Source: an uncultured Bacteroidales bacterium
Lineage (GTDB): Bacteria; Bacteroidota; Bacteroidia; Bacteroidales; Bacteroidaceae
DNA: 55,689 bases
Direction: 5' to 3'
Assembly: GCA_902776455.1 (NCBI GenBank)
Contig: CACYQI010000013.1
Span: 1-55,689 of the forward strand
Part shown: positions 1 to 55,689 of the stretch, piece by piece
Layout of the letters: each line of letters opens with the position of its first letter
Position numbering within the stretch: the first letter of the stretch is position 1
Program-made: the position numbers and the translations under genes
Notes under the pieces: model-generated
The model's database searches: none
What the model saw: the letters and a program-made list of their open reading frames with translations, nothing else
Told to the model about the DNA's origin: nothing

Positions 1-16
1 TGACAGTCAAACGTAC

Positions 17-36
17 CGACGCTTGGAAGCGTCGGC
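17..36. terminator. GC-rich hairpin at the left edge
   Basis: A perfect 7-bp stem, CCGACGC with GCGTCGG around a 6-base loop, lies just inside the left edge. It may be the terminator of a gene outside the window. No T-run follows, so its role is uncertain. Confidence 0.35.
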
Positions 37-99
37 TCCTACTGTAAAGAAGACAAATTATATAGAAGGGCAATAAAGGAAATGGGGAGAACACGACCC

Positions 100-222
100 C
101 TTCCAAACCCTTCGGGCCTCCGTCGCTTACACTCCCCAATTGCTCCGCTTTTAACGGGCAATTGCCCCGAGGGGAGGCTTCCTGCCGCGAAACTCTCCCC
201 CTCGGGGGAGATGGAGGGGGGT
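100..222. repeat. GC-rich dispersed repeat, left inverted copy
   Basis: This block includes the words CCAAACCCTTCGGGCCTCCG, CAATTGCTCCGC and CTCCCCCTCGGGGGAG. The same sequence appears in inverted orientation at about 55008-55230, where it is interrupted by roughly 110 bp containing a duplicated GAAGCCTCCCCTCGGGG stretch. Shorter relatives lie at 3003-3082, 9855-9890, 36910-36950 and 39660-39790, and one copy lies in frame inside the primase gene at about 4757-4876. It encodes no protein. The self-complementary CTCC...GGAG arms would fold into hairpins. Confidence 0.8.
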
Positions 223-256
223 CTTAAATGGTAAATGATTAAATGGTAAATGTGAG

Positions 257-2926
257 ATGATATTCTTCGGCAAAAAAGACAAGGAAGAGAGCAGCCGGCC
301 GGCCGAGACTGCACCTTCGGAAAGCACAGGCAACGAGCAGAATGCGTGGAAAGCAACGCCCCGACGCGACAGCCGCATACTGAACCCTACGCAGCTGCAA
401 CGGGTGAAGGACGCCAAGCGACTGGCTGAAACAAAGCTCCAAGGGCTGGAGGAGAGCCTCGGCCGCCTGCATGCACAGCAGCAATGGATTCGTCGCTACA
501 ACGAAACCAGCATGATACTGGAGCGCGAGAAGAAGCGGCTCTTCGAACTCGGCAAGCAGAAAGCAGTCATGGCCAAAGACGCAAGCATGCTCGAACGCTA
601 CGACCTCTTCGAAGGCATCCACGGCATCTATCAGAAGCTGGCTGTGGTGAAGGAACAGATGGACAGGGACAAGCGGGGACTGAGCCTCTTGGAACGCGAA
701 GCCGACGAGAACCGACAGAAGATGAGCGACCAGGAGAAACGGCAACAGCAGGCAAGCGAACAGTACAAGAACGCTACCGCCAACCTGCTCGATGCCTTCG
801 ACCACATCTGCAGCGCCCAGCAGCTGACTGGAGCCAACGAGACTCTCGCCACCGAGATAACCTTCCTGCTCGGCCTTACCAATAAGATAAAGGAAGAGAT
901 GGATGCTCTCCGTTCCATCATCGCAGAGAAAGAGAAAGAGACCGAAGCCCTGCAAGGCAAGCTGGACGGGCTTCGCTCCAAGCGGCAGAGCATGGAGATA
1001 CACGAAAACATGCTTCTCCACGGCGAAGCTGTGCTCCTGAAGCTCGGCACGCTGGAGGAAACAGAGAAGCTGCGAACCGAACTGCAACAGAAGAACCGGC
1101 AGACCATTCGGCGACAAAACGAACTGAACGAGATGCTGGGCAAAGCTTTTGCCCAATATCAGGAACTCATTTCGCAGTCCGAGACGGCAGAAGCCGAGCT
1201 GAGCATGCACCGCTCCTACATTCACGGCCAGGACGGTCTGATGCTTCAGGAACGCGCCTTGATGCTGAAGGGACGCAGCAGGCAGCTCCTCTCTGCCCTA
1301 TCCCTTTGGAAACGCATCAGCACAGGCTACGAGAGCATCGAAGAGAAAAGCCGACGAGTGACTGCCCTCCGACTCGACATCCAGCACCTCGAAGAGGGAG
1401 TGCGCCAGCTCGAAGCAGAAACAGGGAAGCAGATCCGGCTATGCAAGGAGAAGGAATACACCTATCTGCTGAGCAAGGGGCAGGACGTCATCCAGCTGCG
1501 TGCCGACCTTCGCGAAGGCGTCTCCTGCTCCGTCTGCGGCGCAACACACCATCCCTACCACAGCGACACGATGCTCGACCAAAGCAAACTCATCGGGCAG
1601 ATGAAGACCGACTACGAACTCCTTGCCACAGAGTCGAACACCAAGCGGCAGCAACTCGCCGAGATGCAGATGGAGCTTGCCAAGGCGCAAGGAAAGCTCA
1701 GTGCCGAGGAGGAAGCGCTCAACGCCATCCGCATACGCCAAAACGAGGATGTGCAGGAATGGAAACTCTATGCCGAACTCGACCAGACCTTTGCCGAATG
1801 CTCCGAGAGCACCAATCTCATGGCACGCACGGCTTTGCTCCGGCAGTTCATCGAAAACGTCAGCCGCGATGCCGAACAGGCTGAGAAAGAACTCGAGACA
1901 TTCACCTTCCACCAGAGCAGCATTGCCAAAATCAGCGAAGAGCTGCAAAAGCTGGAGCAGAAGAAGAGCGAAGTGAACGTCCGGCTGAACGAACTCAACA
2001 CGGGCCTGCAAGTGCTCAGCCGCGAAGCAGAACAGGTGGGCGCACGGCTCGACAGCGTCAACAAACGCTTCACAGGCATCTACGAGAACATGCAGCAAGC
2101 CATCACCATCAAGGACTGGTACACCATTTGGCAACGCTACCCCGAGCAGCTGTACGAACAGATTCAGAAGCTCAGCGCAGATTGGTTCGCCGTGAAGGAC
2201 GAGATAGCGGCAAAGCTGGCTGCACTCGAAGCGGAAAAAGCAAAGCTCGAAGGCATGAGGAACATGTTGCAGGCACTCTCACGCTCGTCCGCCATCATCG
2301 AAAAGCGAAGAGAGGAACTCGAAGGACACAAGGCCGAGAACCAGAAAGCATACCGGCAACTGATACCCGAACACGATGCGAAGAAGCTCTACCAAACGCA
2401 TTTGCAAAGCGTCAGGACATCGAGAGAACACTACGAGGAAGAACGCTCGCAAGCCGACAGCATACGCCACATGGGCGACACGATGCAAGGCCGCCACGAC
2501 TACTACAAGGAACACATCGGCAGGCTGGAAGGAGAACGCAGCACGCTGAACGAGAAGCTCGACCTCTGGATGCATGCCTTCAACCTCCAACATCCGCCTG
2601 TCAGACTGGGCGAACTCGACGAGGTCTTTGCCGACGGAAAGGACTGGAGCAAGATACGTAGCAACCTCAAACAGACGAACAACGACATATTGCTATGCCA
2701 AGCCAAAGTGGAGGACCTGAACAGCCGCATCATCGCCCTCGAAGCGGAAGACGGCCACCTGAGCCATCCCAATGCCGACATACAGGAGAGCATCGCAGCC
2801 AAACAGCAGTCGCTGACCAAGCAACGAGGCGAAACCATGATGCAAATAGCCAGACTCTCCGTGCAGATAGAGGACCACGAGAAAGCCCTCACCGCCTTGC
2901 GCAATTCCGCCGAACCAGAAAAATGA
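257..2926 (+). CDS. Large coiled-coil protein with a Rad50/SbcC-like zinc hook, no ATPase heads
   Basis: This 889-residue protein is almost entirely charged, heptad-like helix (runs rich in E, K, Q, R and L). Near its centre, at residues 424-427, a CSVC motif followed by GATHHPY resembles the CxxC zinc hook that dimerises Rad50 and SbcC. The position at 48 percent of the length fits two antiparallel coiled-coil arms. Unlike SbcC, neither end holds an ATPase lobe: I see no Walker A (GxxGxGKS), no LSGG signature and no Walker B. The N-terminus (MIFFGKKDKEE) is short and polar, with no signal peptide. A separate ATPase partner might lie upstream of the window. The start follows a repeat-derived leader with no clear Shine-Dalgarno. 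Coding is certain, hook homology likely, cellular role unknown. Confidence 0.8.
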   Translation: MIFFGKKDKEESSRPAETAPSESTGNEQNAWKATPRRDSRILNPTQLQRVKDAKRLAETKLQGLEESLGRLHAQQQWIRRYNETSMILEREKKRLFELGKQKAVMAKDASMLERYDLFEGIHGIYQKLAVVKEQMDRDKRGLSLLEREADENRQKMSDQEKRQQQASEQYKNATANLLDAFDHICSAQQLTGANETLATEITFLLGLTNKIKEEMDALRSIIAEKEKETEALQGKLDGLRSKRQSMEIHENMLLHGEAVLLKLGTLEETEKLRTELQQKNRQTIRRQNELNEMLGKAFAQYQELISQSETAEAELSMHRSYIHGQDGLMLQERALMLKGRSRQLLSALSLWKRISTGYESIEEKSRRVTALRLDIQHLEEGVRQLEAETGKQIRLCKEKEYTYLLSKGQDVIQLRADLREGVSCSVCGATHHPYHSDTMLDQSKLIGQMKTDYELLATESNTKRQQLAEMQMELAKAQGKLSAEEEALNAIRIRQNEDVQEWKLYAELDQTFAECSESTNLMARTALLRQFIENVSRDAEQAEKELETFTFHQSSIAKISEELQKLEQKKSEVNVRLNELNTGLQVLSREAEQVGARLDSVNKRFTGIYENMQQAITIKDWYTIWQRYPEQLYEQIQKLSADWFAVKDEIAAKLAALEAEKAKLEGMRNMLQALSRSSAIIEKRREELEGHKAENQKAYRQLIPEHDAKKLYQTHLQSVRTSREHYEEERSQADSIRHMGDTMQGRHDYYKEHIGRLEGERSTLNEKLDLWMHAFNLQHPPVRLGELDEVFADGKDWSKIRSNLKQTNNDILLCQAKVEDLNSRIIALEAEDGHLSHPNADIQESIAAKQQSLTKQRGETMMQIARLSVQIEDHEKALTALRNSAEPEK

Positions 2927-3002
2927 AATAATTTACAATTTGACAATGTACAATGTACAATTTATGTACAATTTAGTAATTTAGCCATTTACTTCCCCTT
3001 TC

Positions 3003-3082
3003 CTCCCTTCCCCCTCTCCCACGGGAGAGGGTTGGGGAGAGGCTTTTTCCCCCTCTCCCACGGGAGAGGGTTGGGGAGAGGC
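3003..3082. repeat. Tandem GC-rich CCCTCTCCC repeat
   Basis: Two direct copies of a ~36-bp unit (CCCCCTCTCCCACGGGAGAG then GGTTGGGGAGAGGCT) lie between the convergent coiled-coil and primase genes. Each unit holds a CTCTCCC/GGGAGAG hairpin. The same unit lies after the secreted protease at 9855-9890 and near 55110-55140. Confidence 0.75.
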
Positions 3083-3099
3083 TGGCAAGGGCCGTGTTT

Positions 3100-3121
3100 G
3101 CGTAACTGTTACACGTTACGC
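3100..3121. repeat. Palindromic GTAAC/GTTAC motif, left copy
   Basis: The 20-bp word CGTAACTGTTACACGTTACG at 3101-3120 overlaps the stop codon of the primase gene. It differs at one position from 7041-7060 and is related to the palindrome at 6923-6940. Together these sites bound the primase half of the accessory cassette. Candidate roles are an attachment or recombination site, or an iteron-like binding site for a cassette protein. Confidence 0.6.
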
Positions 3122-5416
3122 TGCGATTTTCTTGAAGAGGCCGTCACGGAGGCGTTCCAGTTTGCCGTCGTCAACATATCGGGAAAGCTGGGTGCGGACG
3201 TTTGCACTCTGGCCACGCGCTATCCTTGCTTGGATGAACTGCTCGGTGGTGAACACTTCGGGCATCTCCTGAAGCAGGGGCAGGACGGTCTTGCGGCGGT
3301 CAAGTTGCTGTGTGAGAAGCCTTTCGGACTCCTTCATGTCCGCTGCCACACGGGAGGAGAAAATGTAGCAGATGTTGTAATAGACGTAGTCGCCAAGCCA
3401 ACGGATGTACTGGAGCATCTCGGGCTGTTCCTCGCCGTAGAGGGCCACGAAGGGAATGGCTGCCCGCATCATGTGCTGACCCACGCGGTGGCTGAGGTCG
3501 GCTTCTGCTTCGGAGATGAGCCCGTTGTTGTACTTCTCTTCCAAGTCGGCATACCACTGACGGACAACTTCCTGCGTCTTGGGCATTTCGAGCTTGAGTG
3601 TGTCTTCGCCCAAGGAAAGGTTCTTCTGCCAGAGGCTCATGATGAGGCCGTCGAGTTCAGCCTGTTCGTCGGTAGAGAGGGGTGTGATGCGTGGCGGCAG
3701 GAAGGTGCGTTTCTGACGGGGGATGATGAGGGGCATGAACCGTTGCATCATGCCGTTCTCGGTGTCGCTGAAGAGTCGTGTGAGCACGGCTTTTGGAGTG
3801 CCGCAGAGCAGGACAGAGGCGTTGAGGCGTGTCTGGGTGGAGCAGGAGCTGTCGCTGAGGTAGTACTGACGGGCCATCTCTCCATCCCAAGCCTTGCGCA
3901 GCATTGAGGAGATGTCGGAGAACTGAGCGCGTGAAGCGTTCACCAGGTCGTCGGCTTCAGGCCATCGGCATAGTATCATGCCATTCTCGCCGAGGTTGGT
4001 CTGGAGGTCGAGCATCGAGGTCTTGCTCACAGTCTCGCAGATGTAGAGCCTGGGTTTGTAGCGTGGGGGCTTGTCCTTGGCATTGGCCATCTTATCGCGA
4101 AGCTGCTGGTTCTCACGCACTTTTGCCCATTCCTGTGCATCGCTTGCCTGAAGGGTGTGGAGGGTGATGTGGTCGAGCAGGTGGGTGAAGAAGTACTTGC
4201 CCGAGCCGCTTGATGCTGCCACGGAAGCAAAGAGTCCTGGGCCAATGGTGCGCCCGTCGAGGTAGTCGGTGCGGAAGTGGCTGGCATGGGGTGCGAGGCC
4301 TACGCTGCCTGTCAGGGCGAGCATGGGGTGGTACTGCTCGGGGTAGGCTTTGACGGGGAGGAGGATGAGGCGAGGCAGCTTCTCGGGCATCTCAGGAGGA
4401 CAGTAACTCTCTATGAATCTGTCGAATGCCTCTTCTTCGGCTGCTTTTGCGTCCATTTGTACCTGAGCGTTAATTTCGCGCAAGCTTTTGGGCATCCAGC
4501 CCTTGTCGGCAGAATAGTTCTTGAAGAAGTAGTCCACGAGCTTGCGGCAATCCTCCGTCTGCGAGTAGTTGGGCAGCCGCTGCCTGATGACGGCTTCGAG
4601 CTGCTCTCGGCTCATCAGCTTGGCCACACCCACGGAGAGGACTGCCATCAGGTTGCTGTGCCAGTTGTGGACGCCCCAGATGTCCATTTCGTCGGGCTTG
4701 AGGCCTGCCTGCTCCACGCAGAGGTCGAAGGCATGGAGGGACTCCTTGGTGGCCTCAAAAGCCTCCCCTGCAGCCTCCCCTGCAGCCTCCCCCGTCCCCT
4801 CCAAAGGAGGGGTGAACGGCGCTGCGGACGTGGCAGCGGCAATGTCTCCTCCCCCTCGGGGGAGGTTGGGAGAGGGGTCTTGGAGGCAGGGAGAGTTGTA
4901 GAACAGCCTGTCGTCGAGGTAGATGAGGTCGTCGGGGCTGTCGGTGGTGGTGAAGAACACGCGGGTGATGTCCTTGGCTGCTTTGTCGAACTCCACGCCG
5001 AGCAGGTTCGAAGCCCAGCGAAGGTTCTCTTCCTGAGTGAGTTGCGGGTGGCGGAGGAAAACAAGGTGGTAGCCTGCACCACGCGCAGAGCGTTCAAGCA
5101 TCAGCAGCCCCAGCTCGTCCTTCTTGGCGAGGATGCGTTCCTTCACCTCCTGCATCTTCTCTGGCGCAATGTGGTCGATGTCCATGCCCACGGAATTGCT
5201 GACGCTTGTTGCACCCTTCAGGGTTCCGTCCTCGTTGGGAAGGCAGGAGTAGTTGAACTGCGTAAGGAGCGTTTTCTTGTCCTCTTCGCCCTTGCGAACA
5301 GCGTCTGCGAGGATGTGCTGGGAGCGAGTGCCACGAATGCTTATATACTCCTCTCGGGAATTAACAGGGCGGCACACTTTGTGCCCACCCTGTAGAACAA
5401 CTTGATAACAACTCAT
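3116..5416 (-). CDS. BT4734-like primase N-domain fused to DUF3987 helicase-like domain
   Basis: The 766-residue protein has the two-part plan of Bacteroidota VirE-N/DUF3987 proteins. Residues 1-175 carry candidate primase-polymerase motifs: GMDIDHI (Asp79, Asp81), GAGYHLVF (His117) and a later KDITR (Asp149). The C-terminal part holds a P-loop variant, SSGSGKY (404-408, Tyr where Ser/Thr is usual), and conserved-looking TENGMMQRF, fitting a RecA-like DUF3987 ATPase. Residues about 181-220 (PSPNLPRGGG...FTPPLEG) are low complexity and are the translation of a dispersed GC-rich repeat. The start overlaps the stop of the upstream small gene as TAATG, implying translational coupling. Likely role: priming or replication of an accessory or phage-like element. 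No integrase is nearby. Confidence 0.85.
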   Translation of the reverse strand: MSCYQVVLQGGHKVCRPVNSREEYISIRGTRSQHILADAVRKGEEDKKTLLTQFNYSCLPNEDGTLKGATSVSNSVGMDIDHIAPEKMQEVKERILAKKDELGLLMLERSARGAGYHLVFLRHPQLTQEENLRWASNLLGVEFDKAAKDITRVFFTTTDSPDDLIYLDDRLFYNSPCLQDPSPNLPRGGGDIAAATSAAPFTPPLEGTGEAAGEAAGEAFEATKESLHAFDLCVEQAGLKPDEMDIWGVHNWHSNLMAVLSVGVAKLMSREQLEAVIRQRLPNYSQTEDCRKLVDYFFKNYSADKGWMPKSLREINAQVQMDAKAAEEEAFDRFIESYCPPEMPEKLPRLILLPVKAYPEQYHPMLALTGSVGLAPHASHFRTDYLDGRTIGPGLFASVAASSGSGKYFFTHLLDHITLHTLQASDAQEWAKVRENQQLRDKMANAKDKPPRYKPRLYICETVSKTSMLDLQTNLGENGMILCRWPEADDLVNASRAQFSDISSMLRKAWDGEMARQYYLSDSSCSTQTRLNASVLLCGTPKAVLTRLFSDTENGMMQRFMPLIIPRQKRTFLPPRITPLSTDEQAELDGLIMSLWQKNLSLGEDTLKLEMPKTQEVVRQWYADLEEKYNNGLISEAEADLSHRVGQHMMRAAIPFVALYGEEQPEMLQYIRWLGDYVYYNICYIFSSRVAADMKESERLLTQQLDRRKTVLPLLQEMPEVFTTEQFIQARIARGQSANVRTQLSRYVDDGKLERLRDGLFKKIAA
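4757..4876 (-). repeat. GC-rich dispersed repeat captured in frame in the primase
   Basis: About 120 bp, a multiple of three, of CCTCCCC/GGGGGAGG sequence matches intergenic copies at 100-222 and 55008-55230 in its words (CTCCCCCTCGGGGGAGG, CCCCTCCAAAGGAGGGG). A triplicated CCTCCCCTGCAG unit adds GEAAGEAAGEA. It separates the primase-like and helicase-like domains, so the protein could tolerate it as a linker. Confidence 0.7.
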
Positions 5417-5775
5417 TAGGCAACCTCCGCTTCGTAGATGTATGTTCTAAGTGCCGAGATAGCCTCCAGGCTCTCGCTGGACACAATAGCCATGGGATGA
5501 CTCTCCCAATCGGGGATGCGGATGGTAAGCAGGTAATCACCTGCCTGAGTCTTGGTCAGGCGGCCATGAGGCAGCAGCGTTATCAATTCTGCTCTGCTTC
5601 TGCTCCAGCTGCGCGGCTGGAACTCGAAGGAACCATCGGTCAACTGTTGGGCTGTGCCGTTGCGCTTGAAGGCTTCCAGCTGCCCCATTTGTGGCAAAAT
5701 GGGATGGAACGAAAATCTGTTACTCTCTGAAAATTGAGCACTTCCGTGCAAATTTACATTTGAAATTTGATTCAT
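5416..5775 (-). CDS. Small hypothetical protein of the primase operon
   Basis: This 119-residue soluble protein is not a family I recognise. It contains RSWSRSRAELITLLPHGR and a C-terminal part with alternating hydrophobics (YLLTIRIPDWE, AIVSSESLEAI). It sits between the putative OB-fold protein (7-bp gap) and the primase (one-base overlap, TAATG), so the three are almost certainly co-translated. The tight coupling suggests a partner or regulator of the primase. No signal peptide or membrane segment is visible. Coding is supported by its position and the precise overlap. Confidence 0.7.
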   Translation of the reverse strand: MNQISNVNLHGSAQFSESNRFSFHPILPQMGQLEAFKRNGTAQQLTDGSFEFQPRSWSRSRAELITLLPHGRLTKTQAGDYLLTIRIPDWESHPMAIVSSESLEAISALRTYIYEAEVA

Positions 5776-5782
5776 AGCTTAT

Positions 5783-6049
5783 TTAATTTACATTTTTTAA
5801 GGATGTTACTCTAATCTCATTCTTTATCTTGCCGTTTGGCAGCAGTTTTGTGAAGAACTGAAGGTCGCATTCCAGCACATCGCCCACATTAACATTATAG
5901 GCTTCAATGGTTTGCGCGATGGCAGAGATATAACCGCTGCCGTCAACGAACTCCAGAAGGAGTTCCATAAGTGAGTATTCAACACCTGTTGTCTTACTTG
6001 TGCCGTTTATGGTGGGGCCGATTTTTTTTACTAAAAGTTTTTGTGTCAT
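5783..6049 (-). CDS. Small OB-fold-like protein, possible ssDNA-binding partner of the primase
   Basis: This 88-residue protein starts MTQKLLVKKIG. An upstream in-frame ATG at 6106 exists, but its extra residues look non-conserved. The pattern GTSKTTGVEYSLMELLLEF, then NVGDVLECDLQFF, then GKIKNEIRVTSL resembles small Bacteroidota OB-fold proteins such as DUF3127: a Gly-rich turn, strands, 'VGD' and a closing strand. This is a pattern-level resemblance only. A single-strand-binding function would fit its place at the head of a primase operon. The upstream region is AT-rich with no strong Shine-Dalgarno, usual in this phylum. Confidence 0.65.
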   Translation of the reverse strand: MTQKLLVKKIGPTINGTSKTTGVEYSLMELLLEFVDGSGYISAIAQTIEAYNVNVGDVLECDLQFFTKLLPNGKIKNEIRVTSLKNVN

Positions 6050-6296
6050 TTTAATTGAATTATTTATGTTAAACATTCTTTTAAGTTCCGCTGCGCTTCC
6101 GCCCATACCTTATATTTATATATGCCCGGGCAGGCTTGGCCAAAGGCTTATGGAACTTTTCCGAGTGCAAAGTTACGGCAATTTATTCACACACAAAGAA
6201 AAGGGGACTATAATAAAAACACAAAACCCCGTAAGTCAACAACTTACAGGGATAGAGGGGATTTTGGCAGGGGACAAAAAGGGGACAACGAAAGTC

Positions 6297-6884
6297 CTAG
6301 AGAGGGACATCCAAGAAATAGAAGGATGCTGTTAGGTCGGGAGTGGGTTTCAACTTGCTTTGGTGGTAGCTTTCAATGCACTCACATTTAACAATGTCGC
6401 AAAAATTCCTATACCATCCTATAAAAGTTTTATACTCAGACTTAATAAAATATTTGCAATTGTATATTTCAGAGGCAAGCACAGCAAAGTCCTTGGAAAT
6501 ATGTTCATTTTTCACCCAATTATCCAATGCTTCGCAGTTACGCACGTTAAAGTGGCGATTGAAACAATTGTGCAGACGTTCGAAGTCAATCTGCCTGTCA
6601 GAGCAAGCCTCATCACGCTTGTCTGAGAGATTTTGGGCTTTTATGTCTGCTCTGAGGCGTTCAATAGCCTCTTTTACTTTATCAGAGGGTGGGTCGTAAA
6701 TTCCCTGACCAAACATTGCATTTATCCATTCTAACAGTTGTTTCTTTTTTTCTTTTGTGCCATATTGAATACACACGTCAATTTCTTTTATGAGGACTTC
6801 ATCCGATGTAGCCTCTTTACCGCCAGCAAATGAAATGAATGCCCATGTATTTTTTCTTTCTTGTGTTTTATCTTCTTTTTTCAT
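6297..6884 (-). CDS. Hypothetical AT-rich accessory protein
   Basis: The 195-residue protein starts MKKEDKTQERKNTW; a further in-frame ATG nine codons upstream lies in an AT-rich run and is less likely. It is rich in Lys, Glu, Cys and aromatics (CQ-, CKYF-, CDIVKCECIESYHQ-type stretches near the C-terminus), looks mostly helical and has no signal or membrane segment. I do not recognise the family. Its DNA is clearly more AT-rich than neighbouring core genes, pointing to a different origin. About 250 bp separate it from the OB-fold gene, so it may be its own transcription unit. It lies between two of the GTAAC/GTTAC palindromes. Confidence 0.65.
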   Translation of the reverse strand: MKKEDKTQERKNTWAFISFAGGKEATSDEVLIKEIDVCIQYGTKEKKKQLLEWINAMFGQGIYDPPSDKVKEAIERLRADIKAQNLSDKRDEACSDRQIDFERLHNCFNRHFNVRNCEALDNWVKNEHISKDFAVLASEIYNCKYFIKSEYKTFIGWYRNFCDIVKCECIESYHQSKLKPTPDLTASFYFLDVPL

Positions 6885-6920
6885 AATAATATAAATATTA
6901 ATATAAATCATCCTTCTCTC

Positions 6921-6946
6921 TGCGCGTTACGCGTAACGCGTAACAT
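6921..6946. repeat. Palindromic GTAAC/GTTAC motif, middle copy
   Basis: CGCGTTACGCGTAACGCG at 6923-6940 is an 18-bp perfect palindrome, followed by another TAAC. It lies directly upstream of the AT-rich hypothetical gene and could be its operator or one of a set of iteron-like sites, with copies at 3101-3120 and 7041-7060. Confidence 0.6.
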
Positions 6947-7038
6947 ATTTTTAAAAAGGCCCTCCCCTTCACTTTTTTCAGGTCTATTATTATATATATA
7001 TAATAATAGAATTTCAAGCCCGTAGTAGTGTGTGTGTT

Positions 7039-7060
7039 CGCGTAACTGTTACGCGTTACG
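7039..7060. repeat. Palindromic GTAAC/GTTAC motif, right copy
   Basis: CGCGTAAC-T-GTTACGCG (7039-7055) is a perfect palindrome, and the run 7041-7060 matches 3101-3120 at 19 of 20 bases in direct orientation. It lies just beyond the stop codon of the small HTH gene. The two near-identical copies enclose about 3.9 kb. Confidence 0.6.
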
Positions 7061-7072
7061 CCCCCCACCCCC

Positions 7073-7264
7073 TCAGGCAGCCGCAGGGTAGTCAATGCCA
7101 TATTCGCGGCAAATCCACTCCACCGCTTTCGGTGGGAGCATCTTTGCTGAGGGCTTAACTCCCAAGCCAGCCAACTCTCTCTGCTTACTATTTAGCCAGC
7201 GGTAAAAGGTTGTGTAACTCACTCCCGCCGCGTCGGCCAACTCATATTTGTATGCGCTTTTCAT
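7073..7264 (-). CDS. DUF4248-like small helix-turn-helix protein
   Basis: This 63-residue protein starts MKSAYKYELADAAGVS and continues YTTFYRWLNSK...LPPKAVEWICREYGI. The ELADAAGVSYTTFYRWL stretch is a convincing helix-turn-helix, and the whole pattern matches DUF4248-type proteins found beside VirE-N/DUF3987 primases in Bacteroidota. GAGGAC directly precedes the chosen ATG; another in-frame ATG lies three codons upstream. It is probably a DNA-binding regulator of the cassette. It is transcribed away from the HU-like gene, and the gap between them holds candidate divergent promoters. Binding to the GTAAC/GTTAC palindromes is a testable guess. Confidence 0.7.
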   Translation of the reverse strand: MKSAYKYELADAAGVSYTTFYRWLNSKQRELAGLGVKPSAKMLPPKAVEWICREYGIDYPAAA

Positions 7265-7308
7265 AGTCCTCATTTTTGCTACAAAATTACAAAAAAAACT
7301 CAAATATG

Positions 7309-7316
7309 CAAATTTA
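7309..7316 (-). promoter_or_regulatory. Candidate -7 box for the DUF4248-like gene
   Basis: On the minus strand this reads TAAATTTG, matching TAnnTTTG, about 45 bases upstream of the start codon. No well-spaced TTTG -33 box is clear. Confidence 0.4.
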
Positions 7317-7348
7317 TCTTGTCAAATCTTTTCAATTCTTTGCAAATC

Positions 7349-7381
7349 TTTGCAACGCCCATCGCCAATGTCGTAACTTTG
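7349..7381 (+). promoter_or_regulatory. Candidate Bacteroidota promoter for the HU-HIG operon
   Basis: TTTG at 7349-7352 and TAACTTTG at 7374-7381 are separated by 21 bp, close to the phylum consensus. It would give the HU gene an unusually long (~400-base) leader. Confidence 0.5.
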
Positions 7382-7785
7382 CAACGTGAACGCCACAGAC
7401 ACTCCACGGAGATTTAGCGAAACCTCAATGAAGAAAGAGCAAAACCTGCAAGGAGAATAAAACAAACATCTAAAACCACGAAAAACACAGAAAACTATGA
7501 ATTATGAATTGATATAGGACCACGGATTTAACGGATAACTACCGCACAAATAATTATGAATTATGAATTAAGAATTATGAATTGATATAGGACCACGGAT
7601 TAAACGGATTTAACGGATAACATTACAGGGCGTAGCATTTCTGTGATTTCCGTGTTTTCCGTGTGAGATACTAATCTTCGCGTGAGATACTAATCTTCGC
7701 GTGAGATATAAACCCAACCTTAAAAACAACCAAACCTTAATCTTTAATCTTTAATCTTTAATCTTAAAATTTTAATTTTACCACC
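7382..7785. repeat. Repeat-filled leader between the HTH and HU genes
   Basis: This ~400-bp stretch holds no gene. It contains one isolated CTCCACGGAG (7396-7405), two partial copies of the 'accacggatt...aacggat' element seen in tandem at 41 kb (7510-7625), three direct copies of a 19-bp word, CTTCGCGTGAGATACTAAT (about 7657-7710), and a CTTTAAT run (7737-7765). If transcribed from the promoter at 7349-7381, all of it would be 5' UTR of the HU-HIG gene. Confidence 0.7.
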
Positions 7786-8247
7786 ATGATTAACTACAGT
7801 ATCGCAATTATGGGCACCAAGCCCGGAACTAAGAAGGCCGACATCTTAGAGACCAAGGCCTATGGCGTGACCCAGATGCAGGACAAGATGGACCTTGATG
7901 GTCTCGCTCAGCACATGAGCGACCACAACAGCCCCTTCTCCAAAGGTGTCATCAAGGGCATCCTCACCGATGCAGTCTCTTGCATCCGCCACCTTCTCCT
8001 CGAAGGCAAGAAAGTAGGCCTCGGCGACATGGGCGAGTTCCACACCGAAATCGCCTGCGAAGGTGCCGCCACTCCCGACGCTTTCACCGCCTCGAACATC
8101 AAGAAGGTGAATGTCCGCTGGACTCCCGGCAAGCAGTTCAAGAACCTCCGCGACGTGGCTAACTTCAAGCTCGTGCCCAACAAGAAAGCACAGGCCGAAG
8201 CCATCGAGGAAATCAAGAACGAGGAAACCATCCACGGCCTTGAGTAA
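7786..8247 (+). CDS. HU-HIG family DNA-binding protein
   Basis: The 153-residue protein begins MINYSIAIMGTKPG. It has the Bacteroidota HU-HIG layout: a non-canonical N-terminal strand region, then an HU/IHF fold (LDGLAQHMSDHNSPFSKGVIKGILTDAV, VGLGDMGEFHTEI) and a charged tail (KAQAEAIEEIKNEE). Such proteins differ from canonical HU (about 90 residues) and are typical of the VirE-N / DUF4248 / lysin-or-P5 / smalltalk cassette. It probably bends or coats DNA of the cassette rather than serving as the main nucleoid protein. The P5-like reading frame begins 2 bp after its stop, so it heads a four-gene rightward operon. The start codon is preceded by TTTTACCACC. Confidence 0.88.
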   Translation: MINYSIAIMGTKPGTKKADILETKAYGVTQMQDKMDLDGLAQHMSDHNSPFSKGVIKGILTDAVSCIRHLLLEGKKVGLGDMGEFHTEIACEGAATPDAFTASNIKKVNVRWTPGKQFKNLRDVANFKLVPNKKAQAEAIEEIKNEETIHGLE

Positions 8248-8249
8248 CC

Positions 8250-8638
8250 ATGACACGAGGTGAACGCAACAACAACCCGCTGAACATTCGGCGGAGGGCG
8301 AAATAGTAGCACCCATCGAAGACAAGCAATTCGTGCAGTTTGCATCCCTATCTTGGGGCCTCCGCGCCGCCTTTTGCATCCTCCGAACTTACCGCGACAA
8401 ATACCAAGCCGTATGCATAGAAGACATAATTACCCGCTGGGCACCGCCAACAGAAAACGACACCCGAAAGTACATCTGCAATGTATGCAGGCTAACAGGC
8501 TTCGGAGGAAAAGAAAGGCTAACAGAAAAAGACTGGCCGCGGCTCGTCGGAGCAATGGCATTTATCGAAAGCGGACTGCTGCTCAGCCCAGAGACAATAA
8601 ACAAAGGTTATTCACTTTTCAAAAACTTAGAGCCATGA
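8250..8638 (+). pseudogene. Structural protein P5-like gene with a frameshift
   Basis: From ATG 8250 the frame reads MTRGERNNNPLNIRRRAK and stops at 8304. This is the hallmark start of the P5-like proteins that follow HU genes in Bacteroidota. The rest continues in another frame from about 8297 (EDKQFVQFASLSWGLRAAF) to the TGA at 8636-8638, through IITRWAPPTENDTRKYI, LTGFGG and LVGAMAFIESG. Together about 129 residues, the expected size. One missing base (or two extra) near 8290-8303 explains the break. The downstream part is intact with no further stops, so this is a recent lesion, a sequencing error or, less likely, programmed frameshifting; no strong slippery heptamer is seen. The family is phage-lysin- or spike-like in context; exact function unproven. 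Confidence 0.75.
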
Positions 8639-8727
8639 CACAAGAATCGAAAAACAAATGGTCGGTAATTATCAACGCCGTTCTCACCACCATTACTGCC
8701 ATTCTGTCGGCCTTCGGGCTGGCATGA
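8635..8727 (+). CDS. Smalltalk-type 30-residue protein
   Basis: The frame MTQESKNKWSVIINAVLTTI... ends in LSAFGLA, giving a 30-residue peptide with a charged N-terminus and one hydrophobic helix. Size, composition and position (after HU and P5-like genes) match the 'smalltalk' micropeptides of Bacteroidota. Its ATG overlaps the TGA of the P5-like frame (ATGA) and its own TGA overlaps the ATG of the next gene (ATGA), so the three are translationally coupled. The function of smalltalk peptides is unknown; a membrane-inserted signal or holin-like role are options. Confidence 0.8.
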   Translation: MTQESKNKWSVIINAVLTTITAILSAFGLA

Positions 8728-8918
8728 TTGAGAAACTTTCAGCCGCCCTGCTCCTGCTCTTTGGGGCAGTGGTGGCTCTCATTAGCCTCTTCATGCCGCC
8801 AGAAGGTGAGATTGACGGCAGCGTCCTGATGCTCTTCGCGCAAATCCTCGTCTATGCAGGCAGCATCTTCGGAGTGAAAATCTACATCAAAGACCTAATC
8901 AAGCGAGCAAACAAATAA
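8724..8918 (+). CDS. Small two-helix membrane protein, holin-like
   Basis: This 64-residue protein starts MIEKLSAALLLLFGAVVALI. It has two predicted membrane helices (about residues 5-24 and 34-53) joined by MPPEGEIDGS, and a basic tail, KIYIKDLIKRANK. The topology resembles small phage holins. It is the last gene of the HU/P5/smalltalk operon, overlapping the preceding gene by four bases. With a lysin- or spike-like partner upstream, a holin-type or membrane-anchor role is plausible but unproven. Confidence 0.72.
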   Translation: MIEKLSAALLLLFGAVVALISLFMPPEGEIDGSVLMLFAQILVYAGSIFGVKIYIKDLIKRANK

Positions 8919-8932
8919 AAGTAAGAAAATGC

Positions 8933-8963
8933 TTTGAAGTTTGCCCGCTAATTCGTACCTTTG
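8933..8963 (+). promoter_or_regulatory. Bacteroidota promoter for the secreted protease
   Basis: TTTG (8933-8936), a 19-bp spacer and TACCTTTG (8956-8963) are a near-perfect match to the phylum's housekeeping promoter, about 73 bases before the start codon. Confidence 0.75.
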
Positions 8964-9036
8964 CAGCCGAATTGAATGGAAAAGACAAGGTTTCACCGAC
9001 AAAACAGCATCAACAACACACAAAAAAAACAGAGAC

Positions 9037-9852
9037 ATGAAACGTACACTTGCATGCATCATGGCCGCAGCTTTCGCCGTCGGCATTCAGGCACAGGCCA
9101 TCTACAAGGCCACAAAGTATCACGCTCCCATCAAAGTGGAGAAGAAATGGAAGGGCTACAACCCAGGCGATGTTGAATTCCACGACGAGGCTCCCGAATC
9201 GGAAGGCTCGAAAATCTACCACAGCATCATCCCCAACCCTGCTCCCTACATTCAGGAGAATGCCCTCCGCGTGCTCCAGACGCTCTACTACGGCCCCAAC
9301 GACCCCAACGTGCCTCGCCTCAAGCGCATTGTCTACACCATCAAGGACTACAACGGCATCAGCGAGAAATATGGCAGCGGCGACTATGTTGGCATCCGCT
9401 ACAGCACAAACTGGATAGAGCGTTGCTTTGCCGGCAACGACACTCTTCGTCTTGACTACGAGACGCGCGGCGTGCTCTACCACGAACTGACCCACGCCTA
9501 TCAGCTCTCGCCCGAAGGATGCGGCGAGTATGACGGAAAGAGCGAATACTGGCTCTTCATCGAAGGACTGGCCGATGCCGTCCGCGTGGCTTGCGGATGC
9601 TTCGACCAAGACTTTCAGGGCAAGGACCGCACCCGTGGCGACTCGTGGCGCAAGGGCTACCGCGTGACGGGCTACTTCCTCTATTGGCTCATGCTCAACA
9701 AGGACAAGGACTTCCTGCGAAAGTTCAACCGCTCGGCCGTAGAGCTCAAGCCCTGGTCGTGGGACAAGGCCATGAAGCACATCCTCGGCGACAAGCCCGA
9801 GAATACCACCGATGCCCTCTGGCAGGAATACATGAAGGCCGTGGGAGAGTAA
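9037..9852 (+). CDS. Secreted Basic Secretory Protein-family metalloprotease-like protein
   Basis: The 271-residue protein starts MKRTLACIMAAAFAVGIQAQA, a clean signal peptide cut after AQA. A YHELTHAYQ motif (His149, Glu150, His153) is a zinc-binding HExxH, followed by FIEGLADAVRVACG, the arrangement of the plant Basic Secretory Protein family (PF04450-like) found in bacterial exoproteins. The rest (KGYRVTGYFLYWL, NTTDALWQEY) fits the same fold. It should be exported to the periplasm or beyond as a putative peptidase; its substrate is unknown. It is monocistronic with its own promoter, and a GC-rich hairpin repeat follows the stop codon by 3 bp and may act as terminator. Confidence 0.85.
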   Translation: MKRTLACIMAAAFAVGIQAQAIYKATKYHAPIKVEKKWKGYNPGDVEFHDEAPESEGSKIYHSIIPNPAPYIQENALRVLQTLYYGPNDPNVPRLKRIVYTIKDYNGISEKYGSGDYVGIRYSTNWIERCFAGNDTLRLDYETRGVLYHELTHAYQLSPEGCGEYDGKSEYWLFIEGLADAVRVACGCFDQDFQGKDRTRGDSWRKGYRVTGYFLYWLMLNKDKDFLRKFNRSAVELKPWSWDKAMKHILGDKPENTTDALWQEYMKAVGE

Positions 9853-9854
9853 AA

Positions 9855-10009
9855 GCCTCTCCCCAACCCTCTCCCGTGGGAGAGGGGGAAAGTAAATGGC
9901 TAAATTACTAAATTGTACATAAATTGTACATTGTACATTGTTAAATTGTACATTAGTTAAATCGTAAATAAATAGTAAATCGTAAATAGTCAAATCGTAA
10001 ATAAACAAG
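9855..10009. repeat. Repeat block before queC
   Basis: A GC-rich CCTCTCCCC/GGGAGAGGGGG unit (9855-9890) is followed by AT-rich words of the TAAATTGTACAT and AAATAGTAAATCGTAAAT families. The final words form the queC leader, ending AAACAAG before the ATG, almost as in front of mmdA. Confidence 0.65.
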
Positions 10010-10663
10010 ATGTCTAAGTCTCTTGTCGTTCTTTCCGGTGGGCAGGACAGCACCACTTGCCTCTACTGGGCCATCAAGCACTTCGATGAGGTGCAGGCTC
10101 TCTCTTTCCGCTATGGGCAGAGGCATGTCCTTGAAGTAGAGATAGCTAAGCAACTATGCGACGAAGCAGGCGTCCCCTGGGAATGCATGGACATCAGCTT
10201 CATCTCGCAACTCAGTCCCTCTTGCAGCCTGACAAACCCCGACCTCGACATCGAGGAAGAGAAGAAGGAAGACTCGCCCTACCCTACGACATTCGTGCCC
10301 GGACGCAACCTCTTCTTCCTCTCTGTCGCAGCCATCTATGCGCGCAATCATGGCATCTACGACATCATCACGGGCGTAGGACAGGCCGACTTCAGCGGCT
10401 ATCCCGACTGCAGGGACGGCTTCATCAAGAGCCTCAACACAACCCTCAATCTCGCCATGGACGAACAGTTCCGCATCCATACACCTCTCATGTGGCTCGA
10501 CAAACAGCAGACATGGGCATTGGCCGACAAACTGGGAGTGCTCGACACCATCCGCTACCGCACCCTCACCTGCTACAACGGCATCGTAGGCGACGGCTGC
10601 GGACATTGCCCTTCCTGCAAACTCCGCCGAGAAGGACTGGAGAAATACCTTGAACAAAGGTGA
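10010..10663 (+). CDS. queC: 7-cyano-7-deazaguanine (preQ0) synthase
   Basis: QueC converts 7-carboxy-7-deazaguanine to preQ0 using ATP and ammonia, a cytosolic step of queuosine synthesis. The 217 residues hold the PP-loop [11 protein letters not shown] (7-16), [34 protein letters not shown] and the C-terminal zinc-binding cluster [10 protein letters not shown], all characteristic. Length is normal. queF follows 230 bp downstream on the same strand, but the gap is repeat-filled and holds a possible promoter. queD and queE are not in the window. The ATG is preceded by a repeat-derived leader. Confidence 0.97.
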
Positions 10664-10895
10664 GGGAGAGACTTGGATATTTAACCACAGATTCAGCAGA
10701 TTTAACAGATTATTTTTTAAACAACGGATTTAAACGAATTAAACGGATTGAACAGATTAAACGTAACTTTGATTTTTCACTCTTCACTTTTCACTTTGCC
10801 GAAGGCGACATTTCTGTGTAACATAAAACTCTCAACTGATTCAACTGACTCTAAACTCTAACCACTAAACTCTAAACTAAAGGACTAAGGCTATT
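10664..10895. repeat. Repeat-filled gap between queC and queF
   Basis: It contains one degenerate copy of the 132-bp element of the 41-kb block ('accacagattcagcagattt...', about 10683-10771) ending in TAACTTTG (10764-10771), a possible -7 promoter box facing queF. It continues with a CACTCTTCACTTTTCACTTT word joined to GCCGAAGGCGA (also found at the leuB 3' end) and ACTCTAAACTCTAA words. Confidence 0.6.
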
Positions 10896-11360
10896 ATGAC
10901 CGACAGAAAAGAAGAGGGCTTGAAATCCCTTGGCAAGAAAGCTGAGATTCCACAGGACTACAACCCCGAAGTGCTGGAAGCTTTCGAGAACAAACACCCC
11001 GAGAACGACTACTGGGTACGCTTCAACTGCCCGGAGTTCACGGCACTCTGCCCCATCACCGGACAGCCCGACTTCGCAGAGATACGCATCAGCTACCTCC
11101 CCGACCGACGAATGGTGGAGAGCAAGAGCCTCAAACTCTATCTCTTCAGCTTCCGCAACCACGGCAGCTTCCACGAGGACTGCGTCAACATCATCATGAA
11201 AGACCTCATCCGCCTCATGGACCCCAAGTACATCGAGGTGACTGGCATCTTCGTCCCACGAGGCGGCATCAGCATCTACCCCTTCGCCAACTACGGCAAG
11301 CCCGGCACAAAGTACGAAGAGATGGCACAATACCGCCTCCTACATCACAACCTTGAGTGA
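10896..11360 (+). CDS. queF: preQ0 reductase (7-cyano-7-deazaguanine reductase)
   Basis: QueF reduces preQ0 to preQ1 with NADPH. The 154-residue protein is the short unimodular type. Catalytic Cys52 lies in [15 protein letters not shown] with Asp59 nearby, and the QueF signature [16 protein letters not shown] (75-90) is followed by HEDC. QueF directly downstream of QueC makes the queuosine assignment secure. The nitroreductase gene starts 32 bp later on the same strand and may be cotranscribed. Confidence 0.97.
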
Positions 11361-11392
11361 GCAACACCCCGAAGCACCGAAAGACTACGACA

Positions 11393-12112
11393 ATGACAAT
11401 ACAGGAAGCCATCGAAGCCCGGCATAGCGTAAGGGCATACAGAGAGCAACCGCTGGAGGAAGAAACAGTCAAAGCCCTCGAAGAAGAGATTGCCCTCTTG
11501 AACCGAGAGGGTCGGTTGCACATTCAACTGGTTCTCAACGAGCAGAAGGCATTTCAGGGAACACTGGCCAAGTATGGAAGGTTCCGTGGCGTTGCCAACT
11601 ATATCATCATGGCAGGAAAGAAGTCGGAAGACCTCGAAGAACGCGTCGGCTACTATGGCGAGCATCTGGTCTTAGTGGCTCAGACGCTTGGTCTGAACAC
11701 CTGTTGGGCCGTACTCACCTACTCGAAAGTGCCGGGGACGTATGTGCTTGCCGAAGACGAAAAGATAGTCAGCTATATTGCCATTGGTTATGGCGTGACA
11801 CAAGGAGTCGGCCACAAAATCAAGACCGTAGAACAAGTGAGCCGCTCGGCCGTAAGGACGTCCGGTTCGTACCGGAATGCTTCGGACGACACCCCATCGT
11901 GGTTCAGGAAAGGAGTTGAAGCAGCCTTGCTCGCTCCCACAGCCGTGAACCAGCAGAAGTTCTTCTTCGAGTACCTCGGGAAAGAGAACAACCGACATAA
12001 AGTGCACGCGAAAAGGAGCTTCTCCCTGATTGGATATACACGAATAGATTTAGGAATAGCCAAGTATCACTTTGAAGTAGGAGCAGGAAAGGACAATTTC
12101 ATTTGGGTATGA
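11393..12112 (+). CDS. Nitroreductase-family flavoprotein
   Basis: The 239-residue protein opens IQEAIEARHSVRAYREQPL, the usual FMN-binding Arg/Ser motif of nitroreductases, and has GYYGEHLVLVAQTLGLNTCW in the middle and LLAPTAVNQQKFFF near the C-terminus. It probably reduces a quinone, nitro or other electron acceptor using FMN and NAD(P)H; substrate not predictable. ATG 11393 gives the normal N-terminus; a GTG at 11357 overlapping the queF stop would add twelve unconvincing residues. It ends 9 bp from the convergent HAD gene. Confidence 0.9.
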   Translation: MTIQEAIEARHSVRAYREQPLEEETVKALEEEIALLNREGRLHIQLVLNEQKAFQGTLAKYGRFRGVANYIIMAGKKSEDLEERVGYYGEHLVLVAQTLGLNTCWAVLTYSKVPGTYVLAEDEKIVSYIAIGYGVTQGVGHKIKTVEQVSRSAVRTSGSYRNASDDTPSWFRKGVEAALLAPTAVNQQKFFFEYLGKENNRHKVHAKRSFSLIGYTRIDLGIAKYHFEVGAGKDNFIWV

Positions 12113-12121
12113 ACCATGTCC

Positions 12122-12778
12122 CTACTTCTGGAACAGGCGGGCAACGTCCATCAAGCCCGGCACTACGATGTCGGCACCGGCCTCCTTCAGAAGACTATCC
12201 TCCAAAGGGCCTGTGTTGGCGGCAATAGTGAAAATGCCAGCCCTATGTGCCGACTCGACGCCAAGCGGCGCGTTCTCCACCACGACAGCTTCTTCGGCCT
12301 TGATGCCAGCCTTCTGCAAACCCATCAGATACGGCTCAGGGTCGGGTTTGCCGCGCTTCACGTCGAAGCCCGTCACCATCAGTTCCTGCCGAAAGAAACC
12401 TGGGTAGTGTTCCTCTAAGCGCTGAAGCAGAGAGGTTTGAGCGCTACCCGTCACAAGCACTATCATGCAGCCGAGTTCCTTCGCAGCAGTCAAGGCTTCG
12501 AGTGCTCCAGGCATCGGTTTAGGCTCGGGAAGCGTGTTGAACACCTCAGCCTTAGCCGCATAGATGCGTTCTAACTCCTCTTCTGTCGCATCGCGCCCCC
12601 AGTAGCGCTGGGCAAGAATGTTAATCGTGCCGCTTCCCGTCCTGCCTTCATGCAGATAAGCCTCGTAGGCCGTCATCTCCAGCCCGAACTGCGTCATGGC
12701 ATGCGACCACGCATAAGCATGGTTCGGCATACTGTCGAAGAGCACGCCGTCCATATCGAAAAGAACTGCTTTCAGCAT
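12122..12778 (-). CDS. HAD-superfamily phosphatase / phosphoglucomutase-like hydrolase
   Basis: The 218-residue protein begins MLKAVLFDMDGVLFDS, the DxD motif I (Asp8, Asp10) of HAD hydrolases. Further motifs are VLVTGSAQTS (motif II), KRGKPDPEPYL (Lys, motif III) and VVENAPLGVESAHRAG (motif IV). The helical cap after residue 20 (AMTQFGLEMT...GRTGSGT) is of the beta-phosphoglucomutase/GPP type. Likely a sugar-phosphate phosphatase or mutase in the cytosol. It lies 130 bp downstream of pgi on the same strand, separated by a long repeat hairpin, so co-regulation with sugar metabolism is possible. Confidence 0.9.
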   Translation of the reverse strand: MLKAVLFDMDGVLFDSMPNHAYAWSHAMTQFGLEMTAYEAYLHEGRTGSGTINILAQRYWGRDATEEELERIYAAKAEVFNTLPEPKPMPGALEALTAAKELGCMIVLVTGSAQTSLLQRLEEHYPGFFRQELMVTGFDVKRGKPDPEPYLMGLQKAGIKAEEAVVVENAPLGVESAHRAGIFTIAANTGPLEDSLLKEAGADIVVPGLMDVARLFQK

Positions 12779-12784
12779 TTCTAT

Positions 12785-12905
12785 TTGGGATTAAGGATTA
12801 AAGATTAAGGATTAAAGTTTGGTTGTCTTGCTATTCAAGAAGATTTGTATCAAACCTTAATCTTTAATCCTTAATCCTTAATCTTTAATCCTTAATCTTT
12901 AATCT
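12785..12905. repeat. Long hairpin of GGATTAAAGATTAA words between pgi and the HAD gene
   Basis: The left arm (GGATTAAGGATTAAAGATTAA and onward, 12788-12822) is complementary to the right arm (CCTTAATCTTTAATCCTTAA and onward, 12854-12904), with a ~30-bp loop. It lies within a same-strand gene pair, so it may attenuate or punctuate transcription. Related CTTTAAT words occur at 7737-7765. Confidence 0.7.
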
Positions 12906-12907
12906 AT

Positions 12908-14269
12908 TTATTCTGCCAGACGTTTGCGAATGGCAACCGTCTCGGCTTCATAGCCGGGCTTGCCGAGCAGGGCGAACATATTCTTCTTGTAAGCCTCAAC
13001 GCCGGGCTGGTTGAAGGGATTGACGCCGAGGATGAGACCGCTCACGCCACAAGCCTTCTCGAAGAAGTAAATCATCTGACCGATGTAGTACTCGTTCAGG
13101 CGAGGCACGATGAGACGCATGTTGGGCACGCCGCCATCCACGTGAGCGAGCTGTGTGCCAAGCTCTGCCATCTTGTTCACTTCATCCACGCGCTTGCCTG
13201 CCAGGAAGTTCAGGCCGTCGAGGTTCTCCTCGTCGCTGGGGAAGAGCAACTTGTGCTCCGTCTCTTCCACGCTGACAACCGTCTCGAAGATGCTGCGCTC
13301 GCCTTCCTGTATCCATTGGCCCATCGAGTGAAGGTCGGTCGAGAAGTCAACGGCAGCCGTGAAGATGCCCTTGTGGTCCTTGCCCTCGCTCTCGCCGTAG
13401 AGTTGCTTCCACCACTCGTTCATGTAATGAAGCTTGGGCTGGAAGTTGACGAGAATCTCGATCTTCTTGCCACTCTGATAGAGGGCGTTGCGGACAGCTG
13501 CGTACTGCAGGCAGATGTTCTGCTCGAAGGGAACGTCGGCAGCTACTGCCTTCTCCATATCGGCAGCACCCTGAACGAGCTTTGCAATATCGAAGCCAGC
13601 TACTGCGATGGGCAGCAAGCCGACGGGAGTAAGCACGCTGAAGCGGCCGCCCACGTTATCGGGAATGACAAACGAGGTGTAGCCTTCCTTGTCGGCACAA
13701 GTGCGGGCAGCACCCTTCTTGGCGTCGGTAACAGCCACGATGACCTTGCGAGCCATCTCCTTGCCGCGTTGCTGTTCACATTGTTTCTTCAGCAGACGGA
13801 AAGCCAGAGCCGTCTCAGTCGTGGTGCCGCTCTTGGAGATGTTGATGACGCCGAAGCGACGGTCCTTCAAGTACTCAGTAAGCTCGTAGAGATAATCCTC
13901 GCCGATGTTGTTGCCGGCGAAGAGGATGTTGGGGTTCTCTTGCCCCTTGCCCCCTGCTCCTTGCTCCTTGTTTATGAGCCATTGGAAGCTGTTGCCGAGG
14001 GCCTCGATGACAGCACGGGCACCAAGATAGCTGCCGCCGATGCCAGCTACAACTACGGTGTCGCAGTTCTCGCGAAGCGTTTGGACACAAGCCTGCAGCT
14101 TCGTCATGAACTCAGCCGTAATGCTGCTGGGCAAGTGGAGCCAGCCAAGGAAATCGTTACCTGCACATGTTCCGGCCTCGAGAGCCTTCTGTGCTTCCTC
14201 TGCCTTCGGTGCGAAGGCTGCAATCTGCTCTGCGCTCAGCAGAGACTTTGAATAATCGAGTTTTAACAT
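12908..14269 (-). CDS. pgi: Glucose-6-phosphate isomerase
   Basis: This enzyme interconverts glucose-6-phosphate and fructose-6-phosphate. The 453-residue protein (start [11 protein letters not shown]; twelve upstream in-frame residues are AT-rich noise) is the short bacterial type. Signatures include [45 protein letters not shown] and the C-terminal [16 protein letters not shown]. Between WLINKEQ and [17 protein letters not shown] sits a low-complexity GAGGKGQE stretch encoded by CTTGCCCCTTGCCCCCTGCT words, likely a small repeat insertion. The HAD gene lies downstream on the same strand. Confidence 0.96.
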
Positions 14270-14305
14270 ACTATATATAATATAATTCAAAATTATTAAA
14301 TTCAA

Positions 14306-14701
14306 ATTTCAAAATTCAGGGCTACGAGGCTAGCCTATTTATTTCGCGTGCAAAGGTACGACAATTAATTCAGAATTCATAATACTTCGCTTCGTTTTTT
14401 CTCAAAAAGCATTTCAGGCGCAGACAGAGCACGATTCTTCCTTCCGAGGCCTTTCCTGTTTTTGCATCGGCAAGTGGGACGAACCCTTTCCTTTGGGCTG
14501 GCCTGCATGCTTCTGCACGAGATGAGAGGAAACTTATCGTGGAGAATCGGCAAACTTAACATGGAGAATCGGCAAACTTAACGTGGAGAGTCGGCAAACT
14601 TAACGTGTGAAGTTAGCTGACTTCACGTGTATGGTTGCATACGAAAACGTGCCGCGTCGGTTGGCGCAGCACGTTATATTATATAATAATGTATAGGAGC
14701 A
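14306..14701. repeat. Intergenic region with the first ~22-bp array
   Basis: The gap holds the pgi -7 box (CAAAGGTA, 14351-14358) and, at 14528-14600, three to four direct ~22-bp units reading AACTTAACGTGGAGAATCGG with variants. Degenerate GTGTGAAGTTAGCTGACTTC and ACGTGCCGCGTCGG words follow to 14660. GTGGAG/ATCGG is the same core seen in the other arrays of this family. No gene is apparent. Confidence 0.7.
14351..14358 (-). promoter_or_regulatory. Candidate -7 box for pgi
   Basis: On the minus strand this reads TACCTTTG, an exact TAnnTTTG match, about 80 bases upstream of the pgi start. The -33 element is weak. Confidence 0.5.
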
Positions 14702-15292
14702 TCAGCCGACGAGACCGAACTGTCTCTGCTGAATGAGTTTGCGGAGGTTGATGAGGGCGTAGCGCATACGGCCGAGGGCTGTGTTGATGCTGACTCCTGT
14801 CTGCTGGGCGATTTCCTTGAAGGAGAGGTCGTCGTAGAAACGCAGCAGTACGACTTCGCGCTGAGGCTCAGGAAGATAGTCGAGCATGCGACGGATGTCG
14901 TCGCGACGTTGGCGGTCGATCAGTTCGTCCTCGCGCGTAGCTTCGCTCAAACGCATGCTGTTGAGGGACTTGGGGTTAACGAGGTTCTCGCGGATGGTAC
15001 AGGTCGTCTCGCTCTCGCGGCTCTTGTCGATGATGAGGTTGTGCGCGATGCGTGTGAGCCAAGCACTAAACTTGCCGCTTGTCTGATACTTGTGTGAGCG
15101 GATAGCGATAATGGCCCGCTGGAAGGTGTCCTGAAAGAAGTCGTTGGCAGCATCGGTATCCTTTACCAATAAAAGGATATAGGAATAGACACACGTCTTG
15201 TGTCTGTCGAGCAGAATATCAAACGCGCTGTCGTTGCCTTTCTCGTACAAAGTGACCAACTCGTGGTCGGTCATTGCAGATAATTCGTTCAT
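14702..15292 (-). CDS. ECF-type RNA polymerase sigma factor
   Basis: The 196-residue protein contains a sigma region 2 (AFDILLDRHKTCVYSYILLLVKD, with DFFQDTFQRAI and KFSAWLTRIAHNLIIDKSR) and a region 4 helix-turn-helix (LPEPQREVVLLRFYDDLSFK, then EIAQQTGVSINTALGRMRYA). This is a normal sigma-70-family extracytoplasmic-function layout. No anti-sigma gene is adjacent, so it may be regulated by other means. It is transcribed divergently from mazG across a 345-bp gap. Its target regulon cannot be read from the window. Confidence 0.94.
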   Translation of the reverse strand: MNELSAMTDHELVTLYEKGNDSAFDILLDRHKTCVYSYILLLVKDTDAANDFFQDTFQRAIIAIRSHKYQTSGKFSAWLTRIAHNLIIDKSRESETTCTIRENLVNPKSLNSMRLSEATREDELIDRQRRDDIRRMLDYLPEPQREVVLLRFYDDLSFKEIAQQTGVSINTALGRMRYALINLRKLIQQRQFGLVG

Positions 15293-15638
15293 TACGTCTC
15301 AAAGTATGGTTTTGGAGTAATGTTTCTCTATAGGCAATCGGTTTTATGCTTAATTAGCGGTTTGACTGCGCAAAGTAAGGGCTTTTTATTCATATCTGCA
15401 AGTTTTTCCACGTTTTTTTGTGCTTTCGGCATCGTTTAGCAACGGAAAGTGGTTCTTTTTGCACAAAAAGATATAACTTTGTGCAAGAGAAAACAGGCAA
15501 GACGGAAGAACGGAGGACTTTCTTTCGCCTGCACCTCAGCAAGACGAAGAACGAAGAATCAGCCTCCGCTACGTAAGCAGCTGAATCAGCCGACAGAAAA
15601 CAAACCGTAAATAACACATAATAAAACACTTAATCACA
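15293..15638. promoter_or_regulatory. Divergent gap between the sigma factor and mazG
   Basis: It contains TAACTTTG at 15474-15481, a good -7 box for mazG about 158 bases before its start, with a poor -33. On the minus strand, TTACTTTG (around 15371) is a weak box for the sigma-factor gene. No repeat array or other gene is visible. Confidence 0.45.
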
Positions 15639-16439
15639 ATGGAACATACAAAAGAAGAGAAGCTGCAGGCGTTTGGTCGCCTGCTCGACGTGATGGACGA
15701 ACTAAGGGAGAAGTGCCCTTGGGACCACAAGCAGACGAACGAAAGCCTGCGTCCCAACACGATAGAAGAAACGTTTGAGCTGTGCGATGCCCTGCTTGCG
15801 GACGACGTTCCGAACATCGAAAAGGAGCTGGGCGACGTGTTGCTCCACATCGTCTTCTACGCGAAAATCGGGAGCGAGAAGGGTCAGTTCGACATCGCCG
15901 ACGTTTGCAACAAGCTCTGCGACAAGCTCATCTTCCGCCACCCGCACGTCTATGGCGACGCTGTAGCGAAGACTGCGGGCGACGTCGTCAACGCGTGGGA
16001 GCAGATTAAGCAGAAGGAGAAGGACGGCAACAAGACGGTGCTCGGCGGCGTTCCCAAGTCGTTGCCGTCGCTCATCAAGGCCTATCGCATTCAGGACAAA
16101 GCCAGAGCCGTCGGTTTCGACTGGGAGAAGAAGGAAGACGTTTGGGACAAGGTGCGCGAAGAACTTGGCGAACTGGAGGCAGAACTGCGGCAGGAGGACA
16201 ACGCGGAGAAGCAGACAGCAGAGTTTGGCGACTTCCTGTTCAGCCTCATCAACGCGGCTCGTCTCTATCACATCAACCCCGATAATGCGTTGGAACACAC
16301 CAACCGGAAGTTCATCCGCCGCTTCAATTACGTGGAACAGAAGGCGAAAGAGCAGGGCCTCGAACTGAAGAACATGACGCTCGCCCAGATGGATGAACTT
16401 TGGAACGAGGCTAAGGCTTCGGAGCTGGGGGGGTCTTGA
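15639..16439 (+). CDS. mazG: MazG nucleoside triphosphate pyrophosphohydrolase
   Basis: The 266-residue enzyme is the two-domain MazG type. The N-terminal domain has RLLDVMDELREKCPWDHKQT and TIEETFELCDAL (the EExxE-type metal site) followed by KELGDVLLHIVFYAKIG. A second related domain carries VREELGELEAEL and EFGDFLFSLINAARLY. It hydrolyses non-canonical or excess NTPs to NMP and pyrophosphate. It converges with the GH97 gene, the gap being filled by a long TTAGAGG hairpin. Confidence 0.95.
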   Translation: MEHTKEEKLQAFGRLLDVMDELREKCPWDHKQTNESLRPNTIEETFELCDALLADDVPNIEKELGDVLLHIVFYAKIGSEKGQFDIADVCNKLCDKLIFRHPHVYGDAVAKTAGDVVNAWEQIKQKEKDGNKTVLGGVPKSLPSLIKAYRIQDKARAVGFDWEKKEDVWDKVREELGELEAELRQEDNAEKQTAEFGDFLFSLINAARLYHINPDNALEHTNRKFIRRFNYVEQKAKEQGLELKNMTLAQMDELWNEAKASELGGS

Positions 16440-16580
16440 GGTTAGGAGTTAGAGGTAAGTGGTTAGAGGTTAGAGGTTAGGGGTTAGAGGATAGCTTGGG
16501 AAGTTGAGGGGCCGAGGGTATTCTCTAACCCCTAACCTCTAACCACTTACCTCCAACATCCAGCCACTAATCTCTAACAT
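16437..16580. repeat. Long TTAGAGG hairpin element between convergent genes
   Basis: Arms of GGTTAGAGGTTAG words (16447-16503) pair with CTAACCTCTAACC words (16525-16575). The loop, read on the minus strand, is GAGAATACCCTCGG...CCCAAGCTATCCTCT, nearly the same loop as the elements at 25424-25532 and 35632-35745, which are in the opposite orientation. The right arm overlaps the last codons of the GH97 gene. It may serve as a bidirectional terminator here. Confidence 0.75.
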
Positions 16581-19161
16581 AGGCTATCTTCTTGCCTTCC
16601 GTGACGTAGAGGCCGTGATGCAATCTGCTCTTATCTGATACTCTGCGACCGCTGAGGTCAACAAGGTCTTTAGGGACTTTAAGGACTTTAGGGTCGTTAA
16701 GGACCTTAGGGACGTTAGGGTCGTTAGGGACTTTAAGGTCATTAAGGTCGTTAGGGACTTTAGGGTCGTTAAGGTCTTTAAGGTCGTTGATGCCGGTGGC
16801 TTCCTCGTCGGAGAGGACGGGATGGATGGTGATGCGGTCGAAGTTGGGCGCCCAGAGGTTGTCGAAGGACTGTATGGTGATGGTGTTTCGGCTGCCTTCG
16901 TTCAGAGTGATGGGTATCATTTTCCATCCCATTCCCTCGGGGTTCCACGAGCCGGTGCAGTCGCCGTTGTCTCGGAAGACGATGGTGTCGCCTATCTGCT
17001 GTTCGTTGACGAAGAGCTTGGCGGGTCGAGTGTCGCGCGTGATGTAGTAGATGGTGAGGATGTAGTCGCCGGAGTGGCTGGCTTTGACGCGGTTGAACTG
17101 GATTTTTCCTCCGTTGCCCAAGTCGCCGACGAAGCCGCCGCCAGAAGCGTGGAGCGACGTGTATTCCTTCCGTTGAGTGCTTCCTGTGAGGGTGTTCCCT
17201 GTGGCTTCTGCCTCGTAGGTGGTGCGTTCGAGGGGCACATCGAGGTTGTCGTCGGGCGAAATCTGCATGAGGAATCCGCCTTCGCTTATTTCCTTGAAGT
17301 TAAGAATCTTGTCCCTCGTCACCTGTCTTTTCTCGAACTTGAGGTCGCTGCGGCACGTTCCGTCGCGGTAGATGTAAGCGGTATAGACGGTTTCCTCGTC
17401 GAGGAAGTCGAGCTTGACGCGGCATGTACGCTCGTTTACGCTGATGCCCGAGACCCACCAGTCCGCGCCTTTTCGGCGTGCAACGGTAGCAAACTTCTGC
17501 GGGTCGCCTTCGAGGAGGAGGCTTTCGTCCCAGGCGGCCGGCAGTCGTTTCATAATGTCGCGACCGATGAAGTAACGCAGGTTTTCGGGACTCTCCGCTA
17601 TGTGTACGATGCCGCTCTCAAAGAGCGTGAGCAAGGCCATGTGGTGACCCATGCTCCGATGCGTCATGATGCTGCCTCTCCAGGTGGCGAAGTCGCCCGG
17701 AGTATAGTCCATCGCGCCCACCACATTGCGGGTGAAGAGGACGCCGAGGTGCTGCTGGGTGGTGTTTCTCTTTGAGTTCCAGAAGTTCTGCTCGCCGCCA
17801 TAGATGCCTTCTTGGGTCATAATGTGCGGATAGGTTCTGCGGAGGCCCGAGGGACGTGTGCAGCCGTGGAGGTTGACGAGCATGCGGTACTTTGCCGCCG
17901 CCTTGTAGAGGTTCTCTATGCGCATCATCGTCTCCTTCGAATCGTCCTCCCAGAAATCGACCTTGATGCCCTTGATGCCCCAGCTCTTCCACCTTCTCAA
18001 AGTGGCGTCCATATTGTCGTTCGAGAAGTCCTGACTATAGACGAGTCTGGAGTCGCCCCACAGGAGGCAATCGACGCCTGCCTGATTAGCCTCTTTGACG
18101 AAAGAGGGGAACCACGACGAACTCCATCCGGCATCGATGAGATAGTAGGGCCAACCCATGTCGGCCGACAGGCAGCAATGTGCCCATTCGCCTTCGCGAA
18201 GACCGCCATAAGCGTCCCTGACTTCGCCCTTCCCTCCGTCGGAACCGCCCCAGTACCAAGCAGCTACGCCGGGTTTAATCCACGAGAGGTCGGTGAGGCT
18301 CGTGGGAGGACAGAGGTTCTCGGTCATCGTGGTCTCGAAGATGGCTTTGAGGTCGCCGCATACGACCATGCGCCAAGGGGTCTGAGTGGGCAGGGAGCAG
18401 GAGATGCGATGCGGCTTGTCCTCGGCATAGTCCTTAGTGGCTCCGGTCCAACTGTAGGAGAACTCGCCCTGCGACTCTTCCGCTTTGGTGAGCGATGTGC
18501 AGAAGTAGCTGCGGCAGTCGGCTTCGGAGATGAGCAGATAGTCTGTGCCGTTAAAGACGAGCGTCGGGGAGTTGAAGCGGGCGTCGCCTGCCTGCCGGAG
18601 CGACTGCCAGTTGTAGGTCGTATAGAGACCCTCATAGGGATAGTTGGGGTCGTTGCCTCCCTTGTTGCCGAGGAAAGGGCAAGCGGTGACGGACTTCACG
18701 TCGGAGAGGCGGATGCGGCTTGCCTCGTCGGTAAGGATGGCGCTGGAGTGGCCCGCCTTCGGAAGGAAATAGCGGAAGGCAAAGCCGTCGTCGTAGAGGC
18801 GGAAATGCACTTCGAGCTTCCACGAGCTTTTAGCCACGACGAGACGGAGCGCGTGGTGATAGTCGCGCAGCTGGCTGCGTTTGCCCACGGGCAAGCTGTA
18901 GTGGTCGTCCACCGTATCGTTCTTCGCTTCCACCAGCTCCAACCCTTCGGTGAGGTCGGCCGTAGAGAGTTTCAGTCCGAGAGGCGACTCCGAGACGACA
19001 GTCCGCTCGTCGCGCGAGACGCTATAGGACAGCCGGCCGTCTGCCGACATGGTGACGATGGCCTTCAGCCGGCCGTCGGGAGAGGTGACTTGGTAGTCGT
19101 CGGCCCACAAGGCAACGGGGCACATCAGGATGGCACAAAGCCAGAGAAAACGTGTACGCAT
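16567..19161 (-). CDS. Secreted GH97 glycosidase with CBM-like and sorting-like C-terminal domains
   Basis: The 864-residue protein starts MRTRFLWLCAILMCPVALWA, a signal peptide (ten upstream in-frame residues rejected). The GH97 N-domain (YQVTSPDGRLKAIV) leads to a TIM-barrel with GIKGIKVDFWEDD (Asp402) and MTQEGIYGGE (Glu451). An Asp in KVDF plus a later Glu is the arrangement of retaining GH97 alpha-galactosidases rather than SusB-type inverters, so alpha-galactosidase is favoured. A carbohydrate-binding-like domain follows (YEAEATGNTL...WAPNFDRITIHP), then a repetitive linker (NDPKVPNDLNDLKVPNDP) encoded by a 9-bp tandem repeat, and a C-terminal DLSGRRV...HHGLYVTEGKKIAYV tail typical of secreted Prevotella proteins. 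It acts at the envelope on plant or host galactosides. Confidence 0.92.
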   Translation of the reverse strand: MRTRFLWLCAILMCPVALWADDYQVTSPDGRLKAIVTMSADGRLSYSVSRDERTVVSESPLGLKLSTADLTEGLELVEAKNDTVDDHYSLPVGKRSQLRDYHHALRLVVAKSSWKLEVHFRLYDDGFAFRYFLPKAGHSSAILTDEASRIRLSDVKSVTACPFLGNKGGNDPNYPYEGLYTTYNWQSLRQAGDARFNSPTLVFNGTDYLLISEADCRSYFCTSLTKAEESQGEFSYSWTGATKDYAEDKPHRISCSLPTQTPWRMVVCGDLKAIFETTMTENLCPPTSLTDLSWIKPGVAAWYWGGSDGGKGEVRDAYGGLREGEWAHCCLSADMGWPYYLIDAGWSSSWFPSFVKEANQAGVDCLLWGDSRLVYSQDFSNDNMDATLRRWKSWGIKGIKVDFWEDDSKETMMRIENLYKAAAKYRMLVNLHGCTRPSGLRRTYPHIMTQEGIYGGEQNFWNSKRNTTQQHLGVLFTRNVVGAMDYTPGDFATWRGSIMTHRSMGHHMALLTLFESGIVHIAESPENLRYFIGRDIMKRLPAAWDESLLLEGDPQKFATVARRKGADWWVSGISVNERTCRVKLDFLDEETVYTAYIYRDGTCRSDLKFEKRQVTRDKILNFKEISEGGFLMQISPDDNLDVPLERTTYEAEATGNTLTGSTQRKEYTSLHASGGGFVGDLGNGGKIQFNRVKASHSGDYILTIYYITRDTRPAKLFVNEQQIGDTIVFRDNGDCTGSWNPEGMGWKMIPITLNEGSRNTITIQSFDNLWAPNFDRITIHPVLSDEEATGINDLKDLNDPKVPNDLNDLKVPNDPNVPKVLNDPKVLKVPKDLVDLSGRRVSDKSRLHHGLYVTEGKKIAYVRD
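16663..16790 (-). repeat. In-frame 9-bp tandem repeat in the GH97 gene
   Basis: About fourteen imperfect copies of TTARGGWCN (plus-strand reading) encode the linker made of NDL, NDP and KVP triplets between the binding domain and the C-terminal tail. Copy-number change would alter linker length without a frameshift. Confidence 0.85.
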
Positions 19162-19188
19162 AGTCGTGTAAAGGAATGGTTCGTGCTG

Positions 19189-19196
19189 CAAAGATA
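19189..19196 (-). promoter_or_regulatory. Candidate -7 box for GH97
   Basis: On the minus strand this reads TATCTTTG, matching TAnnTTTG, 28 bases upstream of the start codon. The -33 region is not well conserved. Confidence 0.5.
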
Positions 19197-19299
19197 CGAA
19201 AAAAGTTGAAAAGAAGAAAATGTGGAAGGGAGAAAAAATTATTGCAGCCCAGAGAAAACCGTTTCCCTCTTTTTTTTAGGCACTTATACGTCGGCATTT

Positions 19300-19548
19300 T
19301 TGAAGAAAAACAGCTCACAGGGGATTACAAAAGTCTCGAAGAGACGAAAGACTACAGACGGGGGTGTTAACCCCCGACAAATGGACAATAACACGAGAAG
19401 TCCCGAAGGGACGACAGAGACAGAAGCAGTCTGATACCAGACAAGCTACATATTCTGTCACCCTTTCAGGGTTTAGTGGTGATAAAAACCCTGTACCGGG
19501 GGTTACACCCCCGTCTGTAGTCTCTCGCACCTTCGGTGCTAATTTTCC
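19300..19548 (-). repeat. Dispersed ~240-bp palindromic element, copy 1
   Basis: Ends carry ACAGACGGGGGTGTTAACCC and its near-complement GGGGGTTACACCCCCGTCTG; inside are AAGTCCCGAAGGGACGACAG and CCTTTCAGGG hairpins. Copies 2 (about 27755-27995) and 3 (about 34355-34610) share these landmarks and lie in the opposite orientation. It has no credible reading frame and could fold as one long RNA or DNA hairpin. Confidence 0.8.
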
Positions 19549-19796
19549 CGATATTCATTCTGACAGATTGCCTCCTTATCGTCCCATTCACTTACACTCT
19601 GCCTTTCGTCTGGTCGCTGAGAATGGCGCAGAAATGCCCAAACCGAGTCGAGGCCGAAAATATCGCATTCTCGCTCAGTTTTGCCAACGCGCTGTGTATG
19701 TTCAACTTGCGTTTTCCGTCGATTAATACAGCTCGGATTTAGGGTCGAAACAGGACAGAAAATAGGTGAATTAGGTGTGCTGAACGGCCCAAAACG
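19549..19796. other. Intergenic stretch with no recognisable gene
   Basis: About 250 bp between the palindromic element and the next ~22-bp array. The possible reading frames have no recognisable motifs or good starts. Confidence 0.5.
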
Positions 19797-19920
19797 ACGT
19801 GCCGAGTCGGTTTACACAGCAGGGAGAATCGGTCGATGCAACGTGGAGCATCGGCCTACACTCCACGGAGCATCGGCTCACACTCCACGGAGCATCGACC
19901 CAAGCCCCACGTCAATCGGC
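19797..19920. repeat. CTCCACGGAG array (~22-bp units) before the MG2 protein
   Basis: Units include AACGTGGAGCATCGGCCTAC, CTCCACGGAGCATCGGCTCA and CTCCACGGAGCATCGACCCA with ~22-bp spacing, flanked by degenerate forms (ACGTGCCGAGTCGG, CCCCACGTCAATCGG). The run up to 20070 holds no gene. Confidence 0.8.
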
Positions 19921-20072
19921 CTTTTGCGGCACGTTTTTCTCTATTTTGCTCCGAAAGGCATCGGTTTTCAAAGTAGCATAATGCAAGGGAAAAGCCCTGT
20001 TTGGCGGCAATTTGTAAGCGAGGCTTATGCCTCGCTCGCGGTGGGGGGAGGGGGATTTTTGGCTTGGGGGAT

Positions 20073-20103
20073 TTTGATTTCTGCGAAATAAGTTGTAACT
20101 TTG
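20073..20103 (+). promoter_or_regulatory. Bacteroidota promoter for the MG2/TonB-plug-like protein
   Basis: TTTG (20073-20076), a 19-bp spacer and TAACTTTG (20096-20103) lie 24 bases before the start codon, so the leader is short. Confidence 0.75.
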
Positions 20104-20126
20104 TGGCAGATTTAAGGACCGACACC

Positions 20127-23078
20127 ATGAAAACCTGCCTTCTTGCCCTCTGCCTGCCCATGCTGATGCATGCTGAGGAATCGGCGCTCGAGAAGCTCTC
20201 GAAGCGGCAGGCATCCTTTGGCCGGACCATTCCGCAGGAGAAGGTGTTCGTCCACATGGACAACACCAGCTACCAACTTGGCGATACCATCTGGTTCGCG
20301 GCCTATCTCAGGCGGACCGATACAGACAGGCCTTCCGACGTGAGCGGCGTGCTCTATGTGGAGCTTTACGGGCAGGAAGGCTACATGATAGAGCGCAAGC
20401 TCATCCAGATGAACGAGGGGCGAGGCTCTGGATTCTTTGCCTTAAACAAGTACATACAATACGCTGGATTCTATGAGATTAGGGCTTACACCCGTTGGCA
20501 GCTCAACTGGGGACGCTTCGAGCGCAAGCATACCGAAAAGATTAAAGAATGGTTTCCGAGCAAACGGCAGGAGTGGGAGTATTTTCGCGACTACGAGAAG
20601 CTCTACAGCCGCGTGTTTCCCGTCTATGACAAGCCCATCGAACCCGGCGAATACACGCACGACATGACCCTTCGCGCCATGCGTCGGCTCTACAAGGAAC
20701 AGCCCGGAGAGAGCAACCTGAAGCTGTCTCTCTATCCCGAAGGCGGCAACCTCGTGGAAGGTCTGCCTTGCCGAGTGGCGTTCGAAGCAACCTTCGCCGA
20801 CGGCGAATGGGCGGAGGGCTGGCTCCACTTCGACGGCGATTCAGTCCCGACACAGCATCGGGGGCGCGGACGCTTCGAGGTGGTTCCGCAGAAAGGACAG
20901 GAGAGGGAAGTCGTCTTCGTCAGCAAGGACGGCCAGCAAGTCAAGGCGAAACTGCCCAAGCCGGAGCCGACGGGCGTCGCCCTGAAAGTGGAACAGACCG
21001 ACAGCGGCTGGGTGGCACAGATCCGACATACAGCCGATTTGCCTGCCGACAGCTTAGGCGTGAGCTTGATGAGCGAAGGCAAATTAGTGAAGAGTGAAGA
21101 GTTAAGAGTGAAGAATAAAAGCAACCATTTAGCGGACAAAAGTAATTCTGATTCTTCACTCTTCACTCTTCGTTCTTCACTCAGCAAGGCTGGCGTCTAT
21201 CAGCTTACCGTCTTCGACTCGCAAGGCCGCGTCTTTGCCGACCGCCTCTTCTTCAATCGGGGCGAAGAGGACTTGAAGCCGACCCTCAGCATCGAGGGCC
21301 TGAAGGAAGAGTTCCAGCCTTACGAACAGGTCACACTTAAGATTCATGCGTCAAAAGGCCAGTCGAATGTGTCGATGACGGTAAGGGACGACGACCATCG
21401 CGACTGCCTCTACGACGACTCCAACATCCTGACTGAAATGCTTTTGGCAAGCGAGATACGCGGCTTCGTGCCCCAACCCGGCTGGTTCTTCGAGGAGGAC
21501 GACTCGCTGCATCGTGCCGCCCTCGACCTCTTGATGATGACCCAAGGCTGGCGCCGCTTCGACTGGCGAAGCATGGCGGTGGCAGGAGCGTGGGACATCA
21601 CACAGCCTGCCGAGCGGGCTCCCATCCTGATTGGCAACACCTACAAGAATGTCCGCACCGATTTCGTCAAAGGCGAAGGGGAAGACGACGGGCGGGAGAA
21701 TGCCGACGACTACCTCTTCAGCGACGACGGAAAGAACCCTCATGACGGCGGTCGCTACGAGACCCGGCCGATGGACCTGCCCGACCTCTTCGGCAAAGGC
21801 AGGAGCAAGTCGCGGGAAGAAAAGGCCTACGACAAAGCAGTCAACACGAAGAACCAGAAGAAAGAGAGGGAACTGAAGGTGCATGCCGAGATTGTGGCAC
21901 TCGATGCAGAAACCTCTTTCGTAGGAGAAAGCGAGACGTACAGGAAAGGATTCCGCATCCAGTTGCCCCCATTCTATGGCCATGCTATCGTCTTCATCAG
22001 CGTGGCCGACACGACAAAATGGAAAGGAGGCAAGCCCTACACATGGATACAGGCCGAACCCGACAACTTGGAAACGGACTACATGTACTTGCCCGCAAAC
22101 CGAAAGCTAAGGCAAAAGATATTCGTAGAGCCTGCCGACTACCTCGCCCGCATCAGCTGGCCCTACCCGCGCTTCGTGAATCCCTACAATCACTATCAGG
22201 TTCACCTTGCCCCCACACCTCAGCAGAAGAGCCCGGATGGCGAGTGGAAAAGGCTGGACGACGAGACCATCATGAGCGAAGTGACGGTAAGAGCCAAGCG
22301 ACGGGGCTTGAACAAGTTCGACGACACCTGGCCCATCCTTGCCATCGACGCAGAGGATGCCAACAACATATCGCAGGACGTCGGCCTGGGATTCATGCAG
22401 GTCTTGACGGCTGACTTTGGCGTCGGCGTGATAGACAGAACGATTGGCGAAGGACAAGAGCCTACCTTCGAAACACGTTACGGCTTCGGACAAACGCGTA
22501 GGATGCTGATGGACAAGGAGATTCCCAAAGACTCCATCTATGCCAGAAAGTATCTCAACTCCGGCTCCTTCAAGCTTACGGGGCCTTCCTCGAATGCTTC
22601 GGCAAGCGCTATCGGCAAGAACGGCTTCGGTTCCGACGCTCACTTCCAGCTCTCGCCGGGCGAGTCGATGGAGTACAAAGGCACAGGCGTGTGGGACATG
22701 TACGTGCTCTACTCCGACTACAGCCCTCGGCTGTATGGCAACGACATGTATTACGGCAGCAACGAACCAAAGACGAAGATGGTGATGTACCCTTTTCCCG
22801 ACGGCTCCCGCCGCATGACCTATCGCGACCGTCGCTATGTGATTGAGGGCTTTGCCTATCCGGCAGAGTTCTATTCGCCCGACTACAGCAGGCAAGTCCC
22901 CTCGGAAGAAAAGAAGGATTACCGTCGTACACTCTATTGGAACCCCTGCCTCAAGCTGAACGATGAAGGCCAGGGAGAAGTCACTTTCTACAACAACTCT
23001 CGCTCCACAAAACTCTCCGTCGATGCCCAAGGAATGGCTTCCGACGGGACATTACTCTGGAACGAGACCGCAAAATAG
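20127..23078 (+). CDS. Large envelope protein with MG2-like and TonB-plug-like regions
   Basis: The 983-residue protein starts MKTCLLALCLPMLMHAEESA, a signal peptide; in-frame codons before ATG 20127 lie upstream of the promoter and are rejected. The first half has the alpha-2-macroglobulin MG2 look (VFVHMDNTSYQLGDTIWFAAYL, GFYEIRAYTRW), then beta-sandwich repeats (GVYQLTVFDSQGRVFADRLFF). The later part (MSEVTVRAKRRG, then a plug-like stretch) resembles TonB-dependent-receptor plug proteins of Bacteroidota without a beta-barrel. An insert around KLVKSEELRVKNKS...DSSLFTLRSSLSKAG is translated from an intergenic repeat family. It is monocistronic. Function is uncertain: possibly outer-membrane assembly, adhesion or protease-inhibition. 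Confidence 0.8.
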   Translation: MKTCLLALCLPMLMHAEESALEKLSKRQASFGRTIPQEKVFVHMDNTSYQLGDTIWFAAYLRRTDTDRPSDVSGVLYVELYGQEGYMIERKLIQMNEGRGSGFFALNKYIQYAGFYEIRAYTRWQLNWGRFERKHTEKIKEWFPSKRQEWEYFRDYEKLYSRVFPVYDKPIEPGEYTHDMTLRAMRRLYKEQPGESNLKLSLYPEGGNLVEGLPCRVAFEATFADGEWAEGWLHFDGDSVPTQHRGRGRFEVVPQKGQEREVVFVSKDGQQVKAKLPKPEPTGVALKVEQTDSGWVAQIRHTADLPADSLGVSLMSEGKLVKSEELRVKNKSNHLADKSNSDSSLFTLRSSLSKAGVYQLTVFDSQGRVFADRLFFNRGEEDLKPTLSIEGLKEEFQPYEQVTLKIHASKGQSNVSMTVRDDDHRDCLYDDSNILTEMLLASEIRGFVPQPGWFFEEDDSLHRAALDLLMMTQGWRRFDWRSMAVAGAWDITQPAERAPILIGNTYKNVRTDFVKGEGEDDGRENADDYLFSDDGKNPHDGGRYETRPMDLPDLFGKGRSKSREEKAYDKAVNTKNQKKERELKVHAEIVALDAETSFVGESETYRKGFRIQLPPFYGHAIVFISVADTTKWKGGKPYTWIQAEPDNLETDYMYLPANRKLRQKIFVEPADYLARISWPYPRFVNPYNHYQVHLAPTPQQKSPDGEWKRLDDETIMSEVTVRAKRRGLNKFDDTWPILAIDAEDANNISQDVGLGFMQVLTADFGVGVIDRTIGEGQEPTFETRYGFGQTRRMLMDKEIPKDSIYARKYLNSGSFKLTGPSSNASASAIGKNGFGSDAHFQLSPGESMEYKGTGVWDMYVLYSDYSPRLYGNDMYYGSNEPKTKMVMYPFPDGSRRMTYRDRRYVIEGFAYPAEFYSPDYSRQVPSEEKKDYRRTLYWNPCLKLNDEGQGEVTFYNNSRSTKLSVDAQGMASDGTLLWNETAK
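21088..21184 (+). repeat. Intergenic hairpin repeat captured in frame in the MG2 protein
   Basis: GTGAAGAGTGAAGAGTTAAG words on the left are complementary to TTCACTCTTCACTCTTCG words on the right, around a ~45-bp centre, all in frame. The same words occur between genes at 10777-10805 and 53710-53750 and in the PD40 gene at 50290-50370. Confidence 0.75.
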
Positions 23079-23125
23079 CCCTTATATATAATATAATGTA
23101 TAGTTAGACGAAAAAATATGCCTTC

Positions 23126-23160
23126 TTTGGAACAAGCTATCGTATTTTTTTGTACCTTTG
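23126..23160 (+). promoter_or_regulatory. Promoter of the methylmalonyl-CoA decarboxylase operon
   Basis: TACCTTTG at 23153-23160 is an exact -7 match; TTTG at 23126-23129 is the best -33, with a slightly long (23-bp) spacer. The ~195-base leader ends in AAATAGTAAATCGTAAAT-type repeats. Confidence 0.6.
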
Positions 23161-23272
23161 CAGGCAATTTGGAAAAAGGAGAATCAAAAGTTGATAGTTG
23201 AATGATGAAAAAGAGGTGAGCTGCGAGCGGCCAGAAGTCAGAGGAAACAAACAGCAAATTGCAAACCATCAT

Positions 23273-23352
23273 ATAGTAAATCGTAAATCTTTAAATAGTA
23301 AATTGTAAATCTTTAAATAGTAAATTGTAAATCGTCAAATAGTAAATCAACA
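23273..23352. repeat. AAATAGTAAATTGTAAATC tandem repeat leader of mmdA
   Basis: Three to four copies of AGTAAATTGTAAATCTTTAA-like units run up to AATCAACAAG before the mmdA ATG. The queC leader (9960-10009) is made of the same words and also ends in AAACAAG, so this family supplies the ribosome-loading region of two unrelated genes. Confidence 0.7.
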
Positions 23353-23354
23353 AG

Positions 23355-24926
23355 ATGAGTACACAAACAGAAAAGATTAAGGAGCTGATGGAGCTCCGCG
23401 CCAAAGCCCGCATGGGCGGCGGCGAAAAAGCTATCGAGAAGCAGCACGAGAAGGGCAAGTTCACGGCTCGCGAACGCATCAACATGCTGCTCGACGAAGG
23501 TAGCTTCGAGGAAATGGACATGTTCGTCAAGCATCGCTGCACGAACTTCGGCATGGAAAAGAAGCAGTATCTGGGCGACGGCGTAGTGACCGGTAGTGGC
23601 ACAATCGGTGGTCGCTTGGTCTATGTCTTCGCACAGGACTTCACCGTTTCAGCAGGTTCGCTCTCCGAAATGCTGGCAAGCAAGATTTGCAAGGTGATGG
23701 ACATCGCCATGAAGGTAGGCGCTCCCGTCATCGGCCTCAACGACTCCGGCGGCGCTCGTCTGCAGGAAGGCATCAACGCCCTTGCAGGCTATGCCGAAAT
23801 CTTCCAGCGTAACATCATGTCGTCGGGCGTTATTCCTCAGATTAGTGCCATTATGGGCCCCTGTGCCGGCGGTGCTGTCTATAGCCCCGCGCTTACTGAC
23901 TTCACCTTCATGGTAGAGGGCAGCAGCTATATGTTCCTGACAGGTCCCGGCCCCGTCAAGGCCGTCTTGGGCGAAGTCGTTACACAGGAACAGCTGGGCG
24001 GCGCAAGCGTACATGCCACAAAGAGCGGCGTAACGCACTTCACAGCCAAGAACGAAGAGGAGTGCATCGCTATGATCAAGCAGCTCTTCTCCTACATTCC
24101 GCAGAACAATCTTGAGAAGACTCCCCGCGTGACCTGCACAGATCCCATCGATCGCATGGAGGACTACCTCAACGACATCATTCCCGACAACCCCAACATG
24201 CCTTACGACATGTATCAGGTGATTGCAGGCATCGTGGATAATGGCGAGTTCTTCGAGGTTCAGCCAAACTTCGCAAAGAACATTATCGTGGGCTTCGCTC
24301 GCTTCAACGGCCAGAGTGTCGGCATCGTAGCCAACCAGCCGAAGCAGCTTGCAGGTGTGCTCGATTGCAACTCAAGCCGTAAGGGCGCCCGCTTCGTCCG
24401 TTTCTGCGACGCTTTCAACATTCCTATCGTAACGCTCGTGGACGTCCCCGGATTCCTTCCCGGCACAGGTCAGGAGTACAACGCCGTCATCCTGCATGGC
24501 GCCAAGTTGCTCTATGCTTACGGAGAGGCTACTATTCCCAAAGTGACCGTGACGCTCCGCAAGAGCTATGGTGGCAGCCACATCGTGATGAGCTGTAAGC
24601 AGCTTCGTGGCGACCTGAACTATGCTTGGCCTTCAAGCGAGATTGCTGTCATGGGCGCAAGCGGTGCAGCCAGCGTGCTCTATGCCAAGGAAGCCAAGGC
24701 CCTGAAGGAAGAAGGCAAAGCGGAAGAGGCAAAGGCCTACATCGCAGAGAAGGAGAAGGAGTACGAAAACCTCTTCGCCAATCCCTATCAGGCAGCCAAG
24801 TACGGCTACATCGACGACGTCATCGAACCGCGCAACACACGCTTCCGTATCATCCGCGCCCTGGCACAGCTCGAGAACAAGAAACTCACTAATCCCGCCA
24901 AGAAGCACGGCAACATTCCTCTGTAA
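23355..24926 (+). CDS. mmdA: Methylmalonyl-CoA decarboxylase alpha subunit (carboxyltransferase)
   Basis: The 523-residue protein is an acyl-CoA carboxyltransferase: KIKELMELRAKARMGGGEKA, TARERINMLLDEGSFEEMDM, NDSGGARLQEGINALAGYAE, PQISAIMGPCAGGAVYSPAL, GPGPVKAVLGE and TLVDVPGFLPGTGQE. Together with the downstream oadG-, BCCP- and beta-like genes it forms the Na+-translocating methylmalonyl-CoA decarboxylase rather than a biotin-dependent carboxylase with a biotin carboxylase partner. It moves CO2 from methylmalonyl-CoA to the biotin carrier, yielding propionyl-CoA, part of the succinate-propionate fermentation. It acts at the inner face of the membrane. First gene of a four-gene operon. Confidence 0.95.
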   Translation: MSTQTEKIKELMELRAKARMGGGEKAIEKQHEKGKFTARERINMLLDEGSFEEMDMFVKHRCTNFGMEKKQYLGDGVVTGSGTIGGRLVYVFAQDFTVSAGSLSEMLASKICKVMDIAMKVGAPVIGLNDSGGARLQEGINALAGYAEIFQRNIMSSGVIPQISAIMGPCAGGAVYSPALTDFTFMVEGSSYMFLTGPGPVKAVLGEVVTQEQLGGASVHATKSGVTHFTAKNEEECIAMIKQLFSYIPQNNLEKTPRVTCTDPIDRMEDYLNDIIPDNPNMPYDMYQVIAGIVDNGEFFEVQPNFAKNIIVGFARFNGQSVGIVANQPKQLAGVLDCNSSRKGARFVRFCDAFNIPIVTLVDVPGFLPGTGQEYNAVILHGAKLLYAYGEATIPKVTVTLRKSYGGSHIVMSCKQLRGDLNYAWPSSEIAVMGASGAASVLYAKEAKALKEEGKAEEAKAYIAEKEKEYENLFANPYQAAKYGYIDDVIEPRNTRFRIIRALAQLENKKLTNPAKKHGNIPL

Positions 24927-25066
24927 AGAAATGGGAGTTAAAGAAGTTAAGGTAGTTAAAGAAGTTAAAGACGATACCAATGGCAGTTTACCAATCTGTT
25001 GTCCTTAACTCCTTAGCGAGCAAAGCGAGCGATAACTCCTTTAACTCCTTTGACTCCCCCAAAAAT
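24927..25066. repeat. GAAGTTAAAG hairpin element inside the mmd operon
   Basis: Arms GGGAGTTAAAGAAGTTAAGG (24931-24972) and CTTAACTCC...TTTAACTCCTTTGACTCCC (25003-25060) are largely complementary around a ~30-bp loop. Lying between mmdA and oadG, it may modulate expression of the downstream genes. Confidence 0.65.
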
Positions 25067-25073
25067 AAATAAC

Positions 25074-25406
25074 ATGCAATTACTTTCAATATCCGACCCT
25101 CAAGTTTGGCTCTTGGCTGGCATCTCCATTTTGGTGGTGTTCTCCATCCTCGTCATTCTGGTGCTCATCCTGGGCATCTTCACAGCTGTTGCCTTGAAGA
25201 CAACCGAAAAGGCTAAGGCCGTGAAGAGCACTATCGAGACCAGCCTGGAGGCCAAGACCTTCGAGAAAGCCAGCGAAGAGGACAAGGCAGCAGTAGCAAT
25301 GGCACTCTACCTCTACTTCGAAGAAAGAGACAATCGCGAAAGCCGCGTACTTACTATCGTTCCCTATCCCTCTGCTTGGGGAGCAACGCTCAACCCAAGA
25401 CTCTAA
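25074..25406 (+). CDS. OadG-family small membrane subunit of the decarboxylase
   Basis: The 110-residue protein starts MQLLSISDPQ, eight codons inside a longer open frame whose earlier part is repeat-derived. One strong membrane helix (VWLLAGISILVVFSILVILV, continuing LILGIFTAVAL) is followed by a charged cytosolic part (KTTEKAKAVKSTIETSLEAK). This is the layout of the gamma/delta subunit that holds the soluble carboxyltransferase to the beta pump. Its place between mmdA and the biotin carrier supports the call. Confidence 0.85.
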   Translation: MQLLSISDPQVWLLAGISILVVFSILVILVLILGIFTAVALKTTEKAKAVKSTIETSLEAKTFEKASEEDKAAVAMALYLYFEERDNRESRVLTIVPYPSAWGATLNPRL

Positions 25407-25423
25407 TAAAATAAAGAGAAGTT

Positions 25424-25532
25424 AAGTGGTTAGAGGTTAGTGGTTAGAGGTTAGAGAATACCTTTAGACCCGAAACCTGCGGCCAACACAATCCTCTAAC
25501 CACTAACCTCTAACCGCTAACCTCTAAAATAA
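25424..25532. repeat. Long TTAGAGG hairpin element inside the mmd operon
   Basis: GTGGTTAGAGGTTAGTGGTT arms pair with CTAACCACTAACCTCTAACC arms around a loop beginning GAGAATACCTTTAG and ending CAATCCTCTAAC. Same family as 16437-16580 and 35632-35745. It sits between oadG and the BCCP gene, so transcripts must read through a ~45-bp stem. Confidence 0.75.
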
Positions 25533-25545
25533 AATTATTTATTCG

Positions 25546-26262
25546 ATGAAAGAATTCAAGTTTAAGATAGGCGGTCAGGACTATGCCGCCACCGTAGAAG
25601 ACCTCAAGGACGGACAGATGAAAGTTACCGTCAATGGTCAAACCTATCAGGTAGAAGTTCCTCACAAGAAGGCAAAGGGGCCTCATGTAGCAATAGCTCC
25701 TGCTGCTCCTGTCGCTCAGAAGGGCGGCACAAAGAACGTCAACAGCGAACTGCCCGGCACGGTGACGAAGATAAACGTAGCAGCCGGTCAGCACGTGAAG
25801 CGCGGCGAAGTTCTCCTCGTCATCGAAGCTATGAAGATGGCTAACGACATCATCAGCGAAGTGGACGGCACCGTTCAGCGTGTAGCTGTCACTCAGGGAC
25901 AAAGCGTCAATCAAGGCGACGTGCTTGTCGAGATGGTAGCAGACTTTGTGGCAGCGAAGGCAGAAGTGACGCCGAAGCCCGCACCCGTTGCTCCCGCTCC
26001 TGTTGCAGCACCCGCTCCCGCTCCCGCTCCGGCAGCAGCTCCTGCTGGTGCCAAGACCGTTACTGCCCCACTTCCCGGCACAATCACGAAGATAACGGTC
26101 AAGGTGGGCGATGCCGTCAATGCAGGCGACACGGTACTCTTGATGGAAGCAATGAAGATGGAGAACAACATCACAGCCGAGTTCGCAGGCAAGGTCAAGG
26201 CAATCCTCGTCGATCAGGGCGCTCAGGTGCAAAGCGGTCAGGCACTCGTGGAACTGGACTAA
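25546..26262 (+). CDS. Biotin carboxyl carrier protein with two biotinyl domains
   Basis: The 238-residue protein has an N-terminal domain (MKEFKFKIGGQDYAATVEDL), a first biotinyl domain with LVIEAMKMANDI (Lys97), an Ala-Pro-rich linker (about 143-168, APVAPAPVAAPAPAPAPAAA) and a second biotinyl domain with LLMEAMKMENNI (Lys204). Single-domain carriers of this complex are usually about 120-170 residues. Both Lys residues are in intact motifs, so both could be biotinylated. It carries CO2 from the carboxyltransferase to the beta subunit. The two copies are clearly diverged, so the duplication is not recent. A long repeat hairpin precedes it and the beta gene follows 77 bp later. Confidence 0.95.
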   Translation: MKEFKFKIGGQDYAATVEDLKDGQMKVTVNGQTYQVEVPHKKAKGPHVAIAPAAPVAQKGGTKNVNSELPGTVTKINVAAGQHVKRGEVLLVIEAMKMANDIISEVDGTVQRVAVTQGQSVNQGDVLVEMVADFVAAKAEVTPKPAPVAPAPVAAPAPAPAPAAAPAGAKTVTAPLPGTITKITVKVGDAVNAGDTVLLMEAMKMENNITAEFAGKVKAILVDQGAQVQSGQALVELD

Positions 26263-26263
26263 T

Positions 26264-26334
26264 ATAATTAAAAATTAAGAATTAAGAGTTAAGAATTAAG
26301 AATTAACTTGCCAACTCGTTAACTTGTCAACTAA
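26264..26334. repeat. AATTAAGAATTAAGAGTTAA repeat before the beta gene
   Basis: AATTAAGA-type words run into AACTCGTTAACTTGTCAACT words just before the mmdB-like start. The latter repeat also occurs widely between Bacteroidota genes; here it is the leader of the beta subunit gene. Confidence 0.55.
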
Positions 26335-26339
26335 ACAAC

Positions 26340-27614
26340 ATGAAAAAGTATATTAGTCTGTTCCTGCTCCTTCTTGCTGCAACACCTTTGTTTGCTGCAG
26401 ACTTCAACATGGAGGAAGGCTTGAGCAAATTCATCAACGAGATGGGCTTCGTCACTTTCTTCGTGCAGGAAGAGGGTTGGAAGAATGCCGTCATGATTCT
26501 CATCGGCTGCTTCCTGCTCTGGCTTGCCATTAAGAAAGAGTACGAACCCCTGCTGCTTCTGCCCATCGCCTTTGGCATGATACTGAGCAACCTGCCCGGT
26601 GCCGGTCTCTTCGACTCGGACATGTGGAACAATCAGTTCCTCAATCCCAACAGTCCTAACTATCACAGCTACGGCTACATCATGGCTCATGGCGGACTGC
26701 TCGACATCCTCTATATTGGCGTAAAGGCAGGCATTTATCCTTGCCTCATCTTCCTTGGCGTTGGTGCCATGACCGACTTCGGTCCGCTGATTGCCAACCC
26801 CAAGAGCCTCCTGCTTGGTGCTGCTGCTCAGCTCGGCATCTTCGCAACCTTCCTGGTTACGCAGATTGACGTCTTCGGCTTCTCTGTAGCTCAGTCGGCC
26901 TCTATCGGAATCATCGGCGGCGCTGACGGTCCTACGGCTATCTTCCTTACGTCCAAGCTTGCTCCCGAGCTGCTTGGTCCCATCGCTGTGGCTGCCTACA
27001 GCTACATGGCTTTGGTGCCTGTCATCCAGCCGCCCATTATGCGTGCCTTGACGACTGAGAAAGAGCGCAAGATCCGCATGAGCCAGCTCCGAACGGTCAG
27101 CAAGAAGGAGAAGATTATCTTCCCCATTGTCGTGGCCATCATCGTGAGCCTGATTGTTCCCTCTGCTGGTACGCTCATCGGCTGTCTGATGCTCGGCAAC
27201 CTCTTCAAGGAGAGCGGTGTCGTTGAACGCCTGAGCAAAGCTGCCCAGAACGAGCTGAACAACATCGTAGTCATCATGTTGGGTGTGACGGTAGGTGCAA
27301 CGGCAACAGCAAGTGCCTTCCTGAACTTCCAGACCATCGCCATCCTTTGCGTCGGCATCGTAGCCTTCGGCATTGGCTCGGCAGGTGGTATCTTGATGGC
27401 AAAAATAATGAACCTCTTCCTGAAGGAAAAGATTAATCCGCTCATCGGCTCTGCAGGCGTTAGTGCCGTTCCCATGGCAGCTCGCGTCAGCCAAAGCGAA
27501 GGTCAGAAGGCCGACCCGCGCAACTTCCTCCTGATGCACGCTATGGGTCCCAACGTGGCCGGCGTCATCGGCAGTGCCGTTGCAGCAGGCATCCTGCTCA
27601 GCTTCTGCGGATAA
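26340..27614 (+). CDS. mmdB: Na+-translocating decarboxylase beta subunit
   Basis: The 424-residue protein has a signal-like start ([20 protein letters not shown]) and about ten membrane helices. It carries family motifs [47 protein letters not shown] and [16 protein letters not shown]. It decarboxylates carboxybiotin and exports Na+ across the inner membrane, linking methylmalonyl-CoA decarboxylation to ion-gradient formation. It ends the mmd operon, and a strong rho-independent terminator lies 80 bp downstream. Confidence 0.96.
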
Positions 27615-27693
27615 AATAAACGAAACTGCACGACGAATCCCTTCTGTTCGTGTCCCCTTTCGGAGAATGACAGCAGGAGTTTCATCCCTATCG

Positions 27694-27740
27694 CTGCCCG
27701 AGAGTCCCACAATCGAGACTTTCGGGCAGTTTTCTTTTTA
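27694..27740 (+). terminator. Rho-independent terminator after mmdB
   Basis: CTGCCCGA (27694-27701) pairs with TCGGGCAG (27722-27729); AGTC/GACT extends the stem inward, and TTTTCTTTTT follows. It is well placed to end the decarboxylase operon. Confidence 0.85.
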
Positions 27741-27754
27741 TTGTTGTCCGCAAA

Positions 27755-27995
27755 ATAAGCGCCGAGGGCGCGAAAGAACACAGCCGGGGGTGAACCCCCC
27801 GGTACAAGAGCATCAACAAAACAAAAGCCCAGAAAGGGCGACAGAACATCTAACATATTCAAATTCAACCTGCTTCTATCTCTATTGCCCCGTCGGGGGT
27901 TCTTTTGTTTCGCAATCCTACCGGGGGTCAGCACCCCCGTCTGTGATCTTTCGTCTCTTCGAGACTTTAGCCAAGCCCTCATAAGCTGCTTTTCG
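27755..27995 (+). repeat. Dispersed ~240-bp palindromic element, copy 2
   Basis: It begins AAGCGCCGAGGGCGCGAAAG, contains ACAGCCGGGGGTGAACC and CCCAGAAAGGGCGACAGAAC, and ends CACCCCCGTCTGTGATC then TTTCGTCTCTTCGAGACTTT and AGCTGCTTTTCGTCAG. It closely matches copy 3 at 34355-34610 and, inverted, copy 1 at 19300-19548. Confidence 0.8.
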
Positions 27996-28235
27996 TCAGA
28001 AATACCGATGGATAAGGGCCTAAATAGAAGCTGAAAAAGTTTATCAGCGGACACCAGTATTTTCTTTTAGTGCGGTCACATTCCTGTTGCTTTTTCTTTA
28101 CCTTGGAATATGTTAAAAAACAAGGATTTAGGACGTAGAGAGGCGGGAGTTGCATGTTTGTCGTCAAAGTCTTCGCCTTGCTTCGGCGCCCCCTTCGGAA
28201 AGTGATGAAAAACAAAGGCGCGAGAGGGGGGATTC

Positions 28236-28362
28236 CACGCAACGTGGAGCGTAAGCCGATGCAACGTGGAGCGTGAGCCGATGCAACGTGGAGCGTGAGC
28301 CGATGCAACGTGGAGCGTAGCCCGATGCAACGTGGAGCGTAGGCCGATACAACGTGCTGTGT
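28236..28362. repeat. GCAACGTGGAGCGTGAGCCG array (~22-bp units), five copies
   Basis: Five direct ~22-bp units, each GCAACGTGGAGCGT...GCCGAT, with small changes at one site (AAGCC, GAGCC, AGCCC, AGGCC). On the other strand the unit reads ATCGGCTCACGCTCCACGTT, the same family as the CTCCACGGAG arrays but with CACGTTGC in place of CACGGAGC. No protein-coding frame is credible. Confidence 0.85.
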
Positions 28363-28465
28363 AAAATGGGACAGCTTTTTCTCTTTCCTCAGAGGGCTTT
28401 AGGCTTCCTAAAGCAAGGCATTGGAGCTGTTTTTCATCAGAAGCGGGTTTTTATCAATATCGGAT

Positions 28466-28496
28466 TTTGAATTTTGAATTATATGTTGTACCTTTG
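28466..28496 (+). promoter_or_regulatory. Bacteroidota promoter for fabD
   Basis: TTTG (28466-28469), 19 bp, TACCTTTG (28489-28496), 33 bases before the start codon: a near-perfect match. Confidence 0.75.
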
Positions 28497-28528
28497 CCGC
28501 GCATTATAAATATAAATAAGGTAAAACT

Positions 28529-29428
28529 ATGAAAGCATTTGTTTTTCCCGGTCAGGGAGCACAATTTACAGGTATGGGTAAAGAACTCTATGAGAACAAC
28601 CCGAAGGCAAAAGAACTGTTCGAAAAAGCAAACGAAATACTTGGATTCCGCATCACAGACATCATGTTCGAAGGCGATGCCGAAGAGCTGAAGCAGACGA
28701 AGGTGACGCAACCTGCTGTATTCCTGCATAGTGTCATCACGGCTCTCTGCTTGGGCGACGACTTCAATCCCGACATGGTGGGCGGCCACAGCTTGGGCGA
28801 ATTCAGCGCCCTCGTAGCAGCCGGCGCCCTCTCCTTCGAGGACGGATTGCGCCTGGTTCATGCTCGTGCTTTGGCCATGCAGAAGGCTTGCGAAGCCGCT
28901 CCCGGCACGATGGCAGCCATCATCAACCTTCCCGACGAAACCATCGAGCAGGTATGTGCCGAAGTAAGCAACGCGGGCAAAGGCGTTGTCGTGCCTGCCA
29001 ACTACAACTGCCCCGGCCAGCTGGTCATCAGCGGCAACGTGGACGAGGTGAACGCTGCCTGCGAGAAGCTGAAGGAAGCCGGTGCCAAGCGTGCCGTGGT
29101 GCTGCCGGTGGGCGGCGCTTTCCACAGCCCTTTGATGCAACCCGCAAAGGACGAGTTGCAAGCAGCCATTGAGAGAACAGAGTTCCGTACACCCCGTTGC
29201 CCCATCTATCAGAACGTGGATGGGCAGGCTCATACCGATGCAAGCGAAATCAAGCAGAACCTCATCGCACAGCTCACCGCAAGTGTCCGCTGGACACAAG
29301 AAGTGCAGAACATGCTCGCAGCAGGGGCTACTGAGTTCACCGAATGCGGTCCCGGCAAGGCTCTGCAAGGCATGGTGACGAAGATAGCCAAAGGCATCGA
29401 GGGCATCACGATTGAAGGAATCTGCTGA
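28529..29428 (+). CDS. fabD: Malonyl-CoA:acyl carrier protein transacylase
   Basis: FabD loads malonate onto ACP for fatty-acid synthesis. The 299 residues begin KAFVFPGQGAQFTGMG, with the nucleophile in GGHSLGEFSA (Ser88), the catalytic His in VGGAFHSPLMQ and a conserved CGPGKALQGM near the end; all are standard for the family. Length is normal. It has its own promoter and is followed by a repeat hairpin and the amylase gene on the same strand. Confidence 0.96.
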   Translation: MKAFVFPGQGAQFTGMGKELYENNPKAKELFEKANEILGFRITDIMFEGDAEELKQTKVTQPAVFLHSVITALCLGDDFNPDMVGGHSLGEFSALVAAGALSFEDGLRLVHARALAMQKACEAAPGTMAAIINLPDETIEQVCAEVSNAGKGVVVPANYNCPGQLVISGNVDEVNAACEKLKEAGAKRAVVLPVGGAFHSPLMQPAKDELQAAIERTEFRTPRCPIYQNVDGQAHTDASEIKQNLIAQLTASVRWTQEVQNMLAAGATEFTECGPGKALQGMVTKIAKGIEGITIEGIC

Positions 29429-29430
29429 TT

Positions 29431-29518
29431 TACTAATTGAAAGTTGAGAGTTGAAAGTGGAAAGTTGAAAAGCTATGCCCTAATTTTCCACTTTCCACTC
29501 TCAATTTTCAATTTACAT
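29431..29518. repeat. GAAAGTTGAGAGTTGAAAG hairpin between fabD and the amylase
   Basis: TTGAAAGTTGAGAGTTGAAA then GTGGAAAGTTGAAAA pairs with TTTTCCACTTTCCACTCTCA then ATTTTCAATTTA, with a ~15-base loop. A related unpaired run lies at 55413-55450. Confidence 0.65.
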
Positions 29519-29562
29519 GGTCACACCGTAAACAAATCGTAAATCGTAAATCGTACATTATC

Positions 29563-31203
29563 TTGACAGTCTATCAGGTTTTCACGCGCCTTTTCGGTGC
29601 GGACAAGGACGGCTGCATTCCCTTCGGCACTAAGGAGCAGAACGGATGCGGCACTATGCAGGACTTTACAGCCAAGGCTTTGGAGCAGATCCGAGGCCTT
29701 GGCTGTACGCATATATGGTACACGGGCATCATCGAACATGCCAGCAAGACCGACTACTCAGCCATTGGCATTGCGGCCGACAACACCGACGTGGTGAAGG
29801 GCGAAGCTGGCAGTCCGTACGCCATCCGCGACTATTACGACGTTGACCCCGACTTGGCGAAAGACCCGAAGAAACGCATCCGCGAGTTCGAACTGCTGGT
29901 GGAACGCACGCACAAGGCAGGACTCAAGGTCATCATCGACTTCGTGCCCAACCATGTAGCCCGCCAGTATCACTCCGATGCCAAGCCCATTGGCGTCCGC
30001 GACCTCGGCCAAGACGACGACAAGACCTGCTCCTTCTCGCCCGACAACAACTTCTACTACATTCCCTCCGAAGCGCTTCACCTGGACAACATCCTGTCTT
30101 CCAGCTCCTATCGGGAAGTGCCGGCCAAGGCAACGGGCAACGACAACTTCTCTTCCTGGCCGGGACGGAACGATTGGTACGAGACTGTCAAGCTCAACTA
30201 CGGCATCGATTATCCCGGCGGCAGCGGCGGACACTTCTCCCCTACCCCCGACACGTGGCACAAGATGCTGCACATCCTGCTCTACTGGGCCGGCAAGGGC
30301 ATCGACGGCTTCCGTTGCGACATGGCCGAGATGGTGCCCGTAGAGTTCTGGGAATGGGCGTTGCCGCAAGTCAAAGCCCAGCGGCCGGACATCATCTTCA
30401 TTGCCGAAGTCTATAATCCCGCCCGCTATCGCGACTACATCCATCGCGGACATTTCGACTACCTCTACGACAAAGTAGGACTCTACGACACGCTGCTCGC
30501 CGTCTCTCGCGGGCAGTCGGCACAGAGCATCACTGCCTGCTGGCAAGCGGTGGACGACATTCGGCGTCACATGCTCAACTTCCTCGAGAACCACGACGAG
30601 CAGCGGCTGGCAAGCGATTTCCTGCTTAGCGAGGCCGAGAAGGCACTGCCTGCACTCCTCGTCAGCAGCTTCATGCCCAGCCCCTTCATGCTCTATTTCG
30701 GTCAAGAACTGGGCGAGCGAGGCATGGACGCCGAGGGTTTCAGCGGTCGCGACGGCAGGACAACCATCTTCGACTACTGGAGCGTGCCCACCATCCGCCG
30801 TTGGCGAAACAAGGAAAAGTACGACGGGAAGTTGCTCAGCGACAAGGAACTATCCCTTCGCAGCACGTACCAACGCATCCTGCTCTTGCGCGAACAGGCT
30901 GCATGGGCTGAAGGCGAGTTCTTCGACCTCATGTACTGCAACCAGCATCTGCACCGCCAATATGCTTTTGTCCGCCACACCAAAGGACATTTCGCCCTGA
31001 TTGTCGCCAACTTCTCGGACAGAGAAGAGACCGTCGCCCTCAACCTCCCTGAACATCTCTTCAAGCATGCCGGCATCAAGGAGAAGGCACGGACGGCGCT
31101 GACAGACGCCTTGACAGACAAGAAGTTAACGCTGCCCTTCAATTCCTCCCAGCCTGTATCCGTCACCATTCCCGCCCACTTCGGCGTGGTGCTTGCAAGG
31201 TAG
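29563..31203 (+). CDS. GH13 alpha-amylase-family glycosidase, intracellular
   Basis: The 546-residue protein begins VYQVFTRLFGADKDG with no signal peptide, so it is probably cytosolic. GH13 motifs: VIIDFVPNHVA (region I), GFRCDMAEM (nucleophile Asp253), IFIAEVYN (acid/base Glu282) and LENHDEQR (Asp345). Enzymes of this sort act on maltooligosaccharides or related glucans. No in-frame ATG fits; the best start is TTG at 29563, after an AAATCGTAAATCGTAAATCG repeat leader. A start at the neighbouring ATT is less likely. It follows fabD on the same strand but is separated by a hairpin repeat. Confidence 0.9.
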   Translation: MTVYQVFTRLFGADKDGCIPFGTKEQNGCGTMQDFTAKALEQIRGLGCTHIWYTGIIEHASKTDYSAIGIAADNTDVVKGEAGSPYAIRDYYDVDPDLAKDPKKRIREFELLVERTHKAGLKVIIDFVPNHVARQYHSDAKPIGVRDLGQDDDKTCSFSPDNNFYYIPSEALHLDNILSSSSYREVPAKATGNDNFSSWPGRNDWYETVKLNYGIDYPGGSGGHFSPTPDTWHKMLHILLYWAGKGIDGFRCDMAEMVPVEFWEWALPQVKAQRPDIIFIAEVYNPARYRDYIHRGHFDYLYDKVGLYDTLLAVSRGQSAQSITACWQAVDDIRRHMLNFLENHDEQRLASDFLLSEAEKALPALLVSSFMPSPFMLYFGQELGERGMDAEGFSGRDGRTTIFDYWSVPTIRRWRNKEKYDGKLLSDKELSLRSTYQRILLLREQAAWAEGEFFDLMYCNQHLHRQYAFVRHTKGHFALIVANFSDREETVALNLPEHLFKHAGIKEKARTALTDALTDKKLTLPFNSSQPVSVTIPAHFGVVLAR

Positions 31204-31204
31204 T

Positions 31205-31302
31205 CGTCCGACACTCCACGGAGAATCGGCTTACACTCCACGGAGAATCGGCTCACACTCCACGGAGAATCGGCTCACTCTCCACGGAGCATCGGCCGAT
31301 GC
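31205..31302. repeat. CTCCACGGAGAATCGG array (~22-bp units), four copies
   Basis: Four direct units, CTCCACGGAGAATCGGCTTA and close variants (last one GAGCATCGG), start right after the amylase stop codon. Same family as the other arrays. Confidence 0.85.
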
Positions 31303-31413
31303 TACAGCAAGCATTTTCCGAAGCACTTCGGAGGCTACTTCTGAGGCTTATGGCAAAAGGGGTATCTCGATACTGCGTATATTGCTACGATTTCACATTT
31401 TTTTTATAATTTT

Positions 31414-31445
31414 CTTGCAAGGGTTAATTAATTTTGTTAACTTTG
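31414..31445 (+). promoter_or_regulatory. Candidate promoter for the BspA-like protein
   Basis: TAACTTTG at 31438-31445 with CTTG (31414-31417) as the -33, spacer 20 bp, 47 bases before the ATG. Confidence 0.55.
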
Positions 31446-31491
31446 CATGCGGAAACCCTATGCAAACTAACATTCAAACTATAAACCCAGC

Positions 31492-34134
31492 ATGAAACAC
31501 TATTACTTGAGACACATTTTCCTGTGCCTTTGTCTGCTTGCAGGCATCAATGCTATTGCCCAGAGTGTAGAGGTTAACGGCATCACCTACAACTTCTCTG
31601 AGACCGAAGACATCGCCGAGGTGACCACCGGAACCTATTCGGGCAACGTCATCATCCCTGAGTCTGTGGAATTCAACGGCAAGACCTATGCTGTGACAAG
31701 CATTGGCAGCTACGCCTTCTACAGTCAGGGCAGTCTGACCTCCGTTGTCATCCCTGCCAGCGTGAAAAGCATTGGCGAGGATGCCTTCTGCCTTTGCCGC
31801 AACCTCAGCTCCGTTACGATTCCCGAAGGAGTGGAAAGGATTGGCGAGTATGCTTTCTACAGTTGCAGCAGCCTGCCCTATGTGACGCTGCCCGAAACCA
31901 TCACGGAAATCGGTCACGACGCATTCTGCCTCTGCCGCGGACTCACTTCGATCAACATCCCCGAGAAGGTAACAGCCATCAACAGCTTCACCTTCTACGC
32001 ATGCAGCAGCCTGACAGAAGTCATCATCCCCGAGGGCGTGACAATCCTCGACCGCGATGCCTTCTCCTATTGCACCGAGCTGACTTCCGTCATCATCCCT
32101 GCAAGCGTGAAGAAGATAGGCGGCTACGTGTTCTACAACTGCAATAAGCTGGCCCAGATGAACATCCCCGAAGGGCTGGAAACCATTGAGGACAACACCT
32201 TCAGGAACTGCGGTTCGCTGACCTCCATCACCATTCCTTCCACCGTCACCGTCATCGGCGAAGAAGCATTCTCCGGTTGCTCCAAGCTCGAAACACTCGT
32301 CTTCCCCGAGAACGTGAAGGAAATCGGCATCAACGCCTTCCATAACTGCGACAACCTGACCGCTGTCACCATCCCCAGCAACATTGAGATCATCGGCTCT
32401 TCCGCCTTCCAGGGTTGCGACAAGCTGAAGACCGTGACCATCGACAGCGAAGCCATCGCAGCCAGAACCTACACTACGAACATGAGCTTTGCCAACATCT
32501 TCGGAACGAATGTGGAAGCATACGTCTTCGGCAACAACGTGACAAAGATTGGTAAATATGCTTGCTACAACAGCAATGCCCTCACCTCCGTCACCATTCC
32601 CACAAGCGTGACCAGCATCGATGACTGCGCCTTCCAGAACTGCGCCGCCCTGCAGTCCATCACGATTCCCGCAAGTGTGACGGCCATTGGCGAAAGAGCC
32701 TTCATGAACTGCACCCAGCTGGCCGACATCACAGTCCCCGAAAGCGTGACACGCATCGGACGCTTTGCCTTCGCAGCTACTGCATGGTACGTCAACCAGC
32801 CCTACGACATGGTGGTCTATGCAGGCAAGATGGCATACACCTACAAGGGCATCATTCCCGACGACACAGTGCTCGAACTTGAGAACGGCACCATTGGCAT
32901 CGCCGACGAAGCCTTCATGGCAAGAACCGGCCTGGTGTCCGTCATCATCCCCGAAAGCATGAAGTACATCGGCGCAAATGCCTTCAACGCATGCAACAAC
33001 ATGGCCGCCATCACGCTTCCCAACGGGGTGAAGAGCATCGGTTCGGGTGCATTCCATGGTTGCACCGCGCTGAATTACATCGTGATTCCCGCTGGTGTGG
33101 AGAGCATCGAGTCGAACACCTTCTCCGACTGCACCGGCCTGACCGACGTCACATTCCCCTCTGCTCTGAAGAACATCGGCGCAAATGCCTTCTCCGGCTG
33201 CACAGAGCTGAACACAGTTGAGTTCCCCGAAGGCCTGACAACCATCGGCAACGAAGCCTTTGCCAACTGCACGAATCTGCTCTTCATCACCATCCCGGAC
33301 AACTTAGCCTGCATCGGCGTGAGCGCCTTCGACGCTACGCCTTGGTTCAGCACGCTGTCCGACGGACTGATCTATGCAGGCAAAGTGGCCTATAAATATA
33401 AAGGTACGATGCCTCGTAACACCAGGATTGAGATTGAAGAAGGCACGCTGGGCATTGCAGGCGGCGCTTTCGACAACTGCGCTAACCTTAACGCCATCAC
33501 CATCCCCGCAAGCCTGACCAACGTCGGCGATGCTGCCTTCAACAAGTGTTCAGGCTTGAAGACGCTCAACATCTCCGACCTCTCGGCATGGTGCAGAATC
33601 GCCTTCGAGAGTAGCACAGCACAGCCTCTCACCCTGACTCACCAGCTGACGCTCAACGGACAGAAGATTACCGACCTCGTCATCCCAACCGACGTGACAG
33701 AAGTCCTCAAGAACACCTTCTCGGGATGCACAGACCTCACAGCTATCACCATTCACGAGAACGTGAAGAGCATCGACAGCTATGCCTTCGCAAACTGCAA
33801 CAAGGTAACAGTCGTTTACTGCTATCCCCTGGATGTACCCGAGACGGCAGACGACGCATTCACTGGCATCGACCAAACGAAAGTTAGATTGGTAGTGTCC
33901 AACAACTCCATCGAGAAGTACAAGAACCACTTCGTATGGGGCAAGTTCCTGATGGACGGCAGCAATGTAGCCGGTTCGGAAGACATCGAGACGGGCGTTC
34001 GTCCTGCTCATGCACTGGAGGGTGTAGCTCCCGAAGTCTATGACATCAGCGGCCGCAGACAGCAGGCTCTCCGTCATGGCCTCAACATCATCCGAGCTAC
34101 CGACGGCACGACAAGGAAAGTCCTGGTGAAGTAA
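31492..34134 (+). CDS. BspA-like leucine-rich-repeat surface protein
   Basis: The 880-residue protein has a signal peptide (LRHIFLCLCLLAGINAIAQS) followed by many ~23-residue LRR_5-type repeats, such as SIGSYAFYSQGSLTSVVIPA and AFSGCTELNTVEFPEGLTTI. Two non-repeat blocks (AWYVNQPYDMVVYAGKMAY; PWFSTLSDGLIYAGKVAYKY) interrupt the array, as is common in this family. The C-terminus (YDISGRRQQALRHGLNIIRA, ending VLVK) is a sorting-like tail shared with the GH97 protein. BspA-type proteins bind host components or other bacteria and are exposed on the surface. The gene has its own promoter and a strong terminator hairpin. Confidence 0.93.
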   Translation: MKHYYLRHIFLCLCLLAGINAIAQSVEVNGITYNFSETEDIAEVTTGTYSGNVIIPESVEFNGKTYAVTSIGSYAFYSQGSLTSVVIPASVKSIGEDAFCLCRNLSSVTIPEGVERIGEYAFYSCSSLPYVTLPETITEIGHDAFCLCRGLTSINIPEKVTAINSFTFYACSSLTEVIIPEGVTILDRDAFSYCTELTSVIIPASVKKIGGYVFYNCNKLAQMNIPEGLETIEDNTFRNCGSLTSITIPSTVTVIGEEAFSGCSKLETLVFPENVKEIGINAFHNCDNLTAVTIPSNIEIIGSSAFQGCDKLKTVTIDSEAIAARTYTTNMSFANIFGTNVEAYVFGNNVTKIGKYACYNSNALTSVTIPTSVTSIDDCAFQNCAALQSITIPASVTAIGERAFMNCTQLADITVPESVTRIGRFAFAATAWYVNQPYDMVVYAGKMAYTYKGIIPDDTVLELENGTIGIADEAFMARTGLVSVIIPESMKYIGANAFNACNNMAAITLPNGVKSIGSGAFHGCTALNYIVIPAGVESIESNTFSDCTGLTDVTFPSALKNIGANAFSGCTELNTVEFPEGLTTIGNEAFANCTNLLFITIPDNLACIGVSAFDATPWFSTLSDGLIYAGKVAYKYKGTMPRNTRIEIEEGTLGIAGGAFDNCANLNAITIPASLTNVGDAAFNKCSGLKTLNISDLSAWCRIAFESSTAQPLTLTHQLTLNGQKITDLVIPTDVTEVLKNTFSGCTDLTAITIHENVKSIDSYAFANCNKVTVVYCYPLDVPETADDAFTGIDQTKVRLVVSNNSIEKYKNHFVWGKFLMDGSNVAGSEDIETGVRPAHALEGVAPEVYDISGRRQQALRHGLNIIRATDGTTRKVLVK

Positions 34135-34159
34135 AAGCCAGACTCCCCCTATAAACATC

Positions 34160-34215
34160 AAGGGCGGGAAGCACAGATCGGTTTAATACCCGGTCGGCTT
34201 CCCGCCCTTATTATA
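34160..34215 (+). terminator. Strong terminator hairpin after the BspA-like gene
   Basis: AAGGGCGGGAAGC (34160-34172) is perfectly complementary to GCTTCCCGCCCTT (34197-34209); the loop itself holds a CGG/CCG pair, and ATTATATATATAAT follows. Confidence 0.85.
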
Positions 34216-34261
34216 TATATAATGTATAGTCCAAACACAAGGCACTGTCCAACCCCACATA

Positions 34262-34323
34262 GAGTATCGTTTCACGCTCCACGGAGCATCGGGCTACGCT
34301 CCACGGAGCATCGAATCGACATC
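34262..34323. repeat. CTCCACGGAGCATCGGGCTA array, short
   Basis: Two and a half ~22-bp units end in GGAGCATCGAATCGACATCT, the same terminal unit as the array at 34665-34765. The two arrays flank the ~240-bp element copy 3. Confidence 0.8.
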
Positions 34324-34354
34324 TGTGAAGGGTACACTTTTATATCGCTGTTCG

Positions 34355-34610
34355 GCGAATTAGCGCCGAAGGTGCAAAAGACAACAGACGGGGGTGCAAC
34401 CCCCGGTACAATGGCAACAACAAAACTAAGCCCTGAAGGGGCGACAGAATATCTAACTTGTTTGATCACAACTTATTTATGTCTCTGTCGTCCCTTCAGG
34501 ACTTTCTTTACCATCGTGCAATTACCGGGGGTTAACACCCCCGTCTGTGGACTTTCGTCTCTTCGAGACTTTATCAAGCCCCAGTTAGCTGCTTTTCGTC
34601 AGGAAAGCGA
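34355..34610 (+). repeat. Dispersed ~240-bp palindromic element, copy 3
   Basis: It starts TTAGCGCCGAAGGTGCAAAAG, holds ACAGACGGGGGTGCAACCCC and CCTGAAGGGGCGACAGAATA, and ends TTAACACCCCCGTCTGTGG and TTTCGTCTCTTCGAGACTTT. The gap between the BspA-like gene and lpxH holds this element and two CTCCACGGAG arrays, no gene. Confidence 0.8.
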
Positions 34611-34664
34611 ATGGTCTGTCATATAATTTGAAGCGCTCGTGATTTTCCCAAGGCAACAATCATG

Positions 34665-34765
34665 GTTTCACACTCCACGGAGCATCGGCTTACGCTCCAC
34701 GGAGCATCGGGCTACGCTCCACGGAGCATCGGCTTACACTCCACGGAGCATCGAATCGACATCTA
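34665..34765. repeat. CTCCACGGAG array, four copies, before lpxH
   Basis: Four direct ~22-bp units CTCCACGGAGCATCGG(C/G)(T)TA(C)... end in GGAGCATCGAATCGACATCT, shared with the array at 34262-34323. Confidence 0.85.
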
Positions 34766-34830
34766 TGGGATATGCTAAAACATCATAGGCGACGGGGCAC
34801 GACGGCACTCGCCATCGGGTGTGCAAATGC

Positions 34831-35607
34831 CTATGATTCACCCTCTTGATAGCTTTCGAGGAAGAGATGTTCGCCATTATATACGGCGTACGTGAACTGC
34901 GTAATCCAGTCGCCCAGCACAATGACGCGCGTCTGGCGGCTCAGGGCAAGGTCGAGTTCAATGTGGCGATGGCCGAAGATGAAGAAGTCCACTTCGGGAT
35001 GCTCGCACAGGTATTGCTTGGCAAAGAGCACCAGCGGCTCCTTATCCTCCCCGAGATATGGCGGGTCGCCGCCTGCACCATCCTGCAACGAAGGCTCGTG
35101 CTTCAAGCGGCTGTGCTTGGCCCAATTCAGTCCGAAACGCATGCCGAAGGCTGGATGGAGCCAGCGGAAAGCCCACTGGCAGAAGCCGTTGTGGAAGATG
35201 CCTCGTATGAGACGGAACTTCCAGTCCCTGTCTCCCAGCCCGTCGCCGTGGGCAAGAAAAAACGTCTGGTCGCCTATCTCCAGCGTCAACGGCTGCCGAT
35301 GGAGCACTACGCCGCACTCCTTCTCGAGGTAGTCGAGGCACCAGATGTCGTGGTTCCCTGTAAAGTAATGCACCTCGATGCCCATATCGGTCAGCTCGCT
35401 CACCTTGCCGAGGAAACGCGTATAGCCTTTCGGAACGACCGTTTGATACTCGAACCAGAAGTCGAACATGTCGCCGAGCATGTAGATGGCGCCTGCCTTT
35501 TCCTTTATCTCGTCGAGGAAACGCACCAGTCGCCGCTCTTGCTGACGGCTGTGCGGAATAGCGAGACTGCCCAGATGGGCATCGCTTATGAAGTAGACGT
35601 TCTTCAT
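34831..35607 (-). CDS. lpxH: UDP-2,3-diacylglucosamine diphosphatase-type phosphoesterase
   Basis: The 258-residue calcineurin-like metallophosphoesterase carries the metal-binding motifs VYFISDAHLG, MLGDMFDFW, FTGNHDIW, LAHGDGLGDRDW and IFGHRHI. The GD(M)FDFW and HGD patterns match the LpxH/LpxH2 type, which hydrolyses UDP-2,3-diacyl-GlcN in lipid A synthesis. It sits at the inner-membrane face. It is the last gene of a leftward run with the SufT-like gene, radC and the GT2 gene, though repeats separate it from its upstream neighbour. Confidence 0.88.
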   Translation of the reverse strand: MKNVYFISDAHLGSLAIPHSRQQERRLVRFLDEIKEKAGAIYMLGDMFDFWFEYQTVVPKGYTRFLGKVSELTDMGIEVHYFTGNHDIWCLDYLEKECGVVLHRQPLTLEIGDQTFFLAHGDGLGDRDWKFRLIRGIFHNGFCQWAFRWLHPAFGMRFGLNWAKHSRLKHEPSLQDGAGGDPPYLGEDKEPLVLFAKQYLCEHPEVDFFIFGHRHIELDLALSRQTRVIVLGDWITQFTYAVYNGEHLFLESYQEGES

Positions 35608-35631
35608 TATTTCAACTTTTCACCCGTTTTT

Positions 35632-35745
35632 AGTGGTTAGAGGTTAGTAGTTAGAGGTTAGAGAATACCTTTAGCTCCGAAGCCAGTATCCCAAGCTATC
35701 CTCTAACCTCTTACTTCTTACCTCTTACCTCTCTCTTTAACTTTT
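35632..35745. repeat. Long TTAGAGG hairpin element upstream of lpxH
   Basis: AGTGGTTAGAGGTTAGTAGT arms, loop GAGAATACCTTTAGCTCCGA...CCCAAGCTATCCTC, arm CTAACCTCTTACTTCTTACC. Same family as 16437-16580 (inverted) and 25424-25532. Confidence 0.75.
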
Positions 35746-35768
35746 CAACTTTTCACCTTATTGCATTT

Positions 35769-36080
35769 TCACAGAAAGCCCAGTTCCATCTTGGCTTCTT
35801 CGCTCATCATGTTCTTGTCCCATTCAGGCTCGAAGACGAGATTCACTTCTACTTTCTTCAAGCCTGTGATGGTCTCGAGCTTCTGCCGTACATCCTCGAC
35901 TATGAAGTCGGCTGCCGGACAGTTGGGAGCCGTGAGCGTCATATCGACGCTGAGTTCGCTGTTGTCCTCGCTCAACTCAATGCGGTAGATGAGTCCGAGG
36001 TCGTATATGTTGACGGGTATCTCGGGGTCGAAAACCGTCTTGAGCACTTCGACAACCCGTTCCTCTAATGCATAATCCAT
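35769..36080 (-). CDS. MIP18/DUF59-family iron-sulfur assembly protein (SufT-like)
   Basis: The 103-residue protein opens ALEERVVEVLKTVFDPEIPV, then NIYDLGLIYRIELSED and VDMTLTAPNCPAADFIVEDV, the signature of the MIP18/SufT family including the conserved Cys in APNCP. Such proteins help target or mature Fe-S clusters. It is about 66 bp downstream of radC in the same direction and may be cotranscribed with it. Length matches single-domain family members. Confidence 0.9.
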   Translation of the reverse strand: MDYALEERVVEVLKTVFDPEIPVNIYDLGLIYRIELSEDNSELSVDMTLTAPNCPAADFIVEDVRQKLETITGLKKVEVNLVFEPEWDKNMMSEEAKMELGFL

Positions 36081-36146
36081 ATTCTTTATTCTTTATAAGG
36101 CATCTTGTCTGATTCCTGATTCTTTTTCTCCCATCGCTTTGTCCGC

Positions 36147-36827
36147 CTACAGCTTGCCTTCCTCCTTGTAGCTGTAGTAGTCGTCGCCTGCAAAGATGAC
36201 GTGATCCGTCAGACGGATGCCGACGGCTGTGCAGGCTTCTGCTGCCTTTCGCGTCAAGTTGTCGTCGTCGCGGCTTGGCTGCCTACGGCCGCTCGGATGG
36301 TTGTGGCAAAGAACGACGGCAACGGCTTGACCCAGAATGGCATGACGCAACAGGCAGCGCACATCGACCGACGCTCCGGCTATGCCTCCACGGCTCAGCA
36401 GGACAGACCCCTTGACGGCCATTCCCTGGTCGAGCAGCAGCAAGTGGCATTCCTCAATATCAAGGTCTTGCATCTTCGGACGGAAGTAGTCGAACACATC
36501 CGTCGAGCTGTTGATGCGGAATCGCTTTGGCAGTTCTTCCTTTAGGCGCTGGTTGGCAAGCTGACAGGCTGCGATGATGGTCACGGCCCTCGCCTCGCCG
36601 ATGCCTTCATAGCGCATCAGTTCCTGGACGGAAGCCTTGGCGAGCATCATCAGGCTGTCGCCGTAGTCGGAGAGAATGGTACGCATGATATCGACCGCCG
36701 ACTTGCCGGGCACACCGCTTCCGATGAGGATGGCAAGCAGTTCGGCCTTGCTCAACGTGTCAGCACCATTGGCAAGCAGCCTTTCGCGCGGCCGGTCTTC
36801 CGGCGCCCATTCCTTGATTGTCTTCAC
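36147..36827 (-). CDS. radC: RadC-family JAMM protein
   Basis: The 226-residue protein has the N-terminal helix-hairpin-helix region (DRPRERLLANGADTLSKAEL, MLAKASVQELMRYEGIGEAR) and the C-terminal JAMM metal-binding motif VVLCHNHPSGRRQPSRDD. The family was named for DNA repair but its biochemical role is unsettled. Length is normal. It lies between the GT2 gene (upstream) and the SufT-like gene (downstream), all leftward. Confidence 0.93.
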   Translation of the reverse strand: MKTIKEWAPEDRPRERLLANGADTLSKAELLAILIGSGVPGKSAVDIMRTILSDYGDSLMMLAKASVQELMRYEGIGEARAVTIIAACQLANQRLKEELPKRFRINSSTDVFDYFRPKMQDLDIEECHLLLLDQGMAVKGSVLLSRGGIAGASVDVRCLLRHAILGQAVAVVLCHNHPSGRRQPSRDDDNLTRKAAEACTAVGIRLTDHVIFAGDDYYSYKEEGKL

Positions 36828-36970
36828 CTTACATTTAGCATTTAATCATTTTTCCATTACCCTGTCTCACCCTCAACGCCTCTCGGAAGGAAGAGGATAG
36901 TCTCGCCGCGGAAGCCTCTCCTCCTCGGGGAAAGGGTTGGGAGAGCGAGTGGGCGAGGCTGTCGGACTAC

Positions 36971-38071
36971 TCACTTATAGAAGCTGTCCCTGAAGGCTTG
37001 AAGCTCTTCGTTACGTCCGCAAACGCATCGCAGCCACCAAGCTCGGAGGAAACCCGTGCCGTAGCCGATGAGTTGAATGTAGCTTGCCCAGATGGAGAGC
37101 ACGCCTATCTTCATGCTCCTGTTCCTTATGGAGCTGTCTGCAAAGACGAGCAACGAGAAGAGCAGCAGCGGGAGCAGGAATATCAGCATCCCTGCGATGC
37201 CGGCAAAGATGCAGAGCATCGGGCCATTGGCGCAGCCGGGCTTTGGCATACTCCATAATGCCACGAAGCCAAACACGGTCAGGAGCAGGAACAGCAGGGC
37301 AAAGAGCAGGCAGGCAAAGGTGCCGAGCGTGAAGAGCATCGGCAGCAGATGCACGAGTTTCAGGCTGCCGGGATGCCGTTTCATCAAGTTGATGCGGGCT
37401 ATTCCGCTGTTGTGAACCTGCTTGAAGAACTTGCGGAAGTCTGTTCTTCGCTTGTGCCAGACCCACGCTTCGGGGAAGAGGCGACAGCTCGCCCCGCTTT
37501 CGTAGATGCGCAGGCTCAAGTCGATGTCCTCGCCGAAACGCATGGACGAGAAGCCGCCCAGCTGGCGATAGAGGCTGCGACGAATGCCCATGTTGAAGGA
37601 ACGAGGGTAGAACTTCTTGTCCATCTGCGTCTTGGAGCCACGGATGCCACCTGTAGTCAGGAATGAAGTCATGCTGTAACTGATGGCCTTCTGTACAGGT
37701 GTGAAGCTCTCGTGAGCACGGTCCGGACCGCCCCAAGCATCGCATGCCTTTCGGTTCAGCTCGCCGTCGATGGCTTGCAGAAAGTCAGGCGGCAGGACGC
37801 AATCGCTGTCGAGGAAGATGAGAAAGTCGCCTTGGCTGTGCTCCGCGCCGTAGTTGCGCGTCGGCCCCGGCCCGCTGTTCTCCTTCGTGTAATAGCGGAG
37901 CGGCAGTTGGCCGGCATAGCGGTGAACGACGTTCTCGCAGGGAAGGCTTGAGCCGTCCTCCACGATGATGACCTCCATGTCCTTGAATGTCTGCTGAGAT
38001 AGGCTGCGGAGCAGTTCATCGACTTCTTCCGGACGATTATATACGGGTACTATAATTGAATACTTCACCAT
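36971..38071 (-). CDS. Family 2 glycosyltransferase with C-terminal membrane helices
   Basis: The 366-residue protein starts MVKYSIIVPVYNRPEEVDEL (ATG 38071; 21 earlier in-frame residues lie upstream of the promoter-like sequence). GT-A motifs: VIIVEDGSS and FLIFLDSDCVLPPDF (DxD), and a later KRRTDFRKFFKQVHNSG. Three to four hydrophobic helices follow (e.g. LVHLLPMLFTLGTFACLLFA). It probably transfers a sugar from a nucleotide or lipid-linked donor during surface-glycan or lipid synthesis. A -7-like TATCTTTG lies 34 bases upstream. Confidence 0.9.
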   Translation of the reverse strand: MVKYSIIVPVYNRPEEVDELLRSLSQQTFKDMEVIIVEDGSSLPCENVVHRYAGQLPLRYYTKENSGPGPTRNYGAEHSQGDFLIFLDSDCVLPPDFLQAIDGELNRKACDAWGGPDRAHESFTPVQKAISYSMTSFLTTGGIRGSKTQMDKKFYPRSFNMGIRRSLYRQLGGFSSMRFGEDIDLSLRIYESGASCRLFPEAWVWHKRRTDFRKFFKQVHNSGIARINLMKRHPGSLKLVHLLPMLFTLGTFACLLFALLFLLLTVFGFVALWSMPKPGCANGPMLCIFAGIAGMLIFLLPLLLFSLLVFADSSIRNRSMKIGVLSIWASYIQLIGYGTGFLRAWWLRCVCGRNEELQAFRDSFYK

Positions 38072-38104
38072 GCAATAAGGGCTGTTTTTGTGTGCCCCAT
38101 GGTG

Positions 38105-38112
38105 CAAAGATA
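38105..38112 (-). promoter_or_regulatory. Candidate -7 box for the GT2 gene
   Basis: On the minus strand this reads TATCTTTG. The -33 region is not well conserved. The adjoining 38125-38215 stretch has TTCATAGTTCATAG words and lies between the divergent GT2 and serine ammonia-lyase genes. Confidence 0.5.
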
Positions 38113-38219
38113 CAAAGAAAAGTTCATAATTCATAGTTCATAGTTCATAGTTTTTCCCTTTTTTGTCGAATTGTCCTATATTTATGAACTGAAGACGATG
38201 AACTATGAACTAAAAGTCG

Positions 38220-38227
38220 TATCTTTG
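38220..38227 (+). promoter_or_regulatory. Candidate -7 box for the L-serine ammonia-lyase
   Basis: TATCTTTG lies 21 bases before the start codon, matching TAnnTTTG. The -33 is weak. Confidence 0.5.
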
Positions 38228-38247
38228 TCTGTCAAATCATTCATATC

Positions 38248-39459
38248 ATGGAATCGCTGAAAGAACTCTTCCGCATAGGCATCGGCCCTTCGAGCAGTCA
38301 TACGATGGGGCCGCAGGCAGCCGCCATCATCTACCTCGAACGTCACCCCGAAGCCACGGCCTTCGACGTCACGCTCTACGGCTCCCTCGCCGCCACAGGC
38401 AAGGGGCACATGACCGACGTCGCCATCCTTCGCGTCCTCGAACAGCAGGGACACGTCACCATCCACTGGAACCCCACCGTCTTCCTGCCTTTCCATCCCA
38501 ACGGCATGAAGTTTGCTGTGAGCCAGCCCGACGGCTCTCTCTTCGACGAATGGACGGTCTATAGCATCGGAGGCGGTGCTCTGTCGGAAGGAAAGGAAGA
38601 GGATGCACCGGCCGATGACAGCACTTCGCTCTATCCGCTCAACACCATGAAGGAAATCATGGCATGGTGCCAGGAAACGGGCCACACCTTCTGGGAGTAT
38701 GTGGAGCAATGCGAGGGAGAGGAAATCTGGGATTATTTGCGGGAGATATGGCGTGTGATGCAGGAAGCCGTGGAACGCGGCATCAACCACGAAGGTATCC
38801 TGCCCGGGCCGCTCGGACTGCAGCGAAAGGCTCCCATCTACTACACGAAAGCCAAAGGTTACAAGGCTAACTTGCAGAGTTCGGGGCTTGTCTATGCCTA
38901 CGCCCTTGCCGTGAGCGAGGAGAATGCCTCGGGCGGACTCATCGTGACGGCACCCACTTGCGGCTCTTGCGGCGTGCTTCCGGCCGTACTCTACCATCTG
39001 GCGAACAACCACACCTTCTCCGAGCAACGCATCCTTCATGCCCTCGCCACGGCGGGCCTCATTGGGAATCTCGTCAAGCACAACGCCAGCATTGCGGGAG
39101 CCGACGTGGGCTGTCAGGGAGAAGTCGGCGTGGCAAGCGCGATGGCCTCAGCAGCTGCGTGTCAGCTCTTTGGCGGCAGCGTGGCACAAATCGAGTATGC
39201 GGCCGAGATGGGGCTGGAGCATCATCTTGGCATGACGTGCGACCCTGTTTGCGGCCTCGTGCAGATACCTTGCATCGAGCGCAACGCCTTTGCCGCGGCC
39301 CGCGCCCTCGACGCCAACTTCTACGCGTCGCTCTCCGACGGCCAGCACCGTGTCAGCTTCGACCGCGTAGTTCGCGTCATGAAGCAGACCGGCAAGGACC
39401 TCCCCTCCCTCTACAAGGAAACCTCCGAAGGCGGCCTTGCTAAGCTCAGCGAGAATTAG
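38248..39459 (+). CDS. L-serine ammonia-lyase, iron-sulfur type, single chain
   Basis: The 403-residue enzyme opens LKELFRIGIGPSSSHTMGPQ (beta-domain signature) and carries the Fe-S-binding cysteines in TAPTCGSCGVLPAVL, GCQGEVGVASAMA and DPVCGLVQIPCIERNAFA. It converts L-serine to pyruvate and ammonia. The alpha and beta domains are fused, as in SdaA/SdaB types. It is expected to be oxygen-sensitive, fitting an anaerobe. A small terminator hairpin follows. Confidence 0.95.
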   Translation: MESLKELFRIGIGPSSSHTMGPQAAAIIYLERHPEATAFDVTLYGSLAATGKGHMTDVAILRVLEQQGHVTIHWNPTVFLPFHPNGMKFAVSQPDGSLFDEWTVYSIGGGALSEGKEEDAPADDSTSLYPLNTMKEIMAWCQETGHTFWEYVEQCEGEEIWDYLREIWRVMQEAVERGINHEGILPGPLGLQRKAPIYYTKAKGYKANLQSSGLVYAYALAVSEENASGGLIVTAPTCGSCGVLPAVLYHLANNHTFSEQRILHALATAGLIGNLVKHNASIAGADVGCQGEVGVASAMASAAACQLFGGSVAQIEYAAEMGLEHHLGMTCDPVCGLVQIPCIERNAFAAARALDANFYASLSDGQHRVSFDRVVRVMKQTGKDLPSLYKETSEGGLAKLSEN

Positions 39460-39515
39460 GTGGCATGTGTTGTTATTGAAGTTTCAGAAATGATGAAACC
39501 TCTGAGTAGAAACGG

Positions 39516-39533
39516 GTCCTCTCAGGACTTTTT
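39516..39533 (+). terminator. Small terminator after the serine ammonia-lyase
   Basis: GTCCT-CTC-AGGAC (39516-39528) followed by TTTTT. Short but well placed. Confidence 0.6.
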
Positions 39534-39659
39534 CAAGTGGACTCAATTATAGTTGCAAATGCGACAAAGCGGCAGGCCTGCACGAAGCTGGGTCAGCCGC
39601 TATTTGTTATTCTCTGTGGCGCGTTCTGGCGAATTGCAAATCAGCCAGTACGAGGAGAA

Positions 39660-39790
39660 TGGGTGGCTCCTCCCCAAAGAGGGAGGGGCTTGTTGCGGCA
39701 GATAACAGACCCCACCCCTAACCCCTCCCCTTGGAGGGGAGGGGAAGGGACGCAGGGAACCTTTTCCCTTAGAGGGACGAAGCTTCGTCG
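39660..39790. repeat. GC-rich dispersed repeat between the lyase and rsmI
   Basis: Words include CTCCCCAAAGAGGGAGGGG and CCCCTCCCCTTGGAGGGGAG, the same family as at the window ends. No gene is apparent from 39460 to 40175. Confidence 0.65.
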
Positions 39791-39861
39791 GCAATCGCAT
39801 CAACCTGAAAGGAGAATGACCGAAAAACCTTGACAGGATTCTGTGCTGCTGCAAGGGGAAA

Positions 39862-40172
39862 CGGACGATGCCGCGTGGGATGTTTTCCAATACTCCGTGG
39901 AGAGTTGGCCAACTCTCCACGGAGAGTCGAGCGAAACTCCACGTTGTCTTGCCCCTCTTTCCGTGCCGTTTTTGCCCCGAAAGTTTGTTCTGTTTAACGA
40001 TATTGCATGCTGTTTCGACACTTTCTTAACTTTGCTTCCAAAAATCCGCCGTAGTAACTCATTGATTATCAGCAGCAATTAAAAATAAGCCCATTTCCTG
40101 CCTTCGGTGGACAAAAGTGCCGCAGAGACGAAAAGAATGCCTTAAATCGCGTTGGGATGCGAAAAGTTTTGA
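39862..40172 (+). repeat. Dispersed ~310-bp element with 32-bp palindrome, copy 1
   Basis: It holds a perfect 32-bp palindrome (39893-39924, half-site CTCCGTGGAGAGTTGG) built from the CTCCACGGAG word, a CTCCACGTTG unit, TAACTTTG (40027-40034), and a conserved end (CATTGATTATCAGC...AATAAGCCCATTTCC...GTGGACAAAAGTGCC...GCGAAAAGTTTTGACAG). A second copy with roughly 85 percent identity over its right part lies at 48268-48586. No credible gene is inside. Confidence 0.8.
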
Positions 40173-40175
40173 CAG

Positions 40176-40907
40176 TTACTTATTGACGAGGAAGATGGCA
40201 GGGACTTTGCTGAAGTCAGTTCCTCCGGGGCATTTCGCGGGAAGCCCCCTCTTTTTCCATTCCGATATGGTAAGGGTGCGGATGAACTCGTCGGCGGTGG
40301 TGATGCCGGCTGCGATGCAGAGGCGTGTCTGCGGACGCAGAGCGGTCAGCAACGACTCAAACATCTTCTGGTTGCGATAGGGTGTTTCGATGAAGAGTTG
40401 TGTCTGTCCTTCGGTCCAAGCCCTCGTTTCGAGTGCTTTCAGGCGCCTTGCGCGGTCGGCCGCATCGACGGGCAGGTAGCCGTTGAAGGCAAAGCTCTGT
40501 CCGCCGAGGCCGCTGCTCATCACGGCCATAATCATGCTGTTCGGCCCTACGAGCGGCACGACGGGCAACCCTTCTCGCTGTGCTATGGCAACGATGTCGG
40601 CTCCCGGGTCGGCAACGGCTGGGCAGCCGGCTTCGCTGATGACGCCTATGGGTTTGCCTTCGCGAAGAGGCTGCAAGAATGAGCTGAACTGCTTTTCGTC
40701 GGCATGTTTCCCCATCTCGAAGAACGTGCTGTCGTCGATGGGAAACTGTCGGTCTGCTTGTCGGAGGAAGCGACGGGCAGAACGGATGTTCTCGACGATG
40801 AAGTGGCGAATGCCCATGACAACGTCGTGATTGTACGCAGGCAACACGCGGTCCACGGGCGTCTCGCCCAACGTGACGGGGATGAGGTATAAGGCTGGCT
40901 CCATCAT
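40176..40907 (-). CDS. SAM-dependent methyltransferase, RsmI/tetrapyrrole-methylase family
   Basis: The 243-residue protein (start at MMEPALYLIPVTLG; an ATG three codons upstream is possible) shows the RsmI-like fold: GKPIGVISEAGCPAVADPGADIVA, VVPLVGPNSMIMAVMSSGL, FAFNGYLPVD and TQLFIETPYRNQKM. These are the motifs of the 16S rRNA 2'-O-methyltransferase family; the N-terminus is shorter and altered compared with classic RsmI (about 280 residues), as in the paralogous group of Bacteroidota. Its target is likely rRNA but not proven. It is transcribed leftward, downstream of a 132-bp tandem repeat block. Confidence 0.85.
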   Translation of the reverse strand: MMEPALYLIPVTLGETPVDRVLPAYNHDVVMGIRHFIVENIRSARRFLRQADRQFPIDDSTFFEMGKHADEKQFSSFLQPLREGKPIGVISEAGCPAVADPGADIVAIAQREGLPVVPLVGPNSMIMAVMSSGLGGQSFAFNGYLPVDAADRARRLKALETRAWTEGQTQLFIETPYRNQKMFESLLTALRPQTRLCIAAGITTADEFIRTLTISEWKKRGLPAKCPGGTDFSKVPAIFLVNK

Positions 40908-40911
40908 TTTA

Positions 40912-41805
40912 ACCACAGATTACTTAACAACTAAAGATTTCACTTACCACAAAATATAAAGAACCACGGATTCAGCAGATTGAACAGATTTATTTCCACA
41001 ACGGATTAAAACGGATTTAACGGAGAACATCGAAAACCATGAGTCGCACAAATAATTATGAACTATGAATTATGAATTATGAATTGAATATGAACCACAG
41101 ATTCAGCAGATTGAACTGATTTTTATTCCACAACGGATTAAAACGGATTTAACGGAGAACATCGAAAACCATGAGTCGCAGAAATAATTATGAACTATGA
41201 ATTATGAATTATGACTTGAATATGAACCACGGATTAAGCAGACTGAACTGATTTTTATTCTACAACGGATTAAAACGGATTTAACGGAGAACATCGAAAA
41301 CCATGAGTCGCAGAAATAATTATGAACTATGAATTATGAATTATGAATTGAATGAAGACCACAGACTAAGCAGATTGAACTGATTTTTATTCCACAACGG
41401 ATTAAAACGGATTTAACGGAGAACATCGGAAACCATGAGTCGCAGAAATAATTATAAACTATGAATTATGAATTATGAATTGAATGAAGACCACAGATTA
41501 AGCAGACTGAACTGATTTTTATTCTACAACGGATTAAAATGGATTTAACGGAGAACATCGGAAACCATGAGTCGCAGAAATAATTATGAACTATGAATTA
41601 TGAATTATGAATTGAATGAAGACCACGGATTCAGCAGATTGAACAGATTTATTTCTACAACGGATTAAAACGGATTTAACGGATTGAAGGGATTAAAATG
41701 TAACTTTGACAGGCGAACGTGCCATTCGGGGTTAGAAATCAATCCGTTGAATCCGCTTTCATCCGTTGTATAGAAAATCTGTTTAATCAGCTGAATCTGT
41801 GGTTT
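40912..41805. repeat. Tandem array of ~132-bp units between rsmI and hisS
   Basis: Six direct units start near 40961, 41092, 41224, 41356, 41488 and 41620. Each reads ACCACRGATTCAGCAGATTG, then CAACGGATTAAAACGG, GAGAACATCGAAAACCATGA and ATTATGAACTATGAATTATG, with few differences between units. Partial units occur on both sides and lone copies at 7510-7625 and 10683-10771. No gene. The last unit ends TAACTTTGAC, as does the lone copy near queF. Confidence 0.9.
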
Positions 41806-41812
41806 CGCTTCA

Positions 41813-43219
41813 TCACATTCTGCTTAATATCTCGTTGGGCGAGAGCAGCTGCTGTTCGCCGGTCGTCATGTTCTTGAGCATGACTTTCCCTTCTGCCATT
41901 TCGGTCTCGCCCGTCATGACAACGAAGGGGATGCCTTTCTGGTTGGCGTACTGCATCTGCTTCTTCATCTTGCTGGCCTCGGGATATATTTCACATCGGA
42001 TGCCTTGGCTGCGCAGTCCGGCTATGATGGGCAGCGAGTAGGCTGTCTCCTTCTCGCCGAAGTTGATGAAGAGCACTTGCGTAGCCGTCGTGACGGCTTC
42101 GGGATAGAGGTTGAGCTGGTTGAGAACATCGTAGATGCGGTCAGCTCCGAAGCTGATTCCTACTCCGCTCAGGCCCGGCATACCAAAGATGCCAGTCAGG
42201 TTGTCGTAGCGGCCGCCGCCCGTGATGCTGCCTATCTCCACGTCGAGAGCCTTGACCTCGAAGATGCAACCCGTGTAGTAGTTGAGGCCACGGGCAAGAG
42301 TCAAGTCGAGTTCGAGAGGATTGGTCAGGGAAATCGGGCTGTCCGAGTTGCGCTGAGCATTCTGAGTATTCTGATTATTCAGAGCGTTCAGAGCTTTCAG
42401 CACATACGCTACTTCGTCGATGCCCTTCTGCCCTATCTCGCTGCCAGCCAAGGTCTCGCGCATGGTCTGGAGCTTCTCTTCGTTCGTCCCGCTGAGGTTG
42501 ATGATGGGTTGCAGCTTGCCGATGGCCTCCTCGCTGATGCCGTCCTGGCGCAACTCCTCGTTGACGGCATCGAGGCCTATCTTGTCGAGTTTGTCGATGG
42601 CTACCGTGATGTCAACTATCTTGTCGGCCTCTCCAATCATTTCGGCAATGCCGGAGAGAATCTTGCGGTTGTTTATCTTGATGCATACACGGATGCCGAA
42701 GCGACGGAACACCTCGTCGATGATTTGCATCAACTCTACTTCGCAGAGCAACGAGTCGCTGCCTACGACGTCGGCATCGCACTGGTAGAACTCGCGGTAG
42801 CGCCCTTTCTGCGGACGGTCGGCACGCCATACGGGCTGAATCTGATAGCGACGGAACGGCAGAGCCAGTTCCTCTCTGTGCTGCACGACATAGCGGGCGA
42901 AGGGGACAGTAAGGTCGTAGCGCAATCCCTTCTCGCAAAGCTGAGCCGCAAGATGCCCCGTTGCGCCGGCAGAAAGCTCGTCGGGCGAAATGCCGCGCAA
43001 GAAGTCGCCGCTGTTCAGTATCTTGAAGAGCAGCTTGTCGCCCTCTTCGCCGTACTTGCCCATGAGGGTAGAGAGATTCTCCATGGCAGGCGTCTCTATC
43101 TGCTGGAAGCCATAGAGGGAATAGACTTCGCGAATGGTGTTGAAGATGTAGTTACGGCGCGACATCTCCTGCGGACCGAAGTCGCGTGTGCCTTTGGGTA
43201 TGCTTGGTTTCTGTGCCAT
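41813..43219 (-). CDS. hisS: Histidyl-tRNA synthetase
   Basis: The 468-residue protein starts [20 protein letters not shown], the class II synthetase opening. It has motif 2 ([20 protein letters not shown] with [10 protein letters not shown]), the histidine-specific [15 protein letters not shown] and [10 protein letters not shown], and motif 3 ([15 protein letters not shown]). A short low-complexity insert, [20 protein letters not shown], lies between AYVLK and [11 protein letters not shown] and is encoded by ATTCTGAGTATTCTGATTAT-type words, likely a repeat insertion. A TACCTTTG box lies upstream on the minus strand. Confidence 0.96.
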
Positions 43220-43249
43220 ATACAAAAATAAATGTTTCAATTGCGGTTG

Positions 43250-43257
43250 CAAAGGTA
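43250..43257 (-). promoter_or_regulatory. Candidate -7 box for hisS
   Basis: Minus-strand TACCTTTG, 31 bases upstream of the start. The -33 is not clear. The divergent ligA promoter lies about 60 bp away. Confidence 0.55.
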
Positions 43258-43317
43258 TATAAAATTCTTGGATAATTGCGTCGATTGCAGAAAAAATGTC
43301 AGTATATAGCACGCTGT

Positions 43318-43349
43318 CTTGCTTCTTTCCTTTTTTTTTTCTATTTTTG
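43318..43349 (+). promoter_or_regulatory. Candidate promoter for ligA
   Basis: CTTG (43318-43321), a 20-bp T-rich spacer, and TATTTTTG (43342-43349), 29 bases before the ATG. Confidence 0.5.
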
Positions 43350-43360
43350 CAGAGGAATAA

Positions 43361-45618
<2,258 letters not shown>

Positions 45619-45654
45619 GAATGAGGGAGAGGAACACGCTCCGTGCTTCGTCCC

Positions 45655-46962
45655 TCACTCCCCGTAGAAGGCTCGGAAGGCTTCGATGCAATAGAGGTGG
45701 TCGGCGACGGCAGCTGTCTCGCGGCAACTATGCATGGCGAGGAGGGGATTGCCCATATCGACGCCTCTGACGGGCAGCGAGGAGGCGAGGATGTTGCCGA
45801 GGGTGCTGCCACCGGCTACGTCGCTGTGGTTCACGAAGCGCTGGCACGGAACGCCGGCCTTCTCGCAGAGACCGGCGAAGACGGCTGCTGAGACAGCATC
45901 GCTGGCATACTTCTGGGCTGCATTGAACTTGATGACCGGCCCTCCGCCCAGTACGGGATGGTTCGTCGGGTCGTACTTCTCGCTGTAATTCGGGTGCCAA
46001 GCGTGGGCATTGTCGGCAGAGACCATGAAGGCTTGCTCCACGCTTCGATGGAAGTCCTCGGCCGTGCCGCCTTGTGCCAGAACGATGCGTTCAATGAGAC
46101 TGGCCAGGAAGGGACTGCCTGCTCCCTGTTTCGTTTGCGAACCTGTCTCTTCGTTGTCGAAGATGGCAAGCACTTGCGTCACTCTCGGCGTCCCTTCTCC
46201 GCTTTGCAACAGAGCCTGCAGTCCGGCATGAACCATGCTGAGGTCGTCGAGTCGTCCGCTGGAAATGAACTCGTTGTGAATGCCGAAGGTGCAGGCAGGC
46301 GTTGCGTCGGCCAAGTAGAGGTCGAAGTCGAGGATGTCTTCCTTAGCTACCTTCAATTCATTGCAAATCAGGTTGACAAGGAGGTTTCCTTTCTCCAGTT
46401 CGTCGTTGACGATGCCGAGGATGGGGAGCATGTCCTTTTGCTTGCTGAGCTTAACGCCGTCGTTCACCTGTCGGTTGAAGTGGATGGCGAGGTTGCTGAT
46501 CTGCAAGAGGGGCCGCCGGACATGCAGGAGCAGGGTCTGCGGGTGCATGATGTCGGAGGTACGGACTATGACGCGTCCGGCTACGGTGAGCGGGCGGTCG
46601 AACCATGTGCTGAGGATGGGACCGCCATAGACTTCGGTGTTGAGGCGGACGATGCCGCCCTCGCCGTTCATCTCCGCATGGGGTTTGATGCGGAAGGTCG
46701 GTGAGTCGCAATGGGCACAGATGACATGGAAGCCCGCTTCACCCAATGGTTGTGAACCAATGCGGAATGCATAGACGGAGGAGTCGTTCTTCGTCAGGAA
46801 GAATTGCTTGCCGGGCTTCACTCCTACGAGCTTGTCGGCAGCGTTGAGATGCTCGAAGCCTGCCTCGCTGAGTTGCTGGCAGATGGTCCTTACAGCCAAG
46901 AAGTTCACGGGCGAACTGTCGAGGAATTGAAGAAGGGATGTTATACAATTATTCATAGTCAT
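45655..46962 (-). CDS. M18-family aminopeptidase
   Basis: The 435-residue protein starts MTMNNCITSLLQFLDSSPVN. M18 metal ligands and motifs: FHVICAHCDSPTFRIKPH (His-x-Asp), FDNEETGSQTKQGAGSPFL (EE), MVSADNAHAWHPNYSEKYDP and GLCEKAGVPCQRFVNHSDVA with GGSTLGNIL. It removes N-terminal, often acidic, residues from peptides in the cytosol using two metal ions. The start is followed by a CCATTGAACATTGACC-type repeat leader (46974-47008). Confidence 0.94.
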   Translation of the reverse strand: MTMNNCITSLLQFLDSSPVNFLAVRTICQQLSEAGFEHLNAADKLVGVKPGKQFFLTKNDSSVYAFRIGSQPLGEAGFHVICAHCDSPTFRIKPHAEMNGEGGIVRLNTEVYGGPILSTWFDRPLTVAGRVIVRTSDIMHPQTLLLHVRRPLLQISNLAIHFNRQVNDGVKLSKQKDMLPILGIVNDELEKGNLLVNLICNELKVAKEDILDFDLYLADATPACTFGIHNEFISSGRLDDLSMVHAGLQALLQSGEGTPRVTQVLAIFDNEETGSQTKQGAGSPFLASLIERIVLAQGGTAEDFHRSVEQAFMVSADNAHAWHPNYSEKYDPTNHPVLGGGPVIKFNAAQKYASDAVSAAVFAGLCEKAGVPCQRFVNHSDVAGGSTLGNILASSLPVRGVDMGNPLLAMHSCRETAAVADHLYCIEAFRAFYGE

Positions 46963-46973
46963 TCGTTTTATAG

Positions 46974-47113
46974 ACCATTGAACATTGACCATTGAACATT
47001 GACCATTATGGCTACGCCCAAAGAAGCATATAGACCCGCACCATCACTCCCTTAAAAGGAGGGGGAATAAATGGTAAATGGTAAATGAATAAATGGTAAA
47101 TGTAAGATGGTCA
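46974..47113. repeat. CCATTGAACATTGA and AAATGGTAAATG repeats between pfkA and the aminopeptidase
   Basis: Upstream of the aminopeptidase lie two to three ACCATTGAACATTG units; nearer pfkA are AAATGGTAAATGGTAAATGA words. The first family also occurs in frame in the PD40 gene (49020-49165), the second at 226-253 and 50463-50554. Confidence 0.65.
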
Positions 47114-47117
47114 ATGG

Positions 47118-48095
47118 TTAGATACTCAGCTCGTTGAGCACCGTGATGAGACGTTTGTCGAAGCGTTTGTCGGTGCGGATGCACTCGCTGAAGGGGACAT
47201 AGACCACTTCGTTGTTGCGGATGCCGACCATGACGTTCCGCTGTCCCTGCTTGATGGCTTCGATGGCTCCTGCACCGGTGCAGCTGGCCAGGATGCGGTC
47301 GTGGGCCGACGGACTGCCGCCGCGCTGCAAGTGGCCAAGTATGGAGACGCGCACGTCAAACTCCGGGAACTCCTTCTTCACGCGGTCGGCATAGTAGAGG
47401 GCACCGCATTTGGGGCTTTCGCTCACGATGACGATGCACGACTTCTTCGACTTGCGAATGCCGCGCCCCATGAACTGAGCGAGCTGATCGACGTCGGTTG
47501 TCTCCTCGGGCACAATGGCTGCTTCAGCTCCGCAGGCAATAGCGCAGTTCTGTGCCAAGAAGCCAGCATCGCGCCCCATCACTTCGACGAAGAAGATGCG
47601 CTCGTGCGAGTTGGCCGTATCGCGTATGCGGTCCACGCATTCCATGATGGTGTTCATGGTCGTGTCGTAGCCGATGGTCGCGTCGGTACCGTAGAGGTCG
47701 TTGTCGATTGTGCCGGGGAGTCCGATAACTGGGAAGTCAAATTCCATGCCGAAGTCGCGGGCACCGGTCAGCGAGCCATTGCCGCCAATGACGACGAGGG
47801 CGTCGATGCCTACGCGCTGACACGTTTCGAAGGCCTTTTGCCTGCCTTCGGGAGTCGTGAACTCCTTGCAGCGGGCGGTCTTCAGGATGGTGCCGCCACG
47901 CGTGATGATGCCGCTCACGTCCTCGGTGGTGAAGGGTTTCACCTCGCCCTTGATGAGGCCTTCGTAGCCACGATAGACGCCCATGATGTTGAATCCATTA
48001 CTGATGCCAGCCCTCGTCACGGCACGGATGGCTGCGTTCATTCCCGGTGCATCCCCGCCGCTGGTGAGGATGCCGATGCATTGAATCTTTCCCAT
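47118..48095 (-). CDS. pfkA: ATP-dependent 6-phosphofructokinase
   Basis: The 325-residue protein begins [20 protein letters not shown] (ATP loop), then [27 protein letters not shown] (GGNGS replaces the common GGDGS), [19 protein letters not shown] (catalytic Asp) and [12 protein letters not shown]. It phosphorylates fructose-6-phosphate in glycolysis. The GGNGS change makes the phosphoryl donor (ATP or PPi) worth testing, though the size and TIDND motif fit the ATP-type group A. A -33/-7 pair lies upstream on the minus strand. Confidence 0.94.
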
Positions 48096-48123
48096 ACTTT
48101 ATTTATTTAAGTGCATTTCGTCT

Positions 48124-48155
48124 GCAAATTTACAAAGAAGCGAGCGAAAAACAAA
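48124..48155 (-). promoter_or_regulatory. Promoter for pfkA
   Basis: Minus-strand TTTG (48152-48155), 20-bp spacer, TAAATTTG (48124-48131), about 29 bases before the start codon. Confidence 0.6.
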
Positions 48156-48267
48156 ATGGAAACGCATTTTTCTTGCAGAACTTGGCGTTCTATTGTCGCT
48201 GGGCGTGACATTCTGACGCAAGTTATCTTGCCGAAAAATCACAACAGTATTTTTACTCTCCACGTGG

Positions 48268-48586
48268 AAGGAAAGCCGATGCCCCGTGGCATGTTTTTCA
48301 ATGCTCCGTGGAGAGTTGGCCAACTCTCCATGGAGTGTCGCCCGATACTCCACGTTGAATTTCCACTTTCTCCACGTTATTTTTCCTGCCATTCTTTGTT
48401 CCGTTTGTCGGCATGTCATGCCGACATGACACTTTCTTAACTCTGCTTCGCAAAACCCTCCCTTGCAACCCATTGATTATCAGCTGCAATTGAAAATAAG
48501 CCCATTTCCCGTCTTCGGTGGACCAAAGTGCCACAGAAGCAAAAAGAACGCCTTAGAACGCGACGAAATGCGAAAAGTTTTGACAG
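48268..48586 (+). repeat. Dispersed ~310-bp element with 32-bp palindrome, copy 2
   Basis: The palindrome at 48304-48335 differs from copy 1 by one base (CCATGGAG for CCACGGAG). The right part (CATTGATTATCAGC..., AATAAGCCCATTTCCC, GTGGACCAAAGTGCCAC, GCGAAAAGTTTTGACAG) matches copy 1 at 39862-40172 closely, while the centre differs (GGCATGTCATGCCGACATG here). Region 48096-48726 otherwise holds no clear gene. Confidence 0.8.
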
Positions 48587-48726
48587 ATATAGCTTATAAT
48601 GCCAACATTCAAGGATTGCGGGATTATGAATCCCTATACTCCTTGCGATTGGATTACAAACTCGACCGAACTGGAAACTTGTCCCTCGATTTAACTACAG
48701 TTTATGCTTGCGGAACTTGAGAACCG

Positions 48727-50343
48727 TTATTTGCCGTCCACCTTGATGGGTTCGGTGAGGGCTTTCTCGTAGAACTGTCGGGGCGTGATGCGGACAGGCT
48801 CCTTCATAAACTCCGGGCGACTCCAGCTACGCAGCAGCAGGCGGAAGTACTCGGGGTCTTCGGCAGGCACCTCGAAGGGCTTGTGGAGGCGGCCTTCGCG
48901 GTCGAAGTAGGAAATGAAGGTCCGTGTATAATTGCCATCGTCGCGGCGGCTCTCGAACATAACCCAGCGGTCGTTGGAGGAGAAAGAGGGATAGCTCTCG
49001 GGCAAAGGACTATTGATGGGCTGGACGTTGACCATCGAACATTGACCATTGAACATTGACCATTGAACATTGACCATTGAATCTCTGCCAGCTTCTTCTG
49101 AAGGGAAAGAGGAAATGGACTTGGAAGAATGGTCAATGGTCAATGGTGAATGGTCAATGGCTTCGAGGTCGAGCATCTTGATGTCGGCACTGGTGTGCCA
49201 AATATGGAAGAGTCCCCAAGGCCCTTCGGCAAAGAGGACGTAGCGTCCGTCCTGCGATATGCGTGGCTGGACGGCACTTCGGCCAAGGCTCACGGCATCG
49301 TAGATGAGTTCGGGCTGGCCGAAGGTCATGGTCGAAGCATCGAAGGAGAGGCGGTACAGATTGTACTGCAAGGTGCGATACTGCTGTAGGAGTTCCTCCG
49401 TGTCCTCGTATTTGTTCTTGTATTCGTAGTGTGCCGAGCAGTAGTAGAGCCACTTGCCGTCGGGACTCCAAGAGGGGAAAAGCTCCAACTCGGCCGAATC
49501 GTTGAGCACGGTCTGCACGCGGTTCTTCTTGATGTCGTAGATGATGATGTCGCTTGCCGACTCCATGACCTCGACCTTCGAAATGTCGCGGGTGTGGAAG
49601 GTCTGCATGGTGTGGTCGGTGCTGAAAGCGATGATGGGCAGCGAAGGATGCCAGGAGTTGTAGGCAGCTGCCGATATCATGCTCTCGTCCTTGAGGTCGA
49701 CGAAGAGAAGCTCGCCGTCGGAGACTATCATGGTGCCCGGGTGTTGGAGGCGCGTATGGAACATCATGTTGTCGGTCCGGTAGTTCTGATAGGAATGGCA
49801 GTTGATGCATTGGCCCTCCAAGCCTTTGGATATTTGCCGGTTATTGTAGATGTCGGTCTCCTCGAAGTTGGTGAGGTTGCGTTGCCTGATGGCAAGTTCG
49901 TCGAAGCCTACAAAGGTGGGCGGCAGCACGCGATAGGAGATGTAGGGGTCGATTTCGTCCTCTGCGACGTTGATAACGAAGGGTTTATAGCCAAACCACT
50001 TGCCATCTTTCCGCGTATAGACGCTGACCGAAAGGCTCTTCCCTTTGGCAGCAGCGAGCATCTCGTGCCATTCGTCCTCGTCTATCTGCACCTTGTTGTC
50101 CTTGCCCCCATAGATCTGTTCGCCGATGAGGGCTACGACGTCGTCCACGCTGTCAACCAGGAAGTTGAGCGGAGCAATGTTGGGCGGCACCGTCACACCC
50201 GTGTAGTCCGGCCAGATGCTTGGCTGAGCATCCAGTTGCGTGAAGTCGGAAGGCAGCGAAGGATGCTTTGAGCAAGCAACGAAGAGAAGGAGAATAAATG
50301 AAGAATGAAGAATGAAGAGTGAAGAATTTGCTACCGACCGCAT
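48727..50343 (-). CDS. PD40/TolB-like lipoprotein with a CxxCH heme motif
   Basis: The 538-residue protein starts MRSVANSSLFILHSSFILLL followed by FVAC, a lipoprotein signal; an earlier in-frame Met 34 codons upstream adds only repeat-encoded residues. A CINCH motif (Cys179, Cys182, His183) could bind one c-type heme. WDxPD-like PD40 beta-propeller repeats follow (FPSWSPDGKWLYYCSA, QPRISQDGRYVLFAEG, YPSFSSNDRWVMFESR). Around DHSPLTIDHS...NVQWSMFNGQCSMVNVQPIN a repeat family is translated in frame. With the DUF6057 membrane protein and porin upstream it forms an envelope gene set. Possible role: periplasmic redox or polymer-binding protein. Confidence 0.82.
   Translation of the reverse strand: MRSVANSSLFILHSSFILLLFVACSKHPSLPSDFTQLDAQPSIWPDYTGVTVPPNIAPLNFLVDSVDDVVALIGEQIYGGKDNKVQIDEDEWHEMLAAAKGKSLSVSVYTRKDGKWFGYKPFVINVAEDEIDPYISYRVLPPTFVGFDELAIRQRNLTNFEETDIYNNRQISKGLEGQCINCHSYQNYRTDNMMFHTRLQHPGTMIVSDGELLFVDLKDESMISAAAYNSWHPSLPIIAFSTDHTMQTFHTRDISKVEVMESASDIIIYDIKKNRVQTVLNDSAELELFPSWSPDGKWLYYCSAHYEYKNKYEDTEELLQQYRTLQYNLYRLSFDASTMTFGQPELIYDAVSLGRSAVQPRISQDGRYVLFAEGPWGLFHIWHTSADIKMLDLEAIDHSPLTIDHSSKSISSFPSEEAGRDSMVNVQWSMFNGQCSMVNVQPINSPLPESYPSFSSNDRWVMFESRRDDGNYTRTFISYFDREGRLHKPFEVPAEDPEYFRLLLRSWSRPEFMKEPVRITPRQFYEKALTEPIKVDGK
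49005..49165 (-). repeat. CCATTGAACATTGACC repeat captured in frame in the PD40 gene
   Basis: CATTGAACATTGACCATTGA words (49025-49080) and complementary CAATGGTCAATGG words (49132-49160) form a hairpin that is read through as coding sequence (MVNVQWSMFNGQCSMVNV; DHSPLTIDHS). Intergenic copies lie at 46974-47008. Confidence 0.8.
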
Positions 50344-50462
50344 AAGAATGAAGAGTGAAGAGTGAAGCTCCCCAAAGCTATCGTCCAGCCAACTTGTTGG
50401 CTTTACTTCCAGCGCGACAGCGCTTAACTTCCTTTTTAAATTCATTTATAACTTCCGAAACT

Positions 50463-50554
50463 TAAATGGTAAATGGCTAAATGGTAAATGGTAAATGGCT
50501 AAATGGTAAATGGTAAATGGTAAATGGCTAAATGGTAAATGGCTAAATGGTAAA
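50463..50554. repeat. AAATGGTAAATGGCTAAATGG tandem repeat
   Basis: About eleven TAAATGG units fill the gap between the DUF6057 and PD40 genes, preceded by the PD40 gene's repeat-encoded 5' end (GAAGAATGAAGAGTGAAGAG). Other members lie at 226-253 and 47067-47112. Confidence 0.8.
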
Positions 50555-50559
50555 TGAGA

Positions 50560-52434
50560 TTAGTTTGTCTGCACTTGGCGGAAGGCGCAATAGTCCCACA
50601 TGTAGGTGTCGCCGAACTCGGGGCGAAGGGCTTGCCACAGTTGCTTATCGCTCATCCCATTGCCAGCATACTGTCGCCAACGCTCTGTGAAAGCCTTGTA
50701 GCGCTGCAGGACGCGGTCGTCGAACTTCACGAAAGAGAGGTTCACGCCTTGCATCTTCAGCTCATAGACCTCGAAGAGCATGGCTTCCTGAACGTGTGTT
50801 GGAAAGGCTTTTCCGGGGTTGATGTTGTAGTACTGCTGCACTTGCGACCAGAAGCAATTCCTGTCGCGCATCATCATGGCACAGGCCAAAGCCACCTCCT
50901 GCGCTTCGGGGTCGGCCGTAATCGAGTACATCCATTTCTTCAAGATAGTGAGTTCGACGTACTTATCATCAACGCCAACGAGTTCCGAACCTTCGTTGTA
51001 GAGCTTCAGCGGCATGCGGAAACATTCGTCCGTGGGCAGAAGCTTGTCGTCAGCCACAAGGCGCTGAGCCTCAGCGGCCCACTTCTTTTGGAACGTTGTC
51101 CTGCCGAGCAAACGAAGGTACTTGCGGGCATTCTCCTTCTCCCCGTTCACGATGGCGCACCGCACAAGCATTCGCAAGGTGTAGTAGGAGTAGCCGTAAT
51201 GCATGCATCGCTCTATGGCACGGCGGATGGCAAAGACGGTCTCGCCGTAATTGAAGTAGATGAGGTCGGCCGCTTGGTCGGCAATGCGGATGTGAATGGA
51301 GTCGCTTACCAAGACGGGCGGCACGCTTTCATTATTATATAGGTAGCGTTTGGAGCACAACTCGCCTCTGTTCAGGAGGGCGATGTCGCGGAACATCACC
51401 ATCTCGCGGGTAACGGGAGCTTTCGCTATGGCTGCCTCGCGAAGCACATCGTTCCAGCGGCACTCCTCGACGCCCCGCTGCATACGCATCTCTGCATGGA
51501 AGTTGTAGTCGTTGAAGTCGCGGTCGAAGAGGCTGTAGCATACTGCCGCTGCCGTCAGCACCATGATGCTCTGGCTGTAAAACAGCCGCTTTGTCTTTAT
51601 CTTCCTTATGAACGGAAAGAGCGTCGGAGCCAGCAGGGCGACATAGAACGGCACTTCGAGAGAGACGTCGCGCAAGCCTTTCTCGAACTCGAACTTACGG
51701 AACCCGTACATCCACGGCTGGTCGGGACGCATCAAGGTAGTGCCCGAAGTCTCGAGAAGCGGCACGAGCAGAAGGGTGAGGGCAAGCAGGGCGAAAAGCG
51801 AAAGCTGCAAGGCGAAAGACTTCGCCGCTCGCTCCGAGAAGTAGAGCGAAGCTTGCAGCGCCGCAAGAACTGCTGCAAGCAAGGCGTAGATGCCCAGCGG
51901 ATAGTAGAAAAGGACTGCTATCAAGGGAATCCAAGCAAGTGCTATCCAACGCTTCGCCTTCAAGCTCACAGGAAGATACGCCCAGAAGGGAACGGAAAGA
52001 AGCAACGCCGCAAAGAGTCCCAAAGGATGGTAGAAGACGTAATCCACATCGTTGAGGATATAGACCCAGTAGCCGAGCTGGATGTCGCTGCAAAGCAGGG
52101 CCGCCAAAGGGACAACGAGGAGGAAGCTCCATTCGTTTGGCACGCGGAACGACCACTTGGCAAGGGCGAAAGTCATCACCCAGAGGAAGATGAGCATCGA
52201 CGTGCCGATGGCGGGATAGAAGAAGTATTGCGTCAAGTAGGCTCCTGTCCAGGAAAGCAGTCCGCCGGGAACAGAAACACAGTCGTTCCAGAACAGGAAG
52301 GTGCTGTTCCACCAGCCACGATCCTGCATGAAGAACATCGTGTCGGCATTCCTCACATACAGGAAATACCAAGCCAACGCCACGAATGCAGTCAGATAGC
52401 TGCCTTTCAGAATCTTACCCACGTTTGCGCCCAT
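50560..52434 (-). CDS. DUF6057-like multi-pass membrane protein
   Basis: The 624-residue protein starts MGANVGKILKGSYLTAFVAL. Residues 1-330 hold about ten membrane helices (ALAWYFLYVR, YLTQYFFYPAIGTSMLIFLW, LPVSLKAKRWIALAWIPLIA and others); the remaining ~290 residues are a soluble helical, TPR-like part (CMHYGYSYYTLRMLVRCAIV, ENARKYLRLLGRTTF). This is the plan of DUF6057-type Bacteroidota proteins. The start lies inside the end of the porin gene (28-bp overlap), so translation is coupled. Function unknown; neighbours suggest an envelope transport or assembly role. Confidence 0.8.
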   Translation of the reverse strand: MGANVGKILKGSYLTAFVALAWYFLYVRNADTMFFMQDRGWWNSTFLFWNDCVSVPGGLLSWTGAYLTQYFFYPAIGTSMLIFLWVMTFALAKWSFRVPNEWSFLLVVPLAALLCSDIQLGYWVYILNDVDYVFYHPLGLFAALLLSVPFWAYLPVSLKAKRWIALAWIPLIAVLFYYPLGIYALLAAVLAALQASLYFSERAAKSFALQLSLFALLALTLLLVPLLETSGTTLMRPDQPWMYGFRKFEFEKGLRDVSLEVPFYVALLAPTLFPFIRKIKTKRLFYSQSIMVLTAAAVCYSLFDRDFNDYNFHAEMRMQRGVEECRWNDVLREAAIAKAPVTREMVMFRDIALLNRGELCSKRYLYNNESVPPVLVSDSIHIRIADQAADLIYFNYGETVFAIRRAIERCMHYGYSYYTLRMLVRCAIVNGEKENARKYLRLLGRTTFQKKWAAEAQRLVADDKLLPTDECFRMPLKLYNEGSELVGVDDKYVELTILKKWMYSITADPEAQEVALACAMMMRDRNCFWSQVQQYYNINPGKAFPTHVQEAMLFEVYELKMQGVNLSFVKFDDRVLQRYKAFTERWRQYAGNGMSDKQLWQALRPEFGDTYMWDYCAFRQVQTN

Positions 52435-53561
52435 AGTTCATGATAGTTGTGGTCGGCGGCTGTACGGTCGTTTACGTACCCGTACTGCACTTGGAACATC
52501 AGGTTCTTGTGTAGCTGGAAGTTCGGACAAACGCTATAGACGCTCCGCATCCTTCCCCAAGTGGCATCCTTCCGATACACGTCGTAGCTGCCATAGACCT
52601 TCAGCCAAGGCGTAATCGGCACACCGGCCACGATGTACCAGGCATCCGCTTCGAGCGGAGAGTCTTCCTTCCAAGTGTTTGTCGTCGTGTCGAAGTCGCC
52701 CGCATTGCGTCCCGAATGATGGGCATACTCAGCACGGAAACTCCAGTCCTTGTAGTCATATTTGCTGCCTATTGCCCATCGGTTGCGGCGGACGCTCACG
52801 CCATTCGACCCCGTATAAGTGCCCGTCCAGCCGAACAGACCGACATAGAGGTTCGCTATCGGTTGCAGTTGGATGTTGCCCATCCAGTCTTTCTTCCTGT
52901 TGTTGTCCTTCTTGTTTTGTCCGTTCCCGTTGAAGACGGCTGCCTGATAGCGCACCAGCCGATGGCCGTCTTTACCGATGGGAAAGAGGTCGCCCTGCAG
53001 CTGCAAGCCTTGGTCGCGTCCGTTCTGACCGGGTTCGCCGCTGCAATCCTCGCTGACCAGCGCTGTCATGCGGCCTGCCAACTGCGAATAGCTGCCCAGA
53101 CCGACGTCCCACGGGTTCATCGGGTTCTCGTAGGTGAAGCAACGCTTGAACTGTCCGACCTTGATTTGGAACTCCTTGAAGCGCACCCACTCCAAGGTGT
53201 AGTCGCGCATAGCGGGATTCTTCAGTTCCATTTGGATGCGGTACTTGAAGTCGCGAAGCACGGTACCCGACACATAGACCCTTATCATCCGAGCGTCGAA
53301 GCCGCCCGACTTGACGCCAGCCATCGACGAATAGCTGTAGCTTCCGATAACGTAACCGCCGAACTTCGGGGCAGAGACATAGCGAGTGATGCTGCGGCCG
53401 TAGGCGAGAGAATCCTCAGAAGGAGTCATGGATTTAGCTAAGCTACGGTTGAGCCAGGAGGTGAGAAAGCCTTCTTCGTACTCGTCTGTTTGCTCTGCAT
53501 GGGCAAAGCAGATAGCAGGAGATAAAAGGAGATAGCAAAAGAAGATAATCGGCAACAGCAT
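52407..53561 (-). CDS. Phosphate-selective porin O/P-type outer-membrane protein
   Basis: The 384-residue protein has a signal peptide (LLPIIFFCYLLLSPAICFA) and a beta-strand-rich body with aromatic girdle motifs: KYRIQMELKNPAMRDYTLEW, FKEFQIKVGQFKRCFTYENP, SYDVYRKDATWGRM and the C-terminal TWVRF ending in Phe, the usual OMP signal. This fits the OprP/O family of phosphate or pyrophosphate porins, but specificity cannot be read. It is first in a likely operon with the DUF6057 and PD40 genes. Confidence 0.88.
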   Translation of the reverse strand: MLLPIIFFCYLLLSPAICFAHAEQTDEYEEGFLTSWLNRSLAKSMTPSEDSLAYGRSITRYVSAPKFGGYVIGSYSYSSMAGVKSGGFDARMIRVYVSGTVLRDFKYRIQMELKNPAMRDYTLEWVRFKEFQIKVGQFKRCFTYENPMNPWDVGLGSYSQLAGRMTALVSEDCSGEPGQNGRDQGLQLQGDLFPIGKDGHRLVRYQAAVFNGNGQNKKDNNRKKDWMGNIQLQPIANLYVGLFGWTGTYTGSNGVSVRRNRWAIGSKYDYKDWSFRAEYAHHSGRNAGDFDTTTNTWKEDSPLEADAWYIVAGVPITPWLKVYGSYDVYRKDATWGRMRSVYSVCPNFQLHKNLMFQVQYGYVNDRTAADHNYHELWAQTWVRF

Positions 53562-53564
53562 CCT

Positions 53565-53722
53565 AAATAATTTACAATCCTAAATAATTTACTATTTGAC
53601 TATTTACGATTTACTATTTATTTACAATCCTAATTAATTTACAATTTGACGATTTACTATTTACGATTTATTTACAATTTTATAATTTAGCTATTTACAG
53701 GGCGGCAGCAAATTCTTCACTT
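53565..53722. repeat. AATTTACTATTTACGATTTA repeats between the porin and leuB
   Basis: TTTACGATTTACTATTTATT words (53569-53700) lead into CTTCACTTTTCACTCTTCAC words (53711-53750) that reach into the leuB 3' end. The upstream promoter of the porin operon would have to lie in or beyond this block. Confidence 0.65.
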
Positions 53723-53723
53723 T

Positions 53724-54821
53724 TCACTCTTCACTTTTCACTTCGCCGAAGGCGATATAGTTCACTATCCAAGCTCCCACTTCCTTCGTTCCGTACTTCT
53801 GTCCGCCTTCCACTTGTATCTCGGGGGTGCGGACGTTCTGGTCGAGCGAGGCATTGACTGCTTCGCGGACGAGTTTGCCTTCCTGCTCGAGGCCGAAGTA
53901 CTCGAAGAGCATGGCAACCGACAGAATCTGCGCCAACGGATTGGCTATGTTCAGACCCTTACCCTGCGGCCAGCTGCCGTGGATGGGTTCGAAGACTGGA
54001 GTGGAGCTTCCCGTCGAAGCGCTGGGCAGCAAGCCCATAGAGCCTGTGATGCACGACCCCTCGTCGGTCAGGATGTCGCCGAATGTGTTTTCCGTCACGA
54101 TGACATCGAAGAAGCGCGGGTCTTGAATCATGCGCATGGCAGCGTTATCCACATACATGAAGTCTGTCTGCACATCGGGATATTCGCCCATCATCTCCTG
54201 CGCCACTTTGCGCCACAGGCGGCTCGAAGCCAACACGTTGGCCTTATCGACCACGGTCAAGTGCTTTCTGCGCTGACGGGCATACTGATAACCGACGCGG
54301 AGGATGCGTTCCACCTCGGGCCGACTGTAGTAGTTCGTGTCGAAAGCATCTTCTACGCCATCGGCTCCTACAGCCGGTTCTTTCTTCTGTCCGAAGTACA
54401 TGCCGCCGGTCAGCTCGCGGATGCAGACAAAGTCGGCACCACGGACAAGCTCGTCCTTCAAGGGGGACTTATGGACAAGGCAGTCGAAGGTTTCCACAGG
54501 TCGTATGTTAGCATAGAGTCCAAGCTTTTTGCGCATAGCCAGCAGGCCTTGTTCGGGTCGCACCTTGGCAGAGGGATTGTTGTCGAACTTGGGGTCGCCC
54601 ACGCTTGCAAAGAGCACAGCATCGGCTGCCTTGCACACTTGGAACGTCTCTTCGGGGAAAGGGTCGCCCACCTCATCGATGGCATGGGCGCCACAAAGGG
54701 CTTCCGTGTAAGTCACCTCGTGGCCGAACTTCTCGGCTACTGCACTGAGCACGGCCACGCCTTGCTCCATAATCTCGGGGCCGATACCGTCACCGGCCAG
54801 AACTGCAATGTTGAGTTTCAT
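53724..54821 (-). CDS. leuB: 3-isopropylmalate dehydrogenase
   Basis: LeuB oxidises 3-isopropylmalate in leucine synthesis using NAD+. The 365 residues contain [95 protein letters not shown] and [15 protein letters not shown]. The final residues, FGEVKSEE, and the stop are encoded by the TTCACTCTTCACTTTTCAC/GCCGAAGGCGA repeat, so the natural C-terminus may once have ended earlier. A good promoter precedes it. leuA, leuC and leuD are not in the window. Confidence 0.95.
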
Positions 54822-54856
54822 GTTTGTTTGTTTACGACTAAATGATTAATCGGGTG

Positions 54857-54886
54857 CAAAGGTACGAAAAAAAAAACGAAAACCAA
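54857..54886 (-). promoter_or_regulatory. Promoter for leuB
   Basis: Minus-strand TTTG (54883-54886), ~18-bp spacer, TACCTTTG (54857-54864), 36 bases before the start codon. Confidence 0.65.
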
Positions 54887-54949
54887 AACAAAACGTAAAT
54901 GTTTTCTGCCATTCATCCAACTTTCAATTTGAAGCCTCTCAGAGCCACC

Positions 54950-55240
54950 CCAGCCCTCTACAGCCTCTCCCCAACCCTATCCCCATCGCCTTCGGCGAAG
55001 TGAAAGACCCCCCTCCATCTCCCCCGAGGGGGAGAGTTTCGCGGCAGGAAGCCTCCCCTCGGGGAGGTTTGGAAGGGGTCTGTAAATCGTCAAATTGTAA
55101 ATTAACAGCCTCTCCCCAGCCCTCTCCCGTGGGAGAGGGAGAAGCCTCCCCTCGGGGCAATTGCCCGTTAAAAGCGGAGCAATTGGGGAGTGTAAGCGAC
55201 GGAGGCCCGAAGGGTTTGGAAGGGGTCTGTAAATCGTCAA
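54950..55240. repeat. GC-rich dispersed repeat, right inverted copy
   Basis: Read rightward, it contains CCCCCCTCCATCTCCCCCGA, GAAGCCTCCCCTCGGGG twice (about 55045 and 55141), and CAATTGCCCGTTAAAAGCGG...GGAGGCCCGAAGGG. It is the inverted counterpart of 100-222, split by ~110 bp. Other GC-rich units (CTCTCCCGTGGGAGAGG) are embedded. Confidence 0.8.
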
Positions 55241-55462
55241 ATCGTAAATTATTTAGATTACTTTGTGACTTTGAGTCTTTGTGTTTGATTATCACATGGC
55301 AGACTTTGAATTACACTATGTAGGCTTTATGTAGGCTTTATGTAGGCTTGCAAACACGTCAAACGCTTTATTCATGCGGCATACGGAAGATTTTATGTAG
55401 GCATGTAGGCAGTTTTCAATTTTCAACTTTCAATTTTCAACTTTCAACTTTTTACCTTTAAT
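55241..55462. other. AT-rich stretch with small direct repeats
   Basis: It holds three copies of TTATGTAGGC (about 55316-55345), a later TTTTATGTAGGCATGTAGGC run, and ATTTTCAACTTTCAATTTTC words. No gene is visible. Confidence 0.5.
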
Positions 55463-55585
55463 CGCTCCACGGAGAATCGGCTTACTCTCCACGGAGCATC
55501 GGCCCACTCTCCACGGAGCATCGGCCCACTCTCCACGTTGTGTACGCCAACTTCACACGTTAAGTTTGCCACTTTTCCACGTGAC
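55463..55585. repeat. CTCCACGGAG array (~22-bp units) at the right end
   Basis: Four direct units CTCCACGGAG(A/C)ATCGG(C)... , the last ending CTCCACGTTGTG, then AACTTCACACGTTAAGTTTGCC, closely resembling the left array at 14528-14660 on the other strand. Confidence 0.8.
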
Positions 55586-55689
55586 AAATCTGGTTCATCC
55601 CCGAATTGCGTTGGTTTTGTCATGTAGTCCGAGCAGTAGCAGTGTGAAATACTCATCATCTCTATAGCCATATGCTCTTCTCTTCATTA

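Follow-up and report, generated by a model that had tools for sequence, protein, structure and literature searches.

A candidate P4-like replicative element with matched iteron arrays in the chromosome of an uncultured Bacteroidales bacterium

The window, i.e., the whole 55,689-nucleotide stretch of DNA analyzed here, carries a cassette of two divergent operons that is probably an integrated P4-like replicative element, either satellite-like or domesticated. The control region between the operons is most readily interpreted as a replication origin, to which a second site at the 3′ end of the primase gene corresponds. In the sequences compared, the primase motifs are intact and the ori-like site is accompanied by a matching primase-end array within elements. 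The source genome contains two insertions of this kind. The one in the window is likely to represent an accessory genetic element that resides in the chromosome and is built around a P4-like replicon. An earlier note on this DNA had described a two-sided set of genes sharing a control region; the observation itself is confirmed, and the sharing holds, while the shared region is now interpreted as an origin and the site at the primase end is an addition to that description. Its interpretation is partly supported, the suggested phage-satellite remnant being close to the reading preferred here.

Insertion and gene content

The gene to the left of the cassette is present in 108 genomes, and 20 stretches were fetched at the window site. 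The two flanking genes are directly adjacent in 16 of these, the cassette is present in one, and the second flank is missing in three. Judged from these sites, the cassette is an insertion. The name SbcC-like for the gene at 257-2926 was dropped because no Pfam family was matched at E ≤ 1e-5.

The leftward operon encodes a fusion of an AEP primase and a DUF3987-type helicase, a coupled small protein and an OB-fold protein, and the open reading frames (ORFs) lie where the earlier note had placed them. The 766-aa fusion protein (3116-5416, minus strand) had been named BT4734/DUF3987. The AEP part of this name stands, as the BT4734-like motifs hhhDhD, sxH and hD are all present and residues D79, D81, H117 and D149 are invariant across the sequences of 12 relatives. 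In contrast, PF08800 remains below its cutoff (E = 0.0035; 17.9 bits against 22.4), and the AAA+ (DUF3987-type) helicase assignment is made only via a 26%-identical protein in the same genome. The structural model is closest to MCM helicases, with a weak match (TMq 0.25; pLDDT 72.9). The primase family is reportedly treated in a 2005 paper. P119 (119 aa; 5416-5775, minus strand), to which the primase start is indeed coupled as TAATG, has no family match and belongs to one of three mutually exclusive small-protein types seen ahead of the primase (49 of 80 loci). The 107-aa protein (5783-6106, minus strand) was modelled by AlphaFold2 as the expected OB-like barrel with five strands (pLDDT 82.7), and the top Foldseek matches are SSB and PriB (best SsbA, E = 1.1e-3; none ≤0.001). 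A 204-aa ORF (6297-6911, minus strand), missing from the earlier list, is part of the cassette set and possibly cargo; it has no family match above cutoff and a partial relative in 2 of 120 other genomes of the genus. The small HTH protein (7073-7303, minus strand) has weak HTH matches, but its DUF4248-like label is retained only through a relative (L049), which matches DUF4248 at E = 1.5e-4, below cutoff, while the protein itself has no DUF4248 match.

The rightward operon encodes a HU-HIG DNA-binding protein (7786-8247, plus strand; PF18291, E = 5.1e-18), a P5-type endolysin (8250-8638, plus strand), smalltalk (8635-8727, plus strand; 30 aa; NF033879, E = 2.8e-6) and a 64-aa membrane protein (8724-8918, plus strand). 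The HU-HIG and smalltalk matches exceed their cutoffs, and both ATGA overlaps reported before are present. The P5-like gene belongs to the endolysin family as proposed, but it is broken here: it starts at 8250 and stops at 8304-8306, and the rest (8333-8638) continues in another frame. The second piece matches phrog_873 endolysin (E = 2.2e-19), the family profile matches PDB 7q47 Endolysin (E = 1.1e-21), and the gene is open in two relatives within the same genome. Because the endolysin is broken, the window copy of the element may be decaying or domesticated. Smalltalk has one hydrophobic stretch and may be holin-like; in 10 of 30 P5 loci, P5 is followed by a comparable small hydrophobic ORF. 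Iterative P5 and QLW profiles cross-match, so P5 counts were taken from other searches. The 64-aa protein shows the two predicted hydrophobic stretches by eye, matches phrog_8278 (unknown function; E = 7.6e-5) and is 100% identical in L165.

In line with the earlier note, profile searches of the cassette ORFs gave no integrase, capsid or terminase family over cutoff and no portal gene; two terminase-small-subunit profiles match the HTH protein weakly (E = 0.018 and E = 0.043). Neither integrase nor relaxase was found in the cassette ORFs or in the 10 neighbouring ORFs scanned. Screens of 80 loci for integrase and for amidase, each a weak test with a single seed, both gave 0.

Origin-like sites and their pairing in relatives

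In the divergent control region, a perfect AT-rich palindrome separates one iteron array from a second, inverted one. The iteron clusters at 6924-6944 and 7034-7061 form the ori-like arms, and the palindrome (6983-7010; 14-nt arms) forms the ori-like centre. The iterons recur 3.9 kb away at the primase stop codon in a crr-like array of GTTACGC-type heptamers (3094-3121). This array and the right arm are two copies of a 28-bp direct repeat with 26/28 identical positions, against at most 22/28 for the best 28-bp repeat in 60 Markov shuffles of 2500-9700. Palindromes in 40 Markov shuffles of the window had arms of at most 12 nt, against 14 nt in the control region. In the 3.39-Mb assembly, GTTACGCGTTACGC (≤1 mismatch) is confined to the control region and the primase stop. 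A counterpart of the primase-end array is present in L081 and L071.

The palindrome alone was rejected as a marker of the element, a longer perfect palindrome with 16-nt arms being located at 39893; contig ends were observed near palindromes and are at most a possible sign of circles. The empty sites lack the entire cassette, which gives no support to excision of only the 3.94-kb primase unit bounded by the direct repeats. After the P5 operon, the window has no iteron array, and a scan match beyond it falls on a common intergenic repeat. The PINSR repeat belongs to P. intermedia according to the accessible part of PMC4755523.

Different elements carry different iterons, which are matched between the two sites of each element. 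Using the primase end as a probe, a direct array with an inverted array after it was detected in 22 of 80 loci, against 4 of 222 gene ends of other kinds (Fisher p = 1.1e-10); 44 of the 80 contigs end within 9.9 kb upstream. Counting upstream arrays only, the pattern occurs in 21/80 loci; the opposite order occurs in 5/80, and foreign primase-end probes gave 6/160. Judged by position, the array pairs in L077, L086 and L135 resemble repeats of another type. A single further array in any orientation is weakly enriched (38/80 loci versus 29/118 controls). Matches between ori arm and primase end were compared within and between 17 elements, 16 of which were drawn from the 80 loci where the pattern had been noticed, giving p = 3.3e-5 for the left and p = 3.7e-6 for the right arm; the own-versus-foreign comparison of inverted arms gave p = 7e-9 over 16 elements. 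In 11 of the 17 elements, the own pair of ori and primase end has the top rank on one side or both. It is not first in L079, L081, L083, L086, L099 and L110, the L081 iteron being common to two others.

The second cassette, at G000:C24 in the same genome, is outside the set used to find the pattern and has the same layout with another iteron. Among 29 relatives' loci, surveyed out of 95 genomes with the flanking gene, the flanks are directly adjacent in 27, separated by 1 kb in one, and without the second gene in one. Arrays of CACCAACAC flank an AT-rich stretch, past the DUF3987 stop and on the far side of the P5 operon, with one other occurrence in the genome. They score 36 and 31, whereas 80 foreign ends reach no more than 12 and 14. 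The AT stretch is not a perfect palindrome (the palindrome scan found none in L008). These arrays are positioned some 290-410 bp inside the flanking genes and are candidate element ends at most; iteron arrays as exact ends were rejected, as the C24 arrays sit inside the junctions.

Distribution and modularity

Relatives of the primase at E ≤ 0.001 are present in 124 of 301 genomes of the bacterial family, and 321 stretches with such relatives were confirmed in the genome collection. They were found in 1 of 50,697 phage records (an unverified match), in 1 of 2.9 million viral contigs scanned by two peptide patterns only, and in 0 of 72,556 plasmid records. The near-absence from viral collections would also fit a purely chromosomal role. 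Cultured strains that carry relatives include Prevotella communis E15-14 (L137) and P. ruminicola KHT3 (L090).

The gene families are repeatedly associated, as the earlier note had it. In addition to C24, a similar divergent set occurs at the same site as that of the window in L081/L165, and parts of it occur in L072, L084 and L149. Conserved gene order had been proposed as a check: recurrence exceeds chance, but the two sides also occur apart. HU-P5-smalltalk is also found in stretches without the primase, and other primases carry their own P5, M15 or DUF5675 gene. The complete set is therefore one way of combining two modules.

The boldest lead comes from dispersed ori-like units that lack a primase. 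In one relative, the genome G152, four places carry a unit of about 160 bp; one of them has the primase, and the other three have none in the 18 kb examined. Five of the six unit pairs are 87.6-94% identical, and the sixth is 78% identical over a longer alignment. Arrays resembling the primase end are present elsewhere too, in one case 8 kb from such a unit and separated from it by unrelated genes. Elements of this sort might form a new Bacteroidales class that multiplies and moves without an integrase, the AEP primase-helicase acting on its own iteron/palindrome sites to replicate the element and copy it into new places and mobilizing, in trans, primase-less units that consist of the ori-like site with or without cargo, but this proposal is quite unlikely to hold.

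Proposed function and alternative explanations

As a P4-like replicon, the cassette would operate as follows. The primase-helicase would bind both iteron arrays through its winged-helix-like C-terminal end, melt the AT palindrome and prime DNA there, and the OB protein would coat or load single strands. The DUF4248-like HTH and HU-HIG proteins may act as regulators of the origin region and of the divergent promoters. A companion gene in related elements would supply a peptidoglycan hydrolase, joined in some of them by a small hydrophobic protein that may act as a holin. Once induced, such an element could thus copy its DNA and release it, perhaps in helper phage particles.

The iterons could also be operators and terminators, by which HTH or HU-HIG controls the divergent operons and the primase-end array serves as a terminator or attenuation site. 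The arrays sit at promoter and terminator positions, those of L072 and G152:C46 precede hairpin-like sequence, and the HTH gene abuts the ori-like site. This explanation is unlikely, however, since an initiator better accounts for a second array kilobases away in a preferred orientation and for the AT palindrome flanked by inverted arms, and the window type of HTH is within range in only 3/80 loci (that of L072 sits just outside). It is somewhat unlikely that the HU-P5-smalltalk and primase units are together by chance and do not act jointly. Each is found without the other, the degree of identity to L165 varies among the parts of the cassette, and HU is near only 10/80 primases (a raw count uncorrected for HU density); on the other hand, HU is divergent in 8 of these 10, and C24 and L072 have matching iteron arrays beyond the HU side and at the primase end.

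A decaying prophage that lost its integrase and structural genes would account for the phage-type endolysin and for the Rha/KilAC and S24 regulators near relatives. It is very unlikely, as primase relatives are nearly missing from the phage, viral-contig and plasmid records searched and the compact layout recurs in many genomes. Highly improbable is a defence module in which the primase-helicase senses or copies invading DNA while the endolysin and small membrane proteins kill the infected cell. Restriction-type cargo occurs in some relatives (HsdR in L072; a C5-methyltransferase-like cluster, typed by eye, in 9/80 loci), and the HU-HIG family is said in a 2017 paper to have a conflict role. 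Nevertheless, PADLOC models gave no clear match to the cassette (best PrimPol, E = 1.6e-4; the rest weaker), the endolysin is broken in the window, and the origin-like sites are left unexplained. The stand-alone defence module and the DNA-release or uptake device suggested earlier are not directly supported; restriction-type genes are cargo in some relatives, with none in the window.

If the relatives are replicons as preferred here, they would constitute an unseen layer of satellite-like elements with restriction-type and lysis-type genes. The matched site pairs make the replicon idea directly testable and offer a route to find elements by their DNA sites when an integrase is absent.

Comparison with known systems

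The layout is undescribed among the literature matches listed, which mostly leave out subscription papers, and in the accessible parts of PMC5862659, PMC10434189, PMC10803314, PMC7145576, PMC4234260, PMC4755523 and PMC8628076. BT4734-like/DUF3987 proteins are predicted helicases of mobile elements and share AEP motifs and a DUF3987-type helicase with the window protein; ori/crr-like sites and a HU-P5-smalltalk partner are absent from the account in the accessible part of PMC5862659. According to the portion of PMC4234260 available, plasmid pRN1 encodes an AEP primase-helicase with a C-terminal winged helix (ORF904) and requires a site 3′ of its gene, but this site is a 100-nt stem-loop without iterons, and pRN1 is a free archaeal plasmid. 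The PICMI satellites of Vibrionaceae, as described in the accessible part of PMC10803314, are about 6 kb (prototype 6,110 bp), have a DUF3987-type primase in the search model and a small AlpA regulator, and carry restriction systems as cargo. They also have an integrase and 17-bp att-like direct repeats; integrase, AlpA and such repeats were not found in the window, which has only the primase of the integrase-AlpA-primase set.

Satellite P4 (X51522) differs in its proteins. P4 alpha is of the Toprim/D5 type (Zn_Ribbon_Prim, Toprim_3, D5_N, Pox_D5), none of which the AEP/DUF3987-type window primase matches in profile searches. No cassette ORF matches the integrase, psu, delta or sid of P4 in such searches, and lysis-type genes are carried in their place. 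The perfect AT palindrome between inverted arms is also unlike P4. Nevertheless, both have one large primase-helicase (777 aa in P4, 766 aa here). In the P4 record, crr directly follows the alpha 3′ end and ori lies beside the AlpA gene, both with type-1 repeats; ori is about 4.5 kb from crr and adjoins a small HTH gene, and the operons are divergent, similar to the window, where ori-like and crr-like sites have common repeats and the latter follows the primase gene. P4-like elements are never found in plasmids and are little related to phages, according to the part of PMC8628076 available. The control region and the primase-end array are the ori and crr layout of satellite P4, with unrelated proteins.

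Gene content of the cassette

The window (C13, one of the 94 contigs of a 3.39-Mb draft genome) carries two divergent gene sets, bounded by a gene for an 889-aa protein (257-2926) and one for a BSP-family peptidase, and the extent of the cassette put forward in an earlier note (3100-8918) proved correct. The minus strand carries a small HTH gene and a 204-aa ORF, together with genes for proteins of 107, 119 (P119) and 766 aa; the plus strand carries genes for HU-HIG, a P5-type endolysin, smalltalk and a membrane protein of 64 aa. The 766-aa protein has the three AEP primase motifs as given in PMC5862659, and their catalytic residues are invariant among 12 relatives. Its BT4734-like_N Pfam score is under the cutoff, and its C-terminal half shows 26% identity to a DUF3987-matching protein of the same genome. 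The predicted structure (pLDDT 72.9) appears most similar to MCM helicases, with a best E of 9e-6 but a TMq of 0.25. For the 107-aa protein, an OB-like barrel is predicted, and SSB and PriB head the matches (best E=1.1e-3). HU-HIG and smalltalk both score above their family cutoffs.

Matches to the P5 family profile include a solved endolysin (E=1.1e-21) and a large phage protein, Gp29. P5 relatives are present in 729 phage records, the best being Bacteroides and Phocaeicola phages, several of which have a holin annotation adjoining the match; in phage BI-TP1, the holin gene is overlapped by the endolysin gene. The P5 gene of the window is broken, with a start at 8250, a stop at 8304-8306 and the remainder open in a different frame (8333-8638), and two other P5 genes of the genome are open. 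A third HU-HIG and P5 pair of this genome lies on contig C3 (L007 6253-7249), and no primase, HTH or OB gene was found beside it.

Putative replication sites

The entry point to the sites was a 28-bp direct repeat (3094-3121 and 7034-7061, identity 26/28), compared with a maximum of 22/28 in 60 Markov shuffles. The repeat is built of GTTACGC-type heptamers, and GTTACGCGTTACGC with at most one mismatch has five overlapping matches genome-wide, all in three places of the window cassette; the reversed pattern, used as a control, gave zero matches in the genome. Two of these iteron clusters lie on either side of a perfect AT palindrome (6983-7010) with 14-nt arms, and the third is at the primase stop codon. 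The longest arms in 40 shuffles of the window were 12 nt, and a longer palindrome occurs elsewhere in the window, at 39893. Counterparts of the clusters and of the palindrome are present in L081, the window-site cassette of a relative, and in L071. An intergenic repeat, CCCTCTCCCACGGGAGAGGGTTGGGGAGAGGCT, forms two tandem copies adjoining the primase end (3008-3083), with a similar stretch within the primase gene (4843-4879) and another past the peptidase gene (about 9853-9886).

Generality among primase relatives

A scan of the genome collection with two peptide patterns yielded 321 stretches encoding a primase relative, of which the best 80 were kept. A 7-mer occurs at least three times within 130 bp at the primase end in 36/80 loci, compared with 58/581 other gene ends. 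AT palindromes are denser within 8 kb upstream of the primases (15 in 456 kb, probably including two unrelated ones) than farther out (3 in 534 kb, two of them just past 8 kb beside such arrays; 79 loci). In L071, L090, L094, L096, L106, L109 and L110, the sequence ends less than 1 kb from the AT palindrome.

The iteron sequence varies between elements. Across 17 elements, the palindrome arm matches its own primase end better than foreign ends (p=3.3e-5 left, 3.7e-6 right), and in 16 elements the arms match mutually as inverted copies (p=7e-9). The own pair is top-ranked on at least one side in 11/17 elements and on neither side in L079, L081, L083, L086, L099 and L110. With the primase end as a probe, a direct and then inverted array was found in 22/80 loci compared with 4/222 other gene ends (Fisher p=1.1e-10); 44/80 contigs stop within 9.9 kb upstream of the primase. 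Restricted to the upstream side, the count is 21/80, compared with 5/80 for the opposite order and 6/160 for foreign probes; any single further array is only weakly enriched (38/80 vs 29/118). Judged by position, the array pairs of L077, L086 and L135 resemble repeats of another kind.

The second cassette, on contig C24 of the same genome, is a case outside the discovery set, and its sites were found by inspecting the places where the layout rule predicts them. Its primase is split (216 and 580 aa), and it contains no GTTACGC array. Arrays of the CACCAACAC type flank an AT-rich stretch, free of a perfect palindrome, between HU and OB; one also follows the DUF3987 stop, and a further inverted array lies past the P5 operon. 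The array scores are 36 and 31, compared with maxima of 12 and 14 for 80 foreign ends. The sole other CACCAACAC array genome-wide is at C10:27664-27690 (L264 about 7560-7800), after the apparent end of an HTH gene and before an AT-rich stretch; judged by eye, it is a possible relic of a cassette.

G152, the genome of a relative, contains a roughly 160-bp ori-like unit at four sites, one of them with a primase. One primase-less copy precedes a pair of C5-methyltransferase-like genes; a second lies 8 kb from a primase-end-like array. The iteron core with one mismatch gave 34 matches vs 11 for the reversed control; as it has chance matches at this level, exact matches and longer alignments alone count. 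Copies of the unit or the array on contigs C8, C34, C40 and C46 (L222, L223, L224, L257, L258) are in some cases beside C5-methyltransferase-like or ATPase genes, and these stretches contain no primase relative. The primase-less units could be non-autonomous derivatives, and are a loose end that is possibly the most interesting lead.

Insertion, mosaicism and partner genes

The window cassette is an insertion. Of 121 genus genomes, 108 have the left flanking gene; in 20 stretches around it, picked mostly by identity and contig extent beyond the gene, the peptidase gene follows directly in 16 (at most 350 bp between ORFs) and is absent from three, and the cassette is present in one (L165, to judge from its length the contig that also gave L081). 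At the C24 site, the gap is closed in relatives: the flanking genes are directly adjacent in 27 of 29 loci examined (the gene is present in 95 genomes), and of the other two, one has them 1 kb apart and one lacks the second gene. Identity between the window and L165 is 100% for the membrane protein, 93% for smalltalk, 88% for the primase, 74% for the P5 piece, 57% for HTH, 55% for HU and 36% for P119; the OB protein and the 204-aa ORF have no match in L165, and the flanking genes show 70% and 88%. By these identities, the cassette is a mosaic. A 131-bp stretch (window 95-225, L165 3202-3332) is 99% identical, compared with only 70-88% for the flanking genes, and may be a repeat that moved recently.

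In 46/80 loci, the primase has a member of one of three hydrolase-type clusters nearby, with a single representative of each cluster checked (P5 in 21, peptidase M15 in 14 and DUF5675 in 14, with 3 overlaps). DUF5675, a family of unassigned function, is hydrolase-like as judged by position. A Rha/KilAC regulator cluster is near the primase in 27/80 loci, and 9/80 have a cluster classed by eye as C5-methyltransferase-like; L072 encodes an HsdR-type protein. In 10/80 loci (raw count), HU-HIG is found between -8 and +4 kb of the primase, and it is divergent in 8/10; HU-P5-smalltalk is also seen in stretches without a primase. Directly 3' of the primase end, many of the 80 loci (e.g., L103, L109 and L137) encode a family of about 125 aa (ECFVQLW...LERTRQLL), which has no Pfam match.

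Comparison with known systems

Among 72,556 plasmid records the window primase has no match, and among 50,697 phage records it has one. The phage-record match is an unverified 4-kb scaffold (L066, MT839699.1, 4086 bp) from human faecal samples, where the genes follow the same order: OB, small protein, primase, iterons, DUF5675 and the beginning of an amidase-like gene. IMG/VR gave one match, whose neighbour genes look chromosomal. According to PMC10803314, the search model for PICMI satellites includes a DUF3987-type primase, and these satellites measure about 6 kb and carry restriction systems; they also have an integrase, a gene not found in the cassette. In pRN1, which has an AEP primase-helicase, a site 3' of its gene is required, according to PMC4234260. 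From its sequence, the cassette is read as an accessory element of the chromosome whose replicon layout is P4-like, and its replication, mobility and satellite behaviour remain putative. The P4 record places crr (4291-4590) after the 3' end of alpha (777 aa). The ori site (9086-9809) is some 4.5 kb away from crr, next to a small AlpA gene and with a divergent operon, and type-1 repeats are present in both crr and ori. P4 and the cassette have the same site layout, whereas their protein families differ.
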